A DNA stretch of 64,000 bases from Leuconostoc carnosum (GTDB taxonomy: Bacteria; Bacillota; Bacilli; Lactobacillales; Lactobacillaceae), in contig NZ_JACHGL010000001.1 of assembly GCF_014207505.1 (NCBI RefSeq), positions 310,001 to 374,000 on the forward strand, written 5' to 3'. The notes below the pieces were generated by a model. It was given only the letters and a program-made list of their open reading frames with translations, had not been told where the DNA came from and did not search any database. Position numbers and translations under genes: made by a program. Positions 1 through 64,000 of the stretch are shown one piece after another (within the stretch, counting starts at the first letter, position 1; the number at the start of each line of letters is the position of its first letter).

Positions 1-2
1 AA

Positions 3-245
3 GTAGCACCTGGGACTTGGTTTTTACAATTTGATCAAACTCACGATACACCCCAAAACCGCCAAAAAGTAATTGATGTTTTAAAAAAATATCATGGAAC
101 TAATCCAGTGGTGATTCATTGGCAAAATACCGAAAAAACTCAGCAACTTGATGAAACATTTTGGTTGGGTGATGAAACCGCTATCATACTTGAATTGGCG
201 CCATTATTAGGTTATGATAATGTTATTTTTAGAAGAAGTCATTGA
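3..245 (+). CDS. dnaE: DNA polymerase III alpha subunit DnaE, C-terminal end (partial)
   Basis: An open frame enters from the left edge and ends at TGA 243-245, giving the last 80 residues of a protein. The end reads FWLGDETAIILELAPLLGYD and then NVIFRRSH, which resembles the C-terminal tail of Gram-positive DnaE-type replicative polymerase alpha subunits. In lactobacilli dnaE commonly precedes pfkA-pyk; here pyk follows directly. The call rests on this tail and on position, as the catalytic region lies outside the window. A weak promoter-like stretch (TTGTAT 255-260, TATAAA 276-281) separates it from pyk. Confidence 0.6.
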   Translation, partial: VAPGTWFLQFDQTHDTPQNRQKVIDVLKKYHGTNPVVIHWQNTEKTQQLDETFWLGDETAIILELAPLLGYDNVIFRRSH

Positions 246-340
246 TAATTTGCCTTGTATAAATGGCGAAGAATGTATAAAATAGACTTTGGGTAAAGTT
301 GCACAAGCAACAACCAAGACAACTAAGGAGTTATTTAACC

Positions 341-1762
341 ATGAAAAAGACGAAAATCGTCTCAACACTTGGTCCGTCATCATCTGATGTCGAAACAATT
401 GTAAAATTGATTCAAGCTGGAGCCAATGTTTTCCGCTTCAATTTCTCACACGGTGATCACGAAGAACATTTGGGTCGTATGAACGCAGTTCATGAAGCCG
501 AAAAGATCACTGGTAAAACAGTTGGTATCTTGCTAGATACCAAAGGTGCTGAAATCCGTACCACAAAGCAAGCTGACGGTAAGATTGAGTTCCATACTGG
601 CGATACATTACGTATCTCAATGGATGAAAATCTTGAAGGCACAAAGGACAAAATTGCTGTAACATATGCCGGTTTGTTCGATGATGTTAACGAAGGCGGA
701 CAAGTCTTGTTCGATGATGGTTTGCTTGGTACAACTGTTGTTGAAAAAGATTCAGCTAACCGCGAACTTGTTGTTCATGTTGACAATGACGGTATCTTGG
801 GTTCACGTAAGGGTGTTAACGCACCTGGTGTGGCAATTAACTTACCTGGTATCACTGAAAAGGATGCTGATGACATTCGTTTTGGTTTGGACCACGAAAT
901 CAATTATATTGCTGCTTCATTCGTTCGTAAGCCTGAAGATGTGCTCGAAATTCGTGCATTGTTGAAGGAAAAGAACATGGAACACGTGCAAATCATTCCT
1001 AAGATTGAATCACAAGAAGGTATTGATAATCTTGATGCTATTCTTGAAGTTTCAGATGCATTGATGGTACCACGTGGTGACATGGGTGTTGAAATTCCTG
1101 CTGAAAATGTGCCTTTGGTTCAAAAAGACATGATTCGCAAGATGAACAAATTTGGTTTGCCAGTTATTACAGCAACACAAATGCTTGACTCAATGGAAGA
1201 AAACCCACGTCCTACACGTGCCGAAGCTTCCGATGTTGCCAATGCCGTATTTGATGGTACTGATGCAACAATGTTGTCAGGTGAATCAGCTAATGGTGAC
1301 TATCCAGTCGAATCCGTTGCAACAATGGCTGCTATTAATGAAAAAGCTGAAACATCATTGCGCGAAAATGGTCGCCATCAAGATATCGTATTTGATGAAA
1401 GTGATTCAACAGAAGCTGTTGCTGCAGCTGTTGTGCGTATTGCAAATAGTGTGAACGCTAAGGCAGTTGTAGTATCAACAAATTCTGGTTACACAGCACG
1501 TATGGTTTCTAAGCACCGCCCTGATGTTAACGTTTTGGCAGTTACTTATTCAGAACGTGTACAACGTGGCTTGACGTTGAATTATGGTGTTTTGCCAGTT
1601 GTTTATGATGCACCTGAAACAATTGATGAAATGATTGCTTTGGCTAAGTCAGCTGTTAAAGAACAAGGTCTTGTTAACTCTGGTGATGCAATCGTAATCG
1701 CTGCTGGTGTGCCAATGTCACAATCTGGTACAACAAACATGATCACTGTACAAACAGTATAA
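341..1762 (+). CDS. pyk: Pyruvate kinase
   Basis: Cytosolic enzyme that transfers phosphate from phosphoenolpyruvate to ADP, forming pyruvate and ATP at the end of the phosphoketolase/glycolytic route. The 473-residue protein starts KKTKIVSTLGPSS, has the substrate-binding R32-x-N34 segment (FRFNFSHG), the catalytic Lys in PKIES (about K221), MVPRGDMGVEIP and the TATQMLDSM region, and an allosteric C-terminal domain. It lacks the extra C-terminal PEP-utiliser-like domain found in Bacillus and many lactobacillus enzymes. ATG 341 is chosen because AAGGAG (325-330) lies 10 nt upstream; a longer frame from TTG 299 has no ribosome site. No pfkA lies between dnaE and pyk, as expected for an obligate heterofermenter. 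Confidence 0.97.
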   Translation: MKKTKIVSTLGPSSSDVETIVKLIQAGANVFRFNFSHGDHEEHLGRMNAVHEAEKITGKTVGILLDTKGAEIRTTKQADGKIEFHTGDTLRISMDENLEGTKDKIAVTYAGLFDDVNEGGQVLFDDGLLGTTVVEKDSANRELVVHVDNDGILGSRKGVNAPGVAINLPGITEKDADDIRFGLDHEINYIAASFVRKPEDVLEIRALLKEKNMEHVQIIPKIESQEGIDNLDAILEVSDALMVPRGDMGVEIPAENVPLVQKDMIRKMNKFGLPVITATQMLDSMEENPRPTRAEASDVANAVFDGTDATMLSGESANGDYPVESVATMAAINEKAETSLRENGRHQDIVFDESDSTEAVAAAVVRIANSVNAKAVVVSTNSGYTARMVSKHRPDVNVLAVTYSERVQRGLTLNYGVLPVVYDAPETIDEMIALAKSAVKEQGLVNSGDAIVIAAGVPMSQSGTTNMITVQTV

Positions 1763-1786
1763 TTTTTAAATAATTTAGTAATAAAA

Positions 1787-1817
1787 GGCGCTGATGACAA
1801 CATCAACGCTTTTTTTG
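1787..1817 (+). terminator. Intrinsic terminator after pyk
   Basis: The hairpin GGCGCTGATG / CATCAACGCT with an ACAA loop has one C-A mismatch and is followed by seven T residues. It closes the pyk transcript before amt. Confidence 0.85.
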
Positions 1818-1916
1818 TTGGTTAAATAGTGATGTCATAAAACCTATCATAATTCAGCTGTTTAAATTGGTATACCTGATATGATTATCTCAACGAAATA
1901 AAGAGGAGCGATGTTT

Positions 1917-3113
1917 ATGAATACAGGAGACTTAGCGTGGGTATTGATTTCAGCAGCACTGGTATGGTTAATGACGCCAGGATTGGCACTTTTCTATGGT
2001 GGATTAGGTGAGAAACGTAATCTGTTGCATACAATGTTTGTACCAGTTTTGATTATTGGTATTGCCTCAATAGTTTGGTTTGCTGTGGGTTATTCTTTGG
2101 CATTTGGTGGTGAAGGAACTGTTATTGGTAATTTAAACCATGTATTTTTGACGGATGTATCCTTTACAAAATCAACAAAAGGGTTAACGATTCCAGATGG
2201 TGCTTTTGCACTGTTCCAAGGTATGTTTCCGATCATTACAGCAGCAATTATTACGGGATCAATTATTGGACGTGTTCGTATTAAAGCTATGATTGTTTTC
2301 ATGATTTTATGGTTGATCGTTATTTATACGCCGCTAGCACATATGGTTTGGGGTGGTGGTTTCTTAGCACAATTTGGTGCAATTGATTTTGCTGGTGGTA
2401 CTGTTGTTCACATTTCAAGTGGTGTGACTGGTCTTGTACTAGCTTTGCTTATTGGACACAGACATAACGACAAACATATACCAGTTCGTCCCTCATATGT
2501 GTTGATTGGTGGTGCATTATTGTGGGTTGGCTGGTTTGGATTTAACTCAGGGTCTGCATTAGCGGCCAATGGTACAGCCGTATTGGCTTTAGTGAACACA
2601 TGGTTAGCATCATCAGCAAGCGTCCTAACATGGGGCGTAGTAGAGTATAAAATGCGTGGACGTGCGACGCTAAGTGGTATCACTAGTGCGGGTGTCGCTG
2701 GGTTAGTCGTTATCACACCTGCTGCCGGATTTGTAGCGCCTTGGGCAGCTGTAGTAATGGGATTAATTGGTGGATTAGTTGGTTTTGCTGGTATTACTTT
2801 TGTCAAGAATAGTTTTGGTTATGATGATACCCTAGATGCTTTTGGTATCCATGGTATCGGTGGTGCAGTAGGTGCAATTTTGACAGGTATTTTCGCTGAT
2901 AAAAGTGTTGATGGTGTTGCGGGTTTGGTTAACGGTGATGTATCATTACTCGGCAAGCAACTAGTCGCCATTTTATTTACAGTTGTATTCGTAACAATTG
3001 GGACACTGATATTAGCCAAGATTACGGCAGTGATTGCAGCACCCTTACGTTTAACTGAAGAAGAAGAGGAAAAGGGATATGATGCTATTATGCATGATTT
3101 AATAGTTGAATGA
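1917..3113 (+). CDS. amt: Ammonium transporter, Amt family
   Basis: Membrane channel for ammonium/ammonia uptake. The 398-residue protein is made almost wholly of hydrophobic segments (about 11). It carries Amt landmarks: GLALFYGGLGEKRNLLHT in the first helices, the pore His in PLAHMVWGGG, and the second pore His in DAFGIHGIGGAVG. ATG 1917 is preferred over ATG 1911 because GAGGAG (1903-1908) is then 8 nt upstream rather than 2. No glnK (PII) gene follows, although amt is often paired with one. The gene ends against a terminator overlapping the start region of phoH, so it is probably monocistronic. The acidic end (EEEEEKGYDA) is cytoplasmic. Confidence 0.95.
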   Translation: MNTGDLAWVLISAALVWLMTPGLALFYGGLGEKRNLLHTMFVPVLIIGIASIVWFAVGYSLAFGGEGTVIGNLNHVFLTDVSFTKSTKGLTIPDGAFALFQGMFPIITAAIITGSIIGRVRIKAMIVFMILWLIVIYTPLAHMVWGGGFLAQFGAIDFAGGTVVHISSGVTGLVLALLIGHRHNDKHIPVRPSYVLIGGALLWVGWFGFNSGSALAANGTAVLALVNTWLASSASVLTWGVVEYKMRGRATLSGITSAGVAGLVVITPAAGFVAPWAAVVMGLIGGLVGFAGITFVKNSFGYDDTLDAFGIHGIGGAVGAILTGIFADKSVDGVAGLVNGDVSLLGKQLVAILFTVVFVTIGTLILAKITAVIAAPLRLTEEEEEKGYDAIMHDLIVE

Positions 3114-3114
3114 C

Positions 3115-3133
3115 GGGCATATGCCCTTTTTTT
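3115..3133 (+). terminator. Intrinsic terminator after amt
   Basis: GGGCATATGCCC is a perfect palindrome followed by seven T residues, starting right after the amt stop codon. It also sits just before the phoH ribosome site. Confidence 0.8.
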
Positions 3134-3175
3134 GTGTTAAAATTAGAAGAAATAATAATAAAGGGGATTTGCAAT

Positions 3176-4168
3176 TTGTCAGCACAAATACAGCAAATTT
3201 TTACATTTGAAAATTCAGAACAGCAAACAAACCTGATTGGTGCCAATGACAGCTTTTTGAATTTAATTGAAGAAGGTTTAAACGTACAGTTACATGCACG
3301 TGGTGACCAAATGACAATCGCTGGTGATGAGAACAATGTTCAACTTGCTAACGCCGTTTTACGTGAACTAACAGGGTTAATTAAGCATCAAATTAATATT
3401 TCATCCACAGATGTTGTCAGTGCTGTAACGATGGCACAACGTGGGACATTAGAATATTTTAGTGATTTATATTCTGAAACTTTAATTCGTGATAACAAGG
3501 GCCGGGCAGTTCGTGTCAAAAATTTTGGTCAACGGCAATATGTGCAATCAATTCGTAAAAGTGATGTTACTTTCGGTATCGGTCCTGCTGGAACAGGTAA
3601 AACTTATTTGGCTGTTGTTATGGCCATTTCATCACTCAAACGCGGGGAAGTCGAACGTATCATCATTACACGTCCAGCTGTTGAAGCGGGAGAGTCTTTA
3701 GGGTTTTTACCAGGTGATTTAAAAGAAAAAGTTGATCCTTATTTACGGCCAATTTATGACGCAATGAATGCTATTATTGGATCTGAACAAACACAACGAT
3801 TAATGGATCGTGGGGTCATTGAAATTGCACCATTAGCGTATATGCGTGGTCGAACACTTGATGACGCTTTCATTATTTTAGATGAAGCACAAAATACCAC
3901 AAATCAACAGATGAAAATGTTTTTAACGCGTTTAGGTTTTAGTTCAAAAATGATTGTTAACGGTGATATATCACAGATTGATTTGCCTCGTGGTGCTAAG
4001 TCAGGCTTAATCGCTGCACAGCGTATTTTAAAAGAGGTTAATCGTATTTCGTTTGTTAACTTTAGCAGTGATGATGTCGTACGGCACCCGGTTGTTGGCC
4101 TCATCGTCAATGCTTACGAGGCTGCTGAACAAAAACTAGCAGCCCTAAAAAAGGAGCAAAATAGTTAA
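3176..4168 (+). CDS. phoH: PhoH-like ATPase (PhoH/YbeZ family)
   Basis: Cytosolic P-loop ATPase of the PhoH/YbeZ family, which is linked to YbeY and RNA metabolism. The protein is about 330 residues, with Walker A GPAGTGKT and Walker B FIILDEAQN. I place the start at TTG 3176: AAGGGGA (3161-3167) lies 8 nt upstream and the protein then begins MSAQIQQIFTFENSEQ. A longer frame from 3110 would run through the amt terminator and is unlikely. The stop overlaps the ybeY start by one base (TAATG), so translation is coupled. The phoH-ybeY-dgkA-era-recO order is the usual Firmicute arrangement. Confidence 0.93.
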   Translation: MSAQIQQIFTFENSEQQTNLIGANDSFLNLIEEGLNVQLHARGDQMTIAGDENNVQLANAVLRELTGLIKHQINISSTDVVSAVTMAQRGTLEYFSDLYSETLIRDNKGRAVRVKNFGQRQYVQSIRKSDVTFGIGPAGTGKTYLAVVMAISSLKRGEVERIIITRPAVEAGESLGFLPGDLKEKVDPYLRPIYDAMNAIIGSEQTQRLMDRGVIEIAPLAYMRGRTLDDAFIILDEAQNTTNQQMKMFLTRLGFSSKMIVNGDISQIDLPRGAKSGLIAAQRILKEVNRISFVNFSSDDVVRHPVVGLIVNAYEAAEQKLAALKKEQNS

Positions 4169-4650
4169 TGGATTTAGCAATCATTGATCAAACAAAAAAA
4201 GGTGTAACACCATATCATCGTGATTTAGTTCATTCAGTGTTGAATTTTGCTGGAACGGCCTTAGATTTACCTGAAAATACAGAAATGTCCGTGACGTTTG
4301 TTAATAATGATGAAATTCAACGTTATAATCAAGAATATCGTGGTGTAGATAAAGTAACAGATGTGATTAGTTTTGCTATTGAGGAAGGAGAGGATGATTT
4401 TGCTAACCTTCCTGATAATAGTTGGGCTGATGAAATTGCTAAAAATATTGGTGATATTATCGTTTCAGTCGATGTCATTAGCTCTCAAGCAGAGTATCTT
4501 GAACATAGTTATGAACGTGAGCTTGGTTTTTTAGTTGTACACGGTTTTTTGCATCTAAATGGCTATGATCATATGTTAGGTGACCAAGAAGAGAAAGAAA
4601 TGTTTGATTTACAACGGAAGATTTTAAATGATTATGGCCTCACGAGATAA
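4168..4650 (+). CDS. ybeY: Endoribonuclease YbeY (rRNA maturation factor)
   Basis: Metal-dependent RNase needed for 16S rRNA 3'-end maturation and ribosome quality control. The 160-residue protein carries the zinc-binding signature HGFLHLNGYDH near residues 125-135, and DKVTDVISFAI in the middle, both typical of the family. Its start overlaps the phoH stop by one base and its end overlaps the dgkA start by 23 bases, so the three genes are translationally coupled. The length is normal, though the family's third metal ligand His is within the signature just quoted. Confidence 0.95.
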   Translation: MDLAIIDQTKKGVTPYHRDLVHSVLNFAGTALDLPENTEMSVTFVNNDEIQRYNQEYRGVDKVTDVISFAIEEGEDDFANLPDNSWADEIAKNIGDIIVSVDVISSQAEYLEHSYERELGFLVVHGFLHLNGYDHMLGDQEEKEMFDLQRKILNDYGLTR

Positions 4651-5110
4651 TGAAAAAACAAAATTAGAAGGTGTTCCAGCGAGTGAAAAACATCAAACAA
4701 CTCGTAACAGCAATTTTTTAAAAGCTATGCGTAACTCGCTAAATGGTATTTGGATGATTTTAGTACGCGAACGTAATATGCGTATCCACATTGTACTAGC
4801 ATTTCTGATTCTGGTTGCTGGTTTGCATTACGGTATATACCGTGCAGATTGGTTGTGGGTTACGATGGCTGTATTTATTGTTATTTTCAGTGAATTTTTG
4901 AATACAATCATTGAAGCTGTAGTGGATTTAGTTGTCGAAAAAAAGTATCATCCACTAGCTAAATTGGCAAAAGATGTTGCGGCTGGGGCAGTATTAGTGG
5001 CTGTTGGTGTTGAAATTGTGATTTTGTTATTGATTTTTCAACCCTATGTTTGGCGACAATTTGGTATTGTAACTAATTTTTCGGACTTATTACATCAGTT
5101 TCAGAGATAG
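4628..5110 (+). CDS. dgkA: Diacylglycerol/undecaprenol kinase, DgkA family
   Basis: Small integral membrane lipid kinase. Gram-positive members phosphorylate undecaprenol to recycle the cell-wall lipid carrier. Three hydrophobic segments follow a charged N-terminus of about 40 residues, and the family signature EFLNTIIEAVVDL is present. The 160-residue length exceeds the usual 120-130 because of that N-terminal tail and a C-terminal extension. ATG 4628 lies inside ybeY, with GGAAG 7 nt upstream; ATG 4634 is an alternative start. It is followed by era after 55 bases. Confidence 0.92.
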   Translation: MIMASRDNEKTKLEGVPASEKHQTTRNSNFLKAMRNSLNGIWMILVRERNMRIHIVLAFLILVAGLHYGIYRADWLWVTMAVFIVIFSEFLNTIIEAVVDLVVEKKYHPLAKLAKDVAAGAVLVAVGVEIVILLLIFQPYVWRQFGIVTNFSDLLHQFQR

Positions 5111-5165
5111 TGTGGAAAATTATTTTTAGAATTAGGAGAAAGTCGGCCTAGGCGCCGCAAATATT

Positions 5166-6077
5166 ATGACAGAAACCCCATTTAAATCAGGATTCGTTGC
5201 CATTATTGGTCGTCCCAATGTTGGCAAATCTACGCTATTGAACCGAATTGTTGGTGAAAAAATCGCCATCATGTCGGACAAAGCTCAGACAACACGAAAT
5301 AAAATTCAAGGTATTTATACAACTGATAATGCACAGGTTGTTTTCATTGATACGCCAGGTGTTCATAAGCCACAGAATTCATTAGGTGATTTTATGGTGA
5401 AGTCAGCTTTTTCTGCTTTACATGAAGCAGATGCGATTTGGTTTATCGCTGATGCTTCTATGCCACGTGGGCGTGGCGATGATTTTATTATTGATCGACT
5501 AAAAGATGTTAAAAATACACCAATTTATTTGTTAATCAATAAAGTTGATTTAGTGTCACCACAAGATTTATTAACAATTATTGCTAGTTATCAAGAAGAT
5601 GCAATTGATTGGACGGAAGTCTTTCCTATATCTGCACGTGAAGGTGATAATGTGCCTGAGCTATTAGATAATATTGTCGATAGCTTAGACGAAGGCCCAC
5701 AATATTTTGATGCTGATCAATTAACAGATCATCCAGAGCGTTTTGTGATTGGTGAATTAATTCGTGAAAAAGTATTACAATTGACACGACAAGAGGTGCC
5801 GCATTCTGTTGCTGTGGTAATTGACAAAATTGCGCGTGAAAACGAAGAAAAAATTCATATACAGGCTTCAATAATTGTAGAACGTCCGACACAAAAAAAC
5901 ATTATCATTGGTAAACAAGGTACAATGATAAAAGAAATTGGAACACGTGCACGTAAAGACATTGAAAGCTTAATGGGTGATAAGGTATTTCTCGAAACAT
6001 GGGTTAAAGTAGAACCACGTTGGCGTGATCGACCACAAGCACTACAAACATTAGGTTATCGTTCAGAAGACTATTAA
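5166..6077 (+). CDS. era: GTPase Era
   Basis: Essential ribosome-associated GTPase for 30S maturation. The 303-residue protein has G1 GRPNVGKST (15-23), the G3 motif DTPG, G4 NKVD, G5 SARE, and a C-terminal KH RNA-binding domain ([21 protein letters not shown] split around the GxxG loop). The start is odd: the only good Shine-Dalgarno (AGGAGAA, 5134-5140) lies 25 nt upstream of ATG 5166. The bases between hold a GC-rich block with GGCCTAGGCGCC, and no other in-frame ATG, GTG or TTG lies there. Downstream comes a decayed reading frame, then recO. Confidence 0.96.
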
Positions 6078-6192
6078 TACTGCAGTTGTTAACACCAGTG
6101 TGTTTGTAAATCAATATTATTAAAAGTTCTTATGTATTATTCTGATTTGCAATTTTTGAGTGATTCAAATGACTAGGAGTTTTTGCTGAAAT

Positions 6193-6399
6193 CAGTTCAT
6201 CTTGGTGCGTTTGATTTATGAGATAGCTGCTTGTGGTAATCGGTTTATAATTGCAAACCATTCAACGGTATTAATGGCGATTCTTGATATTGAATTAATT
6301 CAGGTTTTTAAAACGAATTATGATGATAATGATATTGTGCAACTATGACGCCAATTTTTAGGCAATTCGTATCAGTTTATGCATTATTTATTAGAGTGA
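6193..6399 (+). pseudogene. Decayed reading frame between era and recO
   Basis: The 325 bases between era and recO contain an open stretch of about 50 codons (6193-6345), an in-frame TGA at 6346-6348, then 16 more codons ending RQFLGNSYQFMHYLLE and TGA 6397-6399, four bases before the recO ATG. Reading the internal TGA as a lost TGG would join them into one frame. There is no start codon with a ribosome site. The residue composition looks protein-like and the end is placed for coupling with recO, so I read it as a remnant of a short gene. I do not recognise the family. Confidence 0.45.
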
Positions 6400-6402
6400 C
6401 TA

Positions 6403-7200
6403 ATGACAGTAATTACAGGAATTGTACTATATACACGACAATATAAAGATAATGATTTGTTGGTTCGCATACTTACTGAAACACGTGGGTTGTGGACTTT
6501 TTTGGCGCGTGGTGCAAAAAAGCCAAAATCGCATCTTGCAGCAGGTGTGCAACCTTATAATTTGATTACGTTCGAAGGGGCATTTCCAGCTCGTGAAAGC
6601 GGCTTAGGATATATAAATGATGTTCAAAGAGCAACAATATATCCTCGTTTAGTTGAAGATATTGAAGCCAATGCCTATGCGGCTCTCATTGCCAGCCTGA
6701 TTAACGCCACCTTTGAGGAAGGTGACCAAATTACGCGTTGGTATAATCAGCTTTTGTTAGCACTTCAAAAATTAGATGACGGCTTGGATCCACAAATTAT
6801 TGCTAACATATTTGAAATTCAATTATTAGTACCTTTAGGCGTTGCGCCTAATTGGAAAGCAGATCCATTAAGCGGTCAAGTAGACGGTAGCTTTGATTAT
6901 TCCGAAAAGTATAATGGTATTCTTTCAGAGAATCATTACAGTTTGGATGATCATCGTTTAATGTTAGACCAAAAAACAATATTCTATTTACGCCAATTTA
7001 GTGTGATTGATTTTAGACAAGTACATGAAATAAAGGTGTCAGCAGCCACAAAACGAGGATTACAACGTGTGATTGATTATATTTATGATAATCAAGTTGG
7101 ATTAAAACCACGTGCTAAAACCTTTATTGAGCAGATGCATTCATGGCAAAATACACTCATTAATTTTAGACAAAAGGGGAACGCAAAGAATGACAATTAA
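6403..7200 (+). CDS. recO: DNA repair protein RecO
   Basis: Recombination mediator that helps load RecA at gaps with RecF and RecR and anneals single strands. The 265-residue protein has the N-terminal OB-fold typical of RecO (TGIVLYTRQYKDNDLLVRILTETRG) and the GAKKPKSHLAAGVQP segment; the C-terminal half is helical. No strong ribosome site precedes ATG 6403, and the stop of the decayed upstream frame lies four bases away, so it may once have been translated by coupling. The end overlaps the asparaginase start by 11 bases. Confidence 0.92.
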   Translation: MTVITGIVLYTRQYKDNDLLVRILTETRGLWTFLARGAKKPKSHLAAGVQPYNLITFEGAFPARESGLGYINDVQRATIYPRLVEDIEANAYAALIASLINATFEEGDQITRWYNQLLLALQKLDDGLDPQIIANIFEIQLLVPLGVAPNWKADPLSGQVDGSFDYSEKYNGILSENHYSLDDHRLMLDQKTIFYLRQFSVIDFRQVHEIKVSAATKRGLQRVIDYIYDNQVGLKPRAKTFIEQMHSWQNTLINFRQKGNAKNDN

Positions 7201-8158
7201 AAAAATATTGGTTTTGCATACTGGTGGCACAATTTCAATGCATGAAGATGAAGATGGTGATGTGGAAACAGGCACAGAAAATCCATTAAATGGTGCTACT
7301 GTTCAACTACCTGATGCAGAATTAACTGTTGAAAGTATTTTTAATTTGCCGAGTGAACATATTGGACCACGGCATATGTTGCAATTACAGCAACGTATTT
7401 TGAAAACAAAAAACAGTTTTGATGGTGTTGTGATTACACATGGTACGGATACATTAGAAGAGACGGCATTTTTTTTGGATAGTACCTTATCAGTTGACTT
7501 TCCTATTGTGATTACAGGCGCTATGCGATCATCTAATGAATTGGGATCTGACGGACTTTATAATTATCAATCAGCTTTACGTGTTGCAGCGGATAAGAAT
7601 TCGCGACACCGTGGTGTGATGGTTGTCATGAACGATGAAATTCATGCTGCACGATTTGTTACTAAAACGCATACCACAAACGTTGCTACTTTTGGATCAC
7701 CAATCAGTGGGACGATGGGGTTACTGACAAAACGCCGTATAATCTTTTTTTATCAGTTAGCGCCACGACAAGTTTTCCCAATAACATCTGTTGATCAAAA
7801 TATTCCAGTATTGGAAGCATATGCTGGAATGGATGGGCAGCTCTTAGAATTATTAGCCGCGGCAAATGTTGATGGTGTCATTATCAAGGCTTTTGGGGCG
7901 GGTAATTTATCTAAAGAGGCTGCAAATGGTGTCTCGTTACTCCTATCACAACACATTCCAGTTATAATTGTTTCTCGTAGTTTTAATGGCGTTGCTGAGC
8001 CGGTTTATGATTATCTTGGCGGCGGGGTTCAGTTGGAAAAAGCTGGTGCTATCTTTGTGACAAGTATTAATGGACCAAAAGCACGTTTGAAATTGATGAT
8101 TGGTTTATCAAATCATTTAAATCATGTTGACTTGCATACATATTTACGCAATTCATGA
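7190..8158 (+). CDS. ansA: L-asparaginase, type I (cytosolic)
   Basis: Hydrolyses asparagine to aspartate and ammonia. The 322-residue protein has the first catalytic Thr in HTGGTIS (T14) and the second in ITHGTDTLEET. No signal peptide is seen, which fits the cytosolic type I class. ATG 7190 is chosen because AAGGGGAAC lies just upstream at 7175-7183; an upstream frame from 7112 runs antiparallel to nothing useful and lies inside recO. The 11-base overlap with recO suggests co-transcription. Released aspartate could feed the threonine pathway encoded next door. It ends at a strong bidirectional terminator. Confidence 0.93.
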   Translation: MTIKKILVLHTGGTISMHEDEDGDVETGTENPLNGATVQLPDAELTVESIFNLPSEHIGPRHMLQLQQRILKTKNSFDGVVITHGTDTLEETAFFLDSTLSVDFPIVITGAMRSSNELGSDGLYNYQSALRVAADKNSRHRGVMVVMNDEIHAARFVTKTHTTNVATFGSPISGTMGLLTKRRIIFFYQLAPRQVFPITSVDQNIPVLEAYAGMDGQLLELLAAANVDGVIIKAFGAGNLSKEAANGVSLLLSQHIPVIIVSRSFNGVAEPVYDYLGGGVQLEKAGAIFVTSINGPKARLKLMIGLSNHLNHVDLHTYLRNS

Positions 8159-8170
8159 TTACTCATCATA

Positions 8171-8207
8171 AAAAAGCTGAGATTGTCCTAGACAATCTCA
8201 GCTTTTT
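8171..8207. terminator. Bidirectional terminator between asparaginase and aspartokinase genes
   Basis: AAAAAGCTGAGATTGTC and its exact complement flank a three-base loop, with T runs on both strands. It serves both converging transcription units. Confidence 0.92.
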
Positions 8208-8212
8208 CAATG

Positions 8213-9574
8213 TTATACCATTTTAAAAATATTATCATAAATTGCTTTAACTGCACGTTCAGCTAAATCGGGTTGGATACCTAACATAATAGAAATTTCA
8301 CTAGCACCTTGGTTAACCATCTGTAGGCTAATATCGTGTTCTTTTAGGGGTGTGACAATATCTGTTAATGCACCAATTCGATTACGCATACCTTCACCGA
8401 CGACCATGATGATACCATAACTAGGTAGCCATTTTAAAGTATCAGGTTTAATCGTTGCTGCAATATCTTCTAACATACCATCAACTTGTTCTTGCGTTAA
8501 CAAAGTTTTGTCAAAAATAATTGTCAAATCATCAATTCCAGATGGCATATGTTCATAAGAAATATTGTGCTTCTTTAAAATTTCTAGAATACGTAATGTG
8601 AAGCCTACTTCTTTATTTAATAGGTAGCGGTGCAAATACAAAGCCGAAAATCGATTTGAATTTGCAATACCAGTGACTGGGCGTGTTTGTTGTACTTCGG
8701 TGGGTGGCACAATGAAAGTACCAGGTGCTTCGGGGTCATTTGTATTTTTAATATTAATCCGAATACCACCTTGAATGGCAGGTATGATTGCTTCATCATG
8801 AAATACAGCAAACCCAGCATACGATAATTCACGCATTTCATCATAAGTCATTTGTTTAATAGCCGCGGGATTTTCAATAATGCTTGGGTTAACAGCATAT
8901 ATCGCACTAACGTCTGTAAAGTTTTCATACAAATCGGCACTTAGTCCACGTGCCATAATTGCACCAGTAATATCTGATCCACCACGCGAAAAAGTTGCTA
9001 TGTCGCCATTTTCAGTGTAGCCAAAGAAACCCGGAACAATTAATCTTTCGCTGGTACTTAAATCTAATTCAGCAATGGTGTTATAAGATTTTGTATCAAA
9101 AGTGGCGGAACGGGCATTATCATCAACACGTAAGCCAATTTCCTTGGGGTCAACAAAACGTGCAGGTACACCTAAATGAGTGAAAACTTTAGCGATTAAT
9201 TGTGCATTAAGATACTCACCATGGGCTGCAAACGCTGCAAAAAGATAGTCAAACGAACGGTAATGTTTACGCGCAAGATGATCAATTTGTTCATCAATAT
9301 CAGCTAATTCATAGGCAGGTAAGTCAAAATGATTACCAATAGCATGATAACGGTCTTTAATCGTTTCAATGATGTCTGTTGCATCGGTGTCTTCAATAGT
9401 GGCTTTAGCATATGTCAACAGTAAATCCGTGACTTTAGTATCATCTTTAAAACGTTTTCCTGGTGCAGAAACAACGATAACTTTTCTTGTATCATCTGCT
9501 TTAATAATGTCAAATACACATTGTAATTGATGGCCATCGGCGAGTGAGGATCCACCAAATTTTGATACTTTCAT
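8213..9574 (-). CDS. Aspartate kinase
   Basis: Phosphorylates aspartate, the first step toward threonine, methionine, lysine and diaminopimelate. The 453-residue protein begins MKVSKFGGSSLADG, the aspartokinase nucleotide-binding signature. It has the FSRGGSDITGA substrate segment near the middle and two C-terminal ACT domains (around residues 310-450), the usual site of end-product inhibition. It is monofunctional, as a separate homoserine dehydrogenase lies two genes upstream. Only two bases separate it from thrB, so hom-thrB-aspartokinase form one minus-strand operon, which suggests this isoenzyme serves threonine supply. Confidence 0.95.
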   Translation of the reverse strand: MKVSKFGGSSLADGHQLQCVFDIIKADDTRKVIVVSAPGKRFKDDTKVTDLLLTYAKATIEDTDATDIIETIKDRYHAIGNHFDLPAYELADIDEQIDHLARKHYRSFDYLFAAFAAHGEYLNAQLIAKVFTHLGVPARFVDPKEIGLRVDDNARSATFDTKSYNTIAELDLSTSERLIVPGFFGYTENGDIATFSRGGSDITGAIMARGLSADLYENFTDVSAIYAVNPSIIENPAAIKQMTYDEMRELSYAGFAVFHDEAIIPAIQGGIRINIKNTNDPEAPGTFIVPPTEVQQTRPVTGIANSNRFSALYLHRYLLNKEVGFTLRILEILKKHNISYEHMPSGIDDLTIIFDKTLLTQEQVDGMLEDIAATIKPDTLKWLPSYGIIMVVGEGMRNRIGALTDIVTPLKEHDISLQMVNQGASEISIMLGIQPDLAERAVKAIYDNIFKMV

Positions 9575-9576
9575 GT

Positions 9577-10461
9577 TTATGATCTTCTTTCTGTAGTAAT
9601 ACTTAATCCTTGAAAATCAGGTTCAAGTTGCAAAATTTTACCGGGTAAATTTGCTGCTGATAGTGCGTCAATCAATTGCTGGGTATCTTTTTTAGGTGTA
9701 ACAGTGATAATTGTAGGACCAGCGCCCGATAGATAGGTACCAATTATATCTAGGTGATGTGCAATATCACGAATAGTAGATAATTCAGGGACTAAATGTT
9801 GGCGAGCTGTCTCATGGAATAGATCTTTTTCTATCAGTTCACGAGCTGTATTAAAATCATCGACATTGAGTGCTGCGATTAATGTATTACTAATTGCACT
9901 AGCTGCAGTACTCGTTTTGAATGGTAAGTTTGCTGGTAAAGCTTTGCGTGCATCGGACGTCATGAGCTTATAATTTGGAATAAATGTGACAAAATTAACA
10001 TTTTGGGGTAAATGTAAGGGTGCATGATAGACACGAGAGCCATCATAATAAGCTGATACACCGCCACCAAATAATGCCGGGGCAACATTATCAGGATGAC
10101 CTTCTAATGCAGTGGCATGCTCCAATAGCTCCTCGTTGTCTATATTTAAATGTGCCAATGCTTTAGCCATCGCTAAACCAGCTAATAGTGCTGATGAAGA
10201 TGAACCAAGCCCGCGTGCGAGAGGAATATCTGAGCTGACACGAATACGATGAGGCGGTAAATCTGGGACCAATGATAAGGCAGTTTTGACAATAAAATTC
10301 GTCTCATCTTGTGGCATATCTTCTTGATAGTCATGTTCAACCAACCATTGGTCTGTTACTTCATAAATATTTAAAGTTAAATAGAGATTTAAGGCGACAC
10401 CTAGTGAGTCAAATCCAGGACCAATATTTGCTGTAGTAGCTGGAACAGTTATTTTAATCAT
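9577..10461 (-). CDS. thrB: Homoserine kinase
   Basis: GHMP-family kinase making O-phosphohomoserine from homoserine and ATP. The 294-residue protein carries the GHMP ATP-binding loop PLARGLGSSSSALLAG (around 85-100), an N-terminal PATTANIGPGFDSLG and a C-terminal GAGPTIITV motif. Its start overlaps the end of hom by four bases, and it is followed after two bases by the aspartokinase gene, so translation is probably coupled across the operon. Confidence 0.96.
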   Translation of the reverse strand: MIKITVPATTANIGPGFDSLGVALNLYLTLNIYEVTDQWLVEHDYQEDMPQDETNFIVKTALSLVPDLPPHRIRVSSDIPLARGLGSSSSALLAGLAMAKALAHLNIDNEELLEHATALEGHPDNVAPALFGGGVSAYYDGSRVYHAPLHLPQNVNFVTFIPNYKLMTSDARKALPANLPFKTSTAASAISNTLIAALNVDDFNTARELIEKDLFHETARQHLVPELSTIRDIAHHLDIIGTYLSGAGPTIITVTPKKDTQQLIDALSAANLPGKILQLEPDFQGLSITTERRS

Positions 10462-11744
10462 GAAAATATTTTATACTCCGCGGCTAAATTTATACCATCA
10501 GCATTTCGAATCGTTGTACGAATCACATTTAATTGTGCATCACTTGCTGGGTGAGTTAATGCAACAAGACGAGCTGTCCCATTTGCAGCAGGTGTTTGTT
10601 TTAAGTCAGTGAAACTAATTTTTGCTGCAGCGAACATACCGGTTACTGAATACATTGCGCCAGGTGTATCGTCAACTTCAACAACAATAAAACGTCGCGC
10701 AACCCGTTGTGAAGGTTTTGCTAAATTCAGGTCTTGGTTAAAGGAATTAAATGGTCGTCCAGGTGTGTTTAATGCAAGGTCAGTTGCCACATTAGTTAAG
10801 TCGCTAAGGACGGAATTAGCTGTTGGCATCTCACCAGCTCCAGGACCGTACAACATGACCTCACCGACAGATTCGCCATTAACCAATACGGCGTTATTTT
10901 CATTATTCACAGTTGCCAATGGATGTGTAAAGGGGACTAGATGAGGAGCAACTTCAATACTGATGGCTTCTTTGGTATCGCCAACACGTTGTGCAACACC
11001 CAGGAGCTTGACAGCGTAACCGAAACTATTAGCGTCAGCAATGTCTGTGTCAGTTAGATTGGCAATGCCATTTATCGTCAGGTCACCTAAGACTGGCTGA
11101 ATACCAAAGGCAAAGTTCGATAGAATAATTAATTTAAAGGCAGCATCGAAGCCTTCAACATCGTTAGTTGGATCAGATTCGGCAAACCCTTTATCCTGAG
11201 CCAATTTCAAAGCTTCAGCATAGGATAAGTTATTGATTGCCATTTGTGTCAAAATAAAGTTACTCGTACCATTAATAATACCAGCCACACGTGATATTTC
11301 ATCAGCTGTAAAACTTGAAGCTAATGTGCGTAAAATAGGAATACCACCAGCAACTGCGGCCTCAAAGAACAAATCGACACCGTTTGCTTCTGCAATAGCA
11401 ACTAACTCTTGTCCGTGACTAGCAATTAAGTCTTTATTGGCAGTAACAACATGTTTTTTAGCATTTAGTGCGCGTTTAATAATGTCGTACGCCTGATCTA
11501 ATGTCCCCATCACTTCAACCACAATCTGAATATCATCATTGTCTAAAATATCTGATGCATTATCTGTGATTGGAAAGTCTTGTGTAAATCCATGACGGGG
11601 TTTATTAAGATTGTGCACCACTGCGTGCTTAACAGTTAAGCGGGAACCTGTCCTTTTGGTTATTTGGTCCATATTTTCTTGTAAAATTTTGACGACACCA
11701 CTGCCGACCGTACCTAAGCCGAAAAGCCCAATTCCAATGTCCAT
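10458..11744 (-). CDS. hom: Homoserine dehydrogenase
   Basis: NAD(P)-dependent reduction of aspartate semialdehyde to homoserine. The 428-residue protein has the Rossmann motif GLFGLGTVGSGV at the N-terminus, the catalytic region (NGTSNFILTQM; AESDPTNDVEGFDAAFK) and a C-terminal ACT domain (VEVDDTPGAMYSVTGMF) for threonine feedback. It is the first gene of the minus-strand operon. AAAGGAAG lies just ahead of its ATG. It diverges from thrC across 107 bases, so the two halves of the threonine pathway share a control region; I could not fix the minus-strand promoter. Confidence 0.96.
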   Translation of the reverse strand: MDIGIGLFGLGTVGSGVVKILQENMDQITKRTGSRLTVKHAVVHNLNKPRHGFTQDFPITDNASDILDNDDIQIVVEVMGTLDQAYDIIKRALNAKKHVVTANKDLIASHGQELVAIAEANGVDLFFEAAVAGGIPILRTLASSFTADEISRVAGIINGTSNFILTQMAINNLSYAEALKLAQDKGFAESDPTNDVEGFDAAFKLIILSNFAFGIQPVLGDLTINGIANLTDTDIADANSFGYAVKLLGVAQRVGDTKEAISIEVAPHLVPFTHPLATVNNENNAVLVNGESVGEVMLYGPGAGEMPTANSVLSDLTNVATDLALNTPGRPFNSFNQDLNLAKPSQRVARRFIVVEVDDTPGAMYSVTGMFAAAKISFTDLKQTPAANGTARLVALTHPASDAQLNVIRTTIRNADGINLAAEYKIFS

Positions 11745-11789
11745 ATTTTCTTCCTTTAAACAGTTATTCTTACAATTCTATCATTTTAC

Positions 11790-11818
11790 TTCATAAATTT
11801 AAAGTTTTTTGTTATAAT
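11790..11818 (+). promoter_or_regulatory. Promoter of thrC
   Basis: TTCATA (11790-11795) and a perfect TATAAT (11813-11818) are separated by 17 bases and lie 33 bases ahead of the thrC start, in the gap shared with the divergent hom operon. Confidence 0.7.
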
Positions 11819-11851
11819 TTAACTCAATAATATAAAAGGATGTGGCATACA

Positions 11852-13312
11852 ATGAATTATGTGTCAACACGTGGCCAAGCGCCAAGAGTTACAGCAAGCC
11901 AGGCAATTTTGGCAGGTATCGCACCAGATGGTGGGTTATATGTACCAGAATCATGGCCAACACTGGATTTAGATTGGTCAGCTTTACAAAACCAAACATA
12001 TAGCGATATTGCAACGCAAGTTTTTGATGCCTTTTTTGATGATTTTAGTGTTTCTGAAATTGATTATGTTATTCAGAAAGCATATGGTAAACAATGGGCG
12101 ACTGAGAATGTCGTATCATTGCATGATGAAGAAAATTTAACTTATATTGAATTATTTCATGGACCAACGTTGGCTTTTAAAGATGTTGCTTTGCAGATAT
12201 TGCCACATTTAATGACGACAGCAGCTAAAAAGCAATCCCAAAACGAAAAAATTGTTATTTTAACGGCTACCTCTGGTGATACGGGAACTGCTGCTATGAG
12301 TGGTTTTGGCAATGTCGACCAAACGGAAATTGTGGTCTTCTATCCTGAAGTTGGTGTCAGTGATGTACAACGTCAGCAAATGCAAACAGAAGCTGCTACT
12401 AATGCGCATGTGATTGCTATAACTGGTAATTTTGATGATGCTCAAAAAGCTGTTAAATCATTATTATCAGATGAGAAATTGATAAAAGAATTACAACAAC
12501 ATCATCAGCGTTTTTCATCAGCTAATTCAATCAATATTGGGCGATTAGTGCCACAAATTGTTTATTATTTGTATGCTTACGCGCAATTAATCAAAAAAGG
12601 CACCATTCAAGCTGGTGATGCGATTAATATTACTGTACCAACAGGGAATTTTGGAAATGTACTGGCTGCATACTATGCTAGCCAAATTGGATTGCCAGTC
12701 AAAGAATTTATTGTGGCTTCCAATGAAAATAATGTGCTAACTGATTTTTTTGAAACTGGTACTTACGATCGTGACCGTGCGTTTAAAGTAACCAATGCAC
12801 CAGCAATGGATATTTTAGTTTCAAGTAATTTGGAGCGCTTGTTGTATTTTGTTAGTGGGCGTAATAGTGAAGAAGTGAACCAATATATGACATCGTTAGC
12901 AAATGATGGTAAATATACTTTGACGTCCGCAACCAGAGCGAATTTAGATAAGTTTACCGTTGGGTTTGCGACACAGACTCAAGTGCTAGAGACAATTAGA
13001 CGTGTGGCGCAGGAAGAAAACTACATTATTGATCCACATACAGCAGTTGGGCGTTATGTTTATGATCAACTAAAGCCAACTGGTACAACTTTATTGGCAG
13101 CAACAGCAAGTCCTTATAAATTTCCACAAACTGTGTTGGAGGCACTTAACCAAGTCCCAGATACTGGAAAAGCAGGGTTGAAACAATTGTCTGATGTCAC
13201 ACAGACTGACATACCAGCTCAAGTTGCGGATTTATTTGCTCAACCAATTTTGCATAAGACTATCATTGATCCAGAACAAATATCTCGAACATTGCGTCAA
13301 GAAATGCTATAA
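11852..13312 (+). CDS. thrC: Threonine synthase
   Basis: PLP enzyme converting O-phosphohomoserine to threonine. The 486-residue protein begins MNYVSTRGQAP and has the PLP lysine in GPTLAFKDVALQ (about residue 110), the LTATSGDTGTAA phosphate-binding loop and PTGNFGNVLAAY. ATG 11852 is preferred to ATG 11840 because AAAAGGA (11834-11840) then lies 11 nt upstream, and the protein starts at the family-typical NYVSTRG. It is transcribed divergently from hom-thrB-aspartokinase and completes the route from aspartate to threonine together with an aspartate semialdehyde dehydrogenase encoded elsewhere. Confidence 0.96.
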   Translation: MNYVSTRGQAPRVTASQAILAGIAPDGGLYVPESWPTLDLDWSALQNQTYSDIATQVFDAFFDDFSVSEIDYVIQKAYGKQWATENVVSLHDEENLTYIELFHGPTLAFKDVALQILPHLMTTAAKKQSQNEKIVILTATSGDTGTAAMSGFGNVDQTEIVVFYPEVGVSDVQRQQMQTEAATNAHVIAITGNFDDAQKAVKSLLSDEKLIKELQQHHQRFSSANSINIGRLVPQIVYYLYAYAQLIKKGTIQAGDAINITVPTGNFGNVLAAYYASQIGLPVKEFIVASNENNVLTDFFETGTYDRDRAFKVTNAPAMDILVSSNLERLLYFVSGRNSEEVNQYMTSLANDGKYTLTSATRANLDKFTVGFATQTQVLETIRRVAQEENYIIDPHTAVGRYVYDQLKPTGTTLLAATASPYKFPQTVLEALNQVPDTGKAGLKQLSDVTQTDIPAQVADLFAQPILHKTIIDPEQISRTLRQEML

Positions 13313-13425
13313 AGACGAACAATATTAAGATATTTCTCTCGATATTTAGTATTTATCTTAATTATTGGACGCCATTAACTCTTGAAATACGTTATAATTA
13401 AGTTACCATCTATTAGGAGAAAAAT

Positions 13426-14658
13426 ATGTCATTTAAAACACTTGATCCGCAAGTTTGGAGCGCAATTCAGCAGGAAAGTGCTCGTCAAAATCGTACTATT
13501 GAGTTAATTGCATCTGAAAACTTCGCTTCCCGAAGTGTTCGTGCAGCTCAAGGCTCTGTTTTAACAAATAAGTATGCAGAAGGGTATCCTAACAAACGTT
13601 ATTATGGGGGTACGGAATACGTTGACGTTGTTGAACAATTGGCAATTGACCGTTTGAAGATGTTATTTGGAGCTGAATATGCCAATGTTCAACCACATTC
13701 AGGTTCGCAAGCTAATGCTGCAGCATATATGGCATTTTTGAAACCTGGCGATCGCATATTAGGTATGGATTTAGCTGCTGGTGGTCATTTAACACATGGA
13801 GCCAAAGTGTCATTTTCTGGTCAAGTTTATGAATCACATACGTATGGTTTGGATCCAGAAACTGAACTATTAGATTATGAAGCAATTGCTCAAATAGCAC
13901 GTGAAGTTAAACCACAAATGATTGTGGCGGGCGCATCAGCCTATTCACGCACGATTGATTTTACTAAATTCCGCGCGATTGCAGATGAAGTAGGCGCATA
14001 TTTAATGGTTGATATGGCTCATATTGCTGGTTTAGTTGCGGCAGGGTTACATCCTAATCCAGTTGGCGTAGCTGATGTGGTGACGTCGACTACGCACAAA
14101 ACACTGCGTGGACCACGTGGTGGTATTATTTTGTCGCAAGAAAAATACGCAAAAAAAATCAATTCAGCTATTTTCCCTGGTTCACAAGGCGGACCTTTAG
14201 AACATGTGATTGCAGGTAAGGCAATTTCTTTTGGTGAAGCACTCCAACCAGAATTTAAAACATATGCAGCTCAAATTATTAAAAATGCGCAAGCAATGAC
14301 TGATGTTTTCAATGAAACTTCGGATATTCGTGTTGTTGCTGGCGGTACTGATAATCATCTATTTAATTTGGATTTGACGCAAACAAGCTTGAACGGTAAA
14401 CAAACACAAGAGTTGTTAGATAGTGTATCCATTACAACCAATAAAGAAGCTTTGCCAAATGAAAAGTTGAGTCCATTTGTAACTTCTGGTATCCGTATTG
14501 GTACAGCGGCAATAACAACACGCGGCTTCAACGAAACTGAATCTCGACAGGTAGCCGAATTAATTGTGACAGCTATTCATAATGTTAATGATGCCAAAGT
14601 TTTGCATGAAGTTAAACAAGCTGCAGAAAAATTGGCAATGGCACATTTGTTTGAGTAA
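13426..14658 (+). CDS. glyA: Serine hydroxymethyltransferase
   Basis: Interconverts serine and glycine while loading one-carbon units on tetrahydrofolate. The 410-residue protein shows the PLP lysine in [16 protein letters not shown] (about residue 225), ELIASENF near the start and [18 protein letters not shown] (13413-13417) precedes the start. A TATAAT-like box lies at 13393-13398. Upstream, AAAGACGAACAATATT (13311-13326) resembles one arm of a PurR box, and PurR control of glyA is known in related bacteria, but no clear second arm is seen. The folate theme continues in the next gene. Confidence 0.96.
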
Positions 14659-14691
14659 TTAGTACAATGAATTTATTCGAAAACATAAAAT

Positions 14692-15678
14692 ATGGACGAT
14701 AAAGTAAAATTACGGCAGCAACAAAAACAACGTTTAGCTGACTATAGAGGACTAGAACGTCTGGAAGAAGAAAAAAATTTACAGGAGTTACTATTCCAAT
14801 CAAATCAGTGGCAGATGGCTAAAGTTGTCGCATTAACGCTTAGCTTGCCAGCTGAATTCAATACTGCGCCCATTATTCAACGTGCTTGGCAGGACAAAAA
14901 GCAAGTAGTTGTTCCTAAAATTGTGGCAAATCAGATGTTTTTTGTTCTTATTACACCAGACTCAACTTATAAGTCAGGTATGATGTCAATTCTAGAACCA
15001 GTTAATGATGTACCATTTGATAAACAAGCCATTGATTTAGCTATTATTCCAGGTCTTGCATTTACACGTACTGGGTATCGTTTAGGTTATGGTGCAGGAT
15101 ACTTTGATCGATTTTTGAGTGACTTTCATGGCAAAACAATTGCTTTAGCTATGAAACCTCAGTTGGTCGATGATTTGCCAATTGAACCACATGATGAGCA
15201 AGTTGAATATATTTTAAATTCAAATATGGCAGTCATAATGGATTTTTGGCGCGGCTATCTAAAACAAGAATCATTATCACTAGACACACCGTTACCTGTT
15301 TTTGACATGTTTGGAAATGAGACATTGGCTGATGAATTAGCCACATTAATTGCCAATGGTACAAAAACGGCTACTGCTAGCTGGTATGACGGTTATTTAA
15401 TTGATAATGAACCAATCCCAGTTAAAAATAGTTACTTTATTGTGTTAAACAGCAAAAAATCACCAGTTGCCATTATCCAAAATACAGATGTAACGATTGC
15501 TAGTTTTGACGAGGTCAACTCGGAACACGCTTATCTAGAAGGTGAGGGTGATCGTTCATTAAATTATTGGCGCACAGTACATCAAAATTTTTGGGAATCA
15601 GAGTTAGCGATGTATGATGTGACATTTAATGAGAAAATAAAAGTAGTATTGGAACGATTTAAAGTTGTGTATCAATAG
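14692..15678 (+). CDS. 5-formyltetrahydrofolate cyclo-ligase fused to an ASCH domain
   Basis: A two-domain protein of 328 residues. Residues 1-180 are a 5-FCL: KLRQQQKQRLADYRG at the start, then LAIIPGLAFTRTGYRLGYGAGYFDRFL, the ATP/substrate signature. This enzyme returns 5-formyl-THF to the active folate pool, fitting its place beside glyA. Residues about 183-328 resemble an ASCH-family protein: MDFWRGYL, NGTKTATASWYDG, AYLEGEGDRSLNYWRTVH and a final FKVVYQ. ASCH proteins are PUA-like and thought to act on RNA or nucleosides. The frame is open throughout, so this is a real fusion rather than a frameshift. No good Shine-Dalgarno precedes ATG 14692. Confidence 0.85.
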   Translation: MDDKVKLRQQQKQRLADYRGLERLEEEKNLQELLFQSNQWQMAKVVALTLSLPAEFNTAPIIQRAWQDKKQVVVPKIVANQMFFVLITPDSTYKSGMMSILEPVNDVPFDKQAIDLAIIPGLAFTRTGYRLGYGAGYFDRFLSDFHGKTIALAMKPQLVDDLPIEPHDEQVEYILNSNMAVIMDFWRGYLKQESLSLDTPLPVFDMFGNETLADELATLIANGTKTATASWYDGYLIDNEPIPVKNSYFIVLNSKKSPVAIIQNTDVTIASFDEVNSEHAYLEGEGDRSLNYWRTVHQNFWESELAMYDVTFNEKIKVVLERFKVVYQ

Positions 15679-15711
15679 TAATAGAAAATCAGATTTTGAA
15701 TTAATTTTAAT

Positions 15712-15749
15712 AAAAAAGCCATTCACTTTTGAAAGTGAATGGCTTTTTT
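15712..15749. terminator. Bidirectional terminator
   Basis: AAAAAAGCCATTCACTTT and its complement flank a two-base loop, with T runs on both strands. It separates the 5-FCL fusion gene from the converging minus-strand pair. Confidence 0.92.
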
Positions 15750-16047
15750 AGTCAACCAATGGCAAAATATTGACAATTGAAATACGGTCGCTATCATCAT
15801 GCTTGAGTCGTTCAATTATCTCATGATACCGGCGTTCGGATAGCGCTTCTTTTGTGTCAAATTCTAAAATACGATTGTCAATACGATTAGTCGTACTAGG
15901 ATATTGTTCAACACGATAAATGATGAGTAACTTTTTGTAGGCAAAAGGTTGGACAATCATGCCCTCTAAATGTTCATCAACACGTTCGCTTGTTTGATTA
16001 GCGATATTATTTTCTATGGCTGCTTTTGTTTTTTTAAATAGTGTCAT
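15748..16047 (-). CDS. Conserved hypothetical protein, 99 residues
   Basis: A small soluble protein I cannot place in a family. It is charged, with an N-terminal helix-like stretch (FKKTKAAIENNIANQTSERVD split by no hydrophobic segment), a central beta-like KKLLIIYRVEQYP and the end ISIVNILPLVD. Its ATG overlaps the stop of the amidase gene by one base (TAATG), so it is translated by coupling and probably belongs to the same operon. The stop falls inside the shared terminator. The coding frame is convincing; the function is unknown. Confidence 0.75.
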   Translation of the reverse strand: MTLFKKTKAAIENNIANQTSERVDEHLEGMIVQPFAYKKLLIIYRVEQYPSTTNRIDNRILEFDTKEALSERRYHEIIERLKHDDSDRISIVNILPLVD

Positions 16048-16952
16048 TATTTCATCTCTGTCGTATTTTTTGTGTAAGTGGTTAGACCACGAACGATAGC
16101 GGTGGCAATTTCTTTTTGATAACGTGCTGTGCGGATGTGTTTGAAGTCAGAATGATTATTGATATAGCCTAATTCAAGTAAAGTGGCTGGTCTGGTAACG
16201 TTGTTTAAAACAACATATTGAGCAGTATCCATACCACGATTTTTCAGAGGTAAGCTGTTTAAAGAATCGTGTAGCGATTTGGTCAATGCTTGACCACTTT
16301 TATGATAATAATACTGTGATATGCCAGTAGCAGTTGTTGCTGAGTTTTCATTATTAGAATGATCAAAATGAATAGAAATTTGGGCATCTGCTTTGTATTT
16401 TTCGGCTAGTCGTGGGATATGTAGTAAAGGAATCAATGTATCAGAATCACGTGTCATGAGCACACGCGCACCTGTATGTTCCAACGCTTTTCTCATATGC
16501 CGAGCGGTACGTAATGTATAAGTCTTTTCAAAATGTTTACCATCAGTTGATATCGAGCCAGTATCACCAGGAAAGCCTTGATATTTTTTATTAGGATCAC
16601 CACCATGCCCTGGATCCAAAACAATGGTAGCCTCACTTAATGGGGTCACTTTATTTAGGGTACGAGACTCGGCAACCCAACTAGCAACCCAACCCACTTT
16701 TTCATTATCAGTGCGGCGCACTTGATACCAGCCATGCTCTCTTTTCATAATAATTAAACTAGAGCCACGCTTTAAAGCAGAAAGTGCGTGATAATTTCTA
16801 CCTGGTCCACTGCGGAACTGAACGCCTTCAGGGCGTGTTGTTATTTTATTTTTAGTGGCCAGAGAATAAACTAAGCCAAAGGTCATGGTTAAAACGAAGG
16901 TTGTTATTATAATACCAATTAAATTGCTTAAAAGCCATTTCTTTATCATCAA
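16047..16952 (-). CDS. N-acetylmuramoyl-L-alanine amidase with SH3b domain
   Basis: Cell-wall hydrolase cutting the bond between muramic acid and the stem peptide. The 301-residue protein has an N-terminal membrane anchor or signal (residues about 8-30), a bacterial SH3 domain (about 40-95: GVQFRSGPGRNYHALSALKRG) and a zinc-dependent Amidase_3 domain (VLDPGHGGDP; FEKTYTLRTARHMRKAL; ISIHFDHSNN; LLELGYINNHSDF). The His and Glu zinc ligands are in place. It probably acts in wall turnover or daughter-cell separation. It is the first gene of a two-gene minus-strand operon. Confidence 0.92.
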   Translation of the reverse strand: MMIKKWLLSNLIGIIITTFVLTMTFGLVYSLATKNKITTRPEGVQFRSGPGRNYHALSALKRGSSLIIMKREHGWYQVRRTDNEKVGWVASWVAESRTLNKVTPLSEATIVLDPGHGGDPNKKYQGFPGDTGSISTDGKHFEKTYTLRTARHMRKALEHTGARVLMTRDSDTLIPLLHIPRLAEKYKADAQISIHFDHSNNENSATTATGISQYYYHKSGQALTKSLHDSLNSLPLKNRGMDTAQYVVLNNVTRPATLLELGYINNHSDFKHIRTARYQKEIATAIVRGLTTYTKNTTEMK

Positions 16953-17027
16953 TTTTACCTACTTCAGCAAATTTTGCCGTGTGATAATATTGTATCATAT
17001 TTCAATTTAAACAAGCATTTCTCTTAG

Positions 17028-17057
17028 TTTCAAAAGATGTTACAATATGGGTATAAT
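17028..17057 (+). promoter_or_regulatory. Promoter of ackA
   Basis: TTTCAA (17028-17033) and TATAAT (17052-17057) are separated by 18 bases, about 40 bases before the ackA start. No cre is visible around it. Confidence 0.6.
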
Positions 17058-17097
17058 ATAATTTATGAAAACAATTAAAGGTTAAAAGGTAGACGCG

Positions 17098-18345
17098 ATG
17101 TCAAAAACAATGGCAGTAAACGCCGGTAGTTCTTCACTTAAATTTCAACTTTTAGAAATGCCTGAAGAAAAAGTACTTATGCAAGGAATCATCGAACGTA
17201 TTGGACAAGAAAGCGCTGAGATTACAATCAAGTATGGCGCAGATATTGAACCAAAGCGTTTGATAGGTACTGAAGATGGTCATGTTTCACTCACAAAGAA
17301 TGGTGGCCAAAAGTATGAGCACGAAACAATGATTAAGGATCATCATCAAGCGATTGATTTCTTACTTCAAAAGTTAACAGATTTAGGAATTGTTGAAGAT
17401 TTTAGTGAAATTTCAGGTGTTGGGCACCGTGTTGTGGCCGGTGGTGAGTGGTTTAATCAATCGGTTGTCGTCGATGATGATGTGTTGAGTAAAATTGATC
17501 GCTTGGCCGACTATGCGCCACTTCATAACCCAGCAAATGCCATGGGTATTCGTGCTTTTCAGAAACTGTTACCTGATGCCTTATCCGTAGCAGTTTTTGA
17601 TACTTCATATCATCAAACAATGCCAGAAAAGAACTATCTTTATAGTATTCCCTATGAATATTATACGCGCTATGGTGCACGTAAATATGGTGCACACGGT
17701 ACGTCGCATCGTTATGTGACGGAACGAGCTGCCAAAATATTGGATATTCCACTCGAAAAGTTTAATGCAATTTCTTTCCACTTGGGTGCAGGTGCTTCTG
17801 TGACTGCGATTAAAAATGGTAAATCTTATGATACATCAATGGGATTCACGCCGTTGGCTGGCTTGACAATGGCTACTCGCTCTGGAGATGTTGATCCATC
17901 TTTGATTTATTATATTCAAGAACGTGAAGGCTTGACAAATGCTGAAATGTTACAAGTCTTGAATACGAAATCAGGTTTATTAGGTATATCTACAATTTCT
18001 AGTGATATGCGTGATTTAGAAGGCGTACAAGAAACTAATTTCCATGCAGACTTAGCTTTAAATATGTTCTATGATCGTGTTATTCGTTATGCAGGACAAT
18101 ATTTTGCTGAGCTGGGACGAGTGGATGCGCTTATCTTTACTGCGGGTATTGGTGAAAATGATGCAGTGACACGCGCTAAAGTATTAGAGGCTTTAGCTTT
18201 TGCCGGGGTTAAAGTGGATTCAGCTGCAAATAATGTACGTGGTAAAGAAACCGTGATAACAACTGTAGACTCATCAGTTGCAGGTTTGCTAATTCCAACA
18301 AATGAAGAATTGATGATAGCAAGAGATGTTGAAGCATTGAAATAA
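17098..18345 (+). CDS. ackA: Acetate kinase
   Basis: Forms ATP and acetate from acetyl phosphate, the energy-yielding branch of the phosphoketolase pathway in a heterofermenter. The 415-residue protein has the N-terminal signature MAVNAGSSSLKFQLL, GVGHRVVAGGEWF, the catalytic region FDTSYHQTMPEKNYLYSIP, HGTSHRYV and the Arg/Glu-bearing FTAGIGENDAVTR. These match the AckA family over its full usual length of about 400 residues. It is transcribed alone, between its own promoter and terminator. Confidence 0.97.
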   Translation: MSKTMAVNAGSSSLKFQLLEMPEEKVLMQGIIERIGQESAEITIKYGADIEPKRLIGTEDGHVSLTKNGGQKYEHETMIKDHHQAIDFLLQKLTDLGIVEDFSEISGVGHRVVAGGEWFNQSVVVDDDVLSKIDRLADYAPLHNPANAMGIRAFQKLLPDALSVAVFDTSYHQTMPEKNYLYSIPYEYYTRYGARKYGAHGTSHRYVTERAAKILDIPLEKFNAISFHLGAGASVTAIKNGKSYDTSMGFTPLAGLTMATRSGDVDPSLIYYIQEREGLTNAEMLQVLNTKSGLLGISTISSDMRDLEGVQETNFHADLALNMFYDRVIRYAGQYFAELGRVDALIFTAGIGENDAVTRAKVLEALAFAGVKVDSAANNVRGKETVITTVDSSVAGLLIPTNEELMIARDVEALK

Positions 18346-18380
18346 AAATCATTCTGATTGTCATGAATTCATATTGCATA

Positions 18381-18409
18381 AAGTGTAGCAGTGGTGCTAC
18401 ACTTTTTTT
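18381..18409 (+). terminator. Intrinsic terminator after ackA
   Basis: AGTGTAGCA / TGCTACACT with a GTGG-type loop, followed by seven T residues. Confidence 0.9.
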
Positions 18410-18445
18410 ATTAGCTAATGACAGTCTATCCTTGGGGGAGGGCAA

Positions 18446-19063
18446 ATGAAGTTTCTTAAATTATGTTTTAAAAATTGGATTATGCCAATCGCTATTGGTA
18501 TAACCATAGCGGTATTAATACAAAAATTTATAGTTATTGGAGCAACTGTTGACGGTCTTTCAATGATGCCTAATTTGTCTAATAACGAAAAAGTTATTGA
18601 GAGTAAATTATCCACTATCAAGCGCGGGGATGTGGTTGTTTTTGATGCGCGCGATGAAGATCCAGCTATTTCAGCTGGGAAAAAGTATTATGTCAAAAGA
18701 GTGGTCGGCATCGGTGGGGATACTGTTGAACAACGAAATTCAAAGTTATTTGTTAATGGTAAAGAAGTCAACCAATCTTACATTGATTTTTACCAGCAGT
18801 CAGAAGGAACCGGACTGAACTGGCAGTTATCTAATTTATCAAAAAAGCATGGCTGGCAAGAGAAAGATCAAAATCAAACACGTGTTCCAAAAGGGACATA
18901 TTTTGTACTTGGAGACAATCGTATGCTATCTAATGATAGCCGATCGTATGGCTTTATAGATAAATCTCATATTTTAGGGAAAGCAATTGTGCCATTTTGG
19001 CAACAAAATAAACAAGCTAAGGAAAATATTAATCACCAAGCTAAATCATTTTTTGTTAATTAG
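18446..19063 (+). CDS. lepB: Signal peptidase I
   Basis: Membrane-bound protease that removes signal peptides from exported proteins. The 205-residue protein has one N-terminal transmembrane segment (about 12-32), the catalytic Ser in GLSMMPNL (S39), the catalytic Lys in YYVKRVVGIGGD (K84) and the conserved YFVLGDNRMLSNDSRSYGFI near the end. The Ser-Lys pair and all boxes are intact. GGGGGAGGG precedes the ATG. The gene stands alone between two terminators. Confidence 0.95.
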   Translation: MKFLKLCFKNWIMPIAIGITIAVLIQKFIVIGATVDGLSMMPNLSNNEKVIESKLSTIKRGDVVVFDARDEDPAISAGKKYYVKRVVGIGGDTVEQRNSKLFVNGKEVNQSYIDFYQQSEGTGLNWQLSNLSKKHGWQEKDQNQTRVPKGTYFVLGDNRMLSNDSRSYGFIDKSHILGKAIVPFWQQNKQAKENINHQAKSFFVN

Positions 19064-19120
19064 TATTTTGAGATGACAATTAAATTCAAGCGCACTTAAG
19101 AATCATTAGGAAAAATGTAC

Positions 19121-19159
19121 AACAAAAAGACTGAGTTTGATATACTCAGCCTTTTTGTT
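19121..19159. terminator. Bidirectional terminator
   Basis: AACAAAAAG-CTGAGT and the complementary ACTCAG-CTTTTTGTT form a long stem with T runs on both strands, serving lepB and the converging pyrD. Confidence 0.9.
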
Positions 19160-20093
19160 ATAGTACCTTTAATTGACCACGTACTTCTTCAAGTGATTGG
19201 TAACCTTTTTCTTCAAGAATAGCTGTCAATTCACGCTCTAAACGATCAAAAACAGTAATACCTTCAATAGCGAGTTGCGAACCAACTTCTACCAAATCAG
19301 CACCGCAAAGAATATGATCATAAACATCACGACCTGTGGTGACACCACCTGTACCAATAATTTTAATATCAGCATTTAAACGTTGTCTCAATGCCCGTAC
19401 GTTAGCGAGAGCAGTTGCTTTAACAAGTGTACCACCGATGCCGCCGAATCCGCCTTTGGGCTTGATGACAACCGTATCTGAGTTCTCATCAATTACCAAG
19501 CCATTGCCAATAGAATTAATGGTGTTGACAAATGCTAGAGGGAATTGATTTAGAATGTCTGCGATCATATCAAAATGCACAATATCGAAGTATGGCGGTA
19601 ACTTAACGCCGAGCGGTTTTTTAAAGAATGCAAAGGCTTCACTTAAAATTTGTTGAGTCGCTTCAAAATCATAAGCAGTTTGTGGTTTACCTGGCACATT
19701 AGGACAAGAAAGATTCAACTCAATTAAGCCATCAAAATCAGAATTTTGCAATTGATGTAACATATCTAAATTTTCTTGTTTAGATAAACCGGCTATTGAG
19801 AAAAAAATAGGTTTTTGACTAGGATTAGTTGACACATAGTCTAGATAGTAGTTAAAGCCTTCATTGGGTAATCCCATGGAATTAATTGTGCCAAGATGAT
19901 TGGGCAGTTCATAATAGCGTGGTGCTGGATTTCCTGGACGATGATTAGCAGTAGCTGATTTTGTGACTACGGCACCAGTGTATGAGGATGATAACACTGT
20001 GTTAAGCTCTTCATTTGTTTGACACATGACACCAGCAGCGTTTAGTAGAATGTGGTCAAAGTGGTGATTTTGTATGTTAGCCGTGAGTTGCAT
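19158..20093 (-). CDS. pyrD: Dihydroorotate dehydrogenase, class 1A (fumarate-type)
   Basis: Oxidises dihydroorotate to orotate in pyrimidine synthesis, using fumarate as acceptor; soluble FMN enzyme typical of lactic acid bacteria. The 311-residue length matches the Lactococcus class 1A enzyme. Signs include [33 protein letters not shown], the catalytic Cys in [14 protein letters not shown] and FMN loops GGFGGIGG and [18 protein letters not shown]. It lies alone, away from any pyr operon, as is common for class 1A genes. Confidence 0.95.
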
Positions 20094-20216
20094 AATTTGT
20101 CTCCTATGATGACTAATTGGTGTGCGATTGGTTCAGATCATATTACTAAAAGATTTATCTTAGTATATCAAAAAAATAACCGGATAAAAAGGACGAATGT
20201 TGAGTATAATAAGAAT

Positions 20217-22103
20217 ATGAAACAATTTAGAATAGAAAACTTAAAAAGTACATATGGCGAGAAGGTGTTATTTAATAACATCTCATTTTTGATTACAGAA
20301 GGGGATCGTATTGGATTAATTGGTGTTAATGGCTCTGGTAAAACATCATTACTTAATGCGATTTCTGGCATAAATCCAGCTGACTCTGGTACGATTACGA
20401 AACCTAATGACTATACTATTGGCTATTTAATGCAAAATCCTATTTTGGATGATGATGCTTTAGTGATGGATGCCATTTTTTCAGGGAACCAACCAGTTTT
20501 TCAAACCATTCGACAATATTCATATGCGTTAAAGCGTTTTAGTGACGATCCGACTGATGAAAAAATTGCACAGCAATTCGAGGATGCACAAAACGCCATG
20601 GATCGCGATGAAGCTTGGACGACAGAGGCGCAAGTTAAAGCTATTTTAACACAGTTGCATATGCCAGATTTGTATCGTAAAGTTGGTGAGCTCTCTGGTG
20701 GCCAACGTAAACGTGTTGGTCTGGCACAAGTATTAATTGAAGCACCTGATTTGTTGATTTTAGATGAACCAACGAACCATTTGGATTTTGATTCAATTGC
20801 CTGGCTTGAAAAGTATCTATCTAGTTATAAGGGCGCTGTTTTGACCGTAACACACGATCGCTATTTCTTGGATGCTGTTACAACGAGAATATTTGAACTG
20901 TCGTTTGGTGATTTATTCGAGTACAAAGGCAATTATCAAGCCTATATGGTAGGTAAAGCTGAACGTGTTGAACAGGGTAAGGTAACCGAACACAAGCAGC
21001 AGCAACTTTATAAACAGGAACTAGCTTGGATGCGTAAATCTGCACGTGCTCGTAGTACAAAACAAACTGCACGAGAAAATGCATTTGCCGAATTAGAATC
21101 ACAAATGGGAACATTGCAATTAGATGATAATGTGACTGTCAATCTTGGTCAGCAACGTTTAGGGAAAAAAGTCATTGTTATTGAAAATGCTACGATTAAA
21201 TTTGATAACAAAACTATTTTAGACCACTTCGACTTACGCGTATCAGCTGGAGACCGGATTGGGATAACTGGTGAAAATGGCGCAGGAAAGTCAACATTTT
21301 TAAATGCTATTGCCGGTAAAATGCCATTAACCAGTGGTGTGATTGAAATTGGTGAAACCGTTAAATTAGCTTATTACACGCAAATTACTGAAGAAATTCC
21401 AGATGATAAACGTGTCATTGCTTATCTATCTGATGTGGCAAGTTCTGTCACTGATAAAAATGGCAATTTAGTGAGTGTGTCGGAATTGCTAGAACAATTT
21501 TTGTTTCCGCCATTCATGCATGGCACGTTAATTCGCCAATTATCAGGTGGCGAAAAAAAGCGCTTATATTTGTTGAAACTGCTCTTGCAGCAGCCAAATG
21601 TGTTATTGCTCGATGAGCCAACAAACGATCTTGATATTGGGACACTGACTGTGTTAGAAGATTTTTTATCGGGGTTTGCAGGCGCAGTTATTACTGTTTC
21701 GCATGACCGTTATTTCTTGGATAAAGTTGCTAATCAACTTTATATGTTCCAAGGTAACGGTGTGATTGAACGTTACGACGGTTTGTTCAGTCAGTACCTC
21801 GCGACACATACTGACGTTAAAGAAAATATAATAGACAATAAAGAACTTGTAGCAAAGAAAAAGCCTATTGTAACCGAAAAAAAGAAATTGAGTTATAACG
21901 AAAAGAAGGAATGGGAAACGATTGAAGACGACATTGCCAAACTTGAAAATCGATTGGATGAAATTCCTGATGAGATGACCAAATATGGCACGGATTATAT
22001 TAAATTAGGTGACTTACAAAAAGAAAAAGATGATATTGAAGCTAAGCTGGATGAAAAAATGAACCGATGGGAATATCTCAGCGAAGTTGTTGAAAGTGAG
22101 TAA
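20217..22103 (+). CDS. ABC-F ATPase, Uup/YfmR type
   Basis: Soluble translation-associated ABC-F protein without membrane domains. The 628-residue protein has two ABC cassettes (Walker A GVNGSGKT near residue 40 and GENGAGKS near 360; signatures LSGGQRKR and LSGGEKKR; LDEPTNHLD and LDEPTNDLD), a linker of Arg/Lys-rich helices between them, and a C-terminal coiled coil (KKLSYNEKKEWETIEDDIAK onward) characteristic of Uup. ATG 20217 matches the family start MKQFRIENLK. A TATAAT (20205-20210) ends only six bases before this ATG and no Shine-Dalgarno is seen, so the message may be leaderless. Confidence 0.93.
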   Translation: MKQFRIENLKSTYGEKVLFNNISFLITEGDRIGLIGVNGSGKTSLLNAISGINPADSGTITKPNDYTIGYLMQNPILDDDALVMDAIFSGNQPVFQTIRQYSYALKRFSDDPTDEKIAQQFEDAQNAMDRDEAWTTEAQVKAILTQLHMPDLYRKVGELSGGQRKRVGLAQVLIEAPDLLILDEPTNHLDFDSIAWLEKYLSSYKGAVLTVTHDRYFLDAVTTRIFELSFGDLFEYKGNYQAYMVGKAERVEQGKVTEHKQQQLYKQELAWMRKSARARSTKQTARENAFAELESQMGTLQLDDNVTVNLGQQRLGKKVIVIENATIKFDNKTILDHFDLRVSAGDRIGITGENGAGKSTFLNAIAGKMPLTSGVIEIGETVKLAYYTQITEEIPDDKRVIAYLSDVASSVTDKNGNLVSVSELLEQFLFPPFMHGTLIRQLSGGEKKRLYLLKLLLQQPNVLLLDEPTNDLDIGTLTVLEDFLSGFAGAVITVSHDRYFLDKVANQLYMFQGNGVIERYDGLFSQYLATHTDVKENIIDNKELVAKKKPIVTEKKKLSYNEKKEWETIEDDIAKLENRLDEIPDEMTKYGTDYIKLGDLQKEKDDIEAKLDEKMNRWEYLSEVVESE

Positions 22104-22225
22104 TATTGGAAATTAGTCCACATCAGTAAACTATGCCAATTCTAGAAGTTTTAATATTTATTTGATTTTATATTTTGTGATAAGTGGCTAATCATATCGT
22201 ATTATTTTCCTGAGGGGAAACGATT

Positions 22226-23092
22226 ATGAACTTAAATCAACAACTGTTAGCTATTCATTTAACCACTGGAATTGGTGTAAAAACAGAAACACAATTAATT
22301 AACATGATTAATCGAGATCAAGCACCCACAGTTTTTCCGTGGTCGCTGGACTTTATTTTAAAAGTAACTAATACAGCCTATCATACAAAAATACGGGCAA
22401 CTTATAGTGTTGCAGTGGAGCGTGCTAGTCTCTTTTTGGCTGAATACATCACTTATTTTGATGATGCTTATCCCCAACGGTTGCGAGAAATATTTGAACC
22501 GCCATTAATTTTATTTTATAAGGGGCATTTAGAAGCACTAAAGTTACCAAGTTTATCGGTTGTGGGCACACGAACTGCAACTTCTTATGGTTTATCAACC
22601 TTGCGACAGTTATTACCACCAGTCATTAGACTACACGTAGCTATTGTATCCGGTTTGGCACAGGGTATTGACGTCATGGCACATCAAATTACTTTTTCAA
22701 AATCAGGTATACCAATTGCAATTATTGGCACTGGAATTGATGTGGCGTATCCAACTAGAAATGAAAGTTTACAAAAGCAAATCACGCAACAAGGATTAGT
22801 ATTGAGTGAGTATCCAGAAGGCACTCAGCCGCATCGGTCGCATTTTCCGGCACGCAATCGCATCATTGCTGGTTTATCTTCTGCTACGTTAGTTGTTGAA
22901 GCTAAGATAAAGTCGGGTAGCCTCATTACTGCTAATATGGCATTACAAAATAATCGTGAAGTGCTTGCTATTCCAGGTTCAATTTTTTCTGAAAATTCAC
23001 AAGGGACGAATGAATTATTAAGTTTAGGCGCAAAAACAGTGACAAAAGCACAAGATATTGTAGAAAGTATCCAATTACTTGACACAATCTGA
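22226..23092 (+). CDS. dprA: DNA processing protein DprA
   Basis: Binds single-stranded DNA entering during transformation and loads RecA. The 288-residue protein shows the Rossmann-like DprA core: SVVGTRTATSYG, IVSGLAQGIDVMAHQ, IAIIGTGIDVAYPTRN, FPARNRIIAGLS and VVEAKIKSGSLITANMAL. TGAGGGG lies 12-17 bases ahead of the ATG. It precedes topA by 44 bases, the standard Firmicute order. The C-terminal winged-helix domain is short or missing. Confidence 0.95.
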   Translation: MNLNQQLLAIHLTTGIGVKTETQLINMINRDQAPTVFPWSLDFILKVTNTAYHTKIRATYSVAVERASLFLAEYITYFDDAYPQRLREIFEPPLILFYKGHLEALKLPSLSVVGTRTATSYGLSTLRQLLPPVIRLHVAIVSGLAQGIDVMAHQITFSKSGIPIAIIGTGIDVAYPTRNESLQKQITQQGLVLSEYPEGTQPHRSHFPARNRIIAGLSSATLVVEAKIKSGSLITANMALQNNREVLAIPGSIFSENSQGTNELLSLGAKTVTKAQDIVESIQLLDTI

Positions 23093-23136
23093 TATGCTAG
23101 ATACTAATAAGTAAATTGTAAGGCATATTATTAACT

Positions 23137-25248
23137 ATGGTAGAAGTTAAAAAGAAAACTACAGAAAAAAAATCAGTAGCCAAGAAATCAACAAGACGAA
23201 AGTCTAAGAAGGTTAAAAAAAATCTTGTTATTGTTGAAAGTCCTTCGAAGGCGAAAACAATTGAAAAATATCTCGGTAGCACATATAAAGTTGTTGCTAG
23301 TTTAGGTCATATTCGCGATTTACCAAAATCAACATTAGGTGTTGATGTGGCAAATGATTATGAACCGAAGTACATTAATATCCGTGGAAAAGGGGATGTT
23401 ATCAAAGGCCTACGCAAAGAGGCCAAAGCAGCCAAAAAAGTTTATCTGGCTAGCGATCCGGATCGCGAAGGTGAAGCAATTGCCTGGCATTTACAGCATA
23501 TTCTAGATTTAGATCCGGAACAACCTAATCGTGTTGTTTTTAATGAAATAACCAAAGATACGATTAAAAATGCATTTAAAACACCAAGAATTATTAATCA
23601 AGATTTGGTTGATGCACAGCAGGCACGGCGTATTTTAGACCGATTAGTAGGTTATTCTATTTCACCAATTTTGTGGAAGACTGTTAAGCGTGGCTTATCA
23701 GCCGGCCGTGTGCAATCAGTTGCACTTGGTTTAATTATTGCTCGCGAACGTGAAATACAGGCTTTTGAACCAGAAGAATATTGGACGCTGGATTCAGAAT
23801 TCAAAAAAGCACGTAAAAAGTTCAAATCATCATTTTATGGTTTTGATGGCAAAAAGCAACCTTTGCCTGATAACGACAGTGTACAGTCTGTTTTGAAACG
23901 CATTGACAAAAATGGTGATTTTAATATCGTGAAGGTGGATGCTAAGGAACGTAAACGTAATCCACAACAGCCTTTTACGACATCAACAATGCAGCAAACT
24001 GCCAATACGCAGTTAAACTTTCGAACACGTAAAACAATGATGGCAGCCCAACAATTATATGAGGGTATTAATCTTGGACGTGGTGTTGGCCAAATTGGTT
24101 TGATAACTTATATGCGAACTGATTCAACACGAATCTCATCTTTGGCACGAAATGCCGCTGCACACTATATTCATGAAACTTGGGGTGAGGCGTACTCACA
24201 GCATAAGCCGATTCAAGGTAAAATGCCTGAAGGCGCTCAAGATGCTCACGAGGCGATTCGACCAACAGATGTCACAATTACCCCTGAAAGCATCAAAGAT
24301 AAATTGTCACCAGATCAATTTAAACTTTACTCACTCATTTGGTCACGTTTTGTGGCCAGTCAAATGACGCCAGAGATTTTAGACACAATGGCGGTAACAA
24401 TTGAGCAAAATGAGGTGTTGTTCCGTGCGAATGGTTCAAAAACAAAATTTCAAGGTTTTACAAAAGCTTATCCTTCAGCAAAAGAGAAAGATAATGCCTT
24501 ACCTGATTTAACAGAAGGGGATGTTGTTAAACTGGCTAATACTAATCCAGAACAACATTTCACTTTGCCACCAGCACGTTATTCAGAAGCTGCTTTAATT
24601 AAGGCGTTGGAAGAAAACGGTGTCGGTCGACCATCAACTTATGCACCAACCCTAGACACTATTCAACGACGCAATTATGTTCGTATTGATGCACGTAAAT
24701 TTGTACCCACTGAACTTGGGGAAATTGTCCAGACAATTGTTGAAGAAAGTTTCCCTGACATTACTAATATGAAATTCACTGCGAGTGTTGAACGTGAATT
24801 GGATGAAGTGGAAGTGGGTGACAAGCGCTGGGTACCAGTAGTGGATTCTTTCTTTAAACCATTCTCAAAAGAGGTCGAAAAGGCAGAAACGACACTTGAA
24901 AAAGTGATCATGCATGATGAGCTAGCTGGTATGGATTGTGAGATTTGTGGTGCGCCCATGGTTATTAAGATGGGACGTTACGGTAAGTTTTATGCTTGTT
25001 CACGTTTTCCAGATTGTCGTAATACGCAAACAATTGTTAAAGAAATTGGATTATTGTGCCCAAAGTGTAAAAAAGGTCAAATCGTTGAACGTAAAACTAA
25101 GCGTCAACGGACATTCTATGGTTGTTCTCGCTATCCAGACTGTGACTTTGTCAGCTGGGAGAAGCCAACTGACAAAACATTGGCTGATGGCACGACACCA
25201 AGTAGTGATCAAAAGAATAAAGAAACTACCAGTGAAGAAACCAAATGA
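23137..25248 (+). CDS. topA: DNA topoisomerase I
   Basis: Type IA topoisomerase relaxing negative supercoils. The 703-residue protein has a Lys-rich N-terminal tail of about 28 residues ([20 protein letters not shown]), a Toprim domain ([31 protein letters not shown]), the catalytic Tyr in [11 protein letters not shown] (Y325) and two C-terminal zinc-finger repeats (CEIC...CSRFPDC and CPKC...CSRYPDC). The basic tail before the Toprim fold is longer than in most homologues. The end is followed by an intrinsic terminator. Confidence 0.97.
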
Positions 25249-25262
25249 AATAATTATCTTCC

Positions 25263-25297
25263 AAAACAGTTTAGCATCTGCTAGGCTGTTTTTTTAG
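25263..25297 (+). terminator. Intrinsic terminator after topA
   Basis: AAAACAGTTTAGC and GCTAGGCTGTTTT pair around an ATCT loop, with G-T pairs, followed by seven T residues. Confidence 0.82.
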
Positions 25298-25408
25298 TGT
25301 CCAGTCCGCTAACTAAATAATGACTTAACGTATAATTAAATTAATATATCATATTTTGATATTAGGTATTGTAATCAATGAAAATAGCGAGTAGAATAAA
25401 TTCAAGGA

Positions 25409-25423
25409 ATGAAAGCGTTTACA
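25409..25423 (+). promoter_or_regulatory. cre site (CcpA operator) ahead of the mannose-family PTS
   Basis: ATGAAAGCGTTTACA fits every position of the cre consensus WTGNAANCGNWNNCW. It lies 51 bases upstream of the IIA gene; TTTACA at its end could act as a -35 with TATATC (25441-25446) as -10, so bound CcpA would block transcription. Confidence 0.85.
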
Positions 25424-25473
25424 TATGAGCGTGTAAAAGTTATATCATTACCATGAAAACTAGAGGTGAGAGG

Positions 25474-25905
25474 ATGAGTTATCTAATTTTGGTGAGTCAT
25501 GGTCGCTTTTCAGAGGGATTGAAAGATGCGCTAAGTATGTTTGTTGGCGATTCAATTCATACAGTTAAGGCGATAGGGTTGCAATCCGGGGAAGATACGA
25601 TAAGTTTTGGGAACCGGTTCAAATCATTGCTGTCAGATATAGGATCAGATGCTGACCTAGTCGTGTTAGGAGATATTATTGGAGGTAGTCCACTGACAAC
25701 TGTTTGCAATATTTTAGAACAGGCAGGCCGATTATCAACAACAGTTGTGCTTGGTGGTATGAACTTTCCAATGGCGTTGAATGCGGCTATCTTAAAAGAT
25801 ACTTCGAGTTCGCAAGACTTAATCAGCGCTACGTTATTGGAGGCCAGTTCTGCTGTTAAGCAATTCACAGTTCATCACGAAGATGATGAAGATGAGGAAA
25901 TTTGA
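25474..25905 (+). CDS. PTS mannose-family EIIA component
   Basis: Cytosolic phosphocarrier taking phosphate from HPr and passing it to EIIB. The 143-residue protein begins MSYLILVSHGRFSEGL; the His of SHG (H9) is the phosphorylation site. The GDIIGGSPLTTV and LGGMNFPMALNA stretches are typical of the mannose/sorbose class. ATG 25474 is chosen since GAGGTGA lies four to five bases upstream; ATG 25453 lacks a ribosome site. The protein ends in an acidic tail (HHEDDEDEEI). IIA and IIB are separate here rather than fused as in ManL. A cre lies upstream. Confidence 0.9.
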   Translation: MSYLILVSHGRFSEGLKDALSMFVGDSIHTVKAIGLQSGEDTISFGNRFKSLLSDIGSDADLVVLGDIIGGSPLTTVCNILEQAGRLSTTVVLGGMNFPMALNAAILKDTSSSQDLISATLLEASSAVKQFTVHHEDDEDEEI

Positions 25906-25919
25906 AAGGAAAAACTATT

Positions 25920-26414
25920 ATGAGCATTTCATTTGTACGTATCGATGACCGAATTATTCATGGCCAAACAGTTACTCGTTGGGCCAAGGAGTATCCCTGT
26001 GACGGATTAATCGCTGTTAATGATGCTGCAGCAAATAATCCTATCTTAAAAGATGCTTTCAAAAGCGCCTCTGGGAAAAAGACTTTTGTCTGGACATTAG
26101 AACATTTTAAGGAAAAAGCGCAACAAGTACTCACTTCGGAACGTCAATACTTTTTAATCACAAAAACGCCCCAAGATATGAAAACAATCTTAGCTGATTA
26201 TAGTTTTGTGCCAGGTAATATTAAAACTATTGTTGTTGGACCAGCAAATGACCGACCTGGAGCCGTAAAATTGGGGAATAATCAATCAATTACACCAGAC
26301 GAAGCACAGGCTTTTGAGGCTATTCAAGCTCAAGGATATCAAGTAAAGTTTCAATTATTACCAGATGTTTCGATAGGATATTGGAATGACTTTAAAGGAA
26401 AGTTCAATTTATAA
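25920..26414 (+). CDS. PTS mannose-family EIIB component
   Basis: Receives phosphate from EIIA and phosphorylates the incoming sugar. The 164-residue protein begins MSISFVRIDDRIIHGQTVTRW; H14 in IIHGQ is the conserved phosphorylation site. GPANDRPGAVKLGNNQSITPDEAQAFE is split around the family turn. ATG 25920 has AAAGGAA (25905-25911) upstream and starts 14 bases after the IIA stop. The sugar cannot be read from sequence; mannose-family members carry mannose, glucose, sorbose, fructose or amino sugars. Confidence 0.92.
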   Translation: MSISFVRIDDRIIHGQTVTRWAKEYPCDGLIAVNDAAANNPILKDAFKSASGKKTFVWTLEHFKEKAQQVLTSERQYFLITKTPQDMKTILADYSFVPGNIKTIVVGPANDRPGAVKLGNNQSITPDEAQAFEAIQAQGYQVKFQLLPDVSIGYWNDFKGKFNL

Positions 26415-26438
26415 TTGGATATAAGAAAGGATTAGACA

Positions 26439-27299
26439 ATGACAATTAGTTGGGTTCAAGCAGCTATTTTGGGTATTTTTGCCAGTCTATCTTCTATGCC
26501 AGGAATGGCTGGATCAACAATTGGTAATTATACATTAGGTCGACCTCTGGTTGGTGGCTTGGTGTGTGGTATTATATTAGGTGATTTAAAAACGGGTATT
26601 GCAGCTGGTGTCGCAATGCAGTTAGTGTATATTGCATTGGTAACGCCTGGTGGCACGGTTTCTGCTGATTTAAGAGCGGTATCTTATATTGGTATCCCAC
26701 TTGCCATGGTTGCTATTCATTCTCAAGGTTTAGCATCAACTGGCGGTAATGCAGCTGACTTAGCTAAGTCGATGGGAACATTGGTTGGAACTGTCGGTAC
26801 AGTGTTATTTTATGGAACAGCCACTATGAACTTAGCCTGGCAGCATATTGGTTGGCGTGCTGTTGAAAAAGGTGATTTCAAGAAGCTATATGTTGTTGAC
26901 TGGGGATTGCCTTGGATTTCTCACTTCTTTTTCTCCTTTGTACCAACTTTATTAATGACTCACTTTGGTTCTAGTGCTGTTACGGCACTTAGGACAGCAT
27001 TACCTATGGATGGCATCCCAATGAAAACACTGTTTACTGTTGGTGCTTTGCTACCCTGTGTAGGTATCGCTATTTTACTTAAGCAGATTGTTGATAGTCC
27101 GATTGACTTTATTCCATTCTTCGTAGGATTCACATTTGCTGCCTCATTAAAGTTGAACTTAGTCTCAGTCACAGTTATTTCACTGATATTTGCAATGATA
27201 TCATATAAATTGGATATGGCAATTAGTACAAATAAGCAAGTAGCCTCTGGTTCACCAAGTAATATAACTGATGATGACGAAGATGAGGAGGACATTTAA
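26439..27299 (+). CDS. PTS mannose-family EIIC component
   Basis: Integral membrane subunit forming the sugar channel with EIID. The 286-residue protein has about eight hydrophobic segments and the IIC landmarks MPGMAGSTIGNYTLGRPLVGG and GIAAGVAMQLVYIALVTPGGTV. Like IIA it ends in an acidic tail (NITDDDEDEEDI), which is unusual for the family. AGAAAGGA precedes the ATG. The gap to IID is one base. Confidence 0.92.
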   Translation: MTISWVQAAILGIFASLSSMPGMAGSTIGNYTLGRPLVGGLVCGIILGDLKTGIAAGVAMQLVYIALVTPGGTVSADLRAVSYIGIPLAMVAIHSQGLASTGGNAADLAKSMGTLVGTVGTVLFYGTATMNLAWQHIGWRAVEKGDFKKLYVVDWGLPWISHFFFSFVPTLLMTHFGSSAVTALRTALPMDGIPMKTLFTVGALLPCVGIAILLKQIVDSPIDFIPFFVGFTFAASLKLNLVSVTVISLIFAMISYKLDMAISTNKQVASGSPSNITDDDEDEEDI

Positions 27300-27300
27300 A

Positions 27301-28143
27301 ATGGACAATACAGAGATAAAAAAGATTTCTCGCAAAACATTAAATAAGTCATTTCATCATTGGTTCTATGGTCATTTGACAGTATTTTCTCAAGAACATA
27401 TGCAGACTTTTGGTTATTTAACATCGATGTTGCCAATTGTTGAAGAATTATATGATAATAAAGAAGACCAAGAAAAAGCCATGAAGACGTATACTGCGTT
27501 TTTCAATACGGAACCACAACTTGGGTCTGTCATTGTTGGTGTCACAGCCAGTCTGGAAGAGGCACGTGCTAATCATGGTGGTGTTGATGATGCAACTATT
27601 AATGGATTACGTGCAGGACTAATGGGACCTATCGCTGGTATTGGTGATTCACTAGTTGTTGGGACATTAATTCCAGTTATATTAGGAATTGCTTTAGGTA
27701 TGTCTGATGGTGGGTCGCCATTGGGCGCAATTTTCTATATTATTGTTTGGAACTTACTGGGTTACTTTGGCATGCGATTTGCTTTCTTTAAGGGCTATGA
27801 ATTGGGGGATAAAGCGGTTGGTATCTTAATTGGGCAACAAGGTAAAGCCATCCGTAAAGCGATTGCCACTGTCGGTGGCATGGTTGTCGGTGGTGTTGCT
27901 GCAACATGGGTTACTGTTAAAACCTCATTTCAGCTAACTAATGCCTCTGGAAAACCTTACTTAGTACTACAAGATAATTTGGATTCTGTTTATCCGGGTC
28001 TATTGACTGCTGCCTTTATTGTTGCATGTTGGTGGTTAATGGCTAAGAAGAATATTTCGCCTATTAAGGTCATGTTGCTTCTTGTTGTTGTAGCACTGGT
28101 TGGTGTATTAGTTGGATTCTTCAATCCAGGTTTGAGCTATTAA
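27301..28143 (+). CDS. PTS mannose-family EIID component
   Basis: Partner membrane subunit of EIIC. The 280-residue protein has the family N-terminus (ISRKTLNKSFHHWFYGHLTVFSQEHMQTFGYL in outline), a central GLMGPIAGIGDSLVVGTLIPV and C-terminal membrane segments. ATG 27301 follows GAGGAGGAC of the IIC acidic tail codons, so the same bases encode the acidic tail of IIC and serve as the ribosome site of IID. It is followed by a small membrane protein gene. Confidence 0.93.
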   Translation: MDNTEIKKISRKTLNKSFHHWFYGHLTVFSQEHMQTFGYLTSMLPIVEELYDNKEDQEKAMKTYTAFFNTEPQLGSVIVGVTASLEEARANHGGVDDATINGLRAGLMGPIAGIGDSLVVGTLIPVILGIALGMSDGGSPLGAIFYIIVWNLLGYFGMRFAFFKGYELGDKAVGILIGQQGKAIRKAIATVGGMVVGGVAATWVTVKTSFQLTNASGKPYLVLQDNLDSVYPGLLTAAFIVACWWLMAKKNISPIKVMLLLVVVALVGVLVGFFNPGLSY

Positions 28144-28164
28144 TCAAAAGCGAGGTGGGGTAAA

Positions 28165-28458
28165 ATGGTACAAACAACCAAAAGTGTTGAAAAAGGGTAT
28201 CAAAATGAAATACTATTTCAAGAAAAAATGCTTAAAAATCTTGTCCACTGGCAATCTTTCTTTTCGATGATGGTAGGTTTTAGTATTTTAATTATTTATT
28301 TCTTTAGTCGGTATAGTGTTTGGTTGTTGGTGGCTGGCATTGTACTTTTGGTTGCTAATATTATCTTAATCTTTCTCATAGGTTATGGCATCCGTCGTGG
28401 TAAACAAAATCTTAATAAAGTGATCCAACACTATAAGGAAGAGCGGCCTCAAATATAA
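28165..28458 (+). CDS. Small membrane protein in the PTS operon (97 residues)
   Basis: Unrecognised protein with two hydrophobic segments (about 33-50 and 52-74) flanked by charged ends. CGAGGTGGGG precedes the ATG and the gene starts 21 bases after the EIID stop, so it is co-transcribed with the PTS genes and likely serves the same system. Mannose-family operons sometimes carry a small accessory gene, but I cannot match this one to a named family. It ends shortly before the operon terminator. Confidence 0.75.
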   Translation: MVQTTKSVEKGYQNEILFQEKMLKNLVHWQSFFSMMVGFSILIIYFFSRYSVWLLVAGIVLLVANIILIFLIGYGIRRGKQNLNKVIQHYKEERPQI

Positions 28459-28472
28459 CTTGTGAATTATAA

Positions 28473-28486
28473 ATTGGTATACCAAT
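28473..28486. repeat. 14-bp perfect palindrome ATTGGTATACCAAT
   Basis: A perfect 14-bp palindrome lies between the PTS operon and its terminator hairpin. Thirteen bases covering it (AAATTGGTATACC, 28471-28483) recur at 1864-1876 ahead of amt. It could be an operator; no regulator is implied by the neighbours. Confidence 0.5.
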
Positions 28487-28499
28487 AATAAACTGATTG

Positions 28500-28536
28500 A
28501 TAAAAGCTAATGACATCATGTCATTAGCTTTTATTC
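28500..28536. terminator. Terminator of the mannose-family PTS operon
   Basis: ATAAAAGCTAATGACA and its exact complement flank a three-base loop, with an A run before and a T run after, so it can act in both directions. Confidence 0.9.
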
Positions 28537-28585
28537 ATCAACAAGTTTAAAATTAACTTATAAAAAATTTGCATAAGGAGAGAGA

Positions 28586-29626
28586 ATGTTTTTAGCAATT
28601 AAGGAAATGAAGCATGAAAAATTGCGCTATGGCTTGATTGTTGCCTTGATTCTGTTGGTGAGTTACTTGTTAATTATTTTAACAGGATTATCAACTGGAT
28701 TAGCTAATTTAAATAAAGCAGCTATCAATGAATGGGGTGCTAAAACAATTATTTTAGATAAAGATTCGCAGGGTAGGTTGGCACAATCTTATTTATCAGC
28801 TCAGACATTGCAAACAACAAAAGGGTCAAAAATATCGCAATATAACTCATTAGTAACATCAACCGGTGATTTAAAAGAAAATGCTCAGATTATTGCACTA
28901 TCCAAGCAGTCATTTATTTATCGTAATTTAAAAGCTACGACAGGAAAAAAATTCACCTCTAAGAATACGGCATTAGTCGCTGATAAATTTAAAAAAGACG
29001 GATTTAAGATTGGTAGTAAAATCAAAATAGCAAATTCCAATGTTGAATTACGTATAGTTGGTTTTACACCACGCGCGACGTTAAGTGTAGCACCAGTTAT
29101 TTATACATCTTTTGAAACAATTAAACCGTTGAATAATGGGGTAGTTAATGCCGTTGTTACTTCAGAAAAACATCAGTTTCAGGATGCACCAAGTAATGGG
29201 CTAGTTTTAAGCATTAATCAATTTATTAATAAATTACCTGGCTATAGTGCACAAAAATTAACTTTTAATTTTATGATTGGTTTTCTGTACATCATCATTT
29301 TCATAGTGATTTCAATCTTTTTATACATTCTTACAACACAAAAACTACCTAACTTTGGTGTACTTAAGGCACAAGGCGTGCCAACAACATATCTTGTGAT
29401 GAATACTTTAGCACAGTCATTTATTATGTCGGTTATTGGGGTGTTTTTGGCCATTGTATTTGGCTTACTCACATCGTGGTTTTTACCTAGTGAAGTGCCA
29501 ATTGTTATTAGTACTATGAATATCGTGTTAACTAGTGTCGGTATTATAATAATGTCCTTGTTAGGCAGTCTTATTCCAATTCGTCAAATCGCTCAAGTCG
29601 ATCCTTACAAAATTATAGGGGGCTAA
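28586..29626 (+). CDS. ABC transporter permease, HrtB/FtsX-like (possible haem exporter)
   Basis: The 346-residue membrane protein has one N-terminal transmembrane segment (about 15-37), a large extracytoplasmic domain (about 40-225) and three C-terminal segments, the MacB/FtsX layout. The start MFLAIKEMKHEKLRYGLIV and the size resemble the HrtB permeases that expel haem in lactococci and staphylococci. No HrtR-type regulator is next to it, so the substrate is inference; lipids or peptides remain possible. It precedes its ATPase gene by two bases and follows AAGGAGAGAG. Confidence 0.8.
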   Translation: MFLAIKEMKHEKLRYGLIVALILLVSYLLIILTGLSTGLANLNKAAINEWGAKTIILDKDSQGRLAQSYLSAQTLQTTKGSKISQYNSLVTSTGDLKENAQIIALSKQSFIYRNLKATTGKKFTSKNTALVADKFKKDGFKIGSKIKIANSNVELRIVGFTPRATLSVAPVIYTSFETIKPLNNGVVNAVVTSEKHQFQDAPSNGLVLSINQFINKLPGYSAQKLTFNFMIGFLYIIIFIVISIFLYILTTQKLPNFGVLKAQGVPTTYLVMNTLAQSFIMSVIGVFLAIVFGLLTSWFLPSEVPIVISTMNIVLTSVGIIIMSLLGSLIPIRQIAQVDPYKIIGG

Positions 29627-29628
29627 CT

Positions 29629-30303
29629 ATGTCAAATCTTAGGTTTTCATCTGTTACTAAAATATTTGGTCATGACACCAGCAAATATGTTGCGCTTGAT
29701 CAAGTTAATTTTGAGGCAGAAAATGGGCAACTTGTTGTCGTTATTGGACCATCTGGTTCTGGGAAAACGACCTTTTTAACAATTGCCGGAGGCTTGCAAT
29801 CACCAACTTCTGGTAACGTGACGATCAGTGGTAATAATATGACAAGTCTCGCCAAGAAAGAACAAACAAAGTTGCGTTTGAATAAGATTGGTTTTGTTTT
29901 GCAATCATACAATTTAGTACCATTTTTAACTGTGAAAGAACAATTTGAGCTAGTAACTAAAGTCAAGAAAAATAATCTTTCCGATCAATCATTGTATCAA
30001 TTACTTGATGATCTTGATATTCGTTCTCTAGTCAATAAGTATCCAAATGAACTATCAGGTGGGCAAAAGCAACGTGTGGCAATAGCACGCGCTTTGTTTA
30101 CTGACCCTGAATATATTCTTGCGGATGAACCAACAGCAGCTTTGGATACCGAACGTTCTATGGCAGTTATGTCATTATTAAAAGATTTAGCACATAAACA
30201 TGATAAAATGATTATAGTTGTAACACATGACATGCGCTTAAAAGAATTAGCTGATAAAGTCTATCAAATTATTGATGGTAAAATGTCAGTGTATGAGGGT
30301 TAA
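29629..30303 (+). CDS. ABC transporter ATP-binding protein, HrtA/LolD type
   Basis: The 224-residue ATPase has Walker [10 protein letters not shown]-loop [12 protein letters not shown], signature [15 protein letters not shown] and Walker [12 protein letters not shown]. It belongs to the LolD/MacB/HrtA group that pairs with FtsX-type permeases. It follows the permease after two bases and powers it. The pair forms a complete exporter. The overall similarity cannot separate HrtA from other members of the group. Confidence 0.9.
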
Positions 30304-30362
30304 AAAATATTACTGATCAACGAGCAATGCCATTATCATTAGATGGCGAAAGGGTGAGATTC

Positions 30363-30914
30363 ATGAGGGATATTTATTTTGTCAGGCATAGCATTCAGGA
30401 CTTATCCGTTCAAGATGATGCTTCGGCACCTTTAACGAAAGCAGGTCATGTACTGGCTAAGGAACTAACACGTCTGTTTACCAACAAATCTATTACGGCC
30501 ATTTACTCATCACCTTACGCACGTGCGTTTCAAACAGTTTTACCGACGGCAGAAAAATTAGATTTAATAATAGACACACATGCTGATTTGCGGGAAAGAC
30601 AAGCAATTTGGCGAGTTGATTGGCAAGAACATCTTGCCAATCTTTGGCAGGATTTTGAGCTTAAAGCAGATGGTGAGGAATCGTTGGCTGATGTCGAACG
30701 ACGAATTGTACCAGCTTTCCAACAAATCTATGATGACACAGAAGGGAATATTATTATTACGGGGCATGGGACGGCTTTGGGTGTACTATTTTATCACTTA
30801 ACACATGGTCAATTTACTTTTTCTGATTGGCAAAATATGAACATGCCAGATGTTTATATAGGACATTTTTCGGATAAAAACGTCTTCGTTGGTTTAGAAA
30901 AAATAGCTCGGTAA
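30363..30914 (+). CDS. Histidine phosphatase family protein
   Basis: Phosphoglycerate mutase-like phosphatase of 183 residues. The catalytic RHS motif is FVRHSIQDL (about residue 8-10), followed by PLTKAGHVLAKEL, IYSSPYARAFQTVLPTA and the second His in IIITGHGTALGVLF. The substrate cannot be told. ATG 30363 is chosen because AAGGGTGAG lies eight bases upstream; an earlier in-frame ATG at 30327 has none. It lies 59 bases past the ABC ATPase gene and may be read from the same promoter. Confidence 0.85.
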   Translation: MRDIYFVRHSIQDLSVQDDASAPLTKAGHVLAKELTRLFTNKSITAIYSSPYARAFQTVLPTAEKLDLIIDTHADLRERQAIWRVDWQEHLANLWQDFELKADGEESLADVERRIVPAFQQIYDDTEGNIIITGHGTALGVLFYHLTHGQFTFSDWQNMNMPDVYIGHFSDKNVFVGLEKIAR

Positions 30915-30981
30915 TGATAGCTTTCGAGTCGTAATGATGAATATGCTATTATGGCACTTAATGACTCAAATAAAATTAAAT

Positions 30982-31010
30982 TTGACATTTCCTCCTTTTT
31001 TTTTTACAAT
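30982..31010 (+). promoter_or_regulatory. Promoter of cfa with a T10 tract in the spacer
   Basis: A perfect TTGACA (30982-30987) and TACAAT (31005-31010) are separated by 17 bases. Ten T residues in a row (30996-31005) fill the end of the spacer and the first base of the -10 box, so slippage would change the spacing. Confidence 0.8.
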
Positions 31011-31039
31011 ACCAGTTATAAGAAAAAAGGGGAAAGACA

Positions 31040-32236
31040 TTGTTAGATAAAACGATTTATAAGCAGATTTTAAATGCTAGTTTTAACGCCCCAATCGACG
31101 TTGAATTTTGGGATGGTGAAAAGGTTAGTTACGGTGATGGTGAACCCATTGCCAAGATTATCATGCATGAAGTCATACCCGTTAAAGATATTATGTCTCA
31201 TGCCTCATTAACGTTTGGCGAGGCATATATGGATGGAAAGATCGAAATCCAAGGTGATCTACAAAAGTTAGTTACCACAGTTTATAATTCTAAGGACAGT
31301 TTCCTGAACAGCTCGAAGTTTGCTAAACTGGTTCCAAAACATTCACATACTGAAAAAAAGAGTAAAGCGGATGTGCAAAGCCATTATGATATTGGTAATG
31401 ATTTTTACGAGAAATGTCTTGATCCAACAATGACCTATTCATGTGCTTACTTTGCAAGTGAAGACGATTCACTAGAAGATGCACAGTGGAACAAAGTGCG
31501 TCATATCCTAAATAAATTAAATGCCAAACCTGGTGAGAAATTATTAGACATTGGTTGTGGTTGGGGAACATTAATTTTCACTGCAGCTAAGGAATATAAT
31601 CTTGAGGCGACTGGTGTCACACTAAGTCAGCAACAATATGATTTTGTTACCAAAAAAATTGAAGCAGAAGGATTACAAGACCGCGTTCATATTTATTTGG
31701 AAGATTATCGTGAACTGAAGGATAAATATGACCACGTGACTTCTGTTGGTATGTTTGAACACGTTGGTAAAGAAAATCTCGAAGCTTATTTTGAACAAAT
31801 TAACCATCTGTTAGTTGAAAATGGTACAGCTTTGATTCATGGTATTACTGGGCAACACAATGGTGCGGGCGTTGATGCATGGATTAACAAGTATATTTTC
31901 CCAGGCGGATATGTTCCAAATATTGCTGAGAATGTTGAGCATATCATGCATGCATCACTACAAATTGATGATATTGAGCCACTACGTCGCCACTATCAAA
32001 AGACATTGGAAATCTGGACTGAGAATTTCCATAATGTGAGTGAGGAAGTTATTTCACGTTATGGCGAACGTTTCTATCGGATGTGGGATCTTTACTTGCA
32101 GTCTTGTGCTGCATCATTTGAATCAGGAAATATTGATGTGGTACAATACTTGATGACCAAGGGACCTTCTGGAACTGATCTACCAATGACACGCGCTTAT
32201 ATGTATCAGGCAGATACAAAGCATGGTGTTAAATAA
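31040..32236 (+). CDS. cfa: Cyclopropane-fatty-acyl-phospholipid synthase
   Basis: SAM-dependent enzyme adding a methylene group across the double bond of membrane phospholipid acyl chains, a stress and stationary-phase adaptation. The 398-residue protein has an N-terminal lipid-binding domain, then [30 protein letters not shown], the SAM site [12 protein letters not shown] (about 169-180) and [15 protein letters not shown] 31040 is the start: AAAAGGGGAAAG lies four to ten bases upstream, and the residues after it are the family-typical [10 protein letters not shown]. It has its own promoter and terminator. Confidence 0.96.
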
Positions 32237-32243
32237 TTAATTT

Positions 32244-32286
32244 AAAAAACTAGTAATCTATTAAATTGAGATTACTAGTTTTTTCT
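32244..32286. terminator. Terminator after cfa
   Basis: AAAAAACTAGTAATCT and its exact complement flank a nine-base loop, with T runs on both strands. Confidence 0.88.
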
Positions 32287-32339
32287 TATCATGATATGAG
32301 TAGCACTAGATTATTATGAGCTTGTTTTATATTTTAAAA

Positions 32340-32882
32340 TTAATGAGAAAATTTCGCAAAAACCTCGAGTGTTTTAAACTGATTTTGATATGTTATTTGA
32401 TCTTTTAGTGAGCCCTCATGTTTGAAGCCCAATCGCTGTGCAACAGCGATACTTTTATCATTCTCACTGTCGGCTTGTAAAATTATTTTATGTAGGTCTA
32501 ATTGATCAAAGGCAAATGCTACTAAACGATTAACCGATTCTGAGATGATACCTTTTCCCTGATAATGACTAGCCAACCAATAACCTAGCTCAGCTGTTTT
32601 ATTAGTGGGACTGATATGATGCAAATCTATCATGCCAACAGCTTGATTATTGGCAACAATAACTAGTTCAAATAAAGTATTTTTAGCATTTTGAATACGT
32701 GCATAATTAATAAATTTGATTTCATCATCGATTGACTGTGTTGCTTTTGCCCAAGGCATCCAGCGCGATAGGTCATCTCGATCTTGATTAATAGCATCGA
32801 ATAATGGTTTCGCGTGAGATGTTTCTGGGAAAACAAGTGCAATGTTTAAATGATTGATGAAAAATGTATCGAATGTAAACAA
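32340..32882 (-). CDS. GNAT N-acetyltransferase, RimJ/RimL type
   Basis: The 180-residue protein resembles enzymes that acetylate ribosomal protein N-termini or small amines with acetyl-CoA. It shows LVFPETSHAKPLFDAINQDR near the start, the acetyl-CoA stretch ELGYWLASHYQGKGIISESV and the LHKIILQADSENDKSIAVAQRLGF ending typical of RimJ/RimL-like proteins. The true substrate is unknown. It is a single minus-strand gene between + strand units. Confidence 0.87.
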   Translation of the reverse strand: MFTFDTFFINHLNIALVFPETSHAKPLFDAINQDRDDLSRWMPWAKATQSIDDEIKFINYARIQNAKNTLFELVIVANNQAVGMIDLHHISPTNKTAELGYWLASHYQGKGIISESVNRLVAFAFDQLDLHKIILQADSENDKSIAVAQRLGFKHEGSLKDQITYQNQFKTLEVFAKFSH

Positions 32883-33005
32883 ATTAATGACCTCTAACTG
32901 ATATTATACTAAAAATAAATAATATATCTCGTTTAAAGACTTGTGAGTATTGAATAAAACAGCTATGATATAATTTAGCAAGAAAAGATTTGAGAGGATA
33001 ACTTA

Positions 33006-33479
33006 ATGTTTATTAATAGTATTGTAGTTGGTATTATGGCTGGATTAATTTCTGGTATGGTTAAAATTGGCTGGGAAACAATTTTACCACCAAGGAGTCA
33101 AGCACGAGACGAGACAAATCCACCGCAGCAACTATTACAGCAGCTTGGTGTACCACGTCGGGTAACACATGCATACGTATATTATTCTAAGGATCAAAAA
33201 ATTTATTACACGGCGCTAATAATGCACTTTGGTTTTTCTGTTACATTTGCAGTGTTACTTGCCTTAACTTATAAGATATTACCTATTATTGCGCTTTGGG
33301 AGGGGAGTTTATACGGTATTGTGATTTGGTTTGCTTTCCATATTGTGATTCTACCATTACTAAAAACTGTGCCTTCACCAGTAAAACAGCCATTTGCCGA
33401 ACACTTTTCTGAATTTTTTGGACATATTGTATGGTCATGGTCTATCTATTTGGTTATCATTGCGTTACTGGGAAAGTAA
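33006..33479 (+). CDS. YagU family inner membrane protein (DUF1440)
   Basis: The 157-residue membrane protein has segments at about 3-20, 73-90, 95-118 and 138-155, and the features WETILPPRSQARDETNPP and PVKQPFAEHFSEFFGHIVWSW, which match the YagU family. In E. coli the homologue has been linked to acid tolerance; here the role is unknown. An extended -10 box (TGATATAAT, 32966-32974) lies upstream and TTTGAGAGG serves as ribosome site. Confidence 0.85.
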   Translation: MFINSIVVGIMAGLISGMVKIGWETILPPRSQARDETNPPQQLLQQLGVPRRVTHAYVYYSKDQKIYYTALIMHFGFSVTFAVLLALTYKILPIIALWEGSLYGIVIWFAFHIVILPLLKTVPSPVKQPFAEHFSEFFGHIVWSWSIYLVIIALLGK

Positions 33480-33516
33480 TTGTTGACACTCATTTTGAAT
33501 AAAGAAAGCATGATTT

Positions 33517-35199
33517 ATGATTAAGATAAATAATCGTAGAAGTTTTTCAAGCGTTGTTATGGTGATTTTGGTCATATTTTTATTTAATATTTTTTCTGAC
33601 TATAGTATCAATTTTTTGCAAAGCCATCAACCACCAACTTACCTGATTCCAACAAATAATTTTAATCGTTTAATGACCTATCTTATGACATATTGGGGAA
33701 ATTATGCGATTACTGGTGTTGGTTATTTATTTTTATGGGGTCTTTATGTTGCACTTTTGCTGAGTAGCTTATTGTGGTTTTGGAATAAGTTTTCTTGGAC
33801 TAACCTGTTAAGCGGTTTAAAAACGGGGAGGGTACACCTATACAGCGTTGTTATTTTACTAATGACACTACCGCTTAACCAATTTGGTTTTAAATTTCCA
33901 CTATCCTACTACTTGACTATTCCTAAAACTTTTTTGGATATGGTACTTGCTGATGTCTGGGTACCATGGGTAGGTTGGGCTATTTATTTATTAATTATTT
34001 TACTACTGATGAAGTCTCGCTATTTTATCTATCAAGTCGTCATATCACGAGACCATATTATGGCAAGTTTTAAAAACAGTTGGCAGCGAGGCCATTTGAA
34101 AATACGTCTTTTCTTAGCTCTGTTAGAGGTAATTGGGATACTTATTATGAGCTTATTGGTCATTATTTATATGCAAAAGGTTTGCGATGTCATAGCACCA
34201 GTAACAATCAGACGATTGACTGCTAATATATTAGTTGTTGTTATGACTGGTATTTTCTATTGGCTAACAGCATACTTAATTGCGGTTTTTTGTCAAGCAG
34301 CGACACCAGAATCGTTAAATAATGACTCTGCTAATCAGCCATTATTAATTAATGTGGTCAGTTTAGTGGTGCTAGTGGTTGTTAGTATTTCAAGTGTGAC
34401 ATTCTCTGGCAAACTGATGGGCTTACCTAATCAAAAATATTTAGTCATTGCTCATAAAGGCGTTAGTCACTTACACGCGACACCGAATGTGATTGGCAAT
34501 TTAAAAAAAGTCAGTCAAGCGCAACCTGATTATATCGAGATTGATATTCAAAGAACAGTTGATGGCGTTTATGTCTTAAGTCATGACAGTAAAGTTACTG
34601 ACAAAGAGGGAAAGCGCTTTACAATTAAAGAAACGAAATGGTCAGTACTTAAACAATTAACGTTAGTTGATGGTAAAAAAGACTTTAATTTGAGCACTTT
34701 TGATGAGTATTTAAAGCTAGCCAATCACTATCATCAAAAATTATTGGTGGAACTAAAAATCAGTGATACCATTACAAATCAGCAGTTAAAAGCATTTACA
34801 ACGAAATATGGGACACTACTTAAAGAAAATCATGCTGAAATACAGTCACTTAATCAAAATGCTTTAAAGCGCGTTAGCAAATATATTAAGATCCGAACTG
34901 GTTTATTGTCACCCGTTAAAAATACAATTGATAGTGCTAAAAATAACGACTTTTACAGTATTGAGTATTCAAATGTCAATACCACTATGGTTCGTGAAAT
35001 TGATAAGCAAAATAAAGATCTATACATTTGGACAGTGAATCGACCTGAGGATGTTGCTAGTGGTTATGTCTTAGGGGTACGCGGTTTTATTACGGATTAT
35101 CCAAAACGAGTCCGTAGTCAATTGCAACAAATCAAGGGGCAACCGACCTATTCAGAAGCACTAGAAGGTGTCATTCTGTTTCAAAAGTCAGGTGTGTAG
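33517..35199 (+). CDS. Membrane-anchored glycerophosphodiester phosphodiesterase
   Basis: The 560-residue protein has an N-terminal region with about seven hydrophobic segments (residues 10-310) and a C-terminal GDPD catalytic domain (about 310-545). The catalytic start reads IAHKGVSHLHATPNV, where HKG replaces the usual HRG, then YIEIDIQRTVDGVYVLSHD, with the metal-binding Glu/Asp and second His. The domain end is WTVNRPEDVASGYVLGVRGFITDYP. Family enzymes split glycerophosphodiesters, in Gram-positives often from teichoic acid or lipid glycerophosphate. The layout suggests an outward-facing catalytic domain. Confidence 0.88.
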   Translation: MIKINNRRSFSSVVMVILVIFLFNIFSDYSINFLQSHQPPTYLIPTNNFNRLMTYLMTYWGNYAITGVGYLFLWGLYVALLLSSLLWFWNKFSWTNLLSGLKTGRVHLYSVVILLMTLPLNQFGFKFPLSYYLTIPKTFLDMVLADVWVPWVGWAIYLLIILLLMKSRYFIYQVVISRDHIMASFKNSWQRGHLKIRLFLALLEVIGILIMSLLVIIYMQKVCDVIAPVTIRRLTANILVVVMTGIFYWLTAYLIAVFCQAATPESLNNDSANQPLLINVVSLVVLVVVSISSVTFSGKLMGLPNQKYLVIAHKGVSHLHATPNVIGNLKKVSQAQPDYIEIDIQRTVDGVYVLSHDSKVTDKEGKRFTIKETKWSVLKQLTLVDGKKDFNLSTFDEYLKLANHYHQKLLVELKISDTITNQQLKAFTTKYGTLLKENHAEIQSLNQNALKRVSKYIKIRTGLLSPVKNTIDSAKNNDFYSIEYSNVNTTMVREIDKQNKDLYIWTVNRPEDVASGYVLGVRGFITDYPKRVRSQLQQIKGQPTYSEALEGVILFQKSGV

Positions 35200-35214
35200 T
35201 CATAAACATATTTC

Positions 35215-35243
35215 TTGCAATGGTTGTGTTGAAAAGCTATACT
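35215..35243 (+). promoter_or_regulatory. Promoter ahead of two micro-protein genes
   Basis: TTGCAA (35215-35220) and TATACT (35238-35243) are separated by 17 bases, about 40 bases before the 41-residue reading frame. Confidence 0.6.
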
Positions 35244-35283
35244 GAAGGCAACAATAGAGAACGAACAGAAAGAGGCATTTAAC

Positions 35284-35409
35284 ATGAAGAAGATAAAGTC
35301 TGGCACTGGTTTTTGGAGTAAATTATCACTTTTATTAGCTGCTGTGCAATTACTTTTTAGTATCTATCATGAAATTAAGGATTCACGTTCGCGACATCAA
35401 GAAAAATAA
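35284..35409 (+). CDS. Micro-protein, 41 residues, one hydrophobic segment
   Basis: The frame begins MKKIKSGTGFWSKL, has a hydrophobic stretch SLLLAAVQLLFSIYH (about 15-29) and ends with a charged tail KDSRSRHQEK. GAAAGAGG lies about ten bases upstream and a good promoter lies before it. The pattern of a short membrane segment with a basic tail suggests a membrane-associated micro-protein. I do not recognise a family. Confidence 0.6.
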   Translation: MKKIKSGTGFWSKLSLLLAAVQLLFSIYHEIKDSRSRHQEK

Positions 35410-35457
35410 GTTACTTTTCACGTAATTATTTAACAAGAGATAAACTAGGAGGTTTTT

Positions 35458-35592
35458 ATGTTAAAATCAGTATTAAAATTCATGTTGGCATCAACACTTA
35501 TTGTGAGTGGTGTTATTGTTGGCGGTACTATTTTTGCCGCTAAGGGTGTTGATAATTTAGGTGATAAATTAGAAGATAAAATTCATGGCTAA
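35458..35592 (+). CDS. Micro-protein, 44 residues, signal-like N-terminus
   Basis: A perfect AGGAGG (35447-35452) five bases before ATG strongly marks this short gene. The protein has a basic start, a hydrophobic segment (about 8-28: FMLASTLIVSGVIVGGTIFA) and a short charged tail AAKGVDNLGDKLEDKIHG. It could be a membrane-anchored or exported peptide. It lies 48 bases after the other micro-protein gene and probably shares its transcript. Confidence 0.65.
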   Translation: MLKSVLKFMLASTLIVSGVIVGGTIFAAKGVDNLGDKLEDKIHG

Positions 35593-35621
35593 TTATGATT
35601 TTTAGCTAGTTAAGGTAATAT

Positions 35622-35661
35622 GAGGTACTGAACATCTATGGCTGTTTGGTGCCTTTTTATA
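35622..35661 (+). terminator. Possible terminator after the micro-protein genes
   Basis: An imperfect hairpin around AGGTACTGAACA / CTGTTTGGTGCCT is followed by TTTTTA. The stem has mismatches, so this is a moderate call. Confidence 0.5.
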
Positions 35662-35789
35662 TGTAAAAAACGGGGATCATTGCTTAATAAATCACAAGTT
35701 GATTGTTTTTCGTCATTCAGATGTTGGTGCTATAATGAAGCTGTTGTTAATTATAGTGATTTTGTATTTAAAGAAAGGTCGAATTAAGA

Positions 35790-37196
35790 ATGAGCTATCA
35801 AACCGTTAATCCATTTACGGATGAAGTGATTAAGACATACGACAACCATGATGATGCCTATGTTGAGGAAGCAATTGCAAACGGGGACGCATTGTATAAG
35901 CAATGGCGTAACGATCCTATCGCCAGCCGTGCTGATGCACTCAATAAACTCGCTGATGTCATGTCATCTAAAGCAGATGAACTTGCCAAAATTCTAACTA
36001 AAGAAATGGGGAAACGATTCGTTGAGGCACAAGGTGAAGTTGCTTTGAGTGTATCAATTGCCCGTTATTATGCAAAAAATGGGGCGGACTTTTTGAAGCC
36101 ACGTGATATCCAATCTTCAATTGGTCCTGCTCAGATTATTTCTCGTCCAACTGGTGTGCTACTGATGGTTGAGCCTTGGAATTTCCCATATTATCAGATT
36201 ATGCGTGTATTTGCACCAAATTATATGGCTGGAAATCCCATGCTATTGAAGCATGCCAGTAATACACCTATGGCAGCTGATGCTTTTGAAAAGATCGTCC
36301 AAGAAGCTGGGTTGCCAGATGGCGTATTTACTAATTTATTCATTAATTATGATCAAGTGAATCATATTATAGCTGATAAGCGTGTTCAGGGGGTGGCACT
36401 AACCGGATCTGAGCGTACCGGTCAACTGGTTGCTGCTGAAGCTGGTAAGAATATGAAGCAAAGTTCATTAGAATTAGGTGGTAGTGATCCATTTGTTGTT
36501 CTAGATGATGCTGATTTATCAGAAATTCAGAAAATTATTGGCGGTGCGCGACTTTATAATGCTGGTCAAGTCTGCACGTCATCTAAACGTTTTATCGTTA
36601 CCGAAAAGAATTATGATAAAATCGTTGAAATGTTGAAAACGGCTTTTGCTAGTGCCAAGTTAGGTGATCCAATGGATCCTGAAACGACACTAGCCCCATT
36701 AAGTACTTCAAAAGCTAAGAAAAACTTGACGAAACAAGTTCGAGATGCTGTTGAAGCTGGAGCGACATTAACCTTTGGTAGTGTTGAGCAAAACCAACCA
36801 GCTGCTTTATTTGAACCGGTTATCTTGACTAATATTACCAAAGATAATCCTGCATATTATCAAGAATTCTTTGGTCCAGTTGGACAAGTTTATAAGGTGA
36901 AAGATGAAGCGGAAGCTATTGCGTTAGCAAATGATTCAAATTACGGTTTGAGTGGTGTGCTCTTTGGTGGTTCGGCTGAACATGCATCTGAAGTTGCTAG
37001 CAAAATTGAAACTGGTGTTGTTTTTGTTAATAGTTTTGGCGGTACATTGCCAGAATTGCCTTTCGGTGGTGTTAAGAATTCAGGTTATGGTCGTGAATTA
37101 GGTGACTTAGGCATTAATGCATTTGTCAACAAACAAACAATTGTGACAAAACATGAACCCATTGACTTAAATGATGCATTCGGTGGTTTCGTCTAA
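35790..37196 (+). CDS. NAD(P)-dependent aldehyde dehydrogenase, succinate-semialdehyde type
   Basis: The 468-residue protein oxidises an aldehyde to the acid. It shows GVLLMVEPWNFPYYQIMRV, the cofactor stretch VQGVALTGSERTGQLVAAEAG, catalytic Glu in SLELGGSDPFVVL, catalytic Cys in NAGQVCTSSKRFIV and the C-terminal ELPFGGVKNSGYGREL. Similarity to GabD-type succinate-semialdehyde dehydrogenases is by overall pattern; no GABA genes are near, so substrate is open. An extended -10 (TGCTATAAT, 35728-35736) lies upstream and AAAGAAAGG serves as ribosome site. Confidence 0.88.
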   Translation: MSYQTVNPFTDEVIKTYDNHDDAYVEEAIANGDALYKQWRNDPIASRADALNKLADVMSSKADELAKILTKEMGKRFVEAQGEVALSVSIARYYAKNGADFLKPRDIQSSIGPAQIISRPTGVLLMVEPWNFPYYQIMRVFAPNYMAGNPMLLKHASNTPMAADAFEKIVQEAGLPDGVFTNLFINYDQVNHIIADKRVQGVALTGSERTGQLVAAEAGKNMKQSSLELGGSDPFVVLDDADLSEIQKIIGGARLYNAGQVCTSSKRFIVTEKNYDKIVEMLKTAFASAKLGDPMDPETTLAPLSTSKAKKNLTKQVRDAVEAGATLTFGSVEQNQPAALFEPVILTNITKDNPAYYQEFFGPVGQVYKVKDEAEAIALANDSNYGLSGVLFGGSAEHASEVASKIETGVVFVNSFGGTLPELPFGGVKNSGYGRELGDLGINAFVNKQTIVTKHEPIDLNDAFGGFV

Positions 37197-37203
37197 AATA
37201 ATA

Positions 37204-37286
37204 AAACTAACAAATTAAGTATTGGAAGTAGATATCTCTCATAGAGAAAATCTAACATTTCAAGCTAATGTTTGTTAGTTTTTTTA
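37204..37286 (+). terminator. Terminator after the aldehyde dehydrogenase gene
   Basis: AAAACTAACAAA near 37204 is complementary to TTTGTTAGTTTT ending the region, with a long loop, followed by T residues; a shorter inner hairpin AACATT/AATGTT also forms. Confidence 0.65.
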
Positions 37287-37360
37287 GTACAATCTATTAA
37301 TAATAACTCAAAAAATCTTGTCTAGATTTAAAAGTCTGGTGCATGTTGATAATTCGCCAA

Positions 37361-37374
37361 CTTGTCTATACAAG
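37361..37374. promoter_or_regulatory. TreR-like operator
   Basis: CTTGTCTATACAAG is an almost perfect palindrome close to the TreR operator of bacilli (TTGTATATACAA). It lies upstream of the promoter of the treR-led operon. Its first eight bases recur at 37318-37325, giving a possible second half-site 43 bases upstream. Confidence 0.65.
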
Positions 37375-37389
37375 AGTTAAAAAACCAGT

Positions 37390-37419
37390 TTTGACAATGT
37401 TGTAAACGCTTACATTTAA
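37390..37419 (+). promoter_or_regulatory. Trehalose operon promoter with cre in the spacer
   Basis: TTGACA (37390-37395) and TTTAAT (37414-37419) with 18 bases between. TTGTAAACGCTTACA (37399-37413) fills the spacer and fits the cre consensus at every position, so CcpA would exclude RNA polymerase when glucose is present. Confidence 0.75.
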
Positions 37420-37459
37420 TGGTATATTTAATCTGAGGTCAAGGAAAGGGGAAGTGGAA

Positions 37460-38161
37460 ATGAGTAAATATCAACACATTCATGATGAATTATTGAAAGA
37501 GATTACCGATGGCAAGTATCCAGATAACACAGCGATACCTAGTGATTTTGCATTGATGAATCGCTATAAAGTTGCTCGCGAGACGTCGCGAAAAGCTGTT
37601 TCCATGTTAGTAGATGAAGGATATGTGATTCGTATCAGAGGTAGAGGAACTTACGTTATCAATCAAAATCGCTTCTCTTTTCCTATCTCACATGTTGAAA
37701 GTTACCGAGAATTAGCTGCGCGTCTCAAACTGGATGAGCGCACAAAGCTCATTTCCATTAGTGATGAGGATGTACCGTTAGTTTTTGATTATCGATCTGA
37801 TATTGATGTGCATTCATCGAAAGTTGTACGTCTCAGGTATTTAGATAATGAGCCAGTTATCATTGATCGTGATTATGTTTTAAAATCAATTATTCCAGAA
37901 CTGACGGCATTAACACCATCCTTGTCGTTATTTGATTTATTTGAAAAAGAACAAGGGATGACTATAAGTTATGCTAAGAAAACAATCACGATTGAAAATG
38001 CCAATGCCGTTGATAGACAATTGATGTCACTCACTGAACCGATGGCTATCGTAGTGATTAGATCTGAAACTTTTTTAAATGATGGTCGTATTATCTCTTT
38101 TACAGAATCTAGGCATCGAGGAGACCGTTTTAAAAGTGTTGAATTTGCACGACGACAGTAG
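37460..38161 (+). CDS. treR: GntR/HutC-family regulator, probable trehalose repressor TreR
   Basis: The 233-residue protein has an N-terminal winged helix-turn-helix (YQHIHDELLKEITDGKYPDN; NRYKVARETSRKAVSMLVDEG; RGRGTYV) and a C-terminal UTRA effector domain, the TreR layout that senses trehalose-6-phosphate. ATG 37460 is preferred to GTG 37454 because AAGGGGAAG is then at proper distance. It is the first gene of the trehalose operon and a TreR-type palindrome lies at 37361-37374, suggesting self-control. Confidence 0.85.
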   Translation: MSKYQHIHDELLKEITDGKYPDNTAIPSDFALMNRYKVARETSRKAVSMLVDEGYVIRIRGRGTYVINQNRFSFPISHVESYRELAARLKLDERTKLISISDEDVPLVFDYRSDIDVHSSKVVRLRYLDNEPVIIDRDYVLKSIIPELTALTPSLSLFDLFEKEQGMTISYAKKTITIENANAVDRQLMSLTEPMAIVVIRSETFLNDGRIISFTESRHRGDRFKSVEFARRQ

Positions 38162-38222
38162 TTGAATAATAAGATTTCTTTGATTTTAAAAAAGTGGAAA
38201 ACAGTTATAGAGGAGAAAAATA

Positions 38223-40259
38223 ATGGTTAATACAGATATATTAGCGCCGCTTGCCGGTCAGTTAATACCACTAGCGGATGTAGATGATCCAATCTTTGCT
38301 GATAAGGTCATGGGAGATGGTTTCGCTTTAGAACCTACTGGAAATAGGATTGTGGCACCAGTTTCTGGTGATGTTATTGCCATGCAGGGACACGCTTTTG
38401 GCTTGCGTCGTTCAGATGGGCTTGAAATTTTAATACATATTGGTATTGATACCAATGGTTTAAATGGCAAACCATTTTCATGGCGTATTAAAACAGGTGA
38501 TGTTGTTAAAGCTGGAGATGATGTGGGAAGTGTTGATTTGGCAGCCATATCTTCAGCTAACCTGTCAACAACAACAATGGTTGTCATAACCAATAGTGAT
38601 GATTTGTTAGAAGCTTTAACTATGCAAACTTACAAAAAGGCTACTATTGGTGAAGTAGTTGCTAGTGCTACCGTTAAAAATAGATCATCTGCTGTACCTC
38701 AACAAAAAGCTGTTGATCATTCAGGCCGTAAGTATTCACAGTTAGCTTCAGAAATTATTGCAGGTGTTGGCGGTCAACAAAATGTGGATAGCGTTATTCA
38801 CTGTATTACACGTTTACGATTCTATTTAAAAGACCATAATGTTGCTAACGACCAAGCGGTTGAGCAGTTAGATGGTGTGGCTGGTGTTAACTATTCGGAT
38901 TCTCTAGGTCAATACCAAGTTGTAATTGGTCCTGCGGTTGCAGATGTTTATGATGAAGTTGTTGAACAACTTGGCTCAAGCGTTACGGCAGATATACCAG
39001 ATGAGGCACACCAAGCTAAGAATAATGCTTCTAAAAACCCACTAATTTATGCATTTCAAACAGTGATTGGAACCATAACTGGTTCGATGATGCCAATCAT
39101 TGGTTTACTAGCTGCAGGTGGTATGTTAAATGGATTCTTAAGTTTAGTATCAAATAAGGCGTCATTTTCAACCATTTATTTTATTGATCCAGCATCAAAT
39201 ACATTTACGATATTACAATCCATGGCAATGGCGCCATTTTATTTCTTACCAATATTAGTTGGGTTCTCTGCCGCACAACAATTGAAGAGTGATCCGTTTG
39301 TTGTTGCTGCAATTGGGGCGTTCTTAGTCAAGCCCGAGTTTATTAATATTACCAATCCTCATGTGATGGATAATAATATTATTCAACCCACTAAAGCACT
39401 GGGCTCATTATTTGGTGTTAGTTTGAATGCTAGCTTCTTCGGGTTACCAATTAATATTCCTAGCTATGCTTACTCAATTTTTCCCATTATTTTTGCAGCA
39501 TGGTTAGCACGCCCGGTGGGCAATTGGCTAAAAAAACATCTACCTTTAGTATTACGTTCCATTTTTCAACCGTTACTCACACTGTTAATCGTTGGTTCTG
39601 CCGTGTTAATTATTGTCGGACCAACAATTACCTTAGCTTCACAAGGTATTTCTAACATTGTTAACTGGTTGTTGCAATTGAACTATCCATTATCTGGTTT
39701 GATAATTGGTGGTCTATATCAAGTTTTGGTTATTTTCGGTTTGCATTGGATGGTTGTACCGCTGATTGCCAATGAAATTGCACAAACTGGTCATTCAACA
39801 TTAAATGCGATTGTTAACTTTACCATGATTGCTCAAGGTGCCGGTGCACTTGCTGTTTGGGCTAAAACAAAGATTCCTTCACTTAAAGGGCTTGCCGGTG
39901 CTGGATTCTTGTCAGCAATGGCTGGTATTACTGAACCAGCAATGTATGGTATCAACTTGAAATATGGTCGTGTATTCTGGATGGCAAATATTGGTGGTGC
40001 TGTTGGTGGTTTGATTGCCGGTTTGTTCAACTTGAACATGTATGGATTTACTGGCTCATTAATTGGTTTCCCATCGTTTGCTGTACCAAAAGGTCAAGCA
40101 GGTGACCCAAACAATATGCTTATTTTCTGGATTGCTTCCATTGCAACAATTGCTGTTGCATTTGTCATGGTTTACTTATTTGGATTTAAGGATAGTGACA
40201 CAGAACAAGTAAAAACAGTTGAAAAGAAAAATGCTTTTAAAGACGCTGTGAATAAGTAA
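38223..40259 (+). CDS. treB: PTS trehalose-type transporter EIIABC
   Basis: Imports and phosphorylates trehalose to trehalose-6-phosphate. The 678-residue protein has the domain order IIA-IIB-IIC. IIA spans about 1-150 with phosphorylated His in EILIHIGIDT (H72); IIB spans about 170-250 with phosphorylated Cys in SVIHCITRLRF (C194); IIC spans about 275-655 with about ten hydrophobic segments. Most glucose-superfamily PTS proteins put IIA last or lack it, so N-terminal IIA is unusual. The substrate is assigned from the following phosphorylase gene and TreR. Confidence 0.88.
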   Translation: MVNTDILAPLAGQLIPLADVDDPIFADKVMGDGFALEPTGNRIVAPVSGDVIAMQGHAFGLRRSDGLEILIHIGIDTNGLNGKPFSWRIKTGDVVKAGDDVGSVDLAAISSANLSTTTMVVITNSDDLLEALTMQTYKKATIGEVVASATVKNRSSAVPQQKAVDHSGRKYSQLASEIIAGVGGQQNVDSVIHCITRLRFYLKDHNVANDQAVEQLDGVAGVNYSDSLGQYQVVIGPAVADVYDEVVEQLGSSVTADIPDEAHQAKNNASKNPLIYAFQTVIGTITGSMMPIIGLLAAGGMLNGFLSLVSNKASFSTIYFIDPASNTFTILQSMAMAPFYFLPILVGFSAAQQLKSDPFVVAAIGAFLVKPEFINITNPHVMDNNIIQPTKALGSLFGVSLNASFFGLPINIPSYAYSIFPIIFAAWLARPVGNWLKKHLPLVLRSIFQPLLTLLIVGSAVLIIVGPTITLASQGISNIVNWLLQLNYPLSGLIIGGLYQVLVIFGLHWMVVPLIANEIAQTGHSTLNAIVNFTMIAQGAGALAVWAKTKIPSLKGLAGAGFLSAMAGITEPAMYGINLKYGRVFWMANIGGAVGGLIAGLFNLNMYGFTGSLIGFPSFAVPKGQAGDPNNMLIFWIASIATIAVAFVMVYLFGFKDSDTEQVKTVEKKNAFKDAVNK

Positions 40260-40287
40260 CAAACTATGCTATAAAAAAGGAGTTAAC

Positions 40288-42660
40288 ATGACGGAAAAAA
40301 ATTGGTTATTGACCTATGATGATGTTGTCGGTGGTGTTAAAAATTATGGTCGTGAGAGTTTACTTAGCTTAGGCAATGGCTTTCTAGGTTGGCGTGGCGC
40401 ATTAGTTACTAATCGCTATGATGATGATTTTTATCCAGGGCTTTACTCAGCAGGTGTGTTTAATCAAACATCAACAGCCGTGGCAGATCGGCAAGTAATT
40501 AATGAAGATTTGGTTAACTTACCTAACGTTCAGCTAATGAAAGTGACGGTTAATGAACAACCTTTAGTGGTTAATCCAAACACGATAAAATCATTGCATC
40601 GTACACTTAATTTTAAAACGGGTGAATTAAGGGATGCATATCGTGTGCAAATCGATGATGATACGACTCATTTTGTTGATATTGAGTCAATAAAAGTAAT
40701 TGATCCAATTCAGTGGCATTGTTTAGCACTTGAATTTAAAATAACCCCAAGCTATGATGTACCGCTGACTGTTGATGCTATCATCGATGGTTTCATTGAA
40801 AATAATAACGTAGCACGCTATCGAGAGTTTGAATCAAAGGAATTTAAAATTACTTCAATTACTGACTCAGAAATGACCATTAAAACATTGAGTAGCGATG
40901 TGGTAGTTGCGATTGCGACTCACTCAACTGGGCAAAACACAGTATCCAAACAGACCATGATAACAGATACAAGCCTCCAGGATCATTATGAAATTAATGG
41001 TCAAGCTGGGCAACCTGTCACTATTCAGCGTGTCATGGCTATCGCAAGTAGTTTGGAGACATCTGGAGACATTCATAAGTTTGTCCATAATGAGATGACC
41101 CAAACAAATTTTGAAAAGATTCAGAAAAATTCTTACCAATACTGGCAAGAATTATGGCGTACAAAAGACATTGAAATTGTTGGTGATGACGCGATGCAAA
41201 AATTGGTACGTATGAATGTTTTTCACTTAAATCAGATGGCCAATCCGCATGCGAATCCTTATTTAGATGCATCGGTTGGCTCTCGTGGGTTGACTGGCGA
41301 GGGTTATCGTGGTCACATATTCTGGGATGAACTCTTTGCATTACCATATTATTCTGCAAATGAACCAACATCAGCAAAAGCGCTGCTACAATATCGTATT
41401 CATCGCTTATCGGCTGCTGAAAAAAATGCAATAAGTGAAGATGAAGTGGGGGCAATGTATCCTTGGCAGTCAGGCATGTATGGTGATGAGCAGAGTCAGC
41501 TTATCCACTTAAATACGGTAGACAATACGTGGATTCCGGATAATTCCCGCTTACAAAGACATGTATCTCTAGCCATAGCTTATGATATGTGGGTTTACCA
41601 GCAAATGACTGGGAAAACGGACGTGTTAGCCGACAACGGCCTTAAAATGTTAATTCAAATTGCCCGTTTTTGGATTAATAAGGCACAAAAAGATGGTGAT
41701 CGCTACAGTATTAAAGGCGTTATGGGTCCAAACGAATTCCACGAAGAAGTACCAGGTTCGGTGACGGGCGGGTTACCTAACAATGCGTATACCAATGTCA
41801 TGGTTGTTTGGTTATTGAACTATATTCATCATTTAAAACAAATACAGCCACTAGATTTTGATCGTGTAGCTGAATCAATAGGCTATACACATGAAGAGCA
41901 ACAAAAAGCACAAGCATTACGTTATCATTTAAAGTTATCAATTAGTGCGTCAGGTATTGTTGAACAGTACCAAGGATTTAGTCAATTAAAACCACTAGAC
42001 TTCCAAGCATATGAGGATAAGTATGGTGATATTCATCGTATTGACCGTATTTTAAAAGCAGAAGGTAAAACACCTGATGAGTATCAAGTGATTAAACAAG
42101 CAGATTTCCTCATGCTCATATACAACTTAGGTGCACAACAAACTCATGATTTGATTGTACAATTGGGGTATGAATTAGCTGACGATTGGCTGAGCCAAAA
42201 TACGGCCTATTATTTGGAACGAACGACTCATGGTTCGACTACTTCTCGTCCAGTATTTGCTGGTATTTACGTCGAACTAGCACGTCAGGGAAATGCTGAT
42301 TTTGAATCAAAAGCCTATGATTATTTGACAGATGCCATCGGCTCTGATTATTATGATATTCAGGGTGGCACGACTGCTGAGGGTGTTCACATGGGTGTCA
42401 TGGGTCAAACATTATCAGTCATTCAAAATGACTACGCAGGTGTGGACATATTACATGGTCAGTTCCAGATTAATCCACGGTTGCCTCAACAATGGACTAA
42501 ATTGAAATTCATGCAACAATATCATGGGACTAGATTAACAATTGAAATAACTGCAAATACAATTACCGTAGTAAGTGATCAAGATATGACGTTGTTAATT
42601 TGTGGGAAACAAGTGAACCTACTAGCTAATCAGGAAAAAAAGGTGGCGTACAATGGTTGA
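40288..42660 (+). CDS. Trehalose-6-phosphate phosphorylase (GH65)
   Basis: Inverting phosphorylase of glycoside hydrolase family 65. With the PTS upstream and beta-phosphoglucomutase downstream, the expected reaction is trehalose-6-phosphate plus phosphate to glucose-6-phosphate plus beta-glucose-1-phosphate, as in Lactococcus. The 790-residue protein shows LGNGFLGWRGA, GYRGHIFWDELFALPYY, the catalytic Glu region MGPNEFHEEVPG (about residue 480), and the phosphate-binding THGSTTSRPV. Maltose or kojibiose phosphorylase are alternatives by family alone; context decides. AAAAGGAG precedes the ATG. The end overlaps pgmB by eight bases. Confidence 0.88.
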   Translation: MTEKNWLLTYDDVVGGVKNYGRESLLSLGNGFLGWRGALVTNRYDDDFYPGLYSAGVFNQTSTAVADRQVINEDLVNLPNVQLMKVTVNEQPLVVNPNTIKSLHRTLNFKTGELRDAYRVQIDDDTTHFVDIESIKVIDPIQWHCLALEFKITPSYDVPLTVDAIIDGFIENNNVARYREFESKEFKITSITDSEMTIKTLSSDVVVAIATHSTGQNTVSKQTMITDTSLQDHYEINGQAGQPVTIQRVMAIASSLETSGDIHKFVHNEMTQTNFEKIQKNSYQYWQELWRTKDIEIVGDDAMQKLVRMNVFHLNQMANPHANPYLDASVGSRGLTGEGYRGHIFWDELFALPYYSANEPTSAKALLQYRIHRLSAAEKNAISEDEVGAMYPWQSGMYGDEQSQLIHLNTVDNTWIPDNSRLQRHVSLAIAYDMWVYQQMTGKTDVLADNGLKMLIQIARFWINKAQKDGDRYSIKGVMGPNEFHEEVPGSVTGGLPNNAYTNVMVVWLLNYIHHLKQIQPLDFDRVAESIGYTHEEQQKAQALRYHLKLSISASGIVEQYQGFSQLKPLDFQAYEDKYGDIHRIDRILKAEGKTPDEYQVIKQADFLMLIYNLGAQQTHDLIVQLGYELADDWLSQNTAYYLERTTHGSTTSRPVFAGIYVELARQGNADFESKAYDYLTDAIGSDYYDIQGGTTAEGVHMGVMGQTLSVIQNDYAGVDILHGQFQINPRLPQQWTKLKFMQQYHGTRLTIEITANTITVVSDQDMTLLICGKQVNLLANQEKKVAYNG

Positions 42661-43327
42661 ATTTTCAGATATTAAAGGATTTACATTTGATTTAGATGGC
42701 GTGATTACCGATACAGCGAAGTTTCATGAAGCTGCATGGCATGATTTAGCGGATGATTTGGGTATTGAATGGTCAGCTGAAATAGGTAATCATTTAAAAG
42801 GGATTAGCCGTATGGCGTCCTTGGATATGATTTTAGCTACAGATCCTCAAGGTAAACAGTACAGCCAAGAAGAAAAGCAACAATTAGCTGATAAAAAAAA
42901 CGCCCATTATCGCACTCTCATTGCCACAGTGACCCCTGATGATATTTTACCAGGCATTAAATCATTTTTGGATGATATGCTGGATAAAGGTTACACTGCT
43001 AGTGTGGCAAGTGCATCAAAAAACGCGCCAAGTATTCTTAAAAAATTGGAATTAACATCTTATTTTGTTGGTATTGTAGATCCAGCCACGTTAACGCATG
43101 GCAAACCAGATCCAGAAATTTTTGTGAAAGCTGGGGAGTTGTTAAATTTGCAGCCTAGTCAAATTATTGGATTAGAAGATGCCGGCGCTGGTGTTGAGGC
43201 AATTAAGGGTGCTGGTCAAACTGCTTTAGGCATTGGTCCGGCAGCAAAAACAGCAAACCCAGAACTGTGGTTCGACAAAACTGAGAACTTAACATTGAAC
43301 AATATTAAAAAACAGTTATCTATGTGA
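42653..43327 (+). CDS. pgmB: Beta-phosphoglucomutase
   Basis: HAD-superfamily mutase converting beta-glucose-1-phosphate to glucose-6-phosphate. The 224-residue protein has the nucleophile and acid in GFTFDLDGVITDTAKFHE (Asp9/Asp11 region), the cap residues GISRMASLDMIL, SVASASKNAP and the GLEDAGAGVEAIKGAG metal site. The eight-base overlap with the GH65 gene shows they are translated together, and it is the last gene of the trehalose operon. No clear terminator follows before the cysK leader. Confidence 0.94.
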   Translation: MVEFSDIKGFTFDLDGVITDTAKFHEAAWHDLADDLGIEWSAEIGNHLKGISRMASLDMILATDPQGKQYSQEEKQQLADKKNAHYRTLIATVTPDDILPGIKSFLDDMLDKGYTASVASASKNAPSILKKLELTSYFVGIVDPATLTHGKPDPEIFVKAGELLNLQPSQIIGLEDAGAGVEAIKGAGQTALGIGPAAKTANPELWFDKTENLTLNNIKKQLSM

Positions 43328-43406
43328 TAATGAGAATATAGATAACTAATTGACAGACTAACTCATATATAGTAAACTAATATCAATTCAATTTTAGGAG
43401 TTCAGT

Positions 43407-43481
43407 ATGGCACCAAAAGACTTAGCAATGCAATTTAACTGCTGCAGTACGACACGTTTTCGATGTTGTACTGCTTGTTAA
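43407..43481 (+). CDS. Cysteine-rich leader peptide of the cysK operon (24 residues)
   Basis: A short frame starts MAPKDLAMQFN and then has Cys codons at positions 12, 13, 20, 21 and 24, with TAA directly after Cys24. AGGAG (43396-43400) lies six bases upstream of ATG, so it should be translated well. A perfect 7-bp stem GCAGTAC (43444-43450) / GTACTGC (43468-43474) spans the Cys codons, and an intrinsic terminator follows before cysK. The layout is that of ribosome-mediated attenuation: scarcity of Cys-tRNA would stall the ribosome and change folding. The link is inference; the frame and hairpins are read directly. Confidence 0.8.
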   Translation: MAPKDLAMQFNCCSTTRFRCCTAC

Positions 43482-43549
43482 GTGTGAACTTTTGGTCTGA
43501 ACTATAATCAGATCACTCCATGGTTCTGCGAGTAGTTTAACTATTGAAG

Positions 43550-43585
43550 GCGTGTAAATTCATAAGAATTTACGCGCTTTTTGTT
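43550..43585 (+). terminator. Attenuator terminator upstream of cysK
   Basis: GCGTGTAAATTC (43550-43561) and GAATTTACGCGC (43566-43577) pair over 12 bp with one G-T pair around an ATAA loop, then TTTTTGTTT. It lies between the Cys-rich leader frame and cysK. CGTGT of its 5' arm (43551-43555) is complementary to ACACG in the leader (43452-43456), a possible antiterminator contact. Confidence 0.85.
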
Positions 43586-43613
43586 TGAGTTAGATAAAGA
43601 AAAGGAATGTCTC

Positions 43614-44528
43614 ATGTATATTACTAATGTATCGCAGTTAATCGGTCGAACGCCCTTGATTGATTTGCAAGTTAATATCCCCAACCACAGCCACATTTTC
43701 GCAAAACTAGAAATGTTTAATCCCGGTGGCAGTATCAAAGACCGTCTAGGACAGTTTCTGATTGCTGATGGTATAAAGCGGCAAGTTATTAATCAGAATA
43801 CAACTATTATTGAACCAACTGCGGGTAACACAGGTATTGGTCTCGCATTGGCTGCGCAACAACATCACCTACGCACGATACTTGTTGTGCCAGAAAAATT
43901 CAGTTATGAAAAACAGCAATTAATGCAGGCGCTAGGTGCAACAATTATTAACACACCAGCTAGTGAGGGCATCACAGGTGCGATTGAAAAAGCAAAATCC
44001 ATTGCTCAGGAAATTGATAACAGTTACATACCAATGCAATTTGCAAACGCCGCTAATCCAGCAACATATTATCAATCACTTGCACCGGAAATCATACAAG
44101 ACTTAAGTGAGCAAAAAATTACAGCTTTTGTCGCCGGGGCTGGTAGTGGCGGTACATTTGCAGGTGTGGCAAAATATTTGAACGAGCAGGATGCTGGTAT
44201 TAAAAATATTGTGGTTGAACCAGAAGGTTCTATCTTGGCTGGTGGACCCGCGCATTCACATCGTACTGAAGGTATTGGTGTTGAATTTATACCACCATTT
44301 TTTGACACAATATCAATAGATCAAATTATGACAATTAGTGATAATGATGCATTTTATCAAGTGCGTCAGGCAGCTAAAAATTTGGGATTGTTTATTGGTA
44401 GTTCCAGTGGTGCGGCATTGGCAGCTAGTTTAAAATTAGCAGAATCATTACCTGAAAATAGTAATATTGTGACTATTTTCCCTGATAGTAGTGAACGTTA
44501 TATGAGTGATCAAATTTATTCGAAATGA
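43614..44528 (+). CDS. cysK: Cysteine synthase (O-acetylserine sulfhydrylase) family
   Basis: PLP enzyme making cysteine from O-acetylserine and sulfide, or acting as cystathionine beta-synthase in related operons. The 304-residue protein has the PLP Lys in [14 protein letters not shown] (about residue 43), [15 protein letters not shown] and [18 protein letters not shown] 43614 has AAAGGA (43601-43606) seven bases upstream. It is the first gene of cysK-metC-cysE, which would supply O-acetylserine from CysE and allow methionine-to-cysteine conversion through the middle enzyme. Control by the leader ahead of it is likely. Confidence 0.92.
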
Positions 44529-44538
44529 GGGATACAAA

Positions 44539-45681
44539 ATGAAATTTAATACAAAACTTATCCATGGTGGCGTTAGCATTGATGAAACAAGTGGTGCAAT
44601 GTCGATACCAATTCACATGGCTTCAACTTTTAAGCAAAAGACAATTGGAGAATCGCAATATGAATATTCGCGATCAGGCAATCCTACCCGTGAAGCGGTT
44701 GAAAAATTAATAGCAGATTTAGAGAATGGTCATAGTGGTTTCGCTTTTGCATCAGGGTCAGCAGCAATTAGTACGATATTTGCACTATTTTCAAGCGGTG
44801 ATCATATTATTGTTGGTAATGATATATATGGTGGCACATTTAGATTAATTGATAGTGTTTTAAAACGTATGGGGATGACCTTTACCATTGTTGATACACG
44901 TGATTTGGATGCTGTTGAGGCAGCAGTCCGAGATAATACGACAGCCATTTATTTGGAAACACCAACAAATCCATTATTACGAATTACTGATATTAAAGGA
45001 ATCGCGCAAATCGCCCAACAGCATCATATATTGAGTATTGTAGATAATACGTTTGCAACACCCTATATTCAAAAACCTATCGACTTAGGTAGTGATATTG
45101 TTATTCACAGTGCATCTAAATATTTAGGTGGACATAGTGATTTGATTGCTGGTTTAGTGGTAACAAAAAATGCTGAGTTGAGTGAAAAAGTTGGTTATTT
45201 ACAAAATGCTATTGGTGCTATTTTATCGCCACAAGATAGCTGGTTATTACAGCGTGGTATGAAAACATTATCACTCAGAATGCAGCGACATCTATATAAC
45301 GCACAGGTCGTGTTTGATTATCTTAGTACGCAGGCAGATGTGGCACGCATCTATTTCCCTGGAGATCCCCAAAATACTGATTTCACATTGGCTAGTAAGC
45401 AAATGGCAGGTTTTGGTGCGATGATTTCATTTGAATTGGTTGCCGGATTAAATCCAGAAAAATTTGTTTCGCGTTTGAATGTGATTACCTTGGCTGAAAG
45501 CTTAGGTGCATTGGAAAGTTTAATTGAAATCCCATCAAAAATGACACATGGGGCAATACCCCGTGATACGCGTTTAGCTAATGGTATTCAAGATGAGTTA
45601 ATCCGACTATCCGTTGGTGTAGAAGATATAGATGATTTGATTGCGGACTTGGATCAAAGTTTTAAACAACTTAAATCATAA
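44539..45681 (+). CDS. Cystathionine gamma-lyase/beta-lyase family (Cys/Met metabolism PLP enzyme)
   Basis: PLP enzyme of 380 residues cleaving or making cystathionine. It has FNTKLIHGGVSIDETSGA at the start, the AIYLETPTNPLLRITDI stretch, the PLP Lys in DIVIHSASKYLGGHSDL (about residue 198) and the C-terminal IRLSVGVEDIDDLIADL. Sequence alone does not separate gamma-lyase, beta-lyase and gamma-synthase; between cysK and cysE a role in sulfur transfer from methionine to cysteine is likely. GATGAGGGA precedes the ATG. The stop overlaps cysE by one base (TAATG). Confidence 0.9.
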   Translation: MKFNTKLIHGGVSIDETSGAMSIPIHMASTFKQKTIGESQYEYSRSGNPTREAVEKLIADLENGHSGFAFASGSAAISTIFALFSSGDHIIVGNDIYGGTFRLIDSVLKRMGMTFTIVDTRDLDAVEAAVRDNTTAIYLETPTNPLLRITDIKGIAQIAQQHHILSIVDNTFATPYIQKPIDLGSDIVIHSASKYLGGHSDLIAGLVVTKNAELSEKVGYLQNAIGAILSPQDSWLLQRGMKTLSLRMQRHLYNAQVVFDYLSTQADVARIYFPGDPQNTDFTLASKQMAGFGAMISFELVAGLNPEKFVSRLNVITLAESLGALESLIEIPSKMTHGAIPRDTRLANGIQDELIRLSVGVEDIDDLIADLDQSFKQLKS

Positions 45682-46232
45682 TGGTGGTTCATGTGTTTGA
45701 TACCGCTAAATCTATACTCAAAAGAGATCCTGCAGCAAAAAGTTTAATGATGGTTATTTTAACTTATCCTGGTTTGCATGCGTTAGGCTATCATCGTTTA
45801 TCGCATTGGTTGCATTTGCAACATCATCCTTTGTTTGCAGCAATCGTTGCTCGCTGGTCGACAAAAAGAACGGGTATTACCATTGCGCCTGGAGCGCAAA
45901 TTGGCCGTCGGGTCTTTATTGACCATGGTGTTGGTGTTGTCATCGGTGAAACTGCTGTCATTGAAGATGATGTTACCATTTTGCACGGGGTTACCCTTGG
46001 CGCACGTGGGCAAACAAATGGTCTGCGTCATCCCCATGTTGAGCCTCATAGTTTCATTGGGGCACATGCGCAATTGCTAGGTGCTATTACGATTGGCCGC
46101 CATAGTAAAATTGGCGCAAATGCAGTTGTCATCAAAAATGTACCAATTTATACGACTGCTGTGGGTAATCCAGCTCGGTTGATCCAACATGCTTCATTTG
46201 AAAAAAATCCTCATACCAATGATGATATTTGA
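45681..46232 (+). CDS. cysE: Serine O-acetyltransferase
   Basis: Makes O-acetylserine, the substrate of CysK, from serine and acetyl-CoA. The 183-residue protein has the N-terminal helical part (YPGLHALGYHRLSHWL) and the left-handed beta-helix hexapeptide repeats (GITIAPGAQIGRRVFIDHGVGVVIGETAVI; GVTLGARG; GAHAQLLGAITIGRHSKIGANAVVI) typical of CysE. It ends the three-gene operon. It starts on the last base of the previous stop, so synthesis is coupled. CysE, CysK and the lyase cover the local cysteine pathway. Confidence 0.94.
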   Translation: MVVHVFDTAKSILKRDPAAKSLMMVILTYPGLHALGYHRLSHWLHLQHHPLFAAIVARWSTKRTGITIAPGAQIGRRVFIDHGVGVVIGETAVIEDDVTILHGVTLGARGQTNGLRHPHVEPHSFIGAHAQLLGAITIGRHSKIGANAVVIKNVPIYTTAVGNPARLIQHASFEKNPHTNDDI

Positions 46233-46391
46233 ATAATTGAGTTAATATGGTTCCTAATATGATCGTCCAAATCCTAACAGAAATTGTTAATCATTTCATT
46301 TCACGGCGTCGATATTATCATTTGTAATTGTAATATTCGGACTGTATTTAAGGCATATAGTCTTAAGTATGTCATTGCTAAAAGAGGTACT

Positions 46392-46430
46392 TAAAAAAGC
46401 ACACAGTCATCATTTACTGTGTGCTTTTTA
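46392..46430. terminator. Terminator after the cysteine operon
   Basis: AAAAAGCACACAGT and its exact complement around an eight-base loop, with T run on both strands. Apart from this hairpin I see no feature in 46233-46711, except a strong ribosome site at 46611-46615 serving a 13-codon frame from ATG 46624 (MVKRNSQCIGFEK). Confidence 0.88.
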
Positions 46431-46711
46431 TTGTGAGCGTGTCAGTCTTAACGCGATGATTATTTCGGTCTTTTTCAATGATTGTTATGCGGAGATTGAT
46501 CAACATTTATTGCTAAATGAATCTGTGCACAAGCGAATTCGTTGCAACACAGTGAGGCGACGTATAGAATTGACGCAATAAGAGAGCGTGAGTTTCATAA
46601 AGTAATCAACAGGAGAAATTGAAATGGTTAAGAGAAATAGTCAGTGCATTGGATTTGAAAAGTGATGCTGTTTTGAATGGTTATAATCAATACTCAATGG
46701 AAAGGCGATAC

Positions 46712-47566
46712 GTGCTCAATCAAGAATTTATATCACATTTGAAATTAGGTCCCATTAGACAGGTTCAATCTGTTAGTGGAGGTGACATTAATCAGGCTTA
46801 TCAATTAGAAACAACACAGGGACGCGTTTTTTTATTGATTCAGCCCAATCATACTAAAGCATTCTTCACTCATGAAATTAATGGTTTGAAGCTGCTCGAA
46901 CAGTTTGTAAAAGTGCCAAAAGTGTTATCTGTTGGTCATTGGCAAAATGATGCCTACCTCGTATTGTCTTATTTAGCACATCAATCTCATGGGGATGATT
47001 TTGCATTAGGACAGGCATTAGCGCATATACATCAAAAGGCAAGCCCAAATCATCATTACGGTTTTGGTGAAGCCTTTACTATGGGGACTTTTACAGCGGA
47101 TAATACTTGGCAATCAAGTTGGAGTCAATTTTTTATTCAGCAGCGATTAGAACCACTTAAGGAATTGTGTCATCAGCAAGGTGTCTGGTCATTGCCTCTA
47201 GAGCGTGCTTATCAGAAAGCTATTATACGTTTTAAAATGCTCATGGGTGATTATCAACCCCAATCGGTCTTACTACATGGGGATTTGTGGTCAGGTAATT
47301 TTATGTTTGATTTGGATGGTCGTCCAATAATGATTGATCCGGCTGTCTTTTATGGTGATCGTGAGTTTGATTTAGGTATTACACAGGTTTTCGGTGGGTT
47401 TAATGCTGAATTTTATCGTGGCTATCAAGAAACATATCCCGTTGTAGCTGGTTTTGAACAGCGTGTATTATTTTATGAACTATATTATTTGATGTTTCAT
47501 TTATCGCAATTTGGTATTGGTTATCAGCAAGCTGTAGCTAATACTTTGTCAAAGATTAATCGTTAA
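46712..47566 (+). CDS. Fructosamine/ketosamine kinase-like phosphotransferase
   Basis: Kinase of the fructosamine-3-kinase family, which phosphorylates sugar adducts on amino groups so they can be removed. The protein has SGGDINQAYQLETTQGRVFLLI, HEINGLKLLEQF, the catalytic LLHGDLWSGNFMFDLDGRPIMIDPAVFYGDREFDLG, all typical. The start is uncertain. GTG 46712 has GGAAAGG five bases upstream and gives the usual distance to the GGD loop. TTG 46619 extends the frame by 31 codons but with a ribosome site only three bases away. The substrate is not known. Confidence 0.78.
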   Translation: MLNQEFISHLKLGPIRQVQSVSGGDINQAYQLETTQGRVFLLIQPNHTKAFFTHEINGLKLLEQFVKVPKVLSVGHWQNDAYLVLSYLAHQSHGDDFALGQALAHIHQKASPNHHYGFGEAFTMGTFTADNTWQSSWSQFFIQQRLEPLKELCHQQGVWSLPLERAYQKAIIRFKMLMGDYQPQSVLLHGDLWSGNFMFDLDGRPIMIDPAVFYGDREFDLGITQVFGGFNAEFYRGYQETYPVVAGFEQRVLFYELYYLMFHLSQFGIGYQQAVANTLSKINR

Positions 47567-47594
47567 GCATCGGCTGTGATATGAAGCGTTATAT

Positions 47595-47623
47595 TTGTAA
47601 GCGTTTACTAGAAATGTTAGACT
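47595..47623 (+). promoter_or_regulatory. Stress operon promoter overlapping a cre site
   Basis: TTGTAA (47595-47600) and TAGACT (47618-47623) are 17 bases apart. TTGTAAGCGTTTACT (47595-47609) meets the cre consensus at every position and overlaps the -35, so CcpA would repress the GlsB-AmaP-Asp23 operon. Confidence 0.7.
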
Positions 47624-47624
47624 G

Positions 47625-47651
47625 TAGGTACTAGGTACTAGGTACTAGGTA
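47625..47651 (+). repeat. Tandem TAGGTAC heptamer repeat in the stress-operon leader
   Basis: Three full copies of TAGGTAC and a partial fourth (TAGGTA) start one base after the -10 box and run to 30 bases before the glsB ATG. The copy number sits in the untranslated leader, so changes would not break a gene but could change the start of transcription or leader length. Confidence 0.9.
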
Positions 47652-47681
47652 ATATGAATGAAAGAAATGGAGGAAGAAATT

Positions 47682-47927
47682 ATGATTTGGTCATTAATAG
47701 TAGGTGCTATCATTGGTGCCGTTGCCGGTGCGATTACCAATCGCGGCGAGTCAATGGGTTGGATTAGTAATATTTTAGCGGGTCTTATTGGATCAGCTAT
47801 TGGGCAGGCCGTACTGGGTCACTGGGGACCAACTTTAGCAGGCATGGCTATCATACCTTCCATCATTGGTGCAGTTGTTCTTGTTTTGGTTGTTTCGGCA
47901 GTACTCGGTATTCGGGCAAGAAACTGA
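47682..47927 (+). CDS. GlsB/YeaQ/YmgE family stress membrane protein
   Basis: Small integral membrane protein of 81 residues with three hydrophobic segments, Gly-rich (MIWSLIVGAIIGAVAGAITN; GWISNILAGLIGSAIGQAVLG), matching the transglycosylase-associated/GlsB family seen with general stress proteins. GGAGGAAG (47669-47676) lies six bases before ATG 47682; the earlier in-frame ATG 47658 lacks this. It is the first gene of a four-gene envelope-stress operon. A truncated paralogue lies at 62732. Confidence 0.88.
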   Translation: MIWSLIVGAIIGAVAGAITNRGESMGWISNILAGLIGSAIGQAVLGHWGPTLAGMAIIPSIIGAVVLVLVVSAVLGIRARN

Positions 47928-47951
47928 TGTAAGAAATAAGAAGGGTATAAC

Positions 47952-48506
47952 ATGAAAAAATGGCAGAAAGCTGTGTTAAGTTTAGTAACAATTAGTTACT
48001 TGATCGGTCTATTGCTGATACTCTGGCCCCGTATTGTTGACCTGCTGATTTCAATATTAGAACGTTTTAATCTTGATGTCATGACAGATAGCCAAACTAT
48101 TATACGTAATTATGGCATTGGTTTGTTAATCTTAACTGTTGTTATCTTGTTTGTCATACTATTCACCCCAGGACAGCGAACCAATATTCCAATTAGTCGA
48201 ACAAAACAAGGTCGCTTGGCATTAAGTAATGCCGGAATCAGTCACTTTATAAGAACACAATTATCTGGTGAAGGTTTATCCAATATTAAAGTGACAGTTA
48301 AAAATACGCGTCGTCATAAGAAATTCTATATTGTTGCTGATTCTGTTTATCGTAGTTATACAATAGAGGAGTTGCCACGTATAACCAATACTTTAACAAT
48401 GAAACTGACAGATTTATTGGCTGGTGTTGACCGAGCACCGATTAAGGTCGATATGCAAATTAATCAGGCAACTAAGGGCAATCGAAAAACCACGCGTGTG
48501 ATTTAA
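47952..48506 (+). CDS. amaP: Alkaline shock response membrane anchor protein AmaP
   Basis: Membrane anchor for Asp23. The 184-residue protein has two transmembrane segments (about 8-30 and 52-75) followed by a basic cytoplasmic domain (TKQGRLALSNAGISHFIRTQL; VTVKNTRRHKKFYIVADSVYRSY). Layout and neighbours (DUF2273 protein, Asp23) match the amaP operon described in staphylococci. GAAGGG precedes the ATG at 47941. It follows glsB after 24 bases. Confidence 0.87.
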   Translation: MKKWQKAVLSLVTISYLIGLLLILWPRIVDLLISILERFNLDVMTDSQTIIRNYGIGLLILTVVILFVILFTPGQRTNIPISRTKQGRLALSNAGISHFIRTQLSGEGLSNIKVTVKNTRRHKKFYIVADSVYRSYTIEELPRITNTLTMKLTDLLAGVDRAPIKVDMQINQATKGNRKTTRVI

Positions 48507-48521
48507 CAGTCAGGAGTATGA

Positions 48522-48731
48522 ATGATGCAAAGACAGAAGACAAAGAATATGCTTATTGGCGGTGGTGTGGGTTTTGTGTTAGCCATCTTGATAGTGACAG
48601 TTGGTTTGCTGAATACTATTTTTATAGCTATCGTGACACTCATTGCTGCGGTTTTAGGTTACTTAGCTGAGAAGTATGAAATTGACTTTTCACGTATTTC
48701 TGAGCTTGTTACGCGAGAAAATCAACGATAA
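48522..48731 (+). CDS. DUF2273 family small membrane protein
   Basis: The 69-residue protein has two hydrophobic segments (about 9-27 and 29-45) after a basic start (MMQRQKTKNM) and a charged tail. It sits between amaP and asp23, as DUF2273 genes do in the Asp23 operon of other Firmicutes. AGGAG (48512-48516) lies five bases before the ATG. Its own function is unknown. Confidence 0.85.
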   Translation: MMQRQKTKNMLIGGGVGFVLAILIVTVGLLNTIFIAIVTLIAAVLGYLAEKYEIDFSRISELVTRENQR

Positions 48732-48752
48732 AAGAATATGGAGAATATGATC

Positions 48753-49274
48753 ATGGTTAGAGAAAATACAAGTGTAAATACTACCGAACAAACAGCACCA
48801 AAAGGTGAACTGACGTTCAACGATAAAGTGATTCAGAAAGTTGTTGGTTATGCCATTGAAAACGTCTCAGGTTTGTTAGGTGTTGATGGTGGGTTCATTG
48901 CCAACATTAAAAATAAGATCGTCAACAGTGACAATCCTGTCGAAGGCATTGAAGTTGAAGTCGGGAAAGAACAAGTAGCTGTTGATCTTAATATTATTAT
49001 GGAATTTGGTCATAATGCACATGATATTTATAAAGCACTCACAACAGTTATTGCCAAAAAAATTGATGAGACAACGAGCTTAAAGTTAGTGGAATTGAAT
49101 GTTGAAGTTATTGATATTCAAACACAAAGAGAGTTTAATGATGCGCAAGTGACCTTACAAGATCGCATGTCTGATGCCGGAGATACTATTAAGGATAAGA
49201 CGTCTGATGGTGTGAATACAGTTAAAAATACAGTTTCACAGGCAACCAGTGATAGTGACGAGCGTGTGAAATAA
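48753..49274 (+). CDS. Asp23/Gls24 family envelope stress response protein
   Basis: Cytoplasmic protein bound to the membrane through AmaP, linked to cell-envelope stress. The 173-residue protein shows KGELTFNDKVIQKVVGYAIENVSGLLGVDGG, GIEVEVGKEQVAVDLNIIMEFG and a long charged C-terminal tail, all typical of Asp23/Gls24. ATG 48753 has GGAG (48740-48743) nine bases upstream; two earlier in-frame ATGs (48738, 48747) are too close to it. It is the last gene before the operon terminator. Confidence 0.92.
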   Translation: MVRENTSVNTTEQTAPKGELTFNDKVIQKVVGYAIENVSGLLGVDGGFIANIKNKIVNSDNPVEGIEVEVGKEQVAVDLNIIMEFGHNAHDIYKALTTVIAKKIDETTSLKLVELNVEVIDIQTQREFNDAQVTLQDRMSDAGDTIKDKTSDGVNTVKNTVSQATSDSDERVK

Positions 49275-49325
49275 TGTAACTGTGATTTTATAAATTTTTG
49301 ATAAAATCATAGCATTAGCTGTTAG

Positions 49326-49380
49326 AAAAAACCTGATAACTTTGGTAAAATAATTATGCAGAAGGTTATCAGGTTTTATT
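49326..49380. terminator. Terminator after asp23
   Basis: AAAAAACCTGATAAC and GTTATCAGGTTTTAT pair across a 25-base loop, with a T run after. A smaller A/T-rich hairpin (TGATTTTAT/ATAAAATCA) lies just upstream. Confidence 0.8.
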
Positions 49381-49426
49381 ATGTCTGAATGAGCCTATCT
49401 ATTCTAGAAAAAATAAGGGCGTATTT

Positions 49427-50008
49427 ATGACTGATAAACATGTTTATGTGATACACGGGTACACTGCTACACCAACAGACAATTGGTTTCCATGGTTAAA
49501 AAGACAGGTAGAAGAGCAATTGAATATACCTACTACCATTTTAGAAATGCCAAATGCGGATAATCCGAAACTACTGGAATGGGATGAATTATGTGATCGT
49601 CTCATTGACACGAATCATGAACTAACAATCGTTGGACACAGTTTAGGTTGCATACAGGCACTTCGTTTTGTGTCACAGCATAAAATTAAAAATATCAAAA
49701 TGATACTAGTATCTGGTTTTGATGAAGTGCTTAACACATTACCACAACTACATTCATTTACAGATACCTCATTAAATTATCAAACAATCATACCTAAAAT
49801 TGATCAGGCAGTTGTTATTTCTGCATTAGATGATGATATTGTGCCTTATCATTATTCGGAAACATTAGCACGTCATTTAAAATGTCAATTTATTTTAATG
49901 CCAAATGGTAAACATTTTATTGACCGAGATCATATTTACGAGGTACCAGTTGTTTGCCAACAGATTAGTTTGATGAATGAATATCGTGAAAATCATTTTA
50001 ATAGTTGA
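49427..50008 (+). CDS. Alpha/beta hydrolase, RBBP9/YdeN family
   Basis: Serine hydrolase of 193 residues. It begins with HVYVIHGYTATPTDNWFPWL, the typical start of the RBBP9/YdeN family, then the nucleophile Ser in ELTIVGHSLGCIQAL, an Asp in ALDDDIVPYHYSE and a His in PNGKHFIDRD, together a full catalytic triad. The substrate is unknown. AAGGGCG precedes the ATG. It ends 26 bases before a TPP riboswitch and is probably transcribed alone. Confidence 0.87.
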   Translation: MTDKHVYVIHGYTATPTDNWFPWLKRQVEEQLNIPTTILEMPNADNPKLLEWDELCDRLIDTNHELTIVGHSLGCIQALRFVSQHKIKNIKMILVSGFDEVLNTLPQLHSFTDTSLNYQTIIPKIDQAVVISALDDDIVPYHYSETLARHLKCQFILMPNGKHFIDRDHIYEVPVVCQQISLMNEYRENHFNS

Positions 50009-50033
50009 ACTATTATGTGATACAATAATCATT

Positions 50034-50110
50034 GTGCTAGGGGCGCTACTATGTGGCTGAGAAGAACCCTTTGAACCTGAACTGGATTATACCAGCGTAG
50101 GAAAGTGTCA
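50034..50110 (+). promoter_or_regulatory. TPP riboswitch (first of tandem pair ahead of the NCS2/LuxE/LuxC operon)
   Basis: The aptamer core is clear: CTAGGGGCGC, CTGAGAAG, CCCTTTGAACCTGAACTGGATTATACCAGCGTAGGAAAGTG in outline. The CUGAGA and ACCUGA...GCGUAGGAAAGU boxes mark thiamine pyrophosphate binding. It is followed by a terminator hairpin at 50127-50162, so TPP would stop transcription before the operon. Confidence 0.95.
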
Positions 50111-50126
50111 TACTGATTATTTTAGA

Positions 50127-50162
50127 TGGTGCTTTTCTCATGTTAGAGAAGGGTATTTTTTA
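50127..50162 (+). terminator. Riboswitch-linked terminator (first leader)
   Basis: GGTGCTTTTCTC pairs with GAGAAGGGTAT, using wobble pairs, and is followed by six T residues. It lies 17 bases after the first aptamer and would be the OFF state. Confidence 0.75.
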
Positions 50163-50199
50163 TTTGCACAGAATATGGTACGAAAGGAACAATATAAAA

Positions 50200-50217
50200 A
50201 TGAATAAAGCTCACTAG
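50200..50217 (+). other. Five-codon mini-frame between the two riboswitches
   Basis: AAAGGAA (50183-50189) then ATG AAT AAA GCT CAC TAG encodes MNKAH. The stop overlaps the first bases of the second aptamer. A matching frame (MNKHH) sits at the same place in the thiW leader. It may be a leftover start of a lost gene or a leader peptide. Confidence 0.5.
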
Positions 50218-50292
50218 GGGCGTCGTAATGACTGAGATGATATATCGGTCCCTTGGAACCTGATCTAGTTTATACTAGCGTAGGAAAGTGAC
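50211..50292 (+). promoter_or_regulatory. TPP riboswitch (second of tandem pair)
   Basis: CACTAGGGGCG, GACTGAGATGAT, TCCCTTGGAACCTGATCTAG and ACTAGCGTAGGAAAGTG show the TPP aptamer boxes. It lies about 100 bases after the first aptamer. A terminator follows at 50330-50364, just before the permease start, so two TPP-sensing gates act in series. Confidence 0.93.
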
Positions 50293-50329
50293 CAAAATTG
50301 TGTAACATCCTGTGATGTTACCGCGCACT

Positions 50330-50364
50330 AGGGTCCTTTTGTATGTCACATAAGGACCCTTTTT
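50330..50364 (+). terminator. Riboswitch-linked terminator before the NCS2 permease gene
   Basis: AGGGTCCTT (50330-50338) and AAGGACCCT (50352-50360) form a 9-bp stem followed by T residues. A separate hairpin TAACATCC/ATGTTA (50302-50319) lies between aptamer and terminator and may take part in switching. Confidence 0.85.
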
Positions 50365-50382
50365 GAGATGGAAGGAATTGTT

Positions 50383-51663
50383 TTGACTATGGCGACACAT
50401 AATAACCGCATAGTAGACCATGGTTTAGCTGGTTTACAACATGTTTTTGTTTCTAATGTATGGCTAGATCCAATCTATGTTGCAGCGGCAGCAGGGTTAT
50501 CGTTAAATTTATCAACTAATTTGGTAAATACTATTTTTATTGTTTCAGGGTTGGTCACACTGACTCAAGTGACACGTTTAGCACGACTACCAATTATTCA
50601 AGGGCCATCTGCTGCCTTTGATGCCTTGATGATTAATGCTGGTAGAGCTGGCCAGTTGGCCTCAGCAAGTGGCTCCATTTTAGCCAGTGCACTGATTATT
50701 TTTTTGCTATCTGTAACAGGATTAATTAATAAATTAGTTCGCCTGCTAACACCGGCTATTACTGGAACACTTATCTTTCTGGTCGGCGTTTCTTTATCCA
50801 GTTTTACATTATCTGAATTTTTAGGTGGTTATCCTGGAGATAAACATTTCTCTTCACCGACGACACTTGTATTATCAATTTCAACATCAGCCATTGTTAT
50901 TTTACTTTCAATATTTGGTAAAGGTTTTTGGAAACGTTTTTCCTTTTTGATTGCATTAGTTGTAGGCGATGTTTTATCAGTTGCAATGGGGCGTGTTGAT
51001 TACAGTGTATTAGCGGCTAAATCGTGGTTTGGCTTACCTCACTTATTACCATATGGTGCGTTAAATTTTAATTGGACGATGTTTCTGACTTTTTTTGTTG
51101 CCTATCTTGTTGCTGTGGTAGAAGCAGTTGGCGTGTATGAAGCTGCTAGTGACGTGATGAAAGAAGATATTTCACCACGCCGTATTCAAAATGGTTTGAT
51201 TGGTGAATCGGCTGGTTCAATATTATCATCGCTATTTGGTGGTTTTCCAACAACTGCTTTTGCACAAAATGTTGGTATTTTAAAATTAACTGGTAATGTC
51301 TCAAGAATTCCTGTAGTTATTGCAGGTGTTTTGTTTGTGATATTGGGATTTGTGCCAAAAATTGGGGCATTTTTAGCAATTACCCCAAGCCCAGTGATTG
51401 GTGGTATCTTTCTGCCAGCAGCAACGACTTTAATTATGACAGGATTTAATATTCTGAAAAAGGCACCATCAACAAATGCAAATAATATGATTATTGGGTT
51501 ATCGATTGTGTTGGCTATTGCTCTACCAAATTATGCTACTGGGTGGCATGGTGCAGTGGGTCAACTTTTGTCTAATACAATCTTAATAGGCGCAATATCT
51601 GCCATCACATTACAGTTTGTTCTTGTGAATTTACCACAAATGATAAATAAATTAAGGAGATAA
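50383..51663 (+). CDS. NCS2-family permease (xanthine/uracil type) under TPP control
   Basis: Membrane symporter of the nucleobase NCS2 family, about 426 residues with 12 or more hydrophobic segments. It shows HGLAGLQHVFVSNVWLDPIYV, the family motif PIIQGPSAAFDA, the second-half EAVGVYEAASDVMKEDISPRR and FPTTAFAQNVGILKLTGN. TTG 50383 has GGAAGGA (50370-50376) six bases upstream; ATG 50389 is the alternative. Two TPP riboswitches precede it and luxE-, luxC- and SDR-like genes follow it within two bases or so, so its cargo is probably a thiamine-related heterocycle, not a nucleobase. That cargo is inference. Confidence 0.85.
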   Translation: MTMATHNNRIVDHGLAGLQHVFVSNVWLDPIYVAAAAGLSLNLSTNLVNTIFIVSGLVTLTQVTRLARLPIIQGPSAAFDALMINAGRAGQLASASGSILASALIIFLLSVTGLINKLVRLLTPAITGTLIFLVGVSLSSFTLSEFLGGYPGDKHFSSPTTLVLSISTSAIVILLSIFGKGFWKRFSFLIALVVGDVLSVAMGRVDYSVLAAKSWFGLPHLLPYGALNFNWTMFLTFFVAYLVAVVEAVGVYEAASDVMKEDISPRRIQNGLIGESAGSILSSLFGGFPTTAFAQNVGILKLTGNVSRIPVVIAGVLFVILGFVPKIGAFLAITPSPVIGGIFLPAATTLIMTGFNILKKAPSTNANNMIIGLSIVLAIALPNYATGWHGAVGQLLSNTILIGAISAITLQFVLVNLPQMINKLRR

Positions 51664-51664
51664 C

Positions 51665-52777
51665 ATGTCTGATGAATCTGACGTTATTCAAGCACGTCTT
51701 GTAAAGTTTATACAACAGTATAAAGAGGGGAAATCAAGTGAATATGAAGTTGATTTTAATCAATTAGCCATGAGTGTATTTGATTATCAATTCCAAAATA
51801 ACTTACCCTACAAAAAATTTGCGCAATTAAAGCATAAAAATCCATTAACTGTCAAAAATTGGCAGGATTTGCCTTTGATACCAATTGAAGCCTATAAACA
51901 ATTAACATTATCTACCCGAGACACTACGCAAGCTGAAGATGTTTTTTATTCAAGTGGGACAACGAATGCACAACAAAAAAGTCGACATTATATTTCCGAC
52001 TTAAGGGTTTGGGAGCAATCAATGATAGCGGGATTTAAGCAATATGTTATCCCTACCAAAGAAAAAATAACGATATTTTCTCTATTTCCAGATATGTCAA
52101 GTCATCCTAATTCGTCACTATCTCGCTATATTACAACAGCTATGCAGGTATTTGGGACAGAAAATAGTCAGGTGTTTTTTAAACATAATCAGTTAGATTA
52201 TGTTAATTTGATATCAGCTCTGAAACAAGCACAAGCTAATCATGAGCAGGTATTAGTTTTAGGTGCTTCTTTTTCATATGTGCACTTATTAGCTTATTTC
52301 GATCAGCATCCACAAACATTTGATTTAGCAGAAGGCAGTATTATTTTTGATACGGGTGGTTTTAAAGGTCAGTCTCAAGAAGTCAGTATGTCTACTTTGT
52401 ACAAAAATTTAGGTCAAGTATTTAATGTATCCCGTGAACAGATTATTAATATGTACGGTATGACAGAAATTAGTTCGCAATGTTATGATCGTAATCTAAT
52501 AGATTTATCACAAAATCAGTCAACTTACTTTGATAAAATGCCACCTGCTTGGGTAAAAATTCAAATTTTAGATGTGGAAACGTTACAACCTATTGAACAG
52601 GGGAAACGGGGTCTTTTGGCTTATTATGATTTGGCCAATTGGGATACATGTTTGGCTATTTTAACCGAAGATATTGCCATTCAAAATGAACATGGTTTTA
52701 CGATTATTGGACGAGCGAAGGGATCAGAAGCTAAAGGCTGTTCTATTGCTGTTGATGAGCTTTTAAAAGTGCGTTAA
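51665..52777 (+). CDS. LuxE-like acyl-protein synthetase (acyl-activating enzyme)
   Basis: ATP-dependent carboxylic acid-activating enzyme of the LuxE family, 370 residues. It has the adenylate-forming loop YSSGTTNAQQKSRHY (95-109), the NMYGMTEISSQCYD stretch and GRAKGSEAKGCSIAVDELL at the end. In lux systems LuxE adenylates a fatty acid and hands the acyl group to LuxC. Here the partner LuxC-like gene follows in 12 bases. AAGGAGA precedes the ATG, two bases after the permease stop. TPP control suggests a thiamine-derived acid rather than a fatty acid as substrate; this is inference. Confidence 0.85.
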   Translation: MSDESDVIQARLVKFIQQYKEGKSSEYEVDFNQLAMSVFDYQFQNNLPYKKFAQLKHKNPLTVKNWQDLPLIPIEAYKQLTLSTRDTTQAEDVFYSSGTTNAQQKSRHYISDLRVWEQSMIAGFKQYVIPTKEKITIFSLFPDMSSHPNSSLSRYITTAMQVFGTENSQVFFKHNQLDYVNLISALKQAQANHEQVLVLGASFSYVHLLAYFDQHPQTFDLAEGSIIFDTGGFKGQSQEVSMSTLYKNLGQVFNVSREQIINMYGMTEISSQCYDRNLIDLSQNQSTYFDKMPPAWVKIQILDVETLQPIEQGKRGLLAYYDLANWDTCLAILTEDIAIQNEHGFTIIGRAKGSEAKGCSIAVDELLKVR

Positions 52778-52789
52778 GAGGAATAGCAT

Positions 52790-54253
52790 ATGACTAGTAA
52801 ACAAACAACAATTGATATTTTTCATATACCAACAAATATTACGTTGAATACGCTAACTGAAACAATTATAGAGAATGAGTCACATACTGTGGTTTTACGT
52901 TATCCTGAGATATCTGTTACTGAGATAAAGCATATAGCTAATGTACTTCAAACGAATCAACACGATTACTTAGACCAACTGACTACATCGCAAATTATTG
53001 ATGTTATTTCACAAGTTGCTGAAAAATGGACGGATCCAACCTACTATTTACGCCAAGTAGCTGAGACAGTAATACCTATTACAACGGGTTATAATGCTGA
53101 CCAAGTAAAACTGGAGCTTAAGCGTTTTATTCGCTTATTCCGAAAGAAGGAGTTAAAGCGATTTGTGAATTCTGAAATAGGGCATGCGGGCGCTATGTTG
53201 GATGATTTTCAACCGAATCTAGCCGGTGGTTTCTCAAAGTTTTTTGGGCCTGATCTGATTTTTCAAATATTTTCTGGTAATGTACCAGGGATACAGTTGT
53301 GGACCCTTATAATGGGGCTACTCGTCAAATCGCCAACATTAGGGAAATTATCTTTTTCCGAACCAATTATGCCAGCATTATTTGTGCAAACATTAGCTGA
53401 AATAGATTCAAGATTAGCTGACTCAATTGCTATATTGCCTTGGCATAGTGGTCAAGAACTGGAAAAAGCTGGTATCGAAGTTGCTGATACCGTGGTTGTG
53501 TGTGGTGGTGAAATAGCAGTTAAAAAAATTAAAGCGCAAGTGCCTTTGGATAAAAAAGTATTGAGTTACGGCTATAAAATAGGATTTGTTATTGTTGGTA
53601 GAGAGGCATTGACACCGGAATATTATCCCCAAACAATTAAAAAGATAGCTGAGGATATTAGTATTTATGATCAACAAAGTTGTCTAGCCCCACAATCAAT
53701 TTTTGTAGAGCGTGGTGGTGCAATCACTACAGATGAATTTTCTGCATTACTAGCTACTGAATTAAATAATTACCAAATTAAATATTCTCGCGCTATCTTA
53801 CAAGAATCTGAAAAATTGGCAATTGAAAAAATGAGGCAAGCAACAGATATAGAATCTATTGAAAATAGCAGAACATTACTATTTGCTAGTGAGGATAGTA
53901 CATCCTGGACAGTTGCTTTTCATGATCACTTGGGGTTTAGTGCCTCACCTTTGAATCGATCTGTTCATGTCTTTTCTATAGATGATTTTCTGCAACTACA
54001 ACCAATCTTGAAACCATATCAGTCATACTTACAGACAGCTGGCGTTGCAATCGCACCAAAGCGGTTATTTACTCTCGCAAATGTTTTGGGTAAGTTGGGA
54101 GTTAGTCGAATGAGTGCAGTGGGTCAAATGAATCACGTATCTAGTGCGTGGCATCATGATGGTCACTTCAATTTGCTGGATTTAGTTCGTGTGACAGATA
54201 TTGAGAATAGTCTAGAAGTTGAAAGTGAGTATTTTGATGCTGATGTTGAATGA
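52790..54253 (+). CDS. LuxC-like acyl-thioester reductase
   Basis: NADPH-dependent reductase of the LuxC family, 487 residues. The aldehyde-dehydrogenase-like fold shows IFSGNVPGIQLWTLIMGLL, ADSIAILPWHSGQELEKAG, DTVVVCGGE and the catalytic Cys in YDQQSCLAPQSIFVE (C298). LuxC takes an activated acyl group as a thioester and releases the aldehyde. The pairing with LuxE gives a complete acid-to-aldehyde step. It ends nine bases before an SDR gene. No luxA, luxB or luxD genes occur, so light emission is excluded. Confidence 0.87.
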   Translation: MTSKQTTIDIFHIPTNITLNTLTETIIENESHTVVLRYPEISVTEIKHIANVLQTNQHDYLDQLTTSQIIDVISQVAEKWTDPTYYLRQVAETVIPITTGYNADQVKLELKRFIRLFRKKELKRFVNSEIGHAGAMLDDFQPNLAGGFSKFFGPDLIFQIFSGNVPGIQLWTLIMGLLVKSPTLGKLSFSEPIMPALFVQTLAEIDSRLADSIAILPWHSGQELEKAGIEVADTVVVCGGEIAVKKIKAQVPLDKKVLSYGYKIGFVIVGREALTPEYYPQTIKKIAEDISIYDQQSCLAPQSIFVERGGAITTDEFSALLATELNNYQIKYSRAILQESEKLAIEKMRQATDIESIENSRTLLFASEDSTSWTVAFHDHLGFSASPLNRSVHVFSIDDFLQLQPILKPYQSYLQTAGVAIAPKRLFTLANVLGKLGVSRMSAVGQMNHVSSAWHHDGHFNLLDLVRVTDIENSLEVESEYFDADVE

Positions 54254-54262
54254 GGAGAAAAT

Positions 54263-55030
54263 ATGCTTTTAAAAAATAAGGTCGCACTGGTCACTGGAGC
54301 TAGTCGAGGTATCGGTGCAGCTATTGCAAAAATGTATGCTAAAGAAGGTGCAATAGTTATTGTTAATTACTTGCATAATACTCAACATGCTCAGACCATT
54401 GTTCAAAGTATCATTTCACAAGGTGGACAAGCTGTTGCGATGCAATGCGATATACGAGATCAGCAGGAAGTCCATAATATGCTGCAAAATATCTTGGATA
54501 ATTTTGGTACAATTCATATTGTTGTTAATAATGCACTGAGTCAGTATCAGTTTGACCCTAAAAATAGAAAATTATTAGGTGATTTACAATGGTCTGACTA
54601 TCAAGCACAAATAGATGGTAGTTTAAAGGCTGTTTTGAATGTAGTTGATTTTGTTTTACCAAAACTAAAGCAAAATAATGAGAGCAGCATTATTAATATC
54701 ACGAGTAATTTAATTCAGTCACCAGCAATCCCGTATCATGACTATATTGTCGGTAAGTCAGCTGTTCTTGGATTAACACGTACCATGGCAATTGAATTAG
54801 GAGCTTTTGGTATTCGTGTGAATGCGATTGCGCCAGGCCTAACTGTACCAACAGACTCAAGTCAATTGACACATCGTGACGTGCGAGAAAAACTTATTGA
54901 CCAAACACCAACAGGTCGGTTAACTACACCGGAAGACGTTGCGGGGACAGCAGTATATCTAGCAACCGCACTTTCCAGTAATGTCACCGGACAATGTTTA
55001 TTTGTTGATGGTGGGTTAACAATGACTTGA
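54263..55030 (+). CDS. Short-chain dehydrogenase/reductase
   Basis: NAD(P)-dependent SDR, 255 residues, similar to FabG. It has the cofactor loop VTGASRGIGAAIA, the NNA motif (VVNNALSQYQF), catalytic Ser region SSIINITSN, the catalytic pair Y161 and K165 (YIVGK) and the end LFVDGGLTM. As the last gene of the operon after LuxE and LuxC, it could reduce the aldehyde to an alcohol. Other SDR activities are possible. AGGAGAAA precedes the ATG. Confidence 0.88.
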   Translation: MLLKNKVALVTGASRGIGAAIAKMYAKEGAIVIVNYLHNTQHAQTIVQSIISQGGQAVAMQCDIRDQQEVHNMLQNILDNFGTIHIVVNNALSQYQFDPKNRKLLGDLQWSDYQAQIDGSLKAVLNVVDFVLPKLKQNNESSIINITSNLIQSPAIPYHDYIVGKSAVLGLTRTMAIELGAFGIRVNAIAPGLTVPTDSSQLTHRDVREKLIDQTPTGRLTTPEDVAGTAVYLATALSSNVTGQCLFVDGGLTMT

Positions 55031-55127
55031 TGATATTATCAAAATTAGAACCTACAATATAAAAATTATAGTGTGACATGCTTAACTATATAAAATTCGA
55101 ATATTTTTTCTTTAGTTAGTTTAGTAT

Positions 55128-55156
55128 TTGTTAAACGATTTACAATGTGATATAAT
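55128..55156 (+). promoter_or_regulatory. Promoter of a structured RNA
   Basis: TTGTTA (55128-55133) and TATAAT (55151-55156, extended TGATATAAT) are 17 bases apart. Transcription would begin near 55163, exactly where the RNA outer stem starts. Confidence 0.75.
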
Positions 55157-55162
55157 TAACTT

Positions 55163-55307
55163 GTTCAACTGGTGGTAGTCAATTATCTTCCCGGGTACTC
55201 CTAATTTAATATTTTACTTTGCAGTGAGTTAAGTACTACCTGTTGAACTACAAAAATCACGTCAGTGTTAGGCTTCAGACATCTATCTAAGATATCTGAA
55301 GCTTTTT
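55163..55307 (+). ncRNA. Candidate structured RNA with its own promoter and terminator
   Basis: GTTCAAC-T-GGTGGTA (55163-55176) pairs with TACTACC-T-GTTGAAC (55234-55248), two 7-bp helices around a T-T mismatch (one G-T pair), enclosing about 57 bases of likely internal structure. A terminator hairpin GCTTCAGA-ATCT / AGAT-TCTGAAGC and T5 (55272-55307) follows. It is either a small RNA of about 145 nt (6S-like in outline) or a leader that controls the membrane protein gene starting at 55364. I do not match it to a known riboswitch class. Confidence 0.5.
55272..55307 (+). terminator. Intrinsic terminator of the structured RNA
   Basis: GCTTCAGA (55272-55279), ATCT, a five-base loop, AGAT, TCTGAAGC (55295-55302), then TTTTT. 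One C-A mismatch separates the two stem parts. Confidence 0.88.
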
Positions 55308-55363
55308 GTAACTAGAAAATTAACTATGCTAGTGAATTGTTTTTTGTTATCGTAAGGGATAAA

Positions 55364-57055
55364 ATGTTAATAATGGCATATGACATTAAAAAAAGTTTTA
55401 GTATACTTATTTTGCTATTAGCCTCAACATTACTAATAACACCATTTTTATTTAATCACGCCATGATTATTGGCTCAGATGCGATTTTCCATTTTAATCG
55501 TTTTTATGACACCGCTATGCAAATAAAACATTGTGATTTTCAATATTTTATTTCAATTTATGGTTTTCAATCGTCTGGTAGAATTGTTAACGCTTTGTAT
55601 GGCCCTTTAATGGCATATGCTCAAGGATTGCTGGTTCTTTTGAGTCCATCTTGGTTTGTATATCAGATGCTATCAAATGCCATATTATATTTTTGCGCAG
55701 GTTTGTCATTATATTTACTATTAAAAAAAGCTAGAATCGGTGATCAATATAGCTTGCCATTAAGTATTTTTTATATGACGTGTTATTCAATTCAATATTG
55801 GACAATACGGCAAGGTTTCTCTAGTTGGGGTGCTGCATTAATGCCAGTATGCTTTATACCACTGATAGATCTAGTTGAGAATAAGAAACTAAGCACAATT
55901 AAAACGGCAGTGGCAGTCGCAGCAATGGCTCAGGTACATATGCTATCAGCTTTTTTGTTGGTTTTTGTATATATTTGTTTTTTTTCTTCTATTTTTTTTA
56001 ATCAAAGTCGCATGATTAAATTAAAACTAATTAAGCAAGTCGGTATGTCAGTTTTAGTTTGTACTGCCTTAGTTGCTAATCTCATTTATTGTTTTATTGC
56101 TGTTGACGGTTATAACGATATTGCTCAGCCATTTACTAATAAATATATGTGGCGGATGACAGTTTTTACTGGTAGTAGTTATTGGTTAGTTTATCCGCCA
56201 GTATTAATATTAGCTATTGTATTTTTCGTTTGGCAAATGACTAAAATGTGGCATAAATCAGCGCTTTTGTTGCGAGTAACCGAGATAACTGCTTTTATAT
56301 GTTTCACATTATCGACGAATATTTTTCCATGGCGTTTATTTAGTAACAGTGTGTTTAGCTTCATTCAATTTCCATTTAGATTTTTTATTCCTTTTACGGT
56401 ACTATTGCTTTTAGCGGTTGGCTTAATGTTACAAAATAATGCATACATTTCTTGGTCGTTTTATAGTGTGATCATTATTGTGATGGCAGCGTCGTTATGT
56501 CAAACAATGATGTCATCGAATAATACTTTGAATGTATGGCACCGTTCTACAAAGTATTTGAATGGACAAGTTCATACCCGTATCAATTCTGACGATAATT
56601 CTCAAGTAAAACAATCTTTTTTTAAAAAAGATAAGAGTAAGGCATTGCAGTACATTGTAAAGTCAACACCAGATTATTTGCCCATTGATAGTAATAACAA
56701 AAAAAGTAAGTATGAACTATACCAATCATTAATTTTAAACAATCAACAAAACTTTCGTAAATCAGTTAAAGATCATAAATTATTCCTTAACTGGTATGGT
56801 GATTACCAGAAAAAGGTTCAGTTACCAATTATTAAATATAAAAATACTGTGATGATTTTAAATCACACATCAATATCTAAACATATGACTCAATTTAGTG
56901 CGATCAATACGCCTATCATTACACAAAAGAAGGGGCCAAATCAACTTGTGGTTTATTACCAACATGATTGGTTTCTTTACCCAATACTACTGTTTACGTT
57001 TATGAGCTGGTCTGTTGTATTTATTGTATATCAGAAAACTTGGCACAGTAACTAA
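55364..57055 (+). CDS. Large polytopic membrane protein, glycosyltransferase-C-like
   Basis: The 563-residue protein has about ten hydrophobic segments (residues 5-370) and a C-terminal soluble part (about 370-540) ending in a last membrane segment. Near the start it has IIGSDAIFHFNRFYDTA, an acidic, aromatic motif seen in Gram-positive GT-C-like and YfhO-related membrane proteins. A role in glycosylation of lipids or wall polymers is possible but unproven. ATG 55364 has TAAGGGAT three to four bases upstream, and 55373 is an alternative. The structured RNA and terminator lie upstream. Confidence 0.65.
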   Translation: MLIMAYDIKKSFSILILLLASTLLITPFLFNHAMIIGSDAIFHFNRFYDTAMQIKHCDFQYFISIYGFQSSGRIVNALYGPLMAYAQGLLVLLSPSWFVYQMLSNAILYFCAGLSLYLLLKKARIGDQYSLPLSIFYMTCYSIQYWTIRQGFSSWGAALMPVCFIPLIDLVENKKLSTIKTAVAVAAMAQVHMLSAFLLVFVYICFFSSIFFNQSRMIKLKLIKQVGMSVLVCTALVANLIYCFIAVDGYNDIAQPFTNKYMWRMTVFTGSSYWLVYPPVLILAIVFFVWQMTKMWHKSALLLRVTEITAFICFTLSTNIFPWRLFSNSVFSFIQFPFRFFIPFTVLLLLAVGLMLQNNAYISWSFYSVIIIVMAASLCQTMMSSNNTLNVWHRSTKYLNGQVHTRINSDDNSQVKQSFFKKDKSKALQYIVKSTPDYLPIDSNNKKSKYELYQSLILNNQQNFRKSVKDHKLFLNWYGDYQKKVQLPIIKYKNTVMILNHTSISKHMTQFSAINTPIITQKKGPNQLVVYYQHDWFLYPILLFTFMSWSVVFIVYQKTWHSN

Positions 57056-57149
57056 TGAATTTTTTAAATTAACATATTGTCAATTTTCTGAATGTCTTGT
57101 TACAAATATTTCTCACGACTTTTTGATACTTTTATGCTATAATACTTTT

Positions 57150-57226
57150 GTACTAGGGGCGCCACTATGCGTGGCTGAGAAGCACCCTTTGAACCTGATC
57201 TGGTTAACACCAGCGTAGGAAAGTGC
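57150..57226 (+). promoter_or_regulatory. TPP riboswitch ahead of thiW-thiM
   Basis: ACTAGGGGCGCC, GGCTGAGAAG, CCCTTTGAACCTGATCTGG and ACACCAGCGTAGGAAAGTGCC give a complete TPP aptamer. An extended -10 box (TGCTATAAT, 57135-57143) is 7 bases upstream. The sequence is closely similar to the first aptamer at 50034 and continues into a similar terminator and mini-frame. Confidence 0.95.
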
Positions 57227-57247
57227 CATACTGATTGTTTTTAGATG

Positions 57248-57285
57248 GCGCTTTTCTCAAATTAGAGAAAAGCGCTTTTTGTTTG
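57248..57285 (+). terminator. Riboswitch-linked terminator (thiW leader)
   Basis: GGCGCTTTTCTC pairs with GAGAAAAGCGCT around a short loop, then TTTTT. It is the sister of the hairpin at 50127-50162, here with fewer wobble pairs. Confidence 0.88.
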
Positions 57286-57317
57286 AACAAATAATGTATG
57301 AAAGGATTAATTTAAAA

Positions 57318-57335
57318 ATGAATAAGCATCATTAG
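57318..57335 (+). other. Five-codon mini-frame in the thiW leader
   Basis: AAAGGA (57301-57306) then ATG AAT AAG CAT CAT TAG encodes MNKHH. It matches MNKAH at 50200-50217 in position and sequence. The stop runs into the start of the degenerate second aptamer. Confidence 0.5.
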
Positions 57336-57412
57336 AGACGTTGTAACCGACTATGACGATATTGAAGACTGGTTTAAGCTGATTGCGTTACTGAAAACCA
57401 ACAATAGCGTTA
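57329..57412 (+). pseudogene. Degenerate second TPP aptamer
   Basis: ATTAGAGACGTTGTAACCGACT aligns with the start of the second aptamer at 50211. After that the CTGAGA box is replaced by CTATGACGAT and the ACCTGATC box is lost (GCTGATTGCG). The GCGTAGGAAAGTG end is not present. It appears to be a decayed copy that no longer binds TPP. Confidence 0.65.
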
Positions 57413-57503
57413 TCACACAGTAAGTGTTAATGATAAAAGTGCCTTTTTATTTGTACAAGAGCACACTTTTGATGAATCCTTACTAAAAGATATGGAGAAT
57501 ACT

Positions 57504-58016
57504 ATGAATATAAAAATCAAAAAAATTACTATTGTCACGGTTATGATTGCATTGGACGTTGTGTTGTCACCAATTTTTAGAATTGAAGGCATGGCACCAA
57601 TGTCTAGTGTTATGAACATTATTGCCGGGGTGACTCTTGGTCCATTTTACACAGTTGTTATGGCGCTAATTACTGGCATTATTAGAATAGTCATCATGGG
57701 AATTCCACCATTAGCGCTAACTGGTGCAGTATTCGGGGCCTTGTTGTCAAGTCTATTTTATAAGTATGGACGTACAATGTATTGGGCGATGTTTGGTGAA
57801 TTTGTAGGGACAGGTCTTATTGGGTCTTTAATATCATATCCAGTCATGGTTTGGTTTACTGGAACGCATCAAGGGTTATATTGGATGATTTATACACCAC
57901 GCTTTATTGGTGCTACGTTAATTGGTGCGGTAATTGCCTACTTTATTTTGCTTAACCTAACAAAAATCAAAATTTATCAGGATGTGCAGCAAATATTTAT
58001 GAAATCGAGCGTCTAA
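57504..58016 (+). CDS. thiW: ThiW, ECF transporter S component for the thiazole
   Basis: Substrate-binding membrane subunit of an energy-coupling factor importer, predicted for hydroxyethylthiazole. The 170-residue protein has about five to six hydrophobic segments, MAPMSSVMNIIAGVTLGPFY and GTGLIGSLISYPVMVWFTG, which match ThiW. ATG 57504 has GGAG (57494-57497) six bases upstream; ATG 57492 is within that site. It is coupled to thiM by a one-base stop-start overlap and is preceded by a TPP riboswitch. The ECF A, A-prime and T subunits are encoded elsewhere. Confidence 0.9.
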   Translation: MNIKIKKITIVTVMIALDVVLSPIFRIEGMAPMSSVMNIIAGVTLGPFYTVVMALITGIIRIVIMGIPPLALTGAVFGALLSSLFYKYGRTMYWAMFGEFVGTGLIGSLISYPVMVWFTGTHQGLYWMIYTPRFIGATLIGAVIAYFILLNLTKIKIYQDVQQIFMKSSV

Positions 58017-58831
58017 TGACAAAAAAATTGGCAGAAATAATACCTTTGAACAATGTGCCGTTAATTCATTGTATTACTAATGATATTACCTTAGAAACAT
58101 TAGCTAATACAATTTTGTATTTAGGTGGCAAGCCGATTATGAGTAGTGATGTTCGTGAATTTGCTGATCTGTTTAAAACAACTGATGCTTTATTGCTCAA
58201 TATGGGACGATTGACTGTCAATCATGAGGCTAGCTTAAGAGAGGCTAGCCATTTTGCGGTTATTAGTCATAAGCCAGTTGTCGTTGATTTAGTTGGCTAT
58301 GGTATGACAGAGCAACGTCGAAAATTAGGTGACGAACTTATCAATCATCAACCTACAATCGTTAAAGGTAATATTTCCGAAATGAGAAGATTGGTGGGCT
58401 TGCCAACAATTGCTAAAGGCATTGATGGTGACGTCTCAGATCAAAGTGATTTTGCCTTACAAGAACTTAATCATGCACTCAAAGAACTGTGTAAACGCTA
58501 CCCTAAAACAGTGTTTGTAGCTACGGGAAGGCGTGATATTGTCGTACAGGGTGAACGCTCCGCATTGTTATGCAATGGTGTAGCAGCATTAGATCGGTTT
58601 GTAGGAACAGGAGATATGCTTGGTGCTATTATGGCAACCTTGATAGGTGCTGGTGCAGCAGCTTGGGAGGCGAGCTCTATAGCAATTAGTTATCTTAACA
58701 TTGCGGGTGAAATAGCTGATAATCAGACACACGGATTGGAAAATTTCAGACAAGAAATGCTAAATCAAATTAGTTTATTGCAAAAAAAGTCAGGTTGGTC
58801 AAAAAATATTCATAGTTCTACTTTCAATTAG
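58016..58831 (+). CDS. thiM: Hydroxyethylthiazole kinase
   Basis: Phosphorylates 4-methyl-5-hydroxyethylthiazole for thiamine salvage. The 271-residue protein has VPLIHCITNDITLETLANTIL, PIMSSDVREFADL, VVVDLVGYGMTEQRRKLGDEL, PTIVKGNISEMRRL and the catalytic loop FVGTGDMLGAIMA. In the B. subtilis and E. coli enzymes the loop is GTGC with a Cys; here it is D200, as in ribokinase-type enzymes. It overlaps thiW by one base. No thiD or thiE is seen here. Confidence 0.92.
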   Translation: MTKKLAEIIPLNNVPLIHCITNDITLETLANTILYLGGKPIMSSDVREFADLFKTTDALLLNMGRLTVNHEASLREASHFAVISHKPVVVDLVGYGMTEQRRKLGDELINHQPTIVKGNISEMRRLVGLPTIAKGIDGDVSDQSDFALQELNHALKELCKRYPKTVFVATGRRDIVVQGERSALLCNGVAALDRFVGTGDMLGAIMATLIGAGAAAWEASSIAISYLNIAGEIADNQTHGLENFRQEMLNQISLLQKKSGWSKNIHSSTFN

Positions 58832-59021
58832 TTCTGTTCGAGTCATTATTATGATGAAACAACGATAAATATGTTATTCTTGAAATATAATGTTATTGTT
58901 TAGATTTATCACATAAATACTTGTATAATGCAGGTCCTTTTTGTGTTAGATCCAGTGAACGTTATAATGTTTGCATCATTTACTGATACGATTAAAATGA
59001 AAATGATAAGGGGGAATGGCT

Positions 59022-59663
59022 ATGAGAAAAAAACACCAAGAAAATTATGCGACGTCGGATGAAGAATTTGACTCTTTTTTTGCTGAAGTACTGAGTAAAT
59101 TACCGGTTAAAACAGCTAAAATTATCAAAAGTACATATCAAACAACCAGACGGCAAGCTGATAAAGTCCGCCTTAAAAGTCAGAGCAAATTCGACCAGGT
59201 GGCTGATACTTTTTTGATGGGTGTTGACGATGAAACACGTAAGAAGTGTCATCGTATTATTCATGTTGCCGCGTTAAGTGCTGCAGTTATTGGGTGCTCA
59301 CCAATTCCATTTTCGGATGCTTTTTTACTGGTCCCTGTTCAACTGACAATGATGTCACGTTTACATAAATTATTTGGTCAATCATGGTCAGAAAATTTAG
59401 GTAAGAACTTGTCAAAAGAGTTAGTTGTAGTGAGTCTTGGACGCAGCGCAGTGGGAAACATTATTAAATTTGTGCCTGTTGTTGGAACAGTTTCTGGCGC
59501 AGCTATTAATGCTTCTGTGGCCGTGTCTATTACTGAATCTCTGGGTTGGGTCACTGTAAAGATGTTAAACGATGGAGAAGATATATTTGAACAAGCAATG
59601 TCTTTTAAAGGGCAGTTCAATTTATTGTTTAATTCAATCCATCGTTTCAAGTCACCTAAGTGA
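59022..59663 (+). CDS. DUF697 family protein
   Basis: The 213-residue protein has a charged N-terminal half and hydrophobic segments from about residue 85 on (RIIHVAALSAAVIGCSPIPFSDAFLLVPVQLTMMSRL; VPVVGTVSGAAINASVAVSITE), matching the DUF697 part of YcjF-type membrane proteins that associate with GTPases. No GTPase gene is adjacent. ATG 59022 has AAGGGGG (59008-59014) seven bases upstream; ATG 59016 is too close. Two TATAAT-like boxes lie in 58920-58970. Confidence 0.78.
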   Translation: MRKKHQENYATSDEEFDSFFAEVLSKLPVKTAKIIKSTYQTTRRQADKVRLKSQSKFDQVADTFLMGVDDETRKKCHRIIHVAALSAAVIGCSPIPFSDAFLLVPVQLTMMSRLHKLFGQSWSENLGKNLSKELVVVSLGRSAVGNIIKFVPVVGTVSGAAINASVAVSITESLGWVTVKMLNDGEDIFEQAMSFKGQFNLLFNSIHRFKSPK

Positions 59664-59725
59664 GGGCTAGTTAACTCGTATTTTAAAAAATGATGCACCG
59701 TTTACAAAACTAAGGAGGAAATTGC

Positions 59726-62365
59726 ATGGCAGTATACCGAGAAGGTATTGAAGAAACAATAGAAGCGCATCAAGTTAATATAGAAACCGGCTTAAGTTCG
59801 GAACAGGTGATTAAAAGCCGTGAAGAATTTGGTAGCAATGTTTTTGTGGCAGACAAGAGGGTACCATTGTGGCGCAAGATTCTGATTAGTTTGCAGGATG
59901 TTGCTACAATCATATTATTAATTGCAGCAGTGATTTCATTTGTATCGACGTACATAGAAGGTACTGGACACTATTTTGAAAGTTTGCTCATTATTGGGAT
60001 TGTGATTATTAACTCAATACTATCAATTGTTCAAGAAGGTCGAGCAGAAGATTCATTAGCCAGTTTACAAAATCTGAATCGCATGCAAGCTAAAGTACTA
60101 CGTGATGGGGAAAAAGTACTCATCGATGCTGATGATGTGGTTGTTGGTGATTTACTCGTCATTGAAAATGGGGCTGCAATCCCTGCCGATGGGCGGTTGA
60201 TTGAAGCGGTCGAATTACAAGCTGAAGAATCTGCTTTGACAGGTGAAAGCTTACCAGTTGAAAAAAATGAGAAAGCAACTTTTGAATCTGATGATGACGT
60301 TAGCTTAGGAGAACGTATTACAATGGTGTATCGTGGCACAACCATTGTAAATGGGCATGCTCGAGCAATTGTTACCGCTATTGGTATGCAAACAGAAATG
60401 GGTACGATAGCTGGCTTGCTTAACAGTGAAGCACAGAATACCCTAACACCCTTACAAAGACGTTTAGTCCAATTAGGGAAAAATATTTCTTGGGTAGCCA
60501 TTATCTCAGCCATATTTGTTATGGGTCTGGGTGTTATACAGGGAATGGATTTGAAGCATATTTTCCTAATAGCTATTTCGTTAGCTGTTGCTGTTGTGCC
60601 AGAAACATTGGCTGTCATAGTAACTATGACATTGGCACTTAGTGTACAAACAATAGCGAAAAAGCATGCTATTATTCGTAGATTGCCTGCTGTAGAAACA
60701 TTAGGAACCACCAATGTTATTGCTTCCGATAAAACGGGTACCTTGACTCAAAATGTTATGACAGTCAGACAAGTATGGCATGATGAGCAGAATCATCTTA
60801 GTGATGTTGATGAAAATTTAGATGAACCTGCTGTAGATGTTTTATCTTTGGCGGCTATTTCAACTAATGTAGAAGTCAATATTAGTGATGAAAAAAAGAC
60901 TTATGCAGGTCTACCAACTGAGGTAGCGTTAGTACGCGCCATTGAGACAATTACTTCACGCGAAGAATTACTTAGACAATATCCATTAGTCGAACAAATT
61001 CCTTTTAATTCAACAAAAAAACGTATGACAACTGTCCACGAACTGCCTGATGGCGGTTATATTGCGATTACTAAAGGTGCATTTGATGTTTTGTTACCAA
61101 TGATCAAGCATGGTAATTCTGAGCGCGCTGAAGAAGTTAATACGTCTTTTGGTAGACGCGCGCTTCGTGTTCTAGCTATTGCTAAACGAACATTTGATGT
61201 CATGCCGGAATCACCTACACAGGAATTTTATGAACAAGATCTGACTTTGGTTGGGCTAGTTGGTATCATTGATCCACCACGTCCAGAGTCGGCTCCAGCC
61301 GTTGAAAAAGCACGTTTAGCAGGGGTTAAGACAATCATGATCACGGGTGATCACGTCGAAACAGCTAGTGCTATTGCACGTGAAATTGGTATTTTACGTT
61401 CTGGAGACCTAACAATTACCGGATCTGAATTAGCTAAATTATCGGATCAGGAGCTTGATAAACATATCAAAGATTATACTGTATATGCACGTGTGACCCC
61501 TACTGATAAAATCAGAATCATTAAATCATGGCAACGTCAAGATGCAACAATTGCGATGACCGGTGATGGTGTCAATGATGCACCAGCCTTAAAAGCAGCA
61601 GATGTCGGTATTTCAATGGGTGAGACCGGAACTGATGTTGCGCGTGAAGCCTCAGATATTATTTTGACAGATGACAACTTCGCAACAATTATTAACGCTA
61701 TTTCTGAAGGACGTGGTGTTTATATTAAGGTCAGAAAGACCATTAATTTCTTATTAAGCGCTAATATCTCAGAAATATTGGTTATATTTATTGCTATGCT
61801 TTTGGGATGGGGATCGCCATTATTGGCGGTGCATTTGCTATTTATTAATTTGGTATCAGATGGATTACCAGGTTTTGCGCTGAGCCGTGAACCTATGTTG
61901 ACTAACGTCATGAATCAACCGCCAATGGCAAAACATGTTAAGTTATTTGCTCAGGGATTGGGACGTCAAATTGGTTTGAACGCTGGATTGTTTGCGATTG
62001 TAACGTTAGTCGCAATTTGGGTCGGTCAAAATGCTGTTATTGGTGGGCTCAATCCTAACGAACAAATTGGTCAAACAATGGCATTTACTGTTTTGTCATT
62101 AACTTCTATCATTCACGTTCTCAATATTCGATCAGAAAAAACATTATTTAGTATTAAATATAGTGCTAATCCGTCATTAGTTAATATGGCATTGTTAGCA
62201 GCCATTATAACGCTGGTCATTACACTATTACCAGTGACGCAGCCATTATTTGGCTTAACTATGATTTCATTAGGTCATTGGGCAATAATTGCTATTTTGT
62301 CCTTAATGCCTACGATTGTTATTGAATTTTTGAAATATATACGACCTAGTTTGTTTAGGGTTTAA
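59726..62365 (+). CDS. P-type cation-transporting ATPase, P2 type
   Basis: Ion pump of 879 residues with the P2 layout: actuator motif LTGES (about 170), phosphorylated Asp in SDKTGTLTQN (about 335), hinge TGDGVNDAPALKAAD, and ten membrane segments. The sixth segment has FINLVSDGLPG, as in Ca-type pumps. The fourth segment reads VVPETLAVIVT where Ca-ATPases have PEGLP, so the cation is uncertain. AAGGAGG (59711-59717) precedes the ATG. A terminator follows. Confidence 0.9.
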   Translation: MAVYREGIEETIEAHQVNIETGLSSEQVIKSREEFGSNVFVADKRVPLWRKILISLQDVATIILLIAAVISFVSTYIEGTGHYFESLLIIGIVIINSILSIVQEGRAEDSLASLQNLNRMQAKVLRDGEKVLIDADDVVVGDLLVIENGAAIPADGRLIEAVELQAEESALTGESLPVEKNEKATFESDDDVSLGERITMVYRGTTIVNGHARAIVTAIGMQTEMGTIAGLLNSEAQNTLTPLQRRLVQLGKNISWVAIISAIFVMGLGVIQGMDLKHIFLIAISLAVAVVPETLAVIVTMTLALSVQTIAKKHAIIRRLPAVETLGTTNVIASDKTGTLTQNVMTVRQVWHDEQNHLSDVDENLDEPAVDVLSLAAISTNVEVNISDEKKTYAGLPTEVALVRAIETITSREELLRQYPLVEQIPFNSTKKRMTTVHELPDGGYIAITKGAFDVLLPMIKHGNSERAEEVNTSFGRRALRVLAIAKRTFDVMPESPTQEFYEQDLTLVGLVGIIDPPRPESAPAVEKARLAGVKTIMITGDHVETASAIAREIGILRSGDLTITGSELAKLSDQELDKHIKDYTVYARVTPTDKIRIIKSWQRQDATIAMTGDGVNDAPALKAADVGISMGETGTDVAREASDIILTDDNFATIINAISEGRGVYIKVRKTINFLLSANISEILVIFIAMLLGWGSPLLAVHLLFINLVSDGLPGFALSREPMLTNVMNQPPMAKHVKLFAQGLGRQIGLNAGLFAIVTLVAIWVGQNAVIGGLNPNEQIGQTMAFTVLSLTSIIHVLNIRSEKTLFSIKYSANPSLVNMALLAAIITLVITLLPVTQPLFGLTMISLGHWAIIAILSLMPTIVIEFLKYIRPSLFRV

Positions 62366-62373
62366 TACAAAAA

Positions 62374-62402
62374 TACCTTACCATCTGGTAAGGTGTTTTT
62401 TT
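62374..62402 (+). terminator. Intrinsic terminator after the P-type ATPase gene
   Basis: ACCTTACC and GGTAAGGT pair around an ATCT loop, followed by a G and seven or eight T residues. Confidence 0.9.
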
Positions 62403-62433
62403 GTGCTTATGATAGCCACTGTAGTTAGTCTAT

Positions 62434-62575
62434 TTATTTCAGCACATCGTGAATAGTAATGCCAACTACACTATCATCATCTAACATAAGTAAATTGGAA
62501 ATATTATAAGCGACCATTTTTTCCATGCCGTACCATTACGAGCTAATGTGGATTCGTTAGATCCAGTTAATGGAG
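62434..62575 (-). pseudogene. Remnant of a minus-strand gene
   Basis: On the minus strand a frame ends MLDDDSVVGITIHDVLK and TAA (62434-62436), open back to an ATG at 62526. Upstream on the same strand another frame reads LTGSNESTLARNGTAWKKW (about 62520-62575) and joins only after a frameshift. No ribosome site or promoter is seen. I read it as a truncated, frameshifted gene end; the family is not recognised. The rest of 62403-62640 holds no other feature I can support. Confidence 0.4.
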
Positions 62576-62646
62576 TGTTTTTAAATTATTTTGTTTTAAA
62601 AATGATCACGAGGAGTGAAAGTGCATAATTTATAAGTGAGCATTAT

Positions 62647-62677
62647 TTGAGTAACCGCTTTCGTTTAGTGTTATAGT
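62647..62677 (+). promoter_or_regulatory. Promoter-like site with near-cre ahead of the GlsB fragment
   Basis: TTGAGT (62647-62652) and TATAGT (62672-62677) are 19 bases apart. AGTAACCGCTTTCGT (62650-62664) fits a reversed cre with one mismatch, paralleling the cre at the intact GlsB operon. Confidence 0.5.
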
Positions 62678-62731
62678 GTGGTTAACAAATTAGATGAAGT
62701 AGTTTGTAAAAAAAGGAAGCGAGGGAATGTT

Positions 62732-62848
62732 ATGATTTGGACATTAGTTGTAGGTGCCATTCTGGGTACCGCCGTTGGTGCAGTTACAAGTCGTGCTGAA
62801 CCACTAGGTTGGATTAGGCAGCGAGCCACGAGTCGAGTACATTTCTAG
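62732..62848 (+). pseudogene. Truncated GlsB/YeaQ paralogue (38 codons)
   Basis: The frame starts MIWTLVVGAILGTAVGAVTS and continues with RAEPLGWI, matching the first 28 or so residues of GlsB at 47682. After GWI it diverges into RQRATSRVHF and stops. Only the first third of the family is present. GGAAGCGAGGGA precedes the ATG, so it may still be translated as a short membrane peptide. Confidence 0.7.
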
Positions 62849-62906
62849 TTACTAAATGACCATCACTGACAAACATTTTATATAGAAGTCGTAGGAGAAA
62901 TATACA

Positions 62907-63035
62907 ATGACAGACAAAGAAAATGAAAAGATTGATGTTAGAAAGCAAAATAAAAAAGACGATCCCAAGTCAACTGATAAGGAAGATGTCTTTGACCACA
63001 ATGAAAAGAATGCTGATTATAAAAAAGCTGATTGA
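62907..63035 (+). CDS. Small highly charged protein, 42 residues
   Basis: The frame begins MTDKENEKIDVRKQNKKDD and is almost entirely charged and polar, with no hydrophobic segment. AGGAG (62892-62896) lies ten bases before ATG. It follows the GlsB fragment and precedes a terminator, so the two may be one transcript from the promoter at 62647. I do not recognise a family; such peptides occur near stress genes of lactic acid bacteria. Confidence 0.55.
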   Translation: MTDKENEKIDVRKQNKKDDPKSTDKEDVFDHNEKNADYKKAD

Positions 63036-63061
63036 TGTTTAACTAGTGTATATGCTTTATT

Positions 63062-63100
63062 AAAGGTTTAGTTTGTCCAGAGACAAGTTAAACCTTTTAT
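63062..63100. terminator. Terminator before the aldo/keto reductase gene
   Basis: AAAGGTTTAGTTTGTC and GACAAGTTAAACCTTT pair over about 15 bp with one G-G mismatch around a CAGA loop, then TTTTAT. It can act in both directions. Confidence 0.82.
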
Positions 63101-63134
63101 CAATAGTTTTAAAATGGATGAGGAGGAATTTTTA

Positions 63135-63977
63135 ATGAATCTCGATAGATTGTATGAGTTAAATGATGGACACTTGTTACCTAAAATTGGTTTGGGAACC
63201 TACCAAATTCGTGGTTATCAAGGTGTTGACCAAATTTTGAGTGCAATTCAAAGTGGTTACCGTCTACTCGATACATCTACAAATTATGATAGTGAGGGGG
63301 CCGTAGGGGAGGCTATTCGTCGTTCAGGTGTGCCAAGATCTGAATTCTATGTCACAACAAAACTTCCTGGACAATATCATCATTTCGATGACGCTTTACA
63401 AATCATTGAAGAATCACTATTACGGTTAGGATTGGACTACCTGGATCTATATTTGATTCACTGGCCGTTACCCAAACGTGATACTTATGTAGAAGCTTGG
63501 CAAGCATTAATTGAGGCTAAGAAACGAGGCTTGGTGCGTTCTATTGGTGTATCTAATTTTGAAAAGGAACATCTTGATAAAATAATTGCAATAACAGGTG
63601 TTACGCCCGCTGTTAACCAAAATGAGATCCATCCTTATTGGCCGCAAGAATCCTTGGTTGCTACGAACCAAGAATATGGTATTGTGACAGAGGCATGGAG
63701 TCCCTTGGGTAGAGGTAGTAGTGAGTTGTCAGAACCAGTAATTGTAAATTTAGCAGAAAAATATGGTAAAGATACTGGTCAAATTATTTTAAAATGGCAC
63801 ATACAACGACATATTTTACCTGTAGTTAGAACAATTTCACCCCAGCACCAACGTAATAATTTAGATATTTTTGATTTCACATTGACTGAGGATGAAGTAA
63901 GTCAAATAACTAACTTAGAACGTGTAGACGGTCGTATTGACGATCAAGATCCAAAAGAGTACGAGGAATTTGGTTGA
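63135..63977 (+). CDS. Aldo/keto reductase
   Basis: NADPH-dependent carbonyl reductase of 280 residues. It shows LLPKIGLGTYQIRG, the catalytic Asp and Tyr in RLLDTSTNYDSEGAVGEAIRRSG, Lys in VTTKLPG, His in YLIHWPLP and the cofactor end region. ATG 63135 has AGGAGG (63121-63126) eight bases upstream; the earlier in-frame ATG 63114 lies before that site. The substrate is unknown. The gene ends 23 bases before the window edge. Confidence 0.93.
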   Translation: MNLDRLYELNDGHLLPKIGLGTYQIRGYQGVDQILSAIQSGYRLLDTSTNYDSEGAVGEAIRRSGVPRSEFYVTTKLPGQYHHFDDALQIIEESLLRLGLDYLDLYLIHWPLPKRDTYVEAWQALIEAKKRGLVRSIGVSNFEKEHLDKIIAITGVTPAVNQNEIHPYWPQESLVATNQEYGIVTEAWSPLGRGSSELSEPVIVNLAEKYGKDTGQIILKWHIQRHILPVVRTISPQHQRNNLDIFDFTLTEDEVSQITNLERVDGRIDDQDPKEYEEFG

Positions 63978-64000
63978 TTGCTTAGTCAATATGGACTTAT

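Follow-up and report, generated by a model that had tools for sequence, protein, structure and literature searches.

The cysK-metC-cysE operon of Leuconostoc carnosum is preceded by a small, cysteine-rich open reading frame and an inverted repeat, raising the question of whether these genes are controlled by translation of a leader peptide or by some other regulatory device. We analyzed the operon within a 64,000-nucleotide stretch of the genome (the window), and compared its upstream region with those of related bacteria. We conclude that a cysteine-specific, ribosome-mediated transcription attenuator of the trp/his type very probably controls cysK-metC-cysE.

The leader and its operon in the window

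A preliminary description of this DNA had proposed a well-initiated frame of 24 codons, five of them encoding Cys, within the layout of ribosome-mediated amino-acid attenuation. The frame is present as claimed, with Cys at codons 12, 13, 20, 21 and 24 and a Shine-Dalgarno sequence ahead. The features of the locus, all on the + strand, are as follows.

43350 to 43378, +: putative sigma-70 promoter, TTGACA-17-TAAACT (consensus match only)
43396 to 43400, +: Shine-Dalgarno sequence AGGAG of the leader frame (sequence; Shine-Dalgarno-led frames in relatives too)
43407 to 43481, +: leader open reading frame, MAPKDLAMQFNCCSTTRFRCCTAC (sequence; related leaders ahead of cysK in the family)
43440 to 43445, +: Cys codons 12-13 (TGC TGC), the proposed sensing codons (conservation; folding with a blocking ribosome)
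43444 to 43474, +: leader hairpin 1:2 over the Cys codons, with arms 43444-43456 and 43461-43474 (folding; covariation)
43452 to 43474, +: antiterminator strand, segment 2, with core ACACGTTTTC at 43452-43461 (duplex; covariation)
43464 to 43478, +: stretch holding Cys codons 20, 21 and 24, both on and beside the hairpin's 3' arm (absent from some leaders)
43533 to 43555, +: antiterminator strand, segment 3, with core GAAGGCGTGT at 43546-43555, common to the terminator 5' arm (duplex; covariation)
43546 to 43581, +: intrinsic terminator 3:4, a 16-bp stem with a T run at 43578-43582 (folding; covarying pairs)
43614 to 44528, +: cysK, cysteine synthase/cystathionine beta-synthase type (TIGR01139, E 5.5e-94, below the curated cut-off)
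44539 to 45681, +: cystathionine gamma-lyase/synthase gene, metC/ctl (NF004821, E 8.3e-165, below the curated cut-off)
45681 to 46232, +: cysE/epsC, serine O-acetyltransferase (NF041874, 203 bits, above the cut-off)

Adjacent Cys codons are rare in frames of this kind: only four of the 172 Shine-Dalgarno-led frames of 12-70 codons in the window contain them, and the cysK leader is the only one with two such pairs. A short DNA pattern, searched against the organism's own genome, matched solely at the cysK leader site, and a covariance-model search likewise found a single copy of the leader in this genome.

Both hairpins proposed earlier exist, although each had been drawn too short. The stem over the Cys codons, given as 7 bp, extends to 13 bp with one bulge (-18.4 kcal/mol; z -4.6 relative to shuffled sequence), and the terminator that precedes cysK, given as 12 bp with a T tract, has a stem of 16 bp (-20.2 kcal/mol; z -7.3 relative to shuffled sequence). 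One terminator-like site was found in the region, where 0.1 were expected. The pairing of ACACG with CGTGT, offered as a possible antiterminator, proved real and is part of a longer conserved helix, 43452-43474 with 43533-43555 (-25.9 kcal/mol; z -5.3 with the leader strand shuffled as control).

Control of this operon by a T-box or a metabolite-binding riboswitch is one alternative: cysteine genes elsewhere in the Bacillota have T-boxes, and L. paracasei is reported to have one Cys T-box (PMC6004538). Covariance models for T-box, S-box and other Rfam elements yielded no match at gathering score across 43300-43700, with only chance-level matches at E up to 10. Further, the three helices account for the conserved structure of the leader, itself a short translated frame. 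We regard T-box or riboswitch control as extremely improbable.

Elsewhere in the window there is a tandem pair of TPP riboswitches on one strand, separated by 85 bases (50029-50120 and 50206-50303) and each scoring above the Rfam gathering score; this pair may constitute a two-input or steeper switch. A third TPP riboswitch is located at 57145-57238.

Conservation and covariation among relatives

The preliminary description had called for a comparison of the frame, Cys codons and terminator ahead of cysK in related species. Our search of 398 genomes of the family for CysK orthologs recovered one at E <= 1e-95 in 104 of them. By CysK, the closest named relatives of this Leuconostoc are L. miyukkimchii and L. 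rapi. In 102 of the 105 regions upstream of cysK in Lactobacillaceae, a script detected a Shine-Dalgarno-led frame of 12-70 codons with adjacent Cys codons. Of the other three, two (L154 and L158) carry a leader with a weak Shine-Dalgarno sequence, recognized by eye, and one was lost at a contig end. Leader-bearing genera include Secundilactobacillus, Lentilactobacillus, Paucilactobacillus, Companilactobacillus, Loigolactobacillus, Lacticaseibacillus, Liquorilactobacillus and Limosilactobacillus. The terminator is also conserved in these relatives. It is generally separated from cysK by about 30 bases, but by 130-350 bases at L039-L044, L055 and L139, which are Secundilactobacillus and some Companilactobacillus loci.

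Across relatives the first Cys codon falls at position 10-16 of the leader. Both codons of the Cys pair are exclusively TGT or TGC in 71 non-redundant leaders, an invariance that is partly by construction, since only leaders with adjacent Cys codons entered the set; the near-universal presence of a leader at the family's cysK genes is not by construction. Cys codons beyond the first cluster are present in 50 of the 71 leaders and absent from 21. Thus, of the five Cys codons pointed out originally, the pair at 12-13 is universal in relatives, whereas those at 20, 21 and 24 are not.

All three helices show covariation among relatives. When segments of 75 non-redundant leaders were paired, those from the same leader formed an antiterminator of -23.3 kcal/mol on average, compared with -16.1 kcal/mol for mismatched leaders, an advantage reached in none of 10,000 permutations. 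When 32 leaders were aligned with MAFFT, 95.8% of the cells in the 9-bp antiterminator core were paired and eight of the nine pairs had changed on both sides; sliding the partner by one to three columns reduced pairing to 36-55%. Parsimony on the CysK tree (43 loci) counted approximately 21 compensatory events in the antiterminator, relative to 0-7 with slid partners. The leader hairpin exhibited both-side changes in six of seven consensus pairs, and the terminator pairs also covary among relatives. Covariation thus supports every one of the segment pairings expected of a classical attenuator (1:2, 2:3 and 3:4). Other hallmarks of such attenuators are found here as well: (i) a leader frame with its own ribosome-binding site, (ii) conserved tandem codons for the amino acid that the operon serves, (iii) an intrinsic terminator between the leader frame and the first gene, and (iv) a conserved antiterminator that excludes the terminator. 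Family conservation and covarying alternative helices therefore bear out the attenuation layout that had been proposed for this locus.

Individual loci depart from this pattern. On plasmid pLBCZ-1 of Lacticaseibacillus casei ATCC 393, the cysK leader (L115; peptide part CCCRTTLFWRC) reads CTT at a conserved CGT codon of the antiterminator strand. This change weakens the antiterminator pairing, and the strain may therefore be poorly inducible. The pairing was weak or not recovered in L114 (E. faecalis), L021, L058, L017 and L019. Four of these (L114, L021, L017 and L058) lie outside the core group and do have a Cys leader, usually with a terminator; perhaps the Cys-rich leaders of more distant cysK genes represent an older or differently wired form.

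The conserved frame could alternatively encode an arrest peptide, which itself stalls the ribosome on a signal other than the charging of Cys-tRNA. The peptide stretch past the Cys codons is indeed conserved within clades (e.g., STTRF or GSRL); however, the conserved residues are encoded by the antiterminator strand, the peptide varies in its N-terminal part, and adjacent Cys codons are what the leaders have in common. We consider nascent-peptide arrest very unlikely.

Ribosome position and the proposed mechanism

We modeled the effect of a ribosome on the attenuator by barring a fixed footprint from pairing in a transcript that ends before the terminator 3' arm. For the window leader, the probability of the antiterminator was 0.11 without a ribosome, 1.00 with a ribosome at codon 12, and 0.86 at codon 13, but 0 at codons 20 and 21 and 0.21 at codon 24. 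With the ribosome on the stop codon it was 0.99, a state that so simple a fixed-footprint model cannot resolve. Over 71 leaders, the probability rose from 0.42 without a ribosome to 0.86 with one at the first Cys codon; in 31 of the 71, the antiterminator was already favored in the partial transcript without a ribosome. In this model the antiterminator is favored by a stall at codons 12-13, and also by a ribosome on the stop codon, whereas termination is the predicted outcome of a stall at codons 20-21. We propose codons 12-13 as the probable sensing codons; Cys codons 20, 21 and 24 are probably mostly a consequence of pairing with the surroundings of the first cluster.

In equilibrium folding of the full-length window leader, the terminator dominated in every ribosome state (P 0.86 with a stalled ribosome). 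Such folding is therefore uninformative about the switch, whose decision must be kinetic, as is usual for attenuators.

We infer both ribosome stalling and the direction of control in this organism, as follows. When Cys-tRNA is sufficient, the ribosome would pass codons 12-13 without stalling, and the segment just beyond them would be masked or taken up in the leader hairpin; the terminator would then form, ending transcription before cysK. When Cys-tRNA is scarce, the ribosome would stall at one of these two codons, within the 5' side of that hairpin. Such a stall would free 43452-43474 to pair with 43533-43555, including the terminator 5' arm, and the antiterminator so formed would block the terminator, allowing transcription of cysK-metC-cysE.

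Cysteine response, proposed regulon and known systems

A cysteine response has been measured in a cheese bacterium. In L. paracasei FAM18149, cysK2-ctl1-cysE2 was upregulated about eightfold (log2 about 3) in cysteine-deficient relative to methionine-deficient medium, its 5'-UTR was over-represented in the reads, no T-box was found there, and the authors called the mechanism yet to be discovered (PMC6004538). They also noted an upstream motif, AAGGGCGCGAAA-N16-TTTCGCGCCCTT (PMC6004538). We found that the L. paracasei plasmid copy L111 contains this motif exactly, as its terminator, with the leader MSQSMFNAINCCCRTTRFWRCSAC ahead of it and the antiterminator pairing present. A blastn search for similar DNA on plasmids returned nothing, whereas the protein search did find plasmid copies.

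These data bear on a further alternative, in which a DNA-binding repressor or activator uses the inverted repeat as its operator and the small frame is incidental. As quoted in PMC6004538, Liu 2012 lists the repeat as a palindromic regulatory motif, one that recurs upstream of cystathionine genes in lactobacilli. Yet the repeat is a terminator, T run included; it differs in sequence between species but keeps its pairing with the leader frame; and the Shine-Dalgarno sequence, frame and Cys codons of the small frame are conserved. The excess of 5'-UTR reads in L. paracasei fits premature termination. An operator role is accordingly highly improbable. The rise of cysK2-ctl1-cysE2 without cysteine is in the direction predicted by the attenuator model, and an attenuator would explain the response measured in that species. 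The model provides a mechanism, open to testing, by which cysK-ctl-cysE may respond to cysteine, a response that underlies the conversion of methionine to cysteine in dairy lactobacilli.

The leader is not special to this strain but belongs to a family-wide regulon. A covariance model built from 32 leaders and run on the 398 family genomes produced matches at E <= 0.01 in 185 of them, many away from cysK, although the weaker matches include false positives. Two of these, L249 (E 4.4e-7) and L254 (E 2.3e-6), lack a Cys leader and were rejected as terminator-driven; matches weaker than about 1e-8 were therefore not relied on unless a leader was visible. The genes behind 40 fetched regions were assigned by HMM for representatives (L216, L220, L237, L251 and L255) and otherwise judged from N-terminal sequence. 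They comprise 23 cystathionine gamma-lyase/synthase-like genes, four encoding OppA-like lipoproteins, three cystine-type ABC permeases, three MetA-like acyltransferases and three cysK; the remaining regions stop at a contig end (two) or are false positives (two). The antiterminator is kept at these sites (28 sites; -22.1 for cognate relative to -16.8 for mismatched segments; 0 of 10,000 permutations). The leader also precedes cysK in one genus of another family of the order (L264). Region L246 (G345:C6) has two Cys leader matches, near 77435 and 79635 and about 2.2 kb apart, each apparently preceding an OppA-like lipoprotein gene.

The product of the L. paracasei gene annotated metA is reported to be a serine acetyltransferase (PMC6004538), so that a place for MetA-like genes in a cysteine regulon would be sensible. 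Taken together, the Lactobacillales probably possess a cysteine regulon run by leader-peptide attenuators, found also on plasmids and in a second family, in place of the T-box or transcription-factor control of other Bacillota; through copying or gain, a single kind of cis-element would have come to stand before cysK-ctl-cysE and before operons with stand-alone cystathionine lyase, cystine ABC transporter, OppA-like or MetA-like genes. The covariance model provides a means to annotate such leaders, whose presence in turn hints at the function of the transporter, OppA-like and MetA-like genes behind them.

Our literature search, which covered freely readable papers, found no description of the cysK Cys leader or its regulon. 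The mechanism is of a known kind; the leader family, its breadth and its regulon appear undescribed in that literature. Attenuators of the trp/his type are familiar from the Proteobacteria. The cysK leader resembles them in having a leader frame with tandem codons for the pathway amino acid, a hairpin over those codons, and mutually exclusive antiterminator and terminator before the first gene, but it serves cysteine and occurs in Lactobacillales; the likeness is one of plan, and we claim no sequence relation. A further parallel is uORFC-8-2 of the Rhodobacterales, in which two tandem Cys codons (around codons 14-15) lie in the first stem and an intrinsic terminator follows (PMC8632094). That element, however, is from another phylum and is reported exclusively upstream of cysS (PMC8632094), whereas the Lactobacillales leaders precede cysK, cystathionine lyase, cystine transporter, OppA-like and MetA-like genes. 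Short frames with Cys runs also precede cysteine operons in Mycobacterium, Propionibacterium and Bifidobacterium (PMC1262725; Canestrari 2020, as cited elsewhere). For those actinobacterial leaders no conserved terminator was found (PMC1262725) and the mycobacterial poly-Cys frames are described as leaderless, in contrast to the cysK leader, which has an intrinsic terminator and AGGAG at 43396-43400 before its ATG at 43407. Within the Bacillota, where T-boxes are usual, the histidine leader peptides of hisS/hisZ in bacilli (PMC2965389) are likewise leader-peptide attenuators, but they concern another amino acid and other genes, and neither cysK nor Leuconostoc appears in the main text of that paper. 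To the few leader-peptide attenuators known in Bacillota, the leaders described here add a multi-operon cysteine case.

Follow-up and report, generated by a model that had tools for sequence, protein, structure and literature searches.

TPP-controlled systems that recover parts of thiamine are well described, as are enzymes that activate and reduce carboxylates. In formylaminopyrimidine salvage (ThiXYZ, YlmB, TenA) the degraded thiamine pyrimidine is recovered as hydroxymethylpyrimidine (HMP) by hydrolysis of an amine derivative, whereas ThiW-ThiM thiazole salvage and HMP uptake by CytX import one half of thiamine as the ready alcohol. With respect to carboxylates, the PaaK phenylacetate-CoA ligases yield CoA thioesters, and EhpF, an enzyme of antibiotic biosynthesis, activates a heteroaromatic carboxylate (phenazine dicarboxylate) en route to a hydroxymethyl group, a change like that from a pyrimidine acid to HMP; the LuxE-LuxC fatty acid reductase serves bioluminescence. 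Activation, thioester transfer and reduction, as well as repression by TPP, are known from these families. The Leuconostoc carnosum operon described here has two enzyme families in common with the bioluminescence reductase, but has no luciferase, is accompanied by a short-chain dehydrogenase (SDR) and a transporter, and is under TPP control.

The operon lies within a 64-kb stretch of DNA, the whole of which is referred to as the window (Table 1). All four genes are on the same strand and tightly spaced, with gaps of 1, 12 and 9 bases between ncs2, luxE, luxC and sdr. Both upstream aptamers exceed the RF00059 gathering score of 54.3 bits, with E-values in the 64-kb window of 6e-13 and 8e-14, respectively. 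The hairpin that follows aptamer 1 was the one terminator found by the consensus scan, compared with a mean of 0.3 in shuffled sequences; the second was missed by that scan and is supported by folding instead. These results bear out the initial annotation in its account of two aptamers with terminators, of the four genes and their active-site residues (LuxC C298 and SDR Y161/K165, by residue conservation alignment), and of a nearby thiW-thiM pair, which has its own aptamer. The stated lack of luxAB likewise holds for the operon, there being no luciferase among its four genes by Pfam and no luxA or luxB beside luxC and luxE at the locus. The further claim that no other pyrimidine importer is visible does not extend to the genome, which has two more sets of genes behind TPP aptamers, one ykoE-ykoD-ykoC-like and including tenA, the other pairing an M20 hydrolase with tenA; genes of these kinds are known from pyrimidine or thiamine salvage.

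Table 1. Features of the operon and of the neighbouring thiW-thiM genes (positions in the window)
Feature	Position	Strand	Evidence
TPP riboswitch aptamer 1	50029..50120	+	RF00059, 74.9 bits
Terminator hairpin 3' of aptamer 1	50128..50157	+	Consensus terminator scan; fold 50118-50166: -14.4 kcal/mol, z -4.5
TPP riboswitch aptamer 2	50206..50303	+	RF00059, 78.5 bits
Terminator hairpin 3' of aptamer 2	50330..50366	+	Stem 50330-50360, then TTTTT; fold 50318-50366: -17 kcal/mol, z -3.7
NCS2 permease, predicted fragment importer (putative substrate)	50368..51663	+	PF00860, 261 bits
LuxE-like acid-activating enzyme, acyl-acceptor Cys359	51665..52777	+	PF04443, 98 bits
LuxC-like thioester reductase, nucleophile Cys298	52790..54253	+	PF05893, 336 bits
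Short-chain dehydrogenase, predicted aldehyde reductase, Y161/K165	54263..55030	+	PF13561, 184 bits
TPP riboswitch aptamer of thiW-thiM	57145..57238	+	RF00059, 82.1 bits
thiW, thiazole-precursor ECF S component	57492..58016	+	TIGR02359, 164 bits, cut-off 84
thiM, hydroxyethylthiazole kinase	58016..58831	+	NF006830, 195 bits, cut-off 180

The ncs2-luxE-luxC-sdr arrangement is no local oddity; related sets are headed by TPP aptamers in a wide range of unrelated bacteria. A TPP aptamer heads 89 of 93 related luxC loci (91 of them distinct), so homologous operons are not mostly free of thiamine control, the outcome that the initial annotation had named as counting against it. Among the four loci lacking a match, the contig begins part-way through the operon, or through the first frame shown for it, in three (L044, L054 and L083), and the fourth, L099, gave no match to the covariance model used, for which 16 aptamers from Leuconostoc and its near kin had served as the training set. 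Rfam itself was run on a minority of the 93 loci, and nine head matches that fall below its gathering score (L046, L048, L075, L082, L090, L094, L097, L120 and L124) rest on the custom model together with their position. When 398 genomes of the class were sampled, this LuxC occurred in ten besides the Leuconostoc genome; all ten are TPP-headed, eight of them above Rfam's RF00059 gathering score. Thiamine control of the module is thus well supported. An earlier regular-expression scan for the TPP motif, which found 31 of 80 loci, was superseded by the covariance model.

With E-values of up to 10 allowed, the model matched 100 times in the 1.58 Mb searched. One matching sequence (L098 and L119; E 1.3) lies apart from any recognised thiamine gene, and four other matches head different genes, i.e. 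thiM-thiD-thiE (L096), a long thi run (L045), thiW (L034) and a frame that is ykoE-like by eye (L123). The E. coli genomes gave no DNA match to the Enterobacter form of the operon.

The predicted catalytic residues of the three enzymes are strongly conserved, with LuxE C359 and LuxC C298 present in 92 of 92 loci each, and SDR Y161 and K165 in 90 of 90. The SDR also has the Rossmann glycine motif (G18 in 90/90, G16 in 89/90), which, with YxxxK, places it among the classical SDRs. LuxE and LuxC score well above the Pfam gathering thresholds (98.3 versus 24.9 bits for PF04443 and 335.9 versus 21 bits for PF05893), but far below the equivalogs of luminous bacteria, i.e. the long-chain-fatty-acid-protein ligase NF052244 (87.1 versus 550 bits) and the long-chain-fatty-acyl-CoA reductase NF052251 (99.6 versus 750 bits). 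In a sequence search Cys359 and Cys298 align with catalytic cysteines of the LuxE and LuxC chains of 7xc6, the bioluminescence reductase, that of LuxE being the acyl acceptor. The acid-to-alcohol chemistry of LuxE, LuxC and the SDR is well supported.

Among the fold matches listed, the LuxE model is nearest to activators of small, mostly aryl acids, including PaaK, salicylate and phenazine enzymes. The closest of those listed is PaaK (2y27; Z 24.6 over 302 residues, identity about 10%), and EhpF (3hgv, 3l2k) is matched with Z 20 and an identity of about 13%; EhpF is not known to belong to a LuxC-SDR set. The LuxE structure 7xc6 is absent from the fold matches listed although the sequence search retrieves it, such that the fold ranking is no family test for LuxE.

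In contrast with the constant LuxE, LuxC and SDR, the transporter is exchanged between lineages, being NCS2 in one LuxC clade and an ABC system elsewhere. On a quick, midpoint-rooted LuxC tree the NCS2 loci fall within one set of 39, together with L028, which has no transporter and carries thiW at the position otherwise taken by NCS2, and L054, where the contig begins within luxC. Long branches in the tree are those of L123, L083, L046, L116, L121, L048 and L080. The permease combines its PF00860 match with E252 and Q300, conserved in 36 of 36 relatives, which by our own count on the alignment correspond to E241 and E290 of UraA and are the Glu and Gln of the nucleobase pocket; it falls short of the xanthine permease PbuX model TIGR03173 (330 bits, cut-off 414). 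Having an NCS2 permease, the module differs from HMP uptake by CytX, an NCS1 protein, which, like the ThiW-ThiM route, involves no redox step. Three of the ABC binding proteins were tested, and all are NMT1/THI5-like, scoring 151-180 bits with PF09084; the formylaminopyrimidine-binding ThiY, together with THI5, is among the PDB relatives of the one searched, the ligands of the matches ranked above ThiY being unstated. PF09084 is a broad family, and the same binding proteins also match sulfonate/taurine models, below cut-off. The ABC form thus resembles formylaminopyrimidine salvage in its binding protein, whereas the module would reduce an acid, and with different enzymes.

We consider that the operon probably serves, under repression by thiamine, to salvage the pyrimidine half of vitamin B1 in its oxidised form, a proposal in which both substrate and direction are predictions. 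The NCS2 permease, or the ABC transporter that mostly replaces it in other lineages, would import 4-amino-2-methylpyrimidine-5-carboxylate; LuxE would activate the acid with ATP and then bind it in thioester linkage through Cys359; LuxC would take the acyl group onto Cys298 and, using NADPH, form the aldehyde; and the SDR may convert the aldehyde to HMP, which, after ThiD, would be joined as HMP-PP to thiazole phosphate by ThiE. TPP binding to both aptamers would end transcription early. The pyrimidine acid is a known thiamine product: PMC7780320 has among its references a 1964 article whose title concerns isolating the acid from the urine of rats. The initial proposal of thiamine-controlled import and acid-to-alcohol reduction is supported in part, with respect to the control, its substrate being a prediction. 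Its first guess, the pyrimidine acid, appears to fit best as substrate, with HMP as product, by virtue of gap-filling in genomes and operons lacking ThiC and TenA, and not by the importer argument, which fell away.

In favour of the pyrimidine, ThiD and the ThiE/TenI family were each found in 54 of 54 carrier genomes searched, the latter compared with 301/329 in the class background (p 0.008), and ThiM in 50. Both ThiC and TenA are absent, and ThiD and ThiE kept, in three (G001, Tuberibacillus G159 and Paenibacillus nasutitermitis G168), the HMP importers CytX, HmpT, ThiXYZ and YkoEDC lying outside this search and the absences in G159 and G168 coming from assemblies of unstated completeness. 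In P. nasutitermitis the module forms part of a gene run, TPP-tenI-thiO-thiS-thiG-thiF-ncs2-luxE-luxC-sdr-thiD-thiE, and neither ThiC nor ThiM, which would use a thiazole alcohol, was found in the genome. Across the 93 loci the neighbours that join the module are thiD in 11, where it leads the operon in three Ramlibacter loci, thiM in nine (eight distinct) and thiW in six; one locus (L090, fetched again as L120) has thiM downstream without thiD. The presence of these thiazole genes beside the module counts against a pyrimidine substrate.

The expectation that thiC is absent where such operons occur holds for the Leuconostoc genome but not in general, ThiC being present in 35 of 54 carriers, which are thus capable of HMP synthesis de novo. 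Loss of ThiC as a sign of a pyrimidine substrate at first seemed telling, with 15 of 54 carriers ThiG-only and none ThiC-only; a class control (92/398 ThiG-only and 13/398 ThiC-only; Fisher p 0.49 and 0.38) dismissed it, neither carrier figure being unusual. Nine of the ten carriers drawn with the class sample have both ThiG and ThiC.

Two other readings appear unlikely. In one, the substrate is thiamine acetic acid, in which the hydroxyethyl side chain is oxidised, and the same machinery reduces it back to thiamine. TPP control would suit any thiamine product, and both NCS2 and the NMT1-like protein might accept the pyrimidine ring of this acid; however, thiamine made in this way would need neither ThiD nor ThiE, both of which are kept in all 54 carriers searched, an argument that is mild given the class background for ThiE/TenI (301/329). 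Moreover, the module lies within or beside precursor-synthesis genes in five loci (L045, L117, L072, L076 and L100). In the other reading, which we also hold improbable, the transporter takes HMP or another neutral precursor and the enzymes use some thiamine-related acid other than the candidates discussed. Variation of the transporter by clade with constant enzymes and the bare TPP-luxE-luxC-sdr form in six of 93 loci are consistent with such a division, but the joint operon is nearly constant and, to our knowledge, no further candidate acid is apparent from thiamine breakdown.

Reduction of 4-methylthiazole-5-acetate to hydroxyethylthiazole for ThiM seems quite unlikely. The substrate would be an arylacetate, as befits the resemblance of the LuxE fold to phenylacetate activators among the matches listed, and the thiW- and thiM-containing operons include those of the nearest relatives (L015 and L016), where a thiW relative follows the module. 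Yet ThiM above the family cut-off is missing from four of the 54 carriers (G168, G184, G186 and G189), the P. nasutitermitis run already contains thiO-thiS-thiG-thiF, the nucleobase-type pocket is kept in NCS2 and the module next to thiW would be redundant rather than complementary. A role as in bioluminescence, in which the substrate is a long-chain acid or some other ordinary one and TPP control reflects an indirect need, is suggested by the family names and by relatives annotated as long-chain fatty acid-CoA ligase and bioluminescence acyl-CoA reductase, but is very improbable given the distance from the luminous cut-offs, the co-transcribed nucleobase-type or NMT1-like transporter and TPP control in nearly all loci.

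Returning to the pyrimidine acid, searches of the literature combining TPP riboswitch or thiamin with LuxE, LuxC, acyl-CoA reductase or acyl-protein synthetase found no link to thiamine, nor did those on hydroxymethylpyrimidine/NCS2 transporters and thiamine catabolites. PMC3766115 counts TPP-controlled orthologs, 20 for biosynthesis and 19 for transporters, which are itemised in its supplement, where mention of the module is therefore possible. With only a little more conviction than doubt, we propose that the module represents a widespread, undescribed branch of B1 metabolism, in which oxidised pyrimidine is recovered by carboxylate reduction, with LuxE-LuxC recruited from fatty acids, swappable importers and spread on small plasmids among food lactobacilli.

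Public annotation assigns the relatives seen here to fatty acid metabolism or bioluminescence, naming them long-chain fatty acid-CoA ligase or, with bioluminescence as an added term, acyl-CoA reductase. If the proposal is correct, the wider LuxE-LuxC families would gain a small heteroaromatic substrate. Thiamine auxotrophy and cross-feeding shape communities of soil, gut and food, and the pyrimidine acid would, in the same case, be a real nutrient in soil, the gut and fermented food.

The NCS2 permease, LuxE, LuxC and SDR genes of the window are tightly packed downstream of two TPP aptamer and terminator hairpin pairs. We regard it as very probable that the luxE-luxC-sdr set, with or without an importer, is a thiamine-controlled module for acid reduction, and moderately favour the pyrimidine acid, 4-amino-2-methylpyrimidine-5-carboxylate, as its substrate, with HMP as the proposed product.

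Regulatory features upstream of the ncs2-luxE-luxC-sdr operon (window positions)
Feature	Position
TPP aptamer 1	50029-50120
Terminator hairpin behind aptamer 1	50128-50157
TPP aptamer 2	50206-50303
Terminator hairpin behind aptamer 2	50330-50360

LuxC of the operon type occurs in 5 of 150 relatives (own genome counted), and a scan of 84,980 species genomes gave 364 stretches encoding a relative; the best 80 of these, with loci from three relatives (L015, L016, L018) and ten from a sample of the class, make up the 93 loci compared (L119 duplicates L098, and L120 duplicates L090). Carriers include Leuconostoc, Lentilactobacillus, many Bacillaceae, Paenibacillus, Bifidobacterium, Azospirillum, Polaromonas, Pantoea and Enterobacter. 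The proposal that homologous operons are under thiamine control is well borne out, a covariance model built from 16 aptamers placing a TPP aptamer at the operon head in 89/93 loci; among the other four, the sequences of L044, L054 and L083 start within the operon or the luxE frame, and L099 gave no match to the model. This link is tested more fairly by the class sample, since its 398 genomes were not picked by thiamine traits. Ten of them, own genome not counted, have operon-type LuxC (E 1e-30 or better), and all ten loci are TPP-headed according to the model (in L117 the aptamer precedes a run of thi genes), with eight passing the Rfam gathering score and L120 and L124 falling below it. At locus L123, TPP aptamers on opposite strands (8957-9056, minus; 9160-9259, plus) lie about 100 bases apart, one heading a minus-strand luxE-luxC-sdr set and the other a 190-aa frame that is ykoE-like by eye.

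The LuxE, LuxC and SDR families are known to take an acid via an acyl thioester and an aldehyde to an alcohol, and by analogy the module would do likewise. The residues concerned are conserved, i.e. LuxC Cys298 and LuxE Cys359 in 92/92 loci read and SDR Tyr161 and Lys165 in 90/90, and the two cysteines align with those of the luminous LuxC-LuxE structure 7xc6; the operon proteins differ from the luminous enzymes in scoring far under the curated cut-offs. In fold, an AlphaFold model of LuxE (pLDDT 85) comes closest to enzymes that activate small acids, PaaK among them, and salicylate and phenazine enzymes rank high as well. The NCS2 proteins keep the nucleobase-pocket Glu and Gln in 36/36 cases; the three ABC binding proteins tested, of 47, are all NMT1/THI5-like, and for one compared with the PDB ThiY ranks third, behind two proteins of unstated ligand, with THI5 weaker. 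All these parts belong to known families; in searches of the open-access literature we found no description of their joint use for thiamine.

NCS2 lies upstream of luxE in 36 of the 93 loci and ABC transporter genes (ATPase, permease, binding protein) downstream of luxC in 47, the two systems occurring together in none. The commonest orders are TPP-luxE-luxC-ABC-sdr (37), TPP-ncs2-luxE-luxC-sdr (21) and TPP-luxE-luxC-sdr (6). The SDR is present in 89 loci. Two of the other four (L097, L124) are cut short, the roughly 2 kb that follow luxC in L083 contain no SDR, and in L053 the SDR lies beyond a gap, outside the run. A quick LuxC tree places all 37 NCS2 rows, window included, in one set of 39 (100% SH-aLRT) with L028 and L054, and therefore the importer changed few times while the enzymes were kept. 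Locus L028 (6643-10477, Niallia sp. NCCP-28) comprises two TPP aptamers, thiW, luxE, luxC and sdr; its near relative L026 has both thiW and NCS2. In L. holzapfelii the luxE frame has 267 aa compared with about 370 in relatives (L025 7855-8658, equivalent to L017 8466-9269), and may be broken in the assembly used.

The module is also found on plasmids: as a whole operon with its TPP aptamer in Lactiplantibacillus plantarum (strain SRCM103295, 10.3 kb, L125) and Levilactobacillus brevis (21.2 kb, L126), and further on a 127 kb Priestia plasmid and on large Pantoea plasmids, with aptamer model matches upstream in 4/4 plasmid regions examined. For all four proteins the L. plantarum and L. brevis plasmids carry identical accessions, pointing to a recent transfer among food lactobacilli. 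In the plasmid records examined, LuxE is named long-chain fatty acid-CoA ligase or acyl-CoA synthetase, LuxC acyl-CoA reductase (with a bioluminescence term), NCS2 solute carrier family 23 protein, and the SDR either SDR or 3-oxoacyl-ACP reductase.

The genome of the window (1.82 Mb, 16 contigs) has no ThiC by profile search and only weak ThiG matches (best 3.7e-5), so the organism should need an external supply of both thiamine halves, or of thiamine. Two of its nine TPP riboswitches lead into the operon. Judged from the genes that follow, the others precede thiW-thiM, thiM-thiD-thiE, ykoE-D-C-like genes with tenA, an M20-hydrolase-tenA pair, a further tenA, a second thiE and a nucleoside-deoxyribosyltransferase-like gene (some names by eye). 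The initial annotation had seen no other pyrimidine importer; genome-wide, the operon is not the sole pyrimidine candidate, given the TPP-headed ykoE-D-C-like/tenA and M20-hydrolase-tenA genes. The region of the deoxyribosyltransferase-like gene and its TPP riboswitch (L021 6305-6958; G000:C2:188304-188412 and behind) encodes a 161-aa protein with a PF05014 match below gathering (E 1.4e-5), followed by a frame resembling thymidylate synthase by eye; we know of no thiamine role for it. Between sdr and the thiW aptamer lies a 572-aa frame (window 55337-57055), resembling a membrane protein by eye, without a Pfam or NCBIfam match.

Whole-genome searches covered 54 carriers (the genomes of 50 of the 80 loci, mostly isolates, and four handles). 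ThiD (TIGR00097, over cut-off) and the ThiE/TenI family are universal, with ThiM over cut-off in 50, ThiG in 50 (E below 1e-90), TenA in 43 and ThiC in 35. That thiamine itself is the product is mildly disfavoured by the universal ThiD and ThiE, although ThiE/TenI is also common in the class background (301/329; chance 0.008, the carriers not all being of that class). The thiazole alcohol as a general product is argued against by the four carriers without ThiM over cut-off (Paenibacillus nasutitermitis, one Azospirillum, two Polaromonas), although the operon includes thiW (6 loci) and thiM (9; 8 distinct) at frequencies close to that of thiD (11), and L028 has thiW but no NCS2. The expected absence of thiC holds for the genome of the window but not in general, the ThiG-positive, ThiC-negative state being unenriched (15/54 carriers vs 92/398 class genomes) and both genes occurring in 9/10 class-sample carriers. 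The ordinary nature of this state, the thiW and thiM frequencies and L028 speak against the pyrimidine acid and are among the reasons why we place our confidence no higher, and lower for this acid than for the module.

The pyrimidine acid is, according to the title of a 1964 report of its isolation from rat urine (cited in PMC7780320), a thiamine metabolite. Three of the 54 carriers lack both ThiC and TenA while keeping ThiD and ThiE. P. nasutitermitis, in whose genome the search found no ThiC, TenA or ThiM, has a single run of TPP, tenI, thiO, thiS, thiG, thiF, ncs2, luxE, luxC, sdr, thiD and thiE, where the module, judged by gene order, occupies the place expected for HMP supply. The other two are Tuberibacillus (L034), with TPP-thiM-thiD-thiE-ncs2-luxE-luxC-sdr followed some 4 kb later by a TPP-headed thiW, and Leuconostoc G001 (L016), with TPP-TPP-ncs2-luxE-luxC-sdr-thiW; in both, the thiazole is provided for by thiW and thiM, which would leave the pyrimidine to the module.
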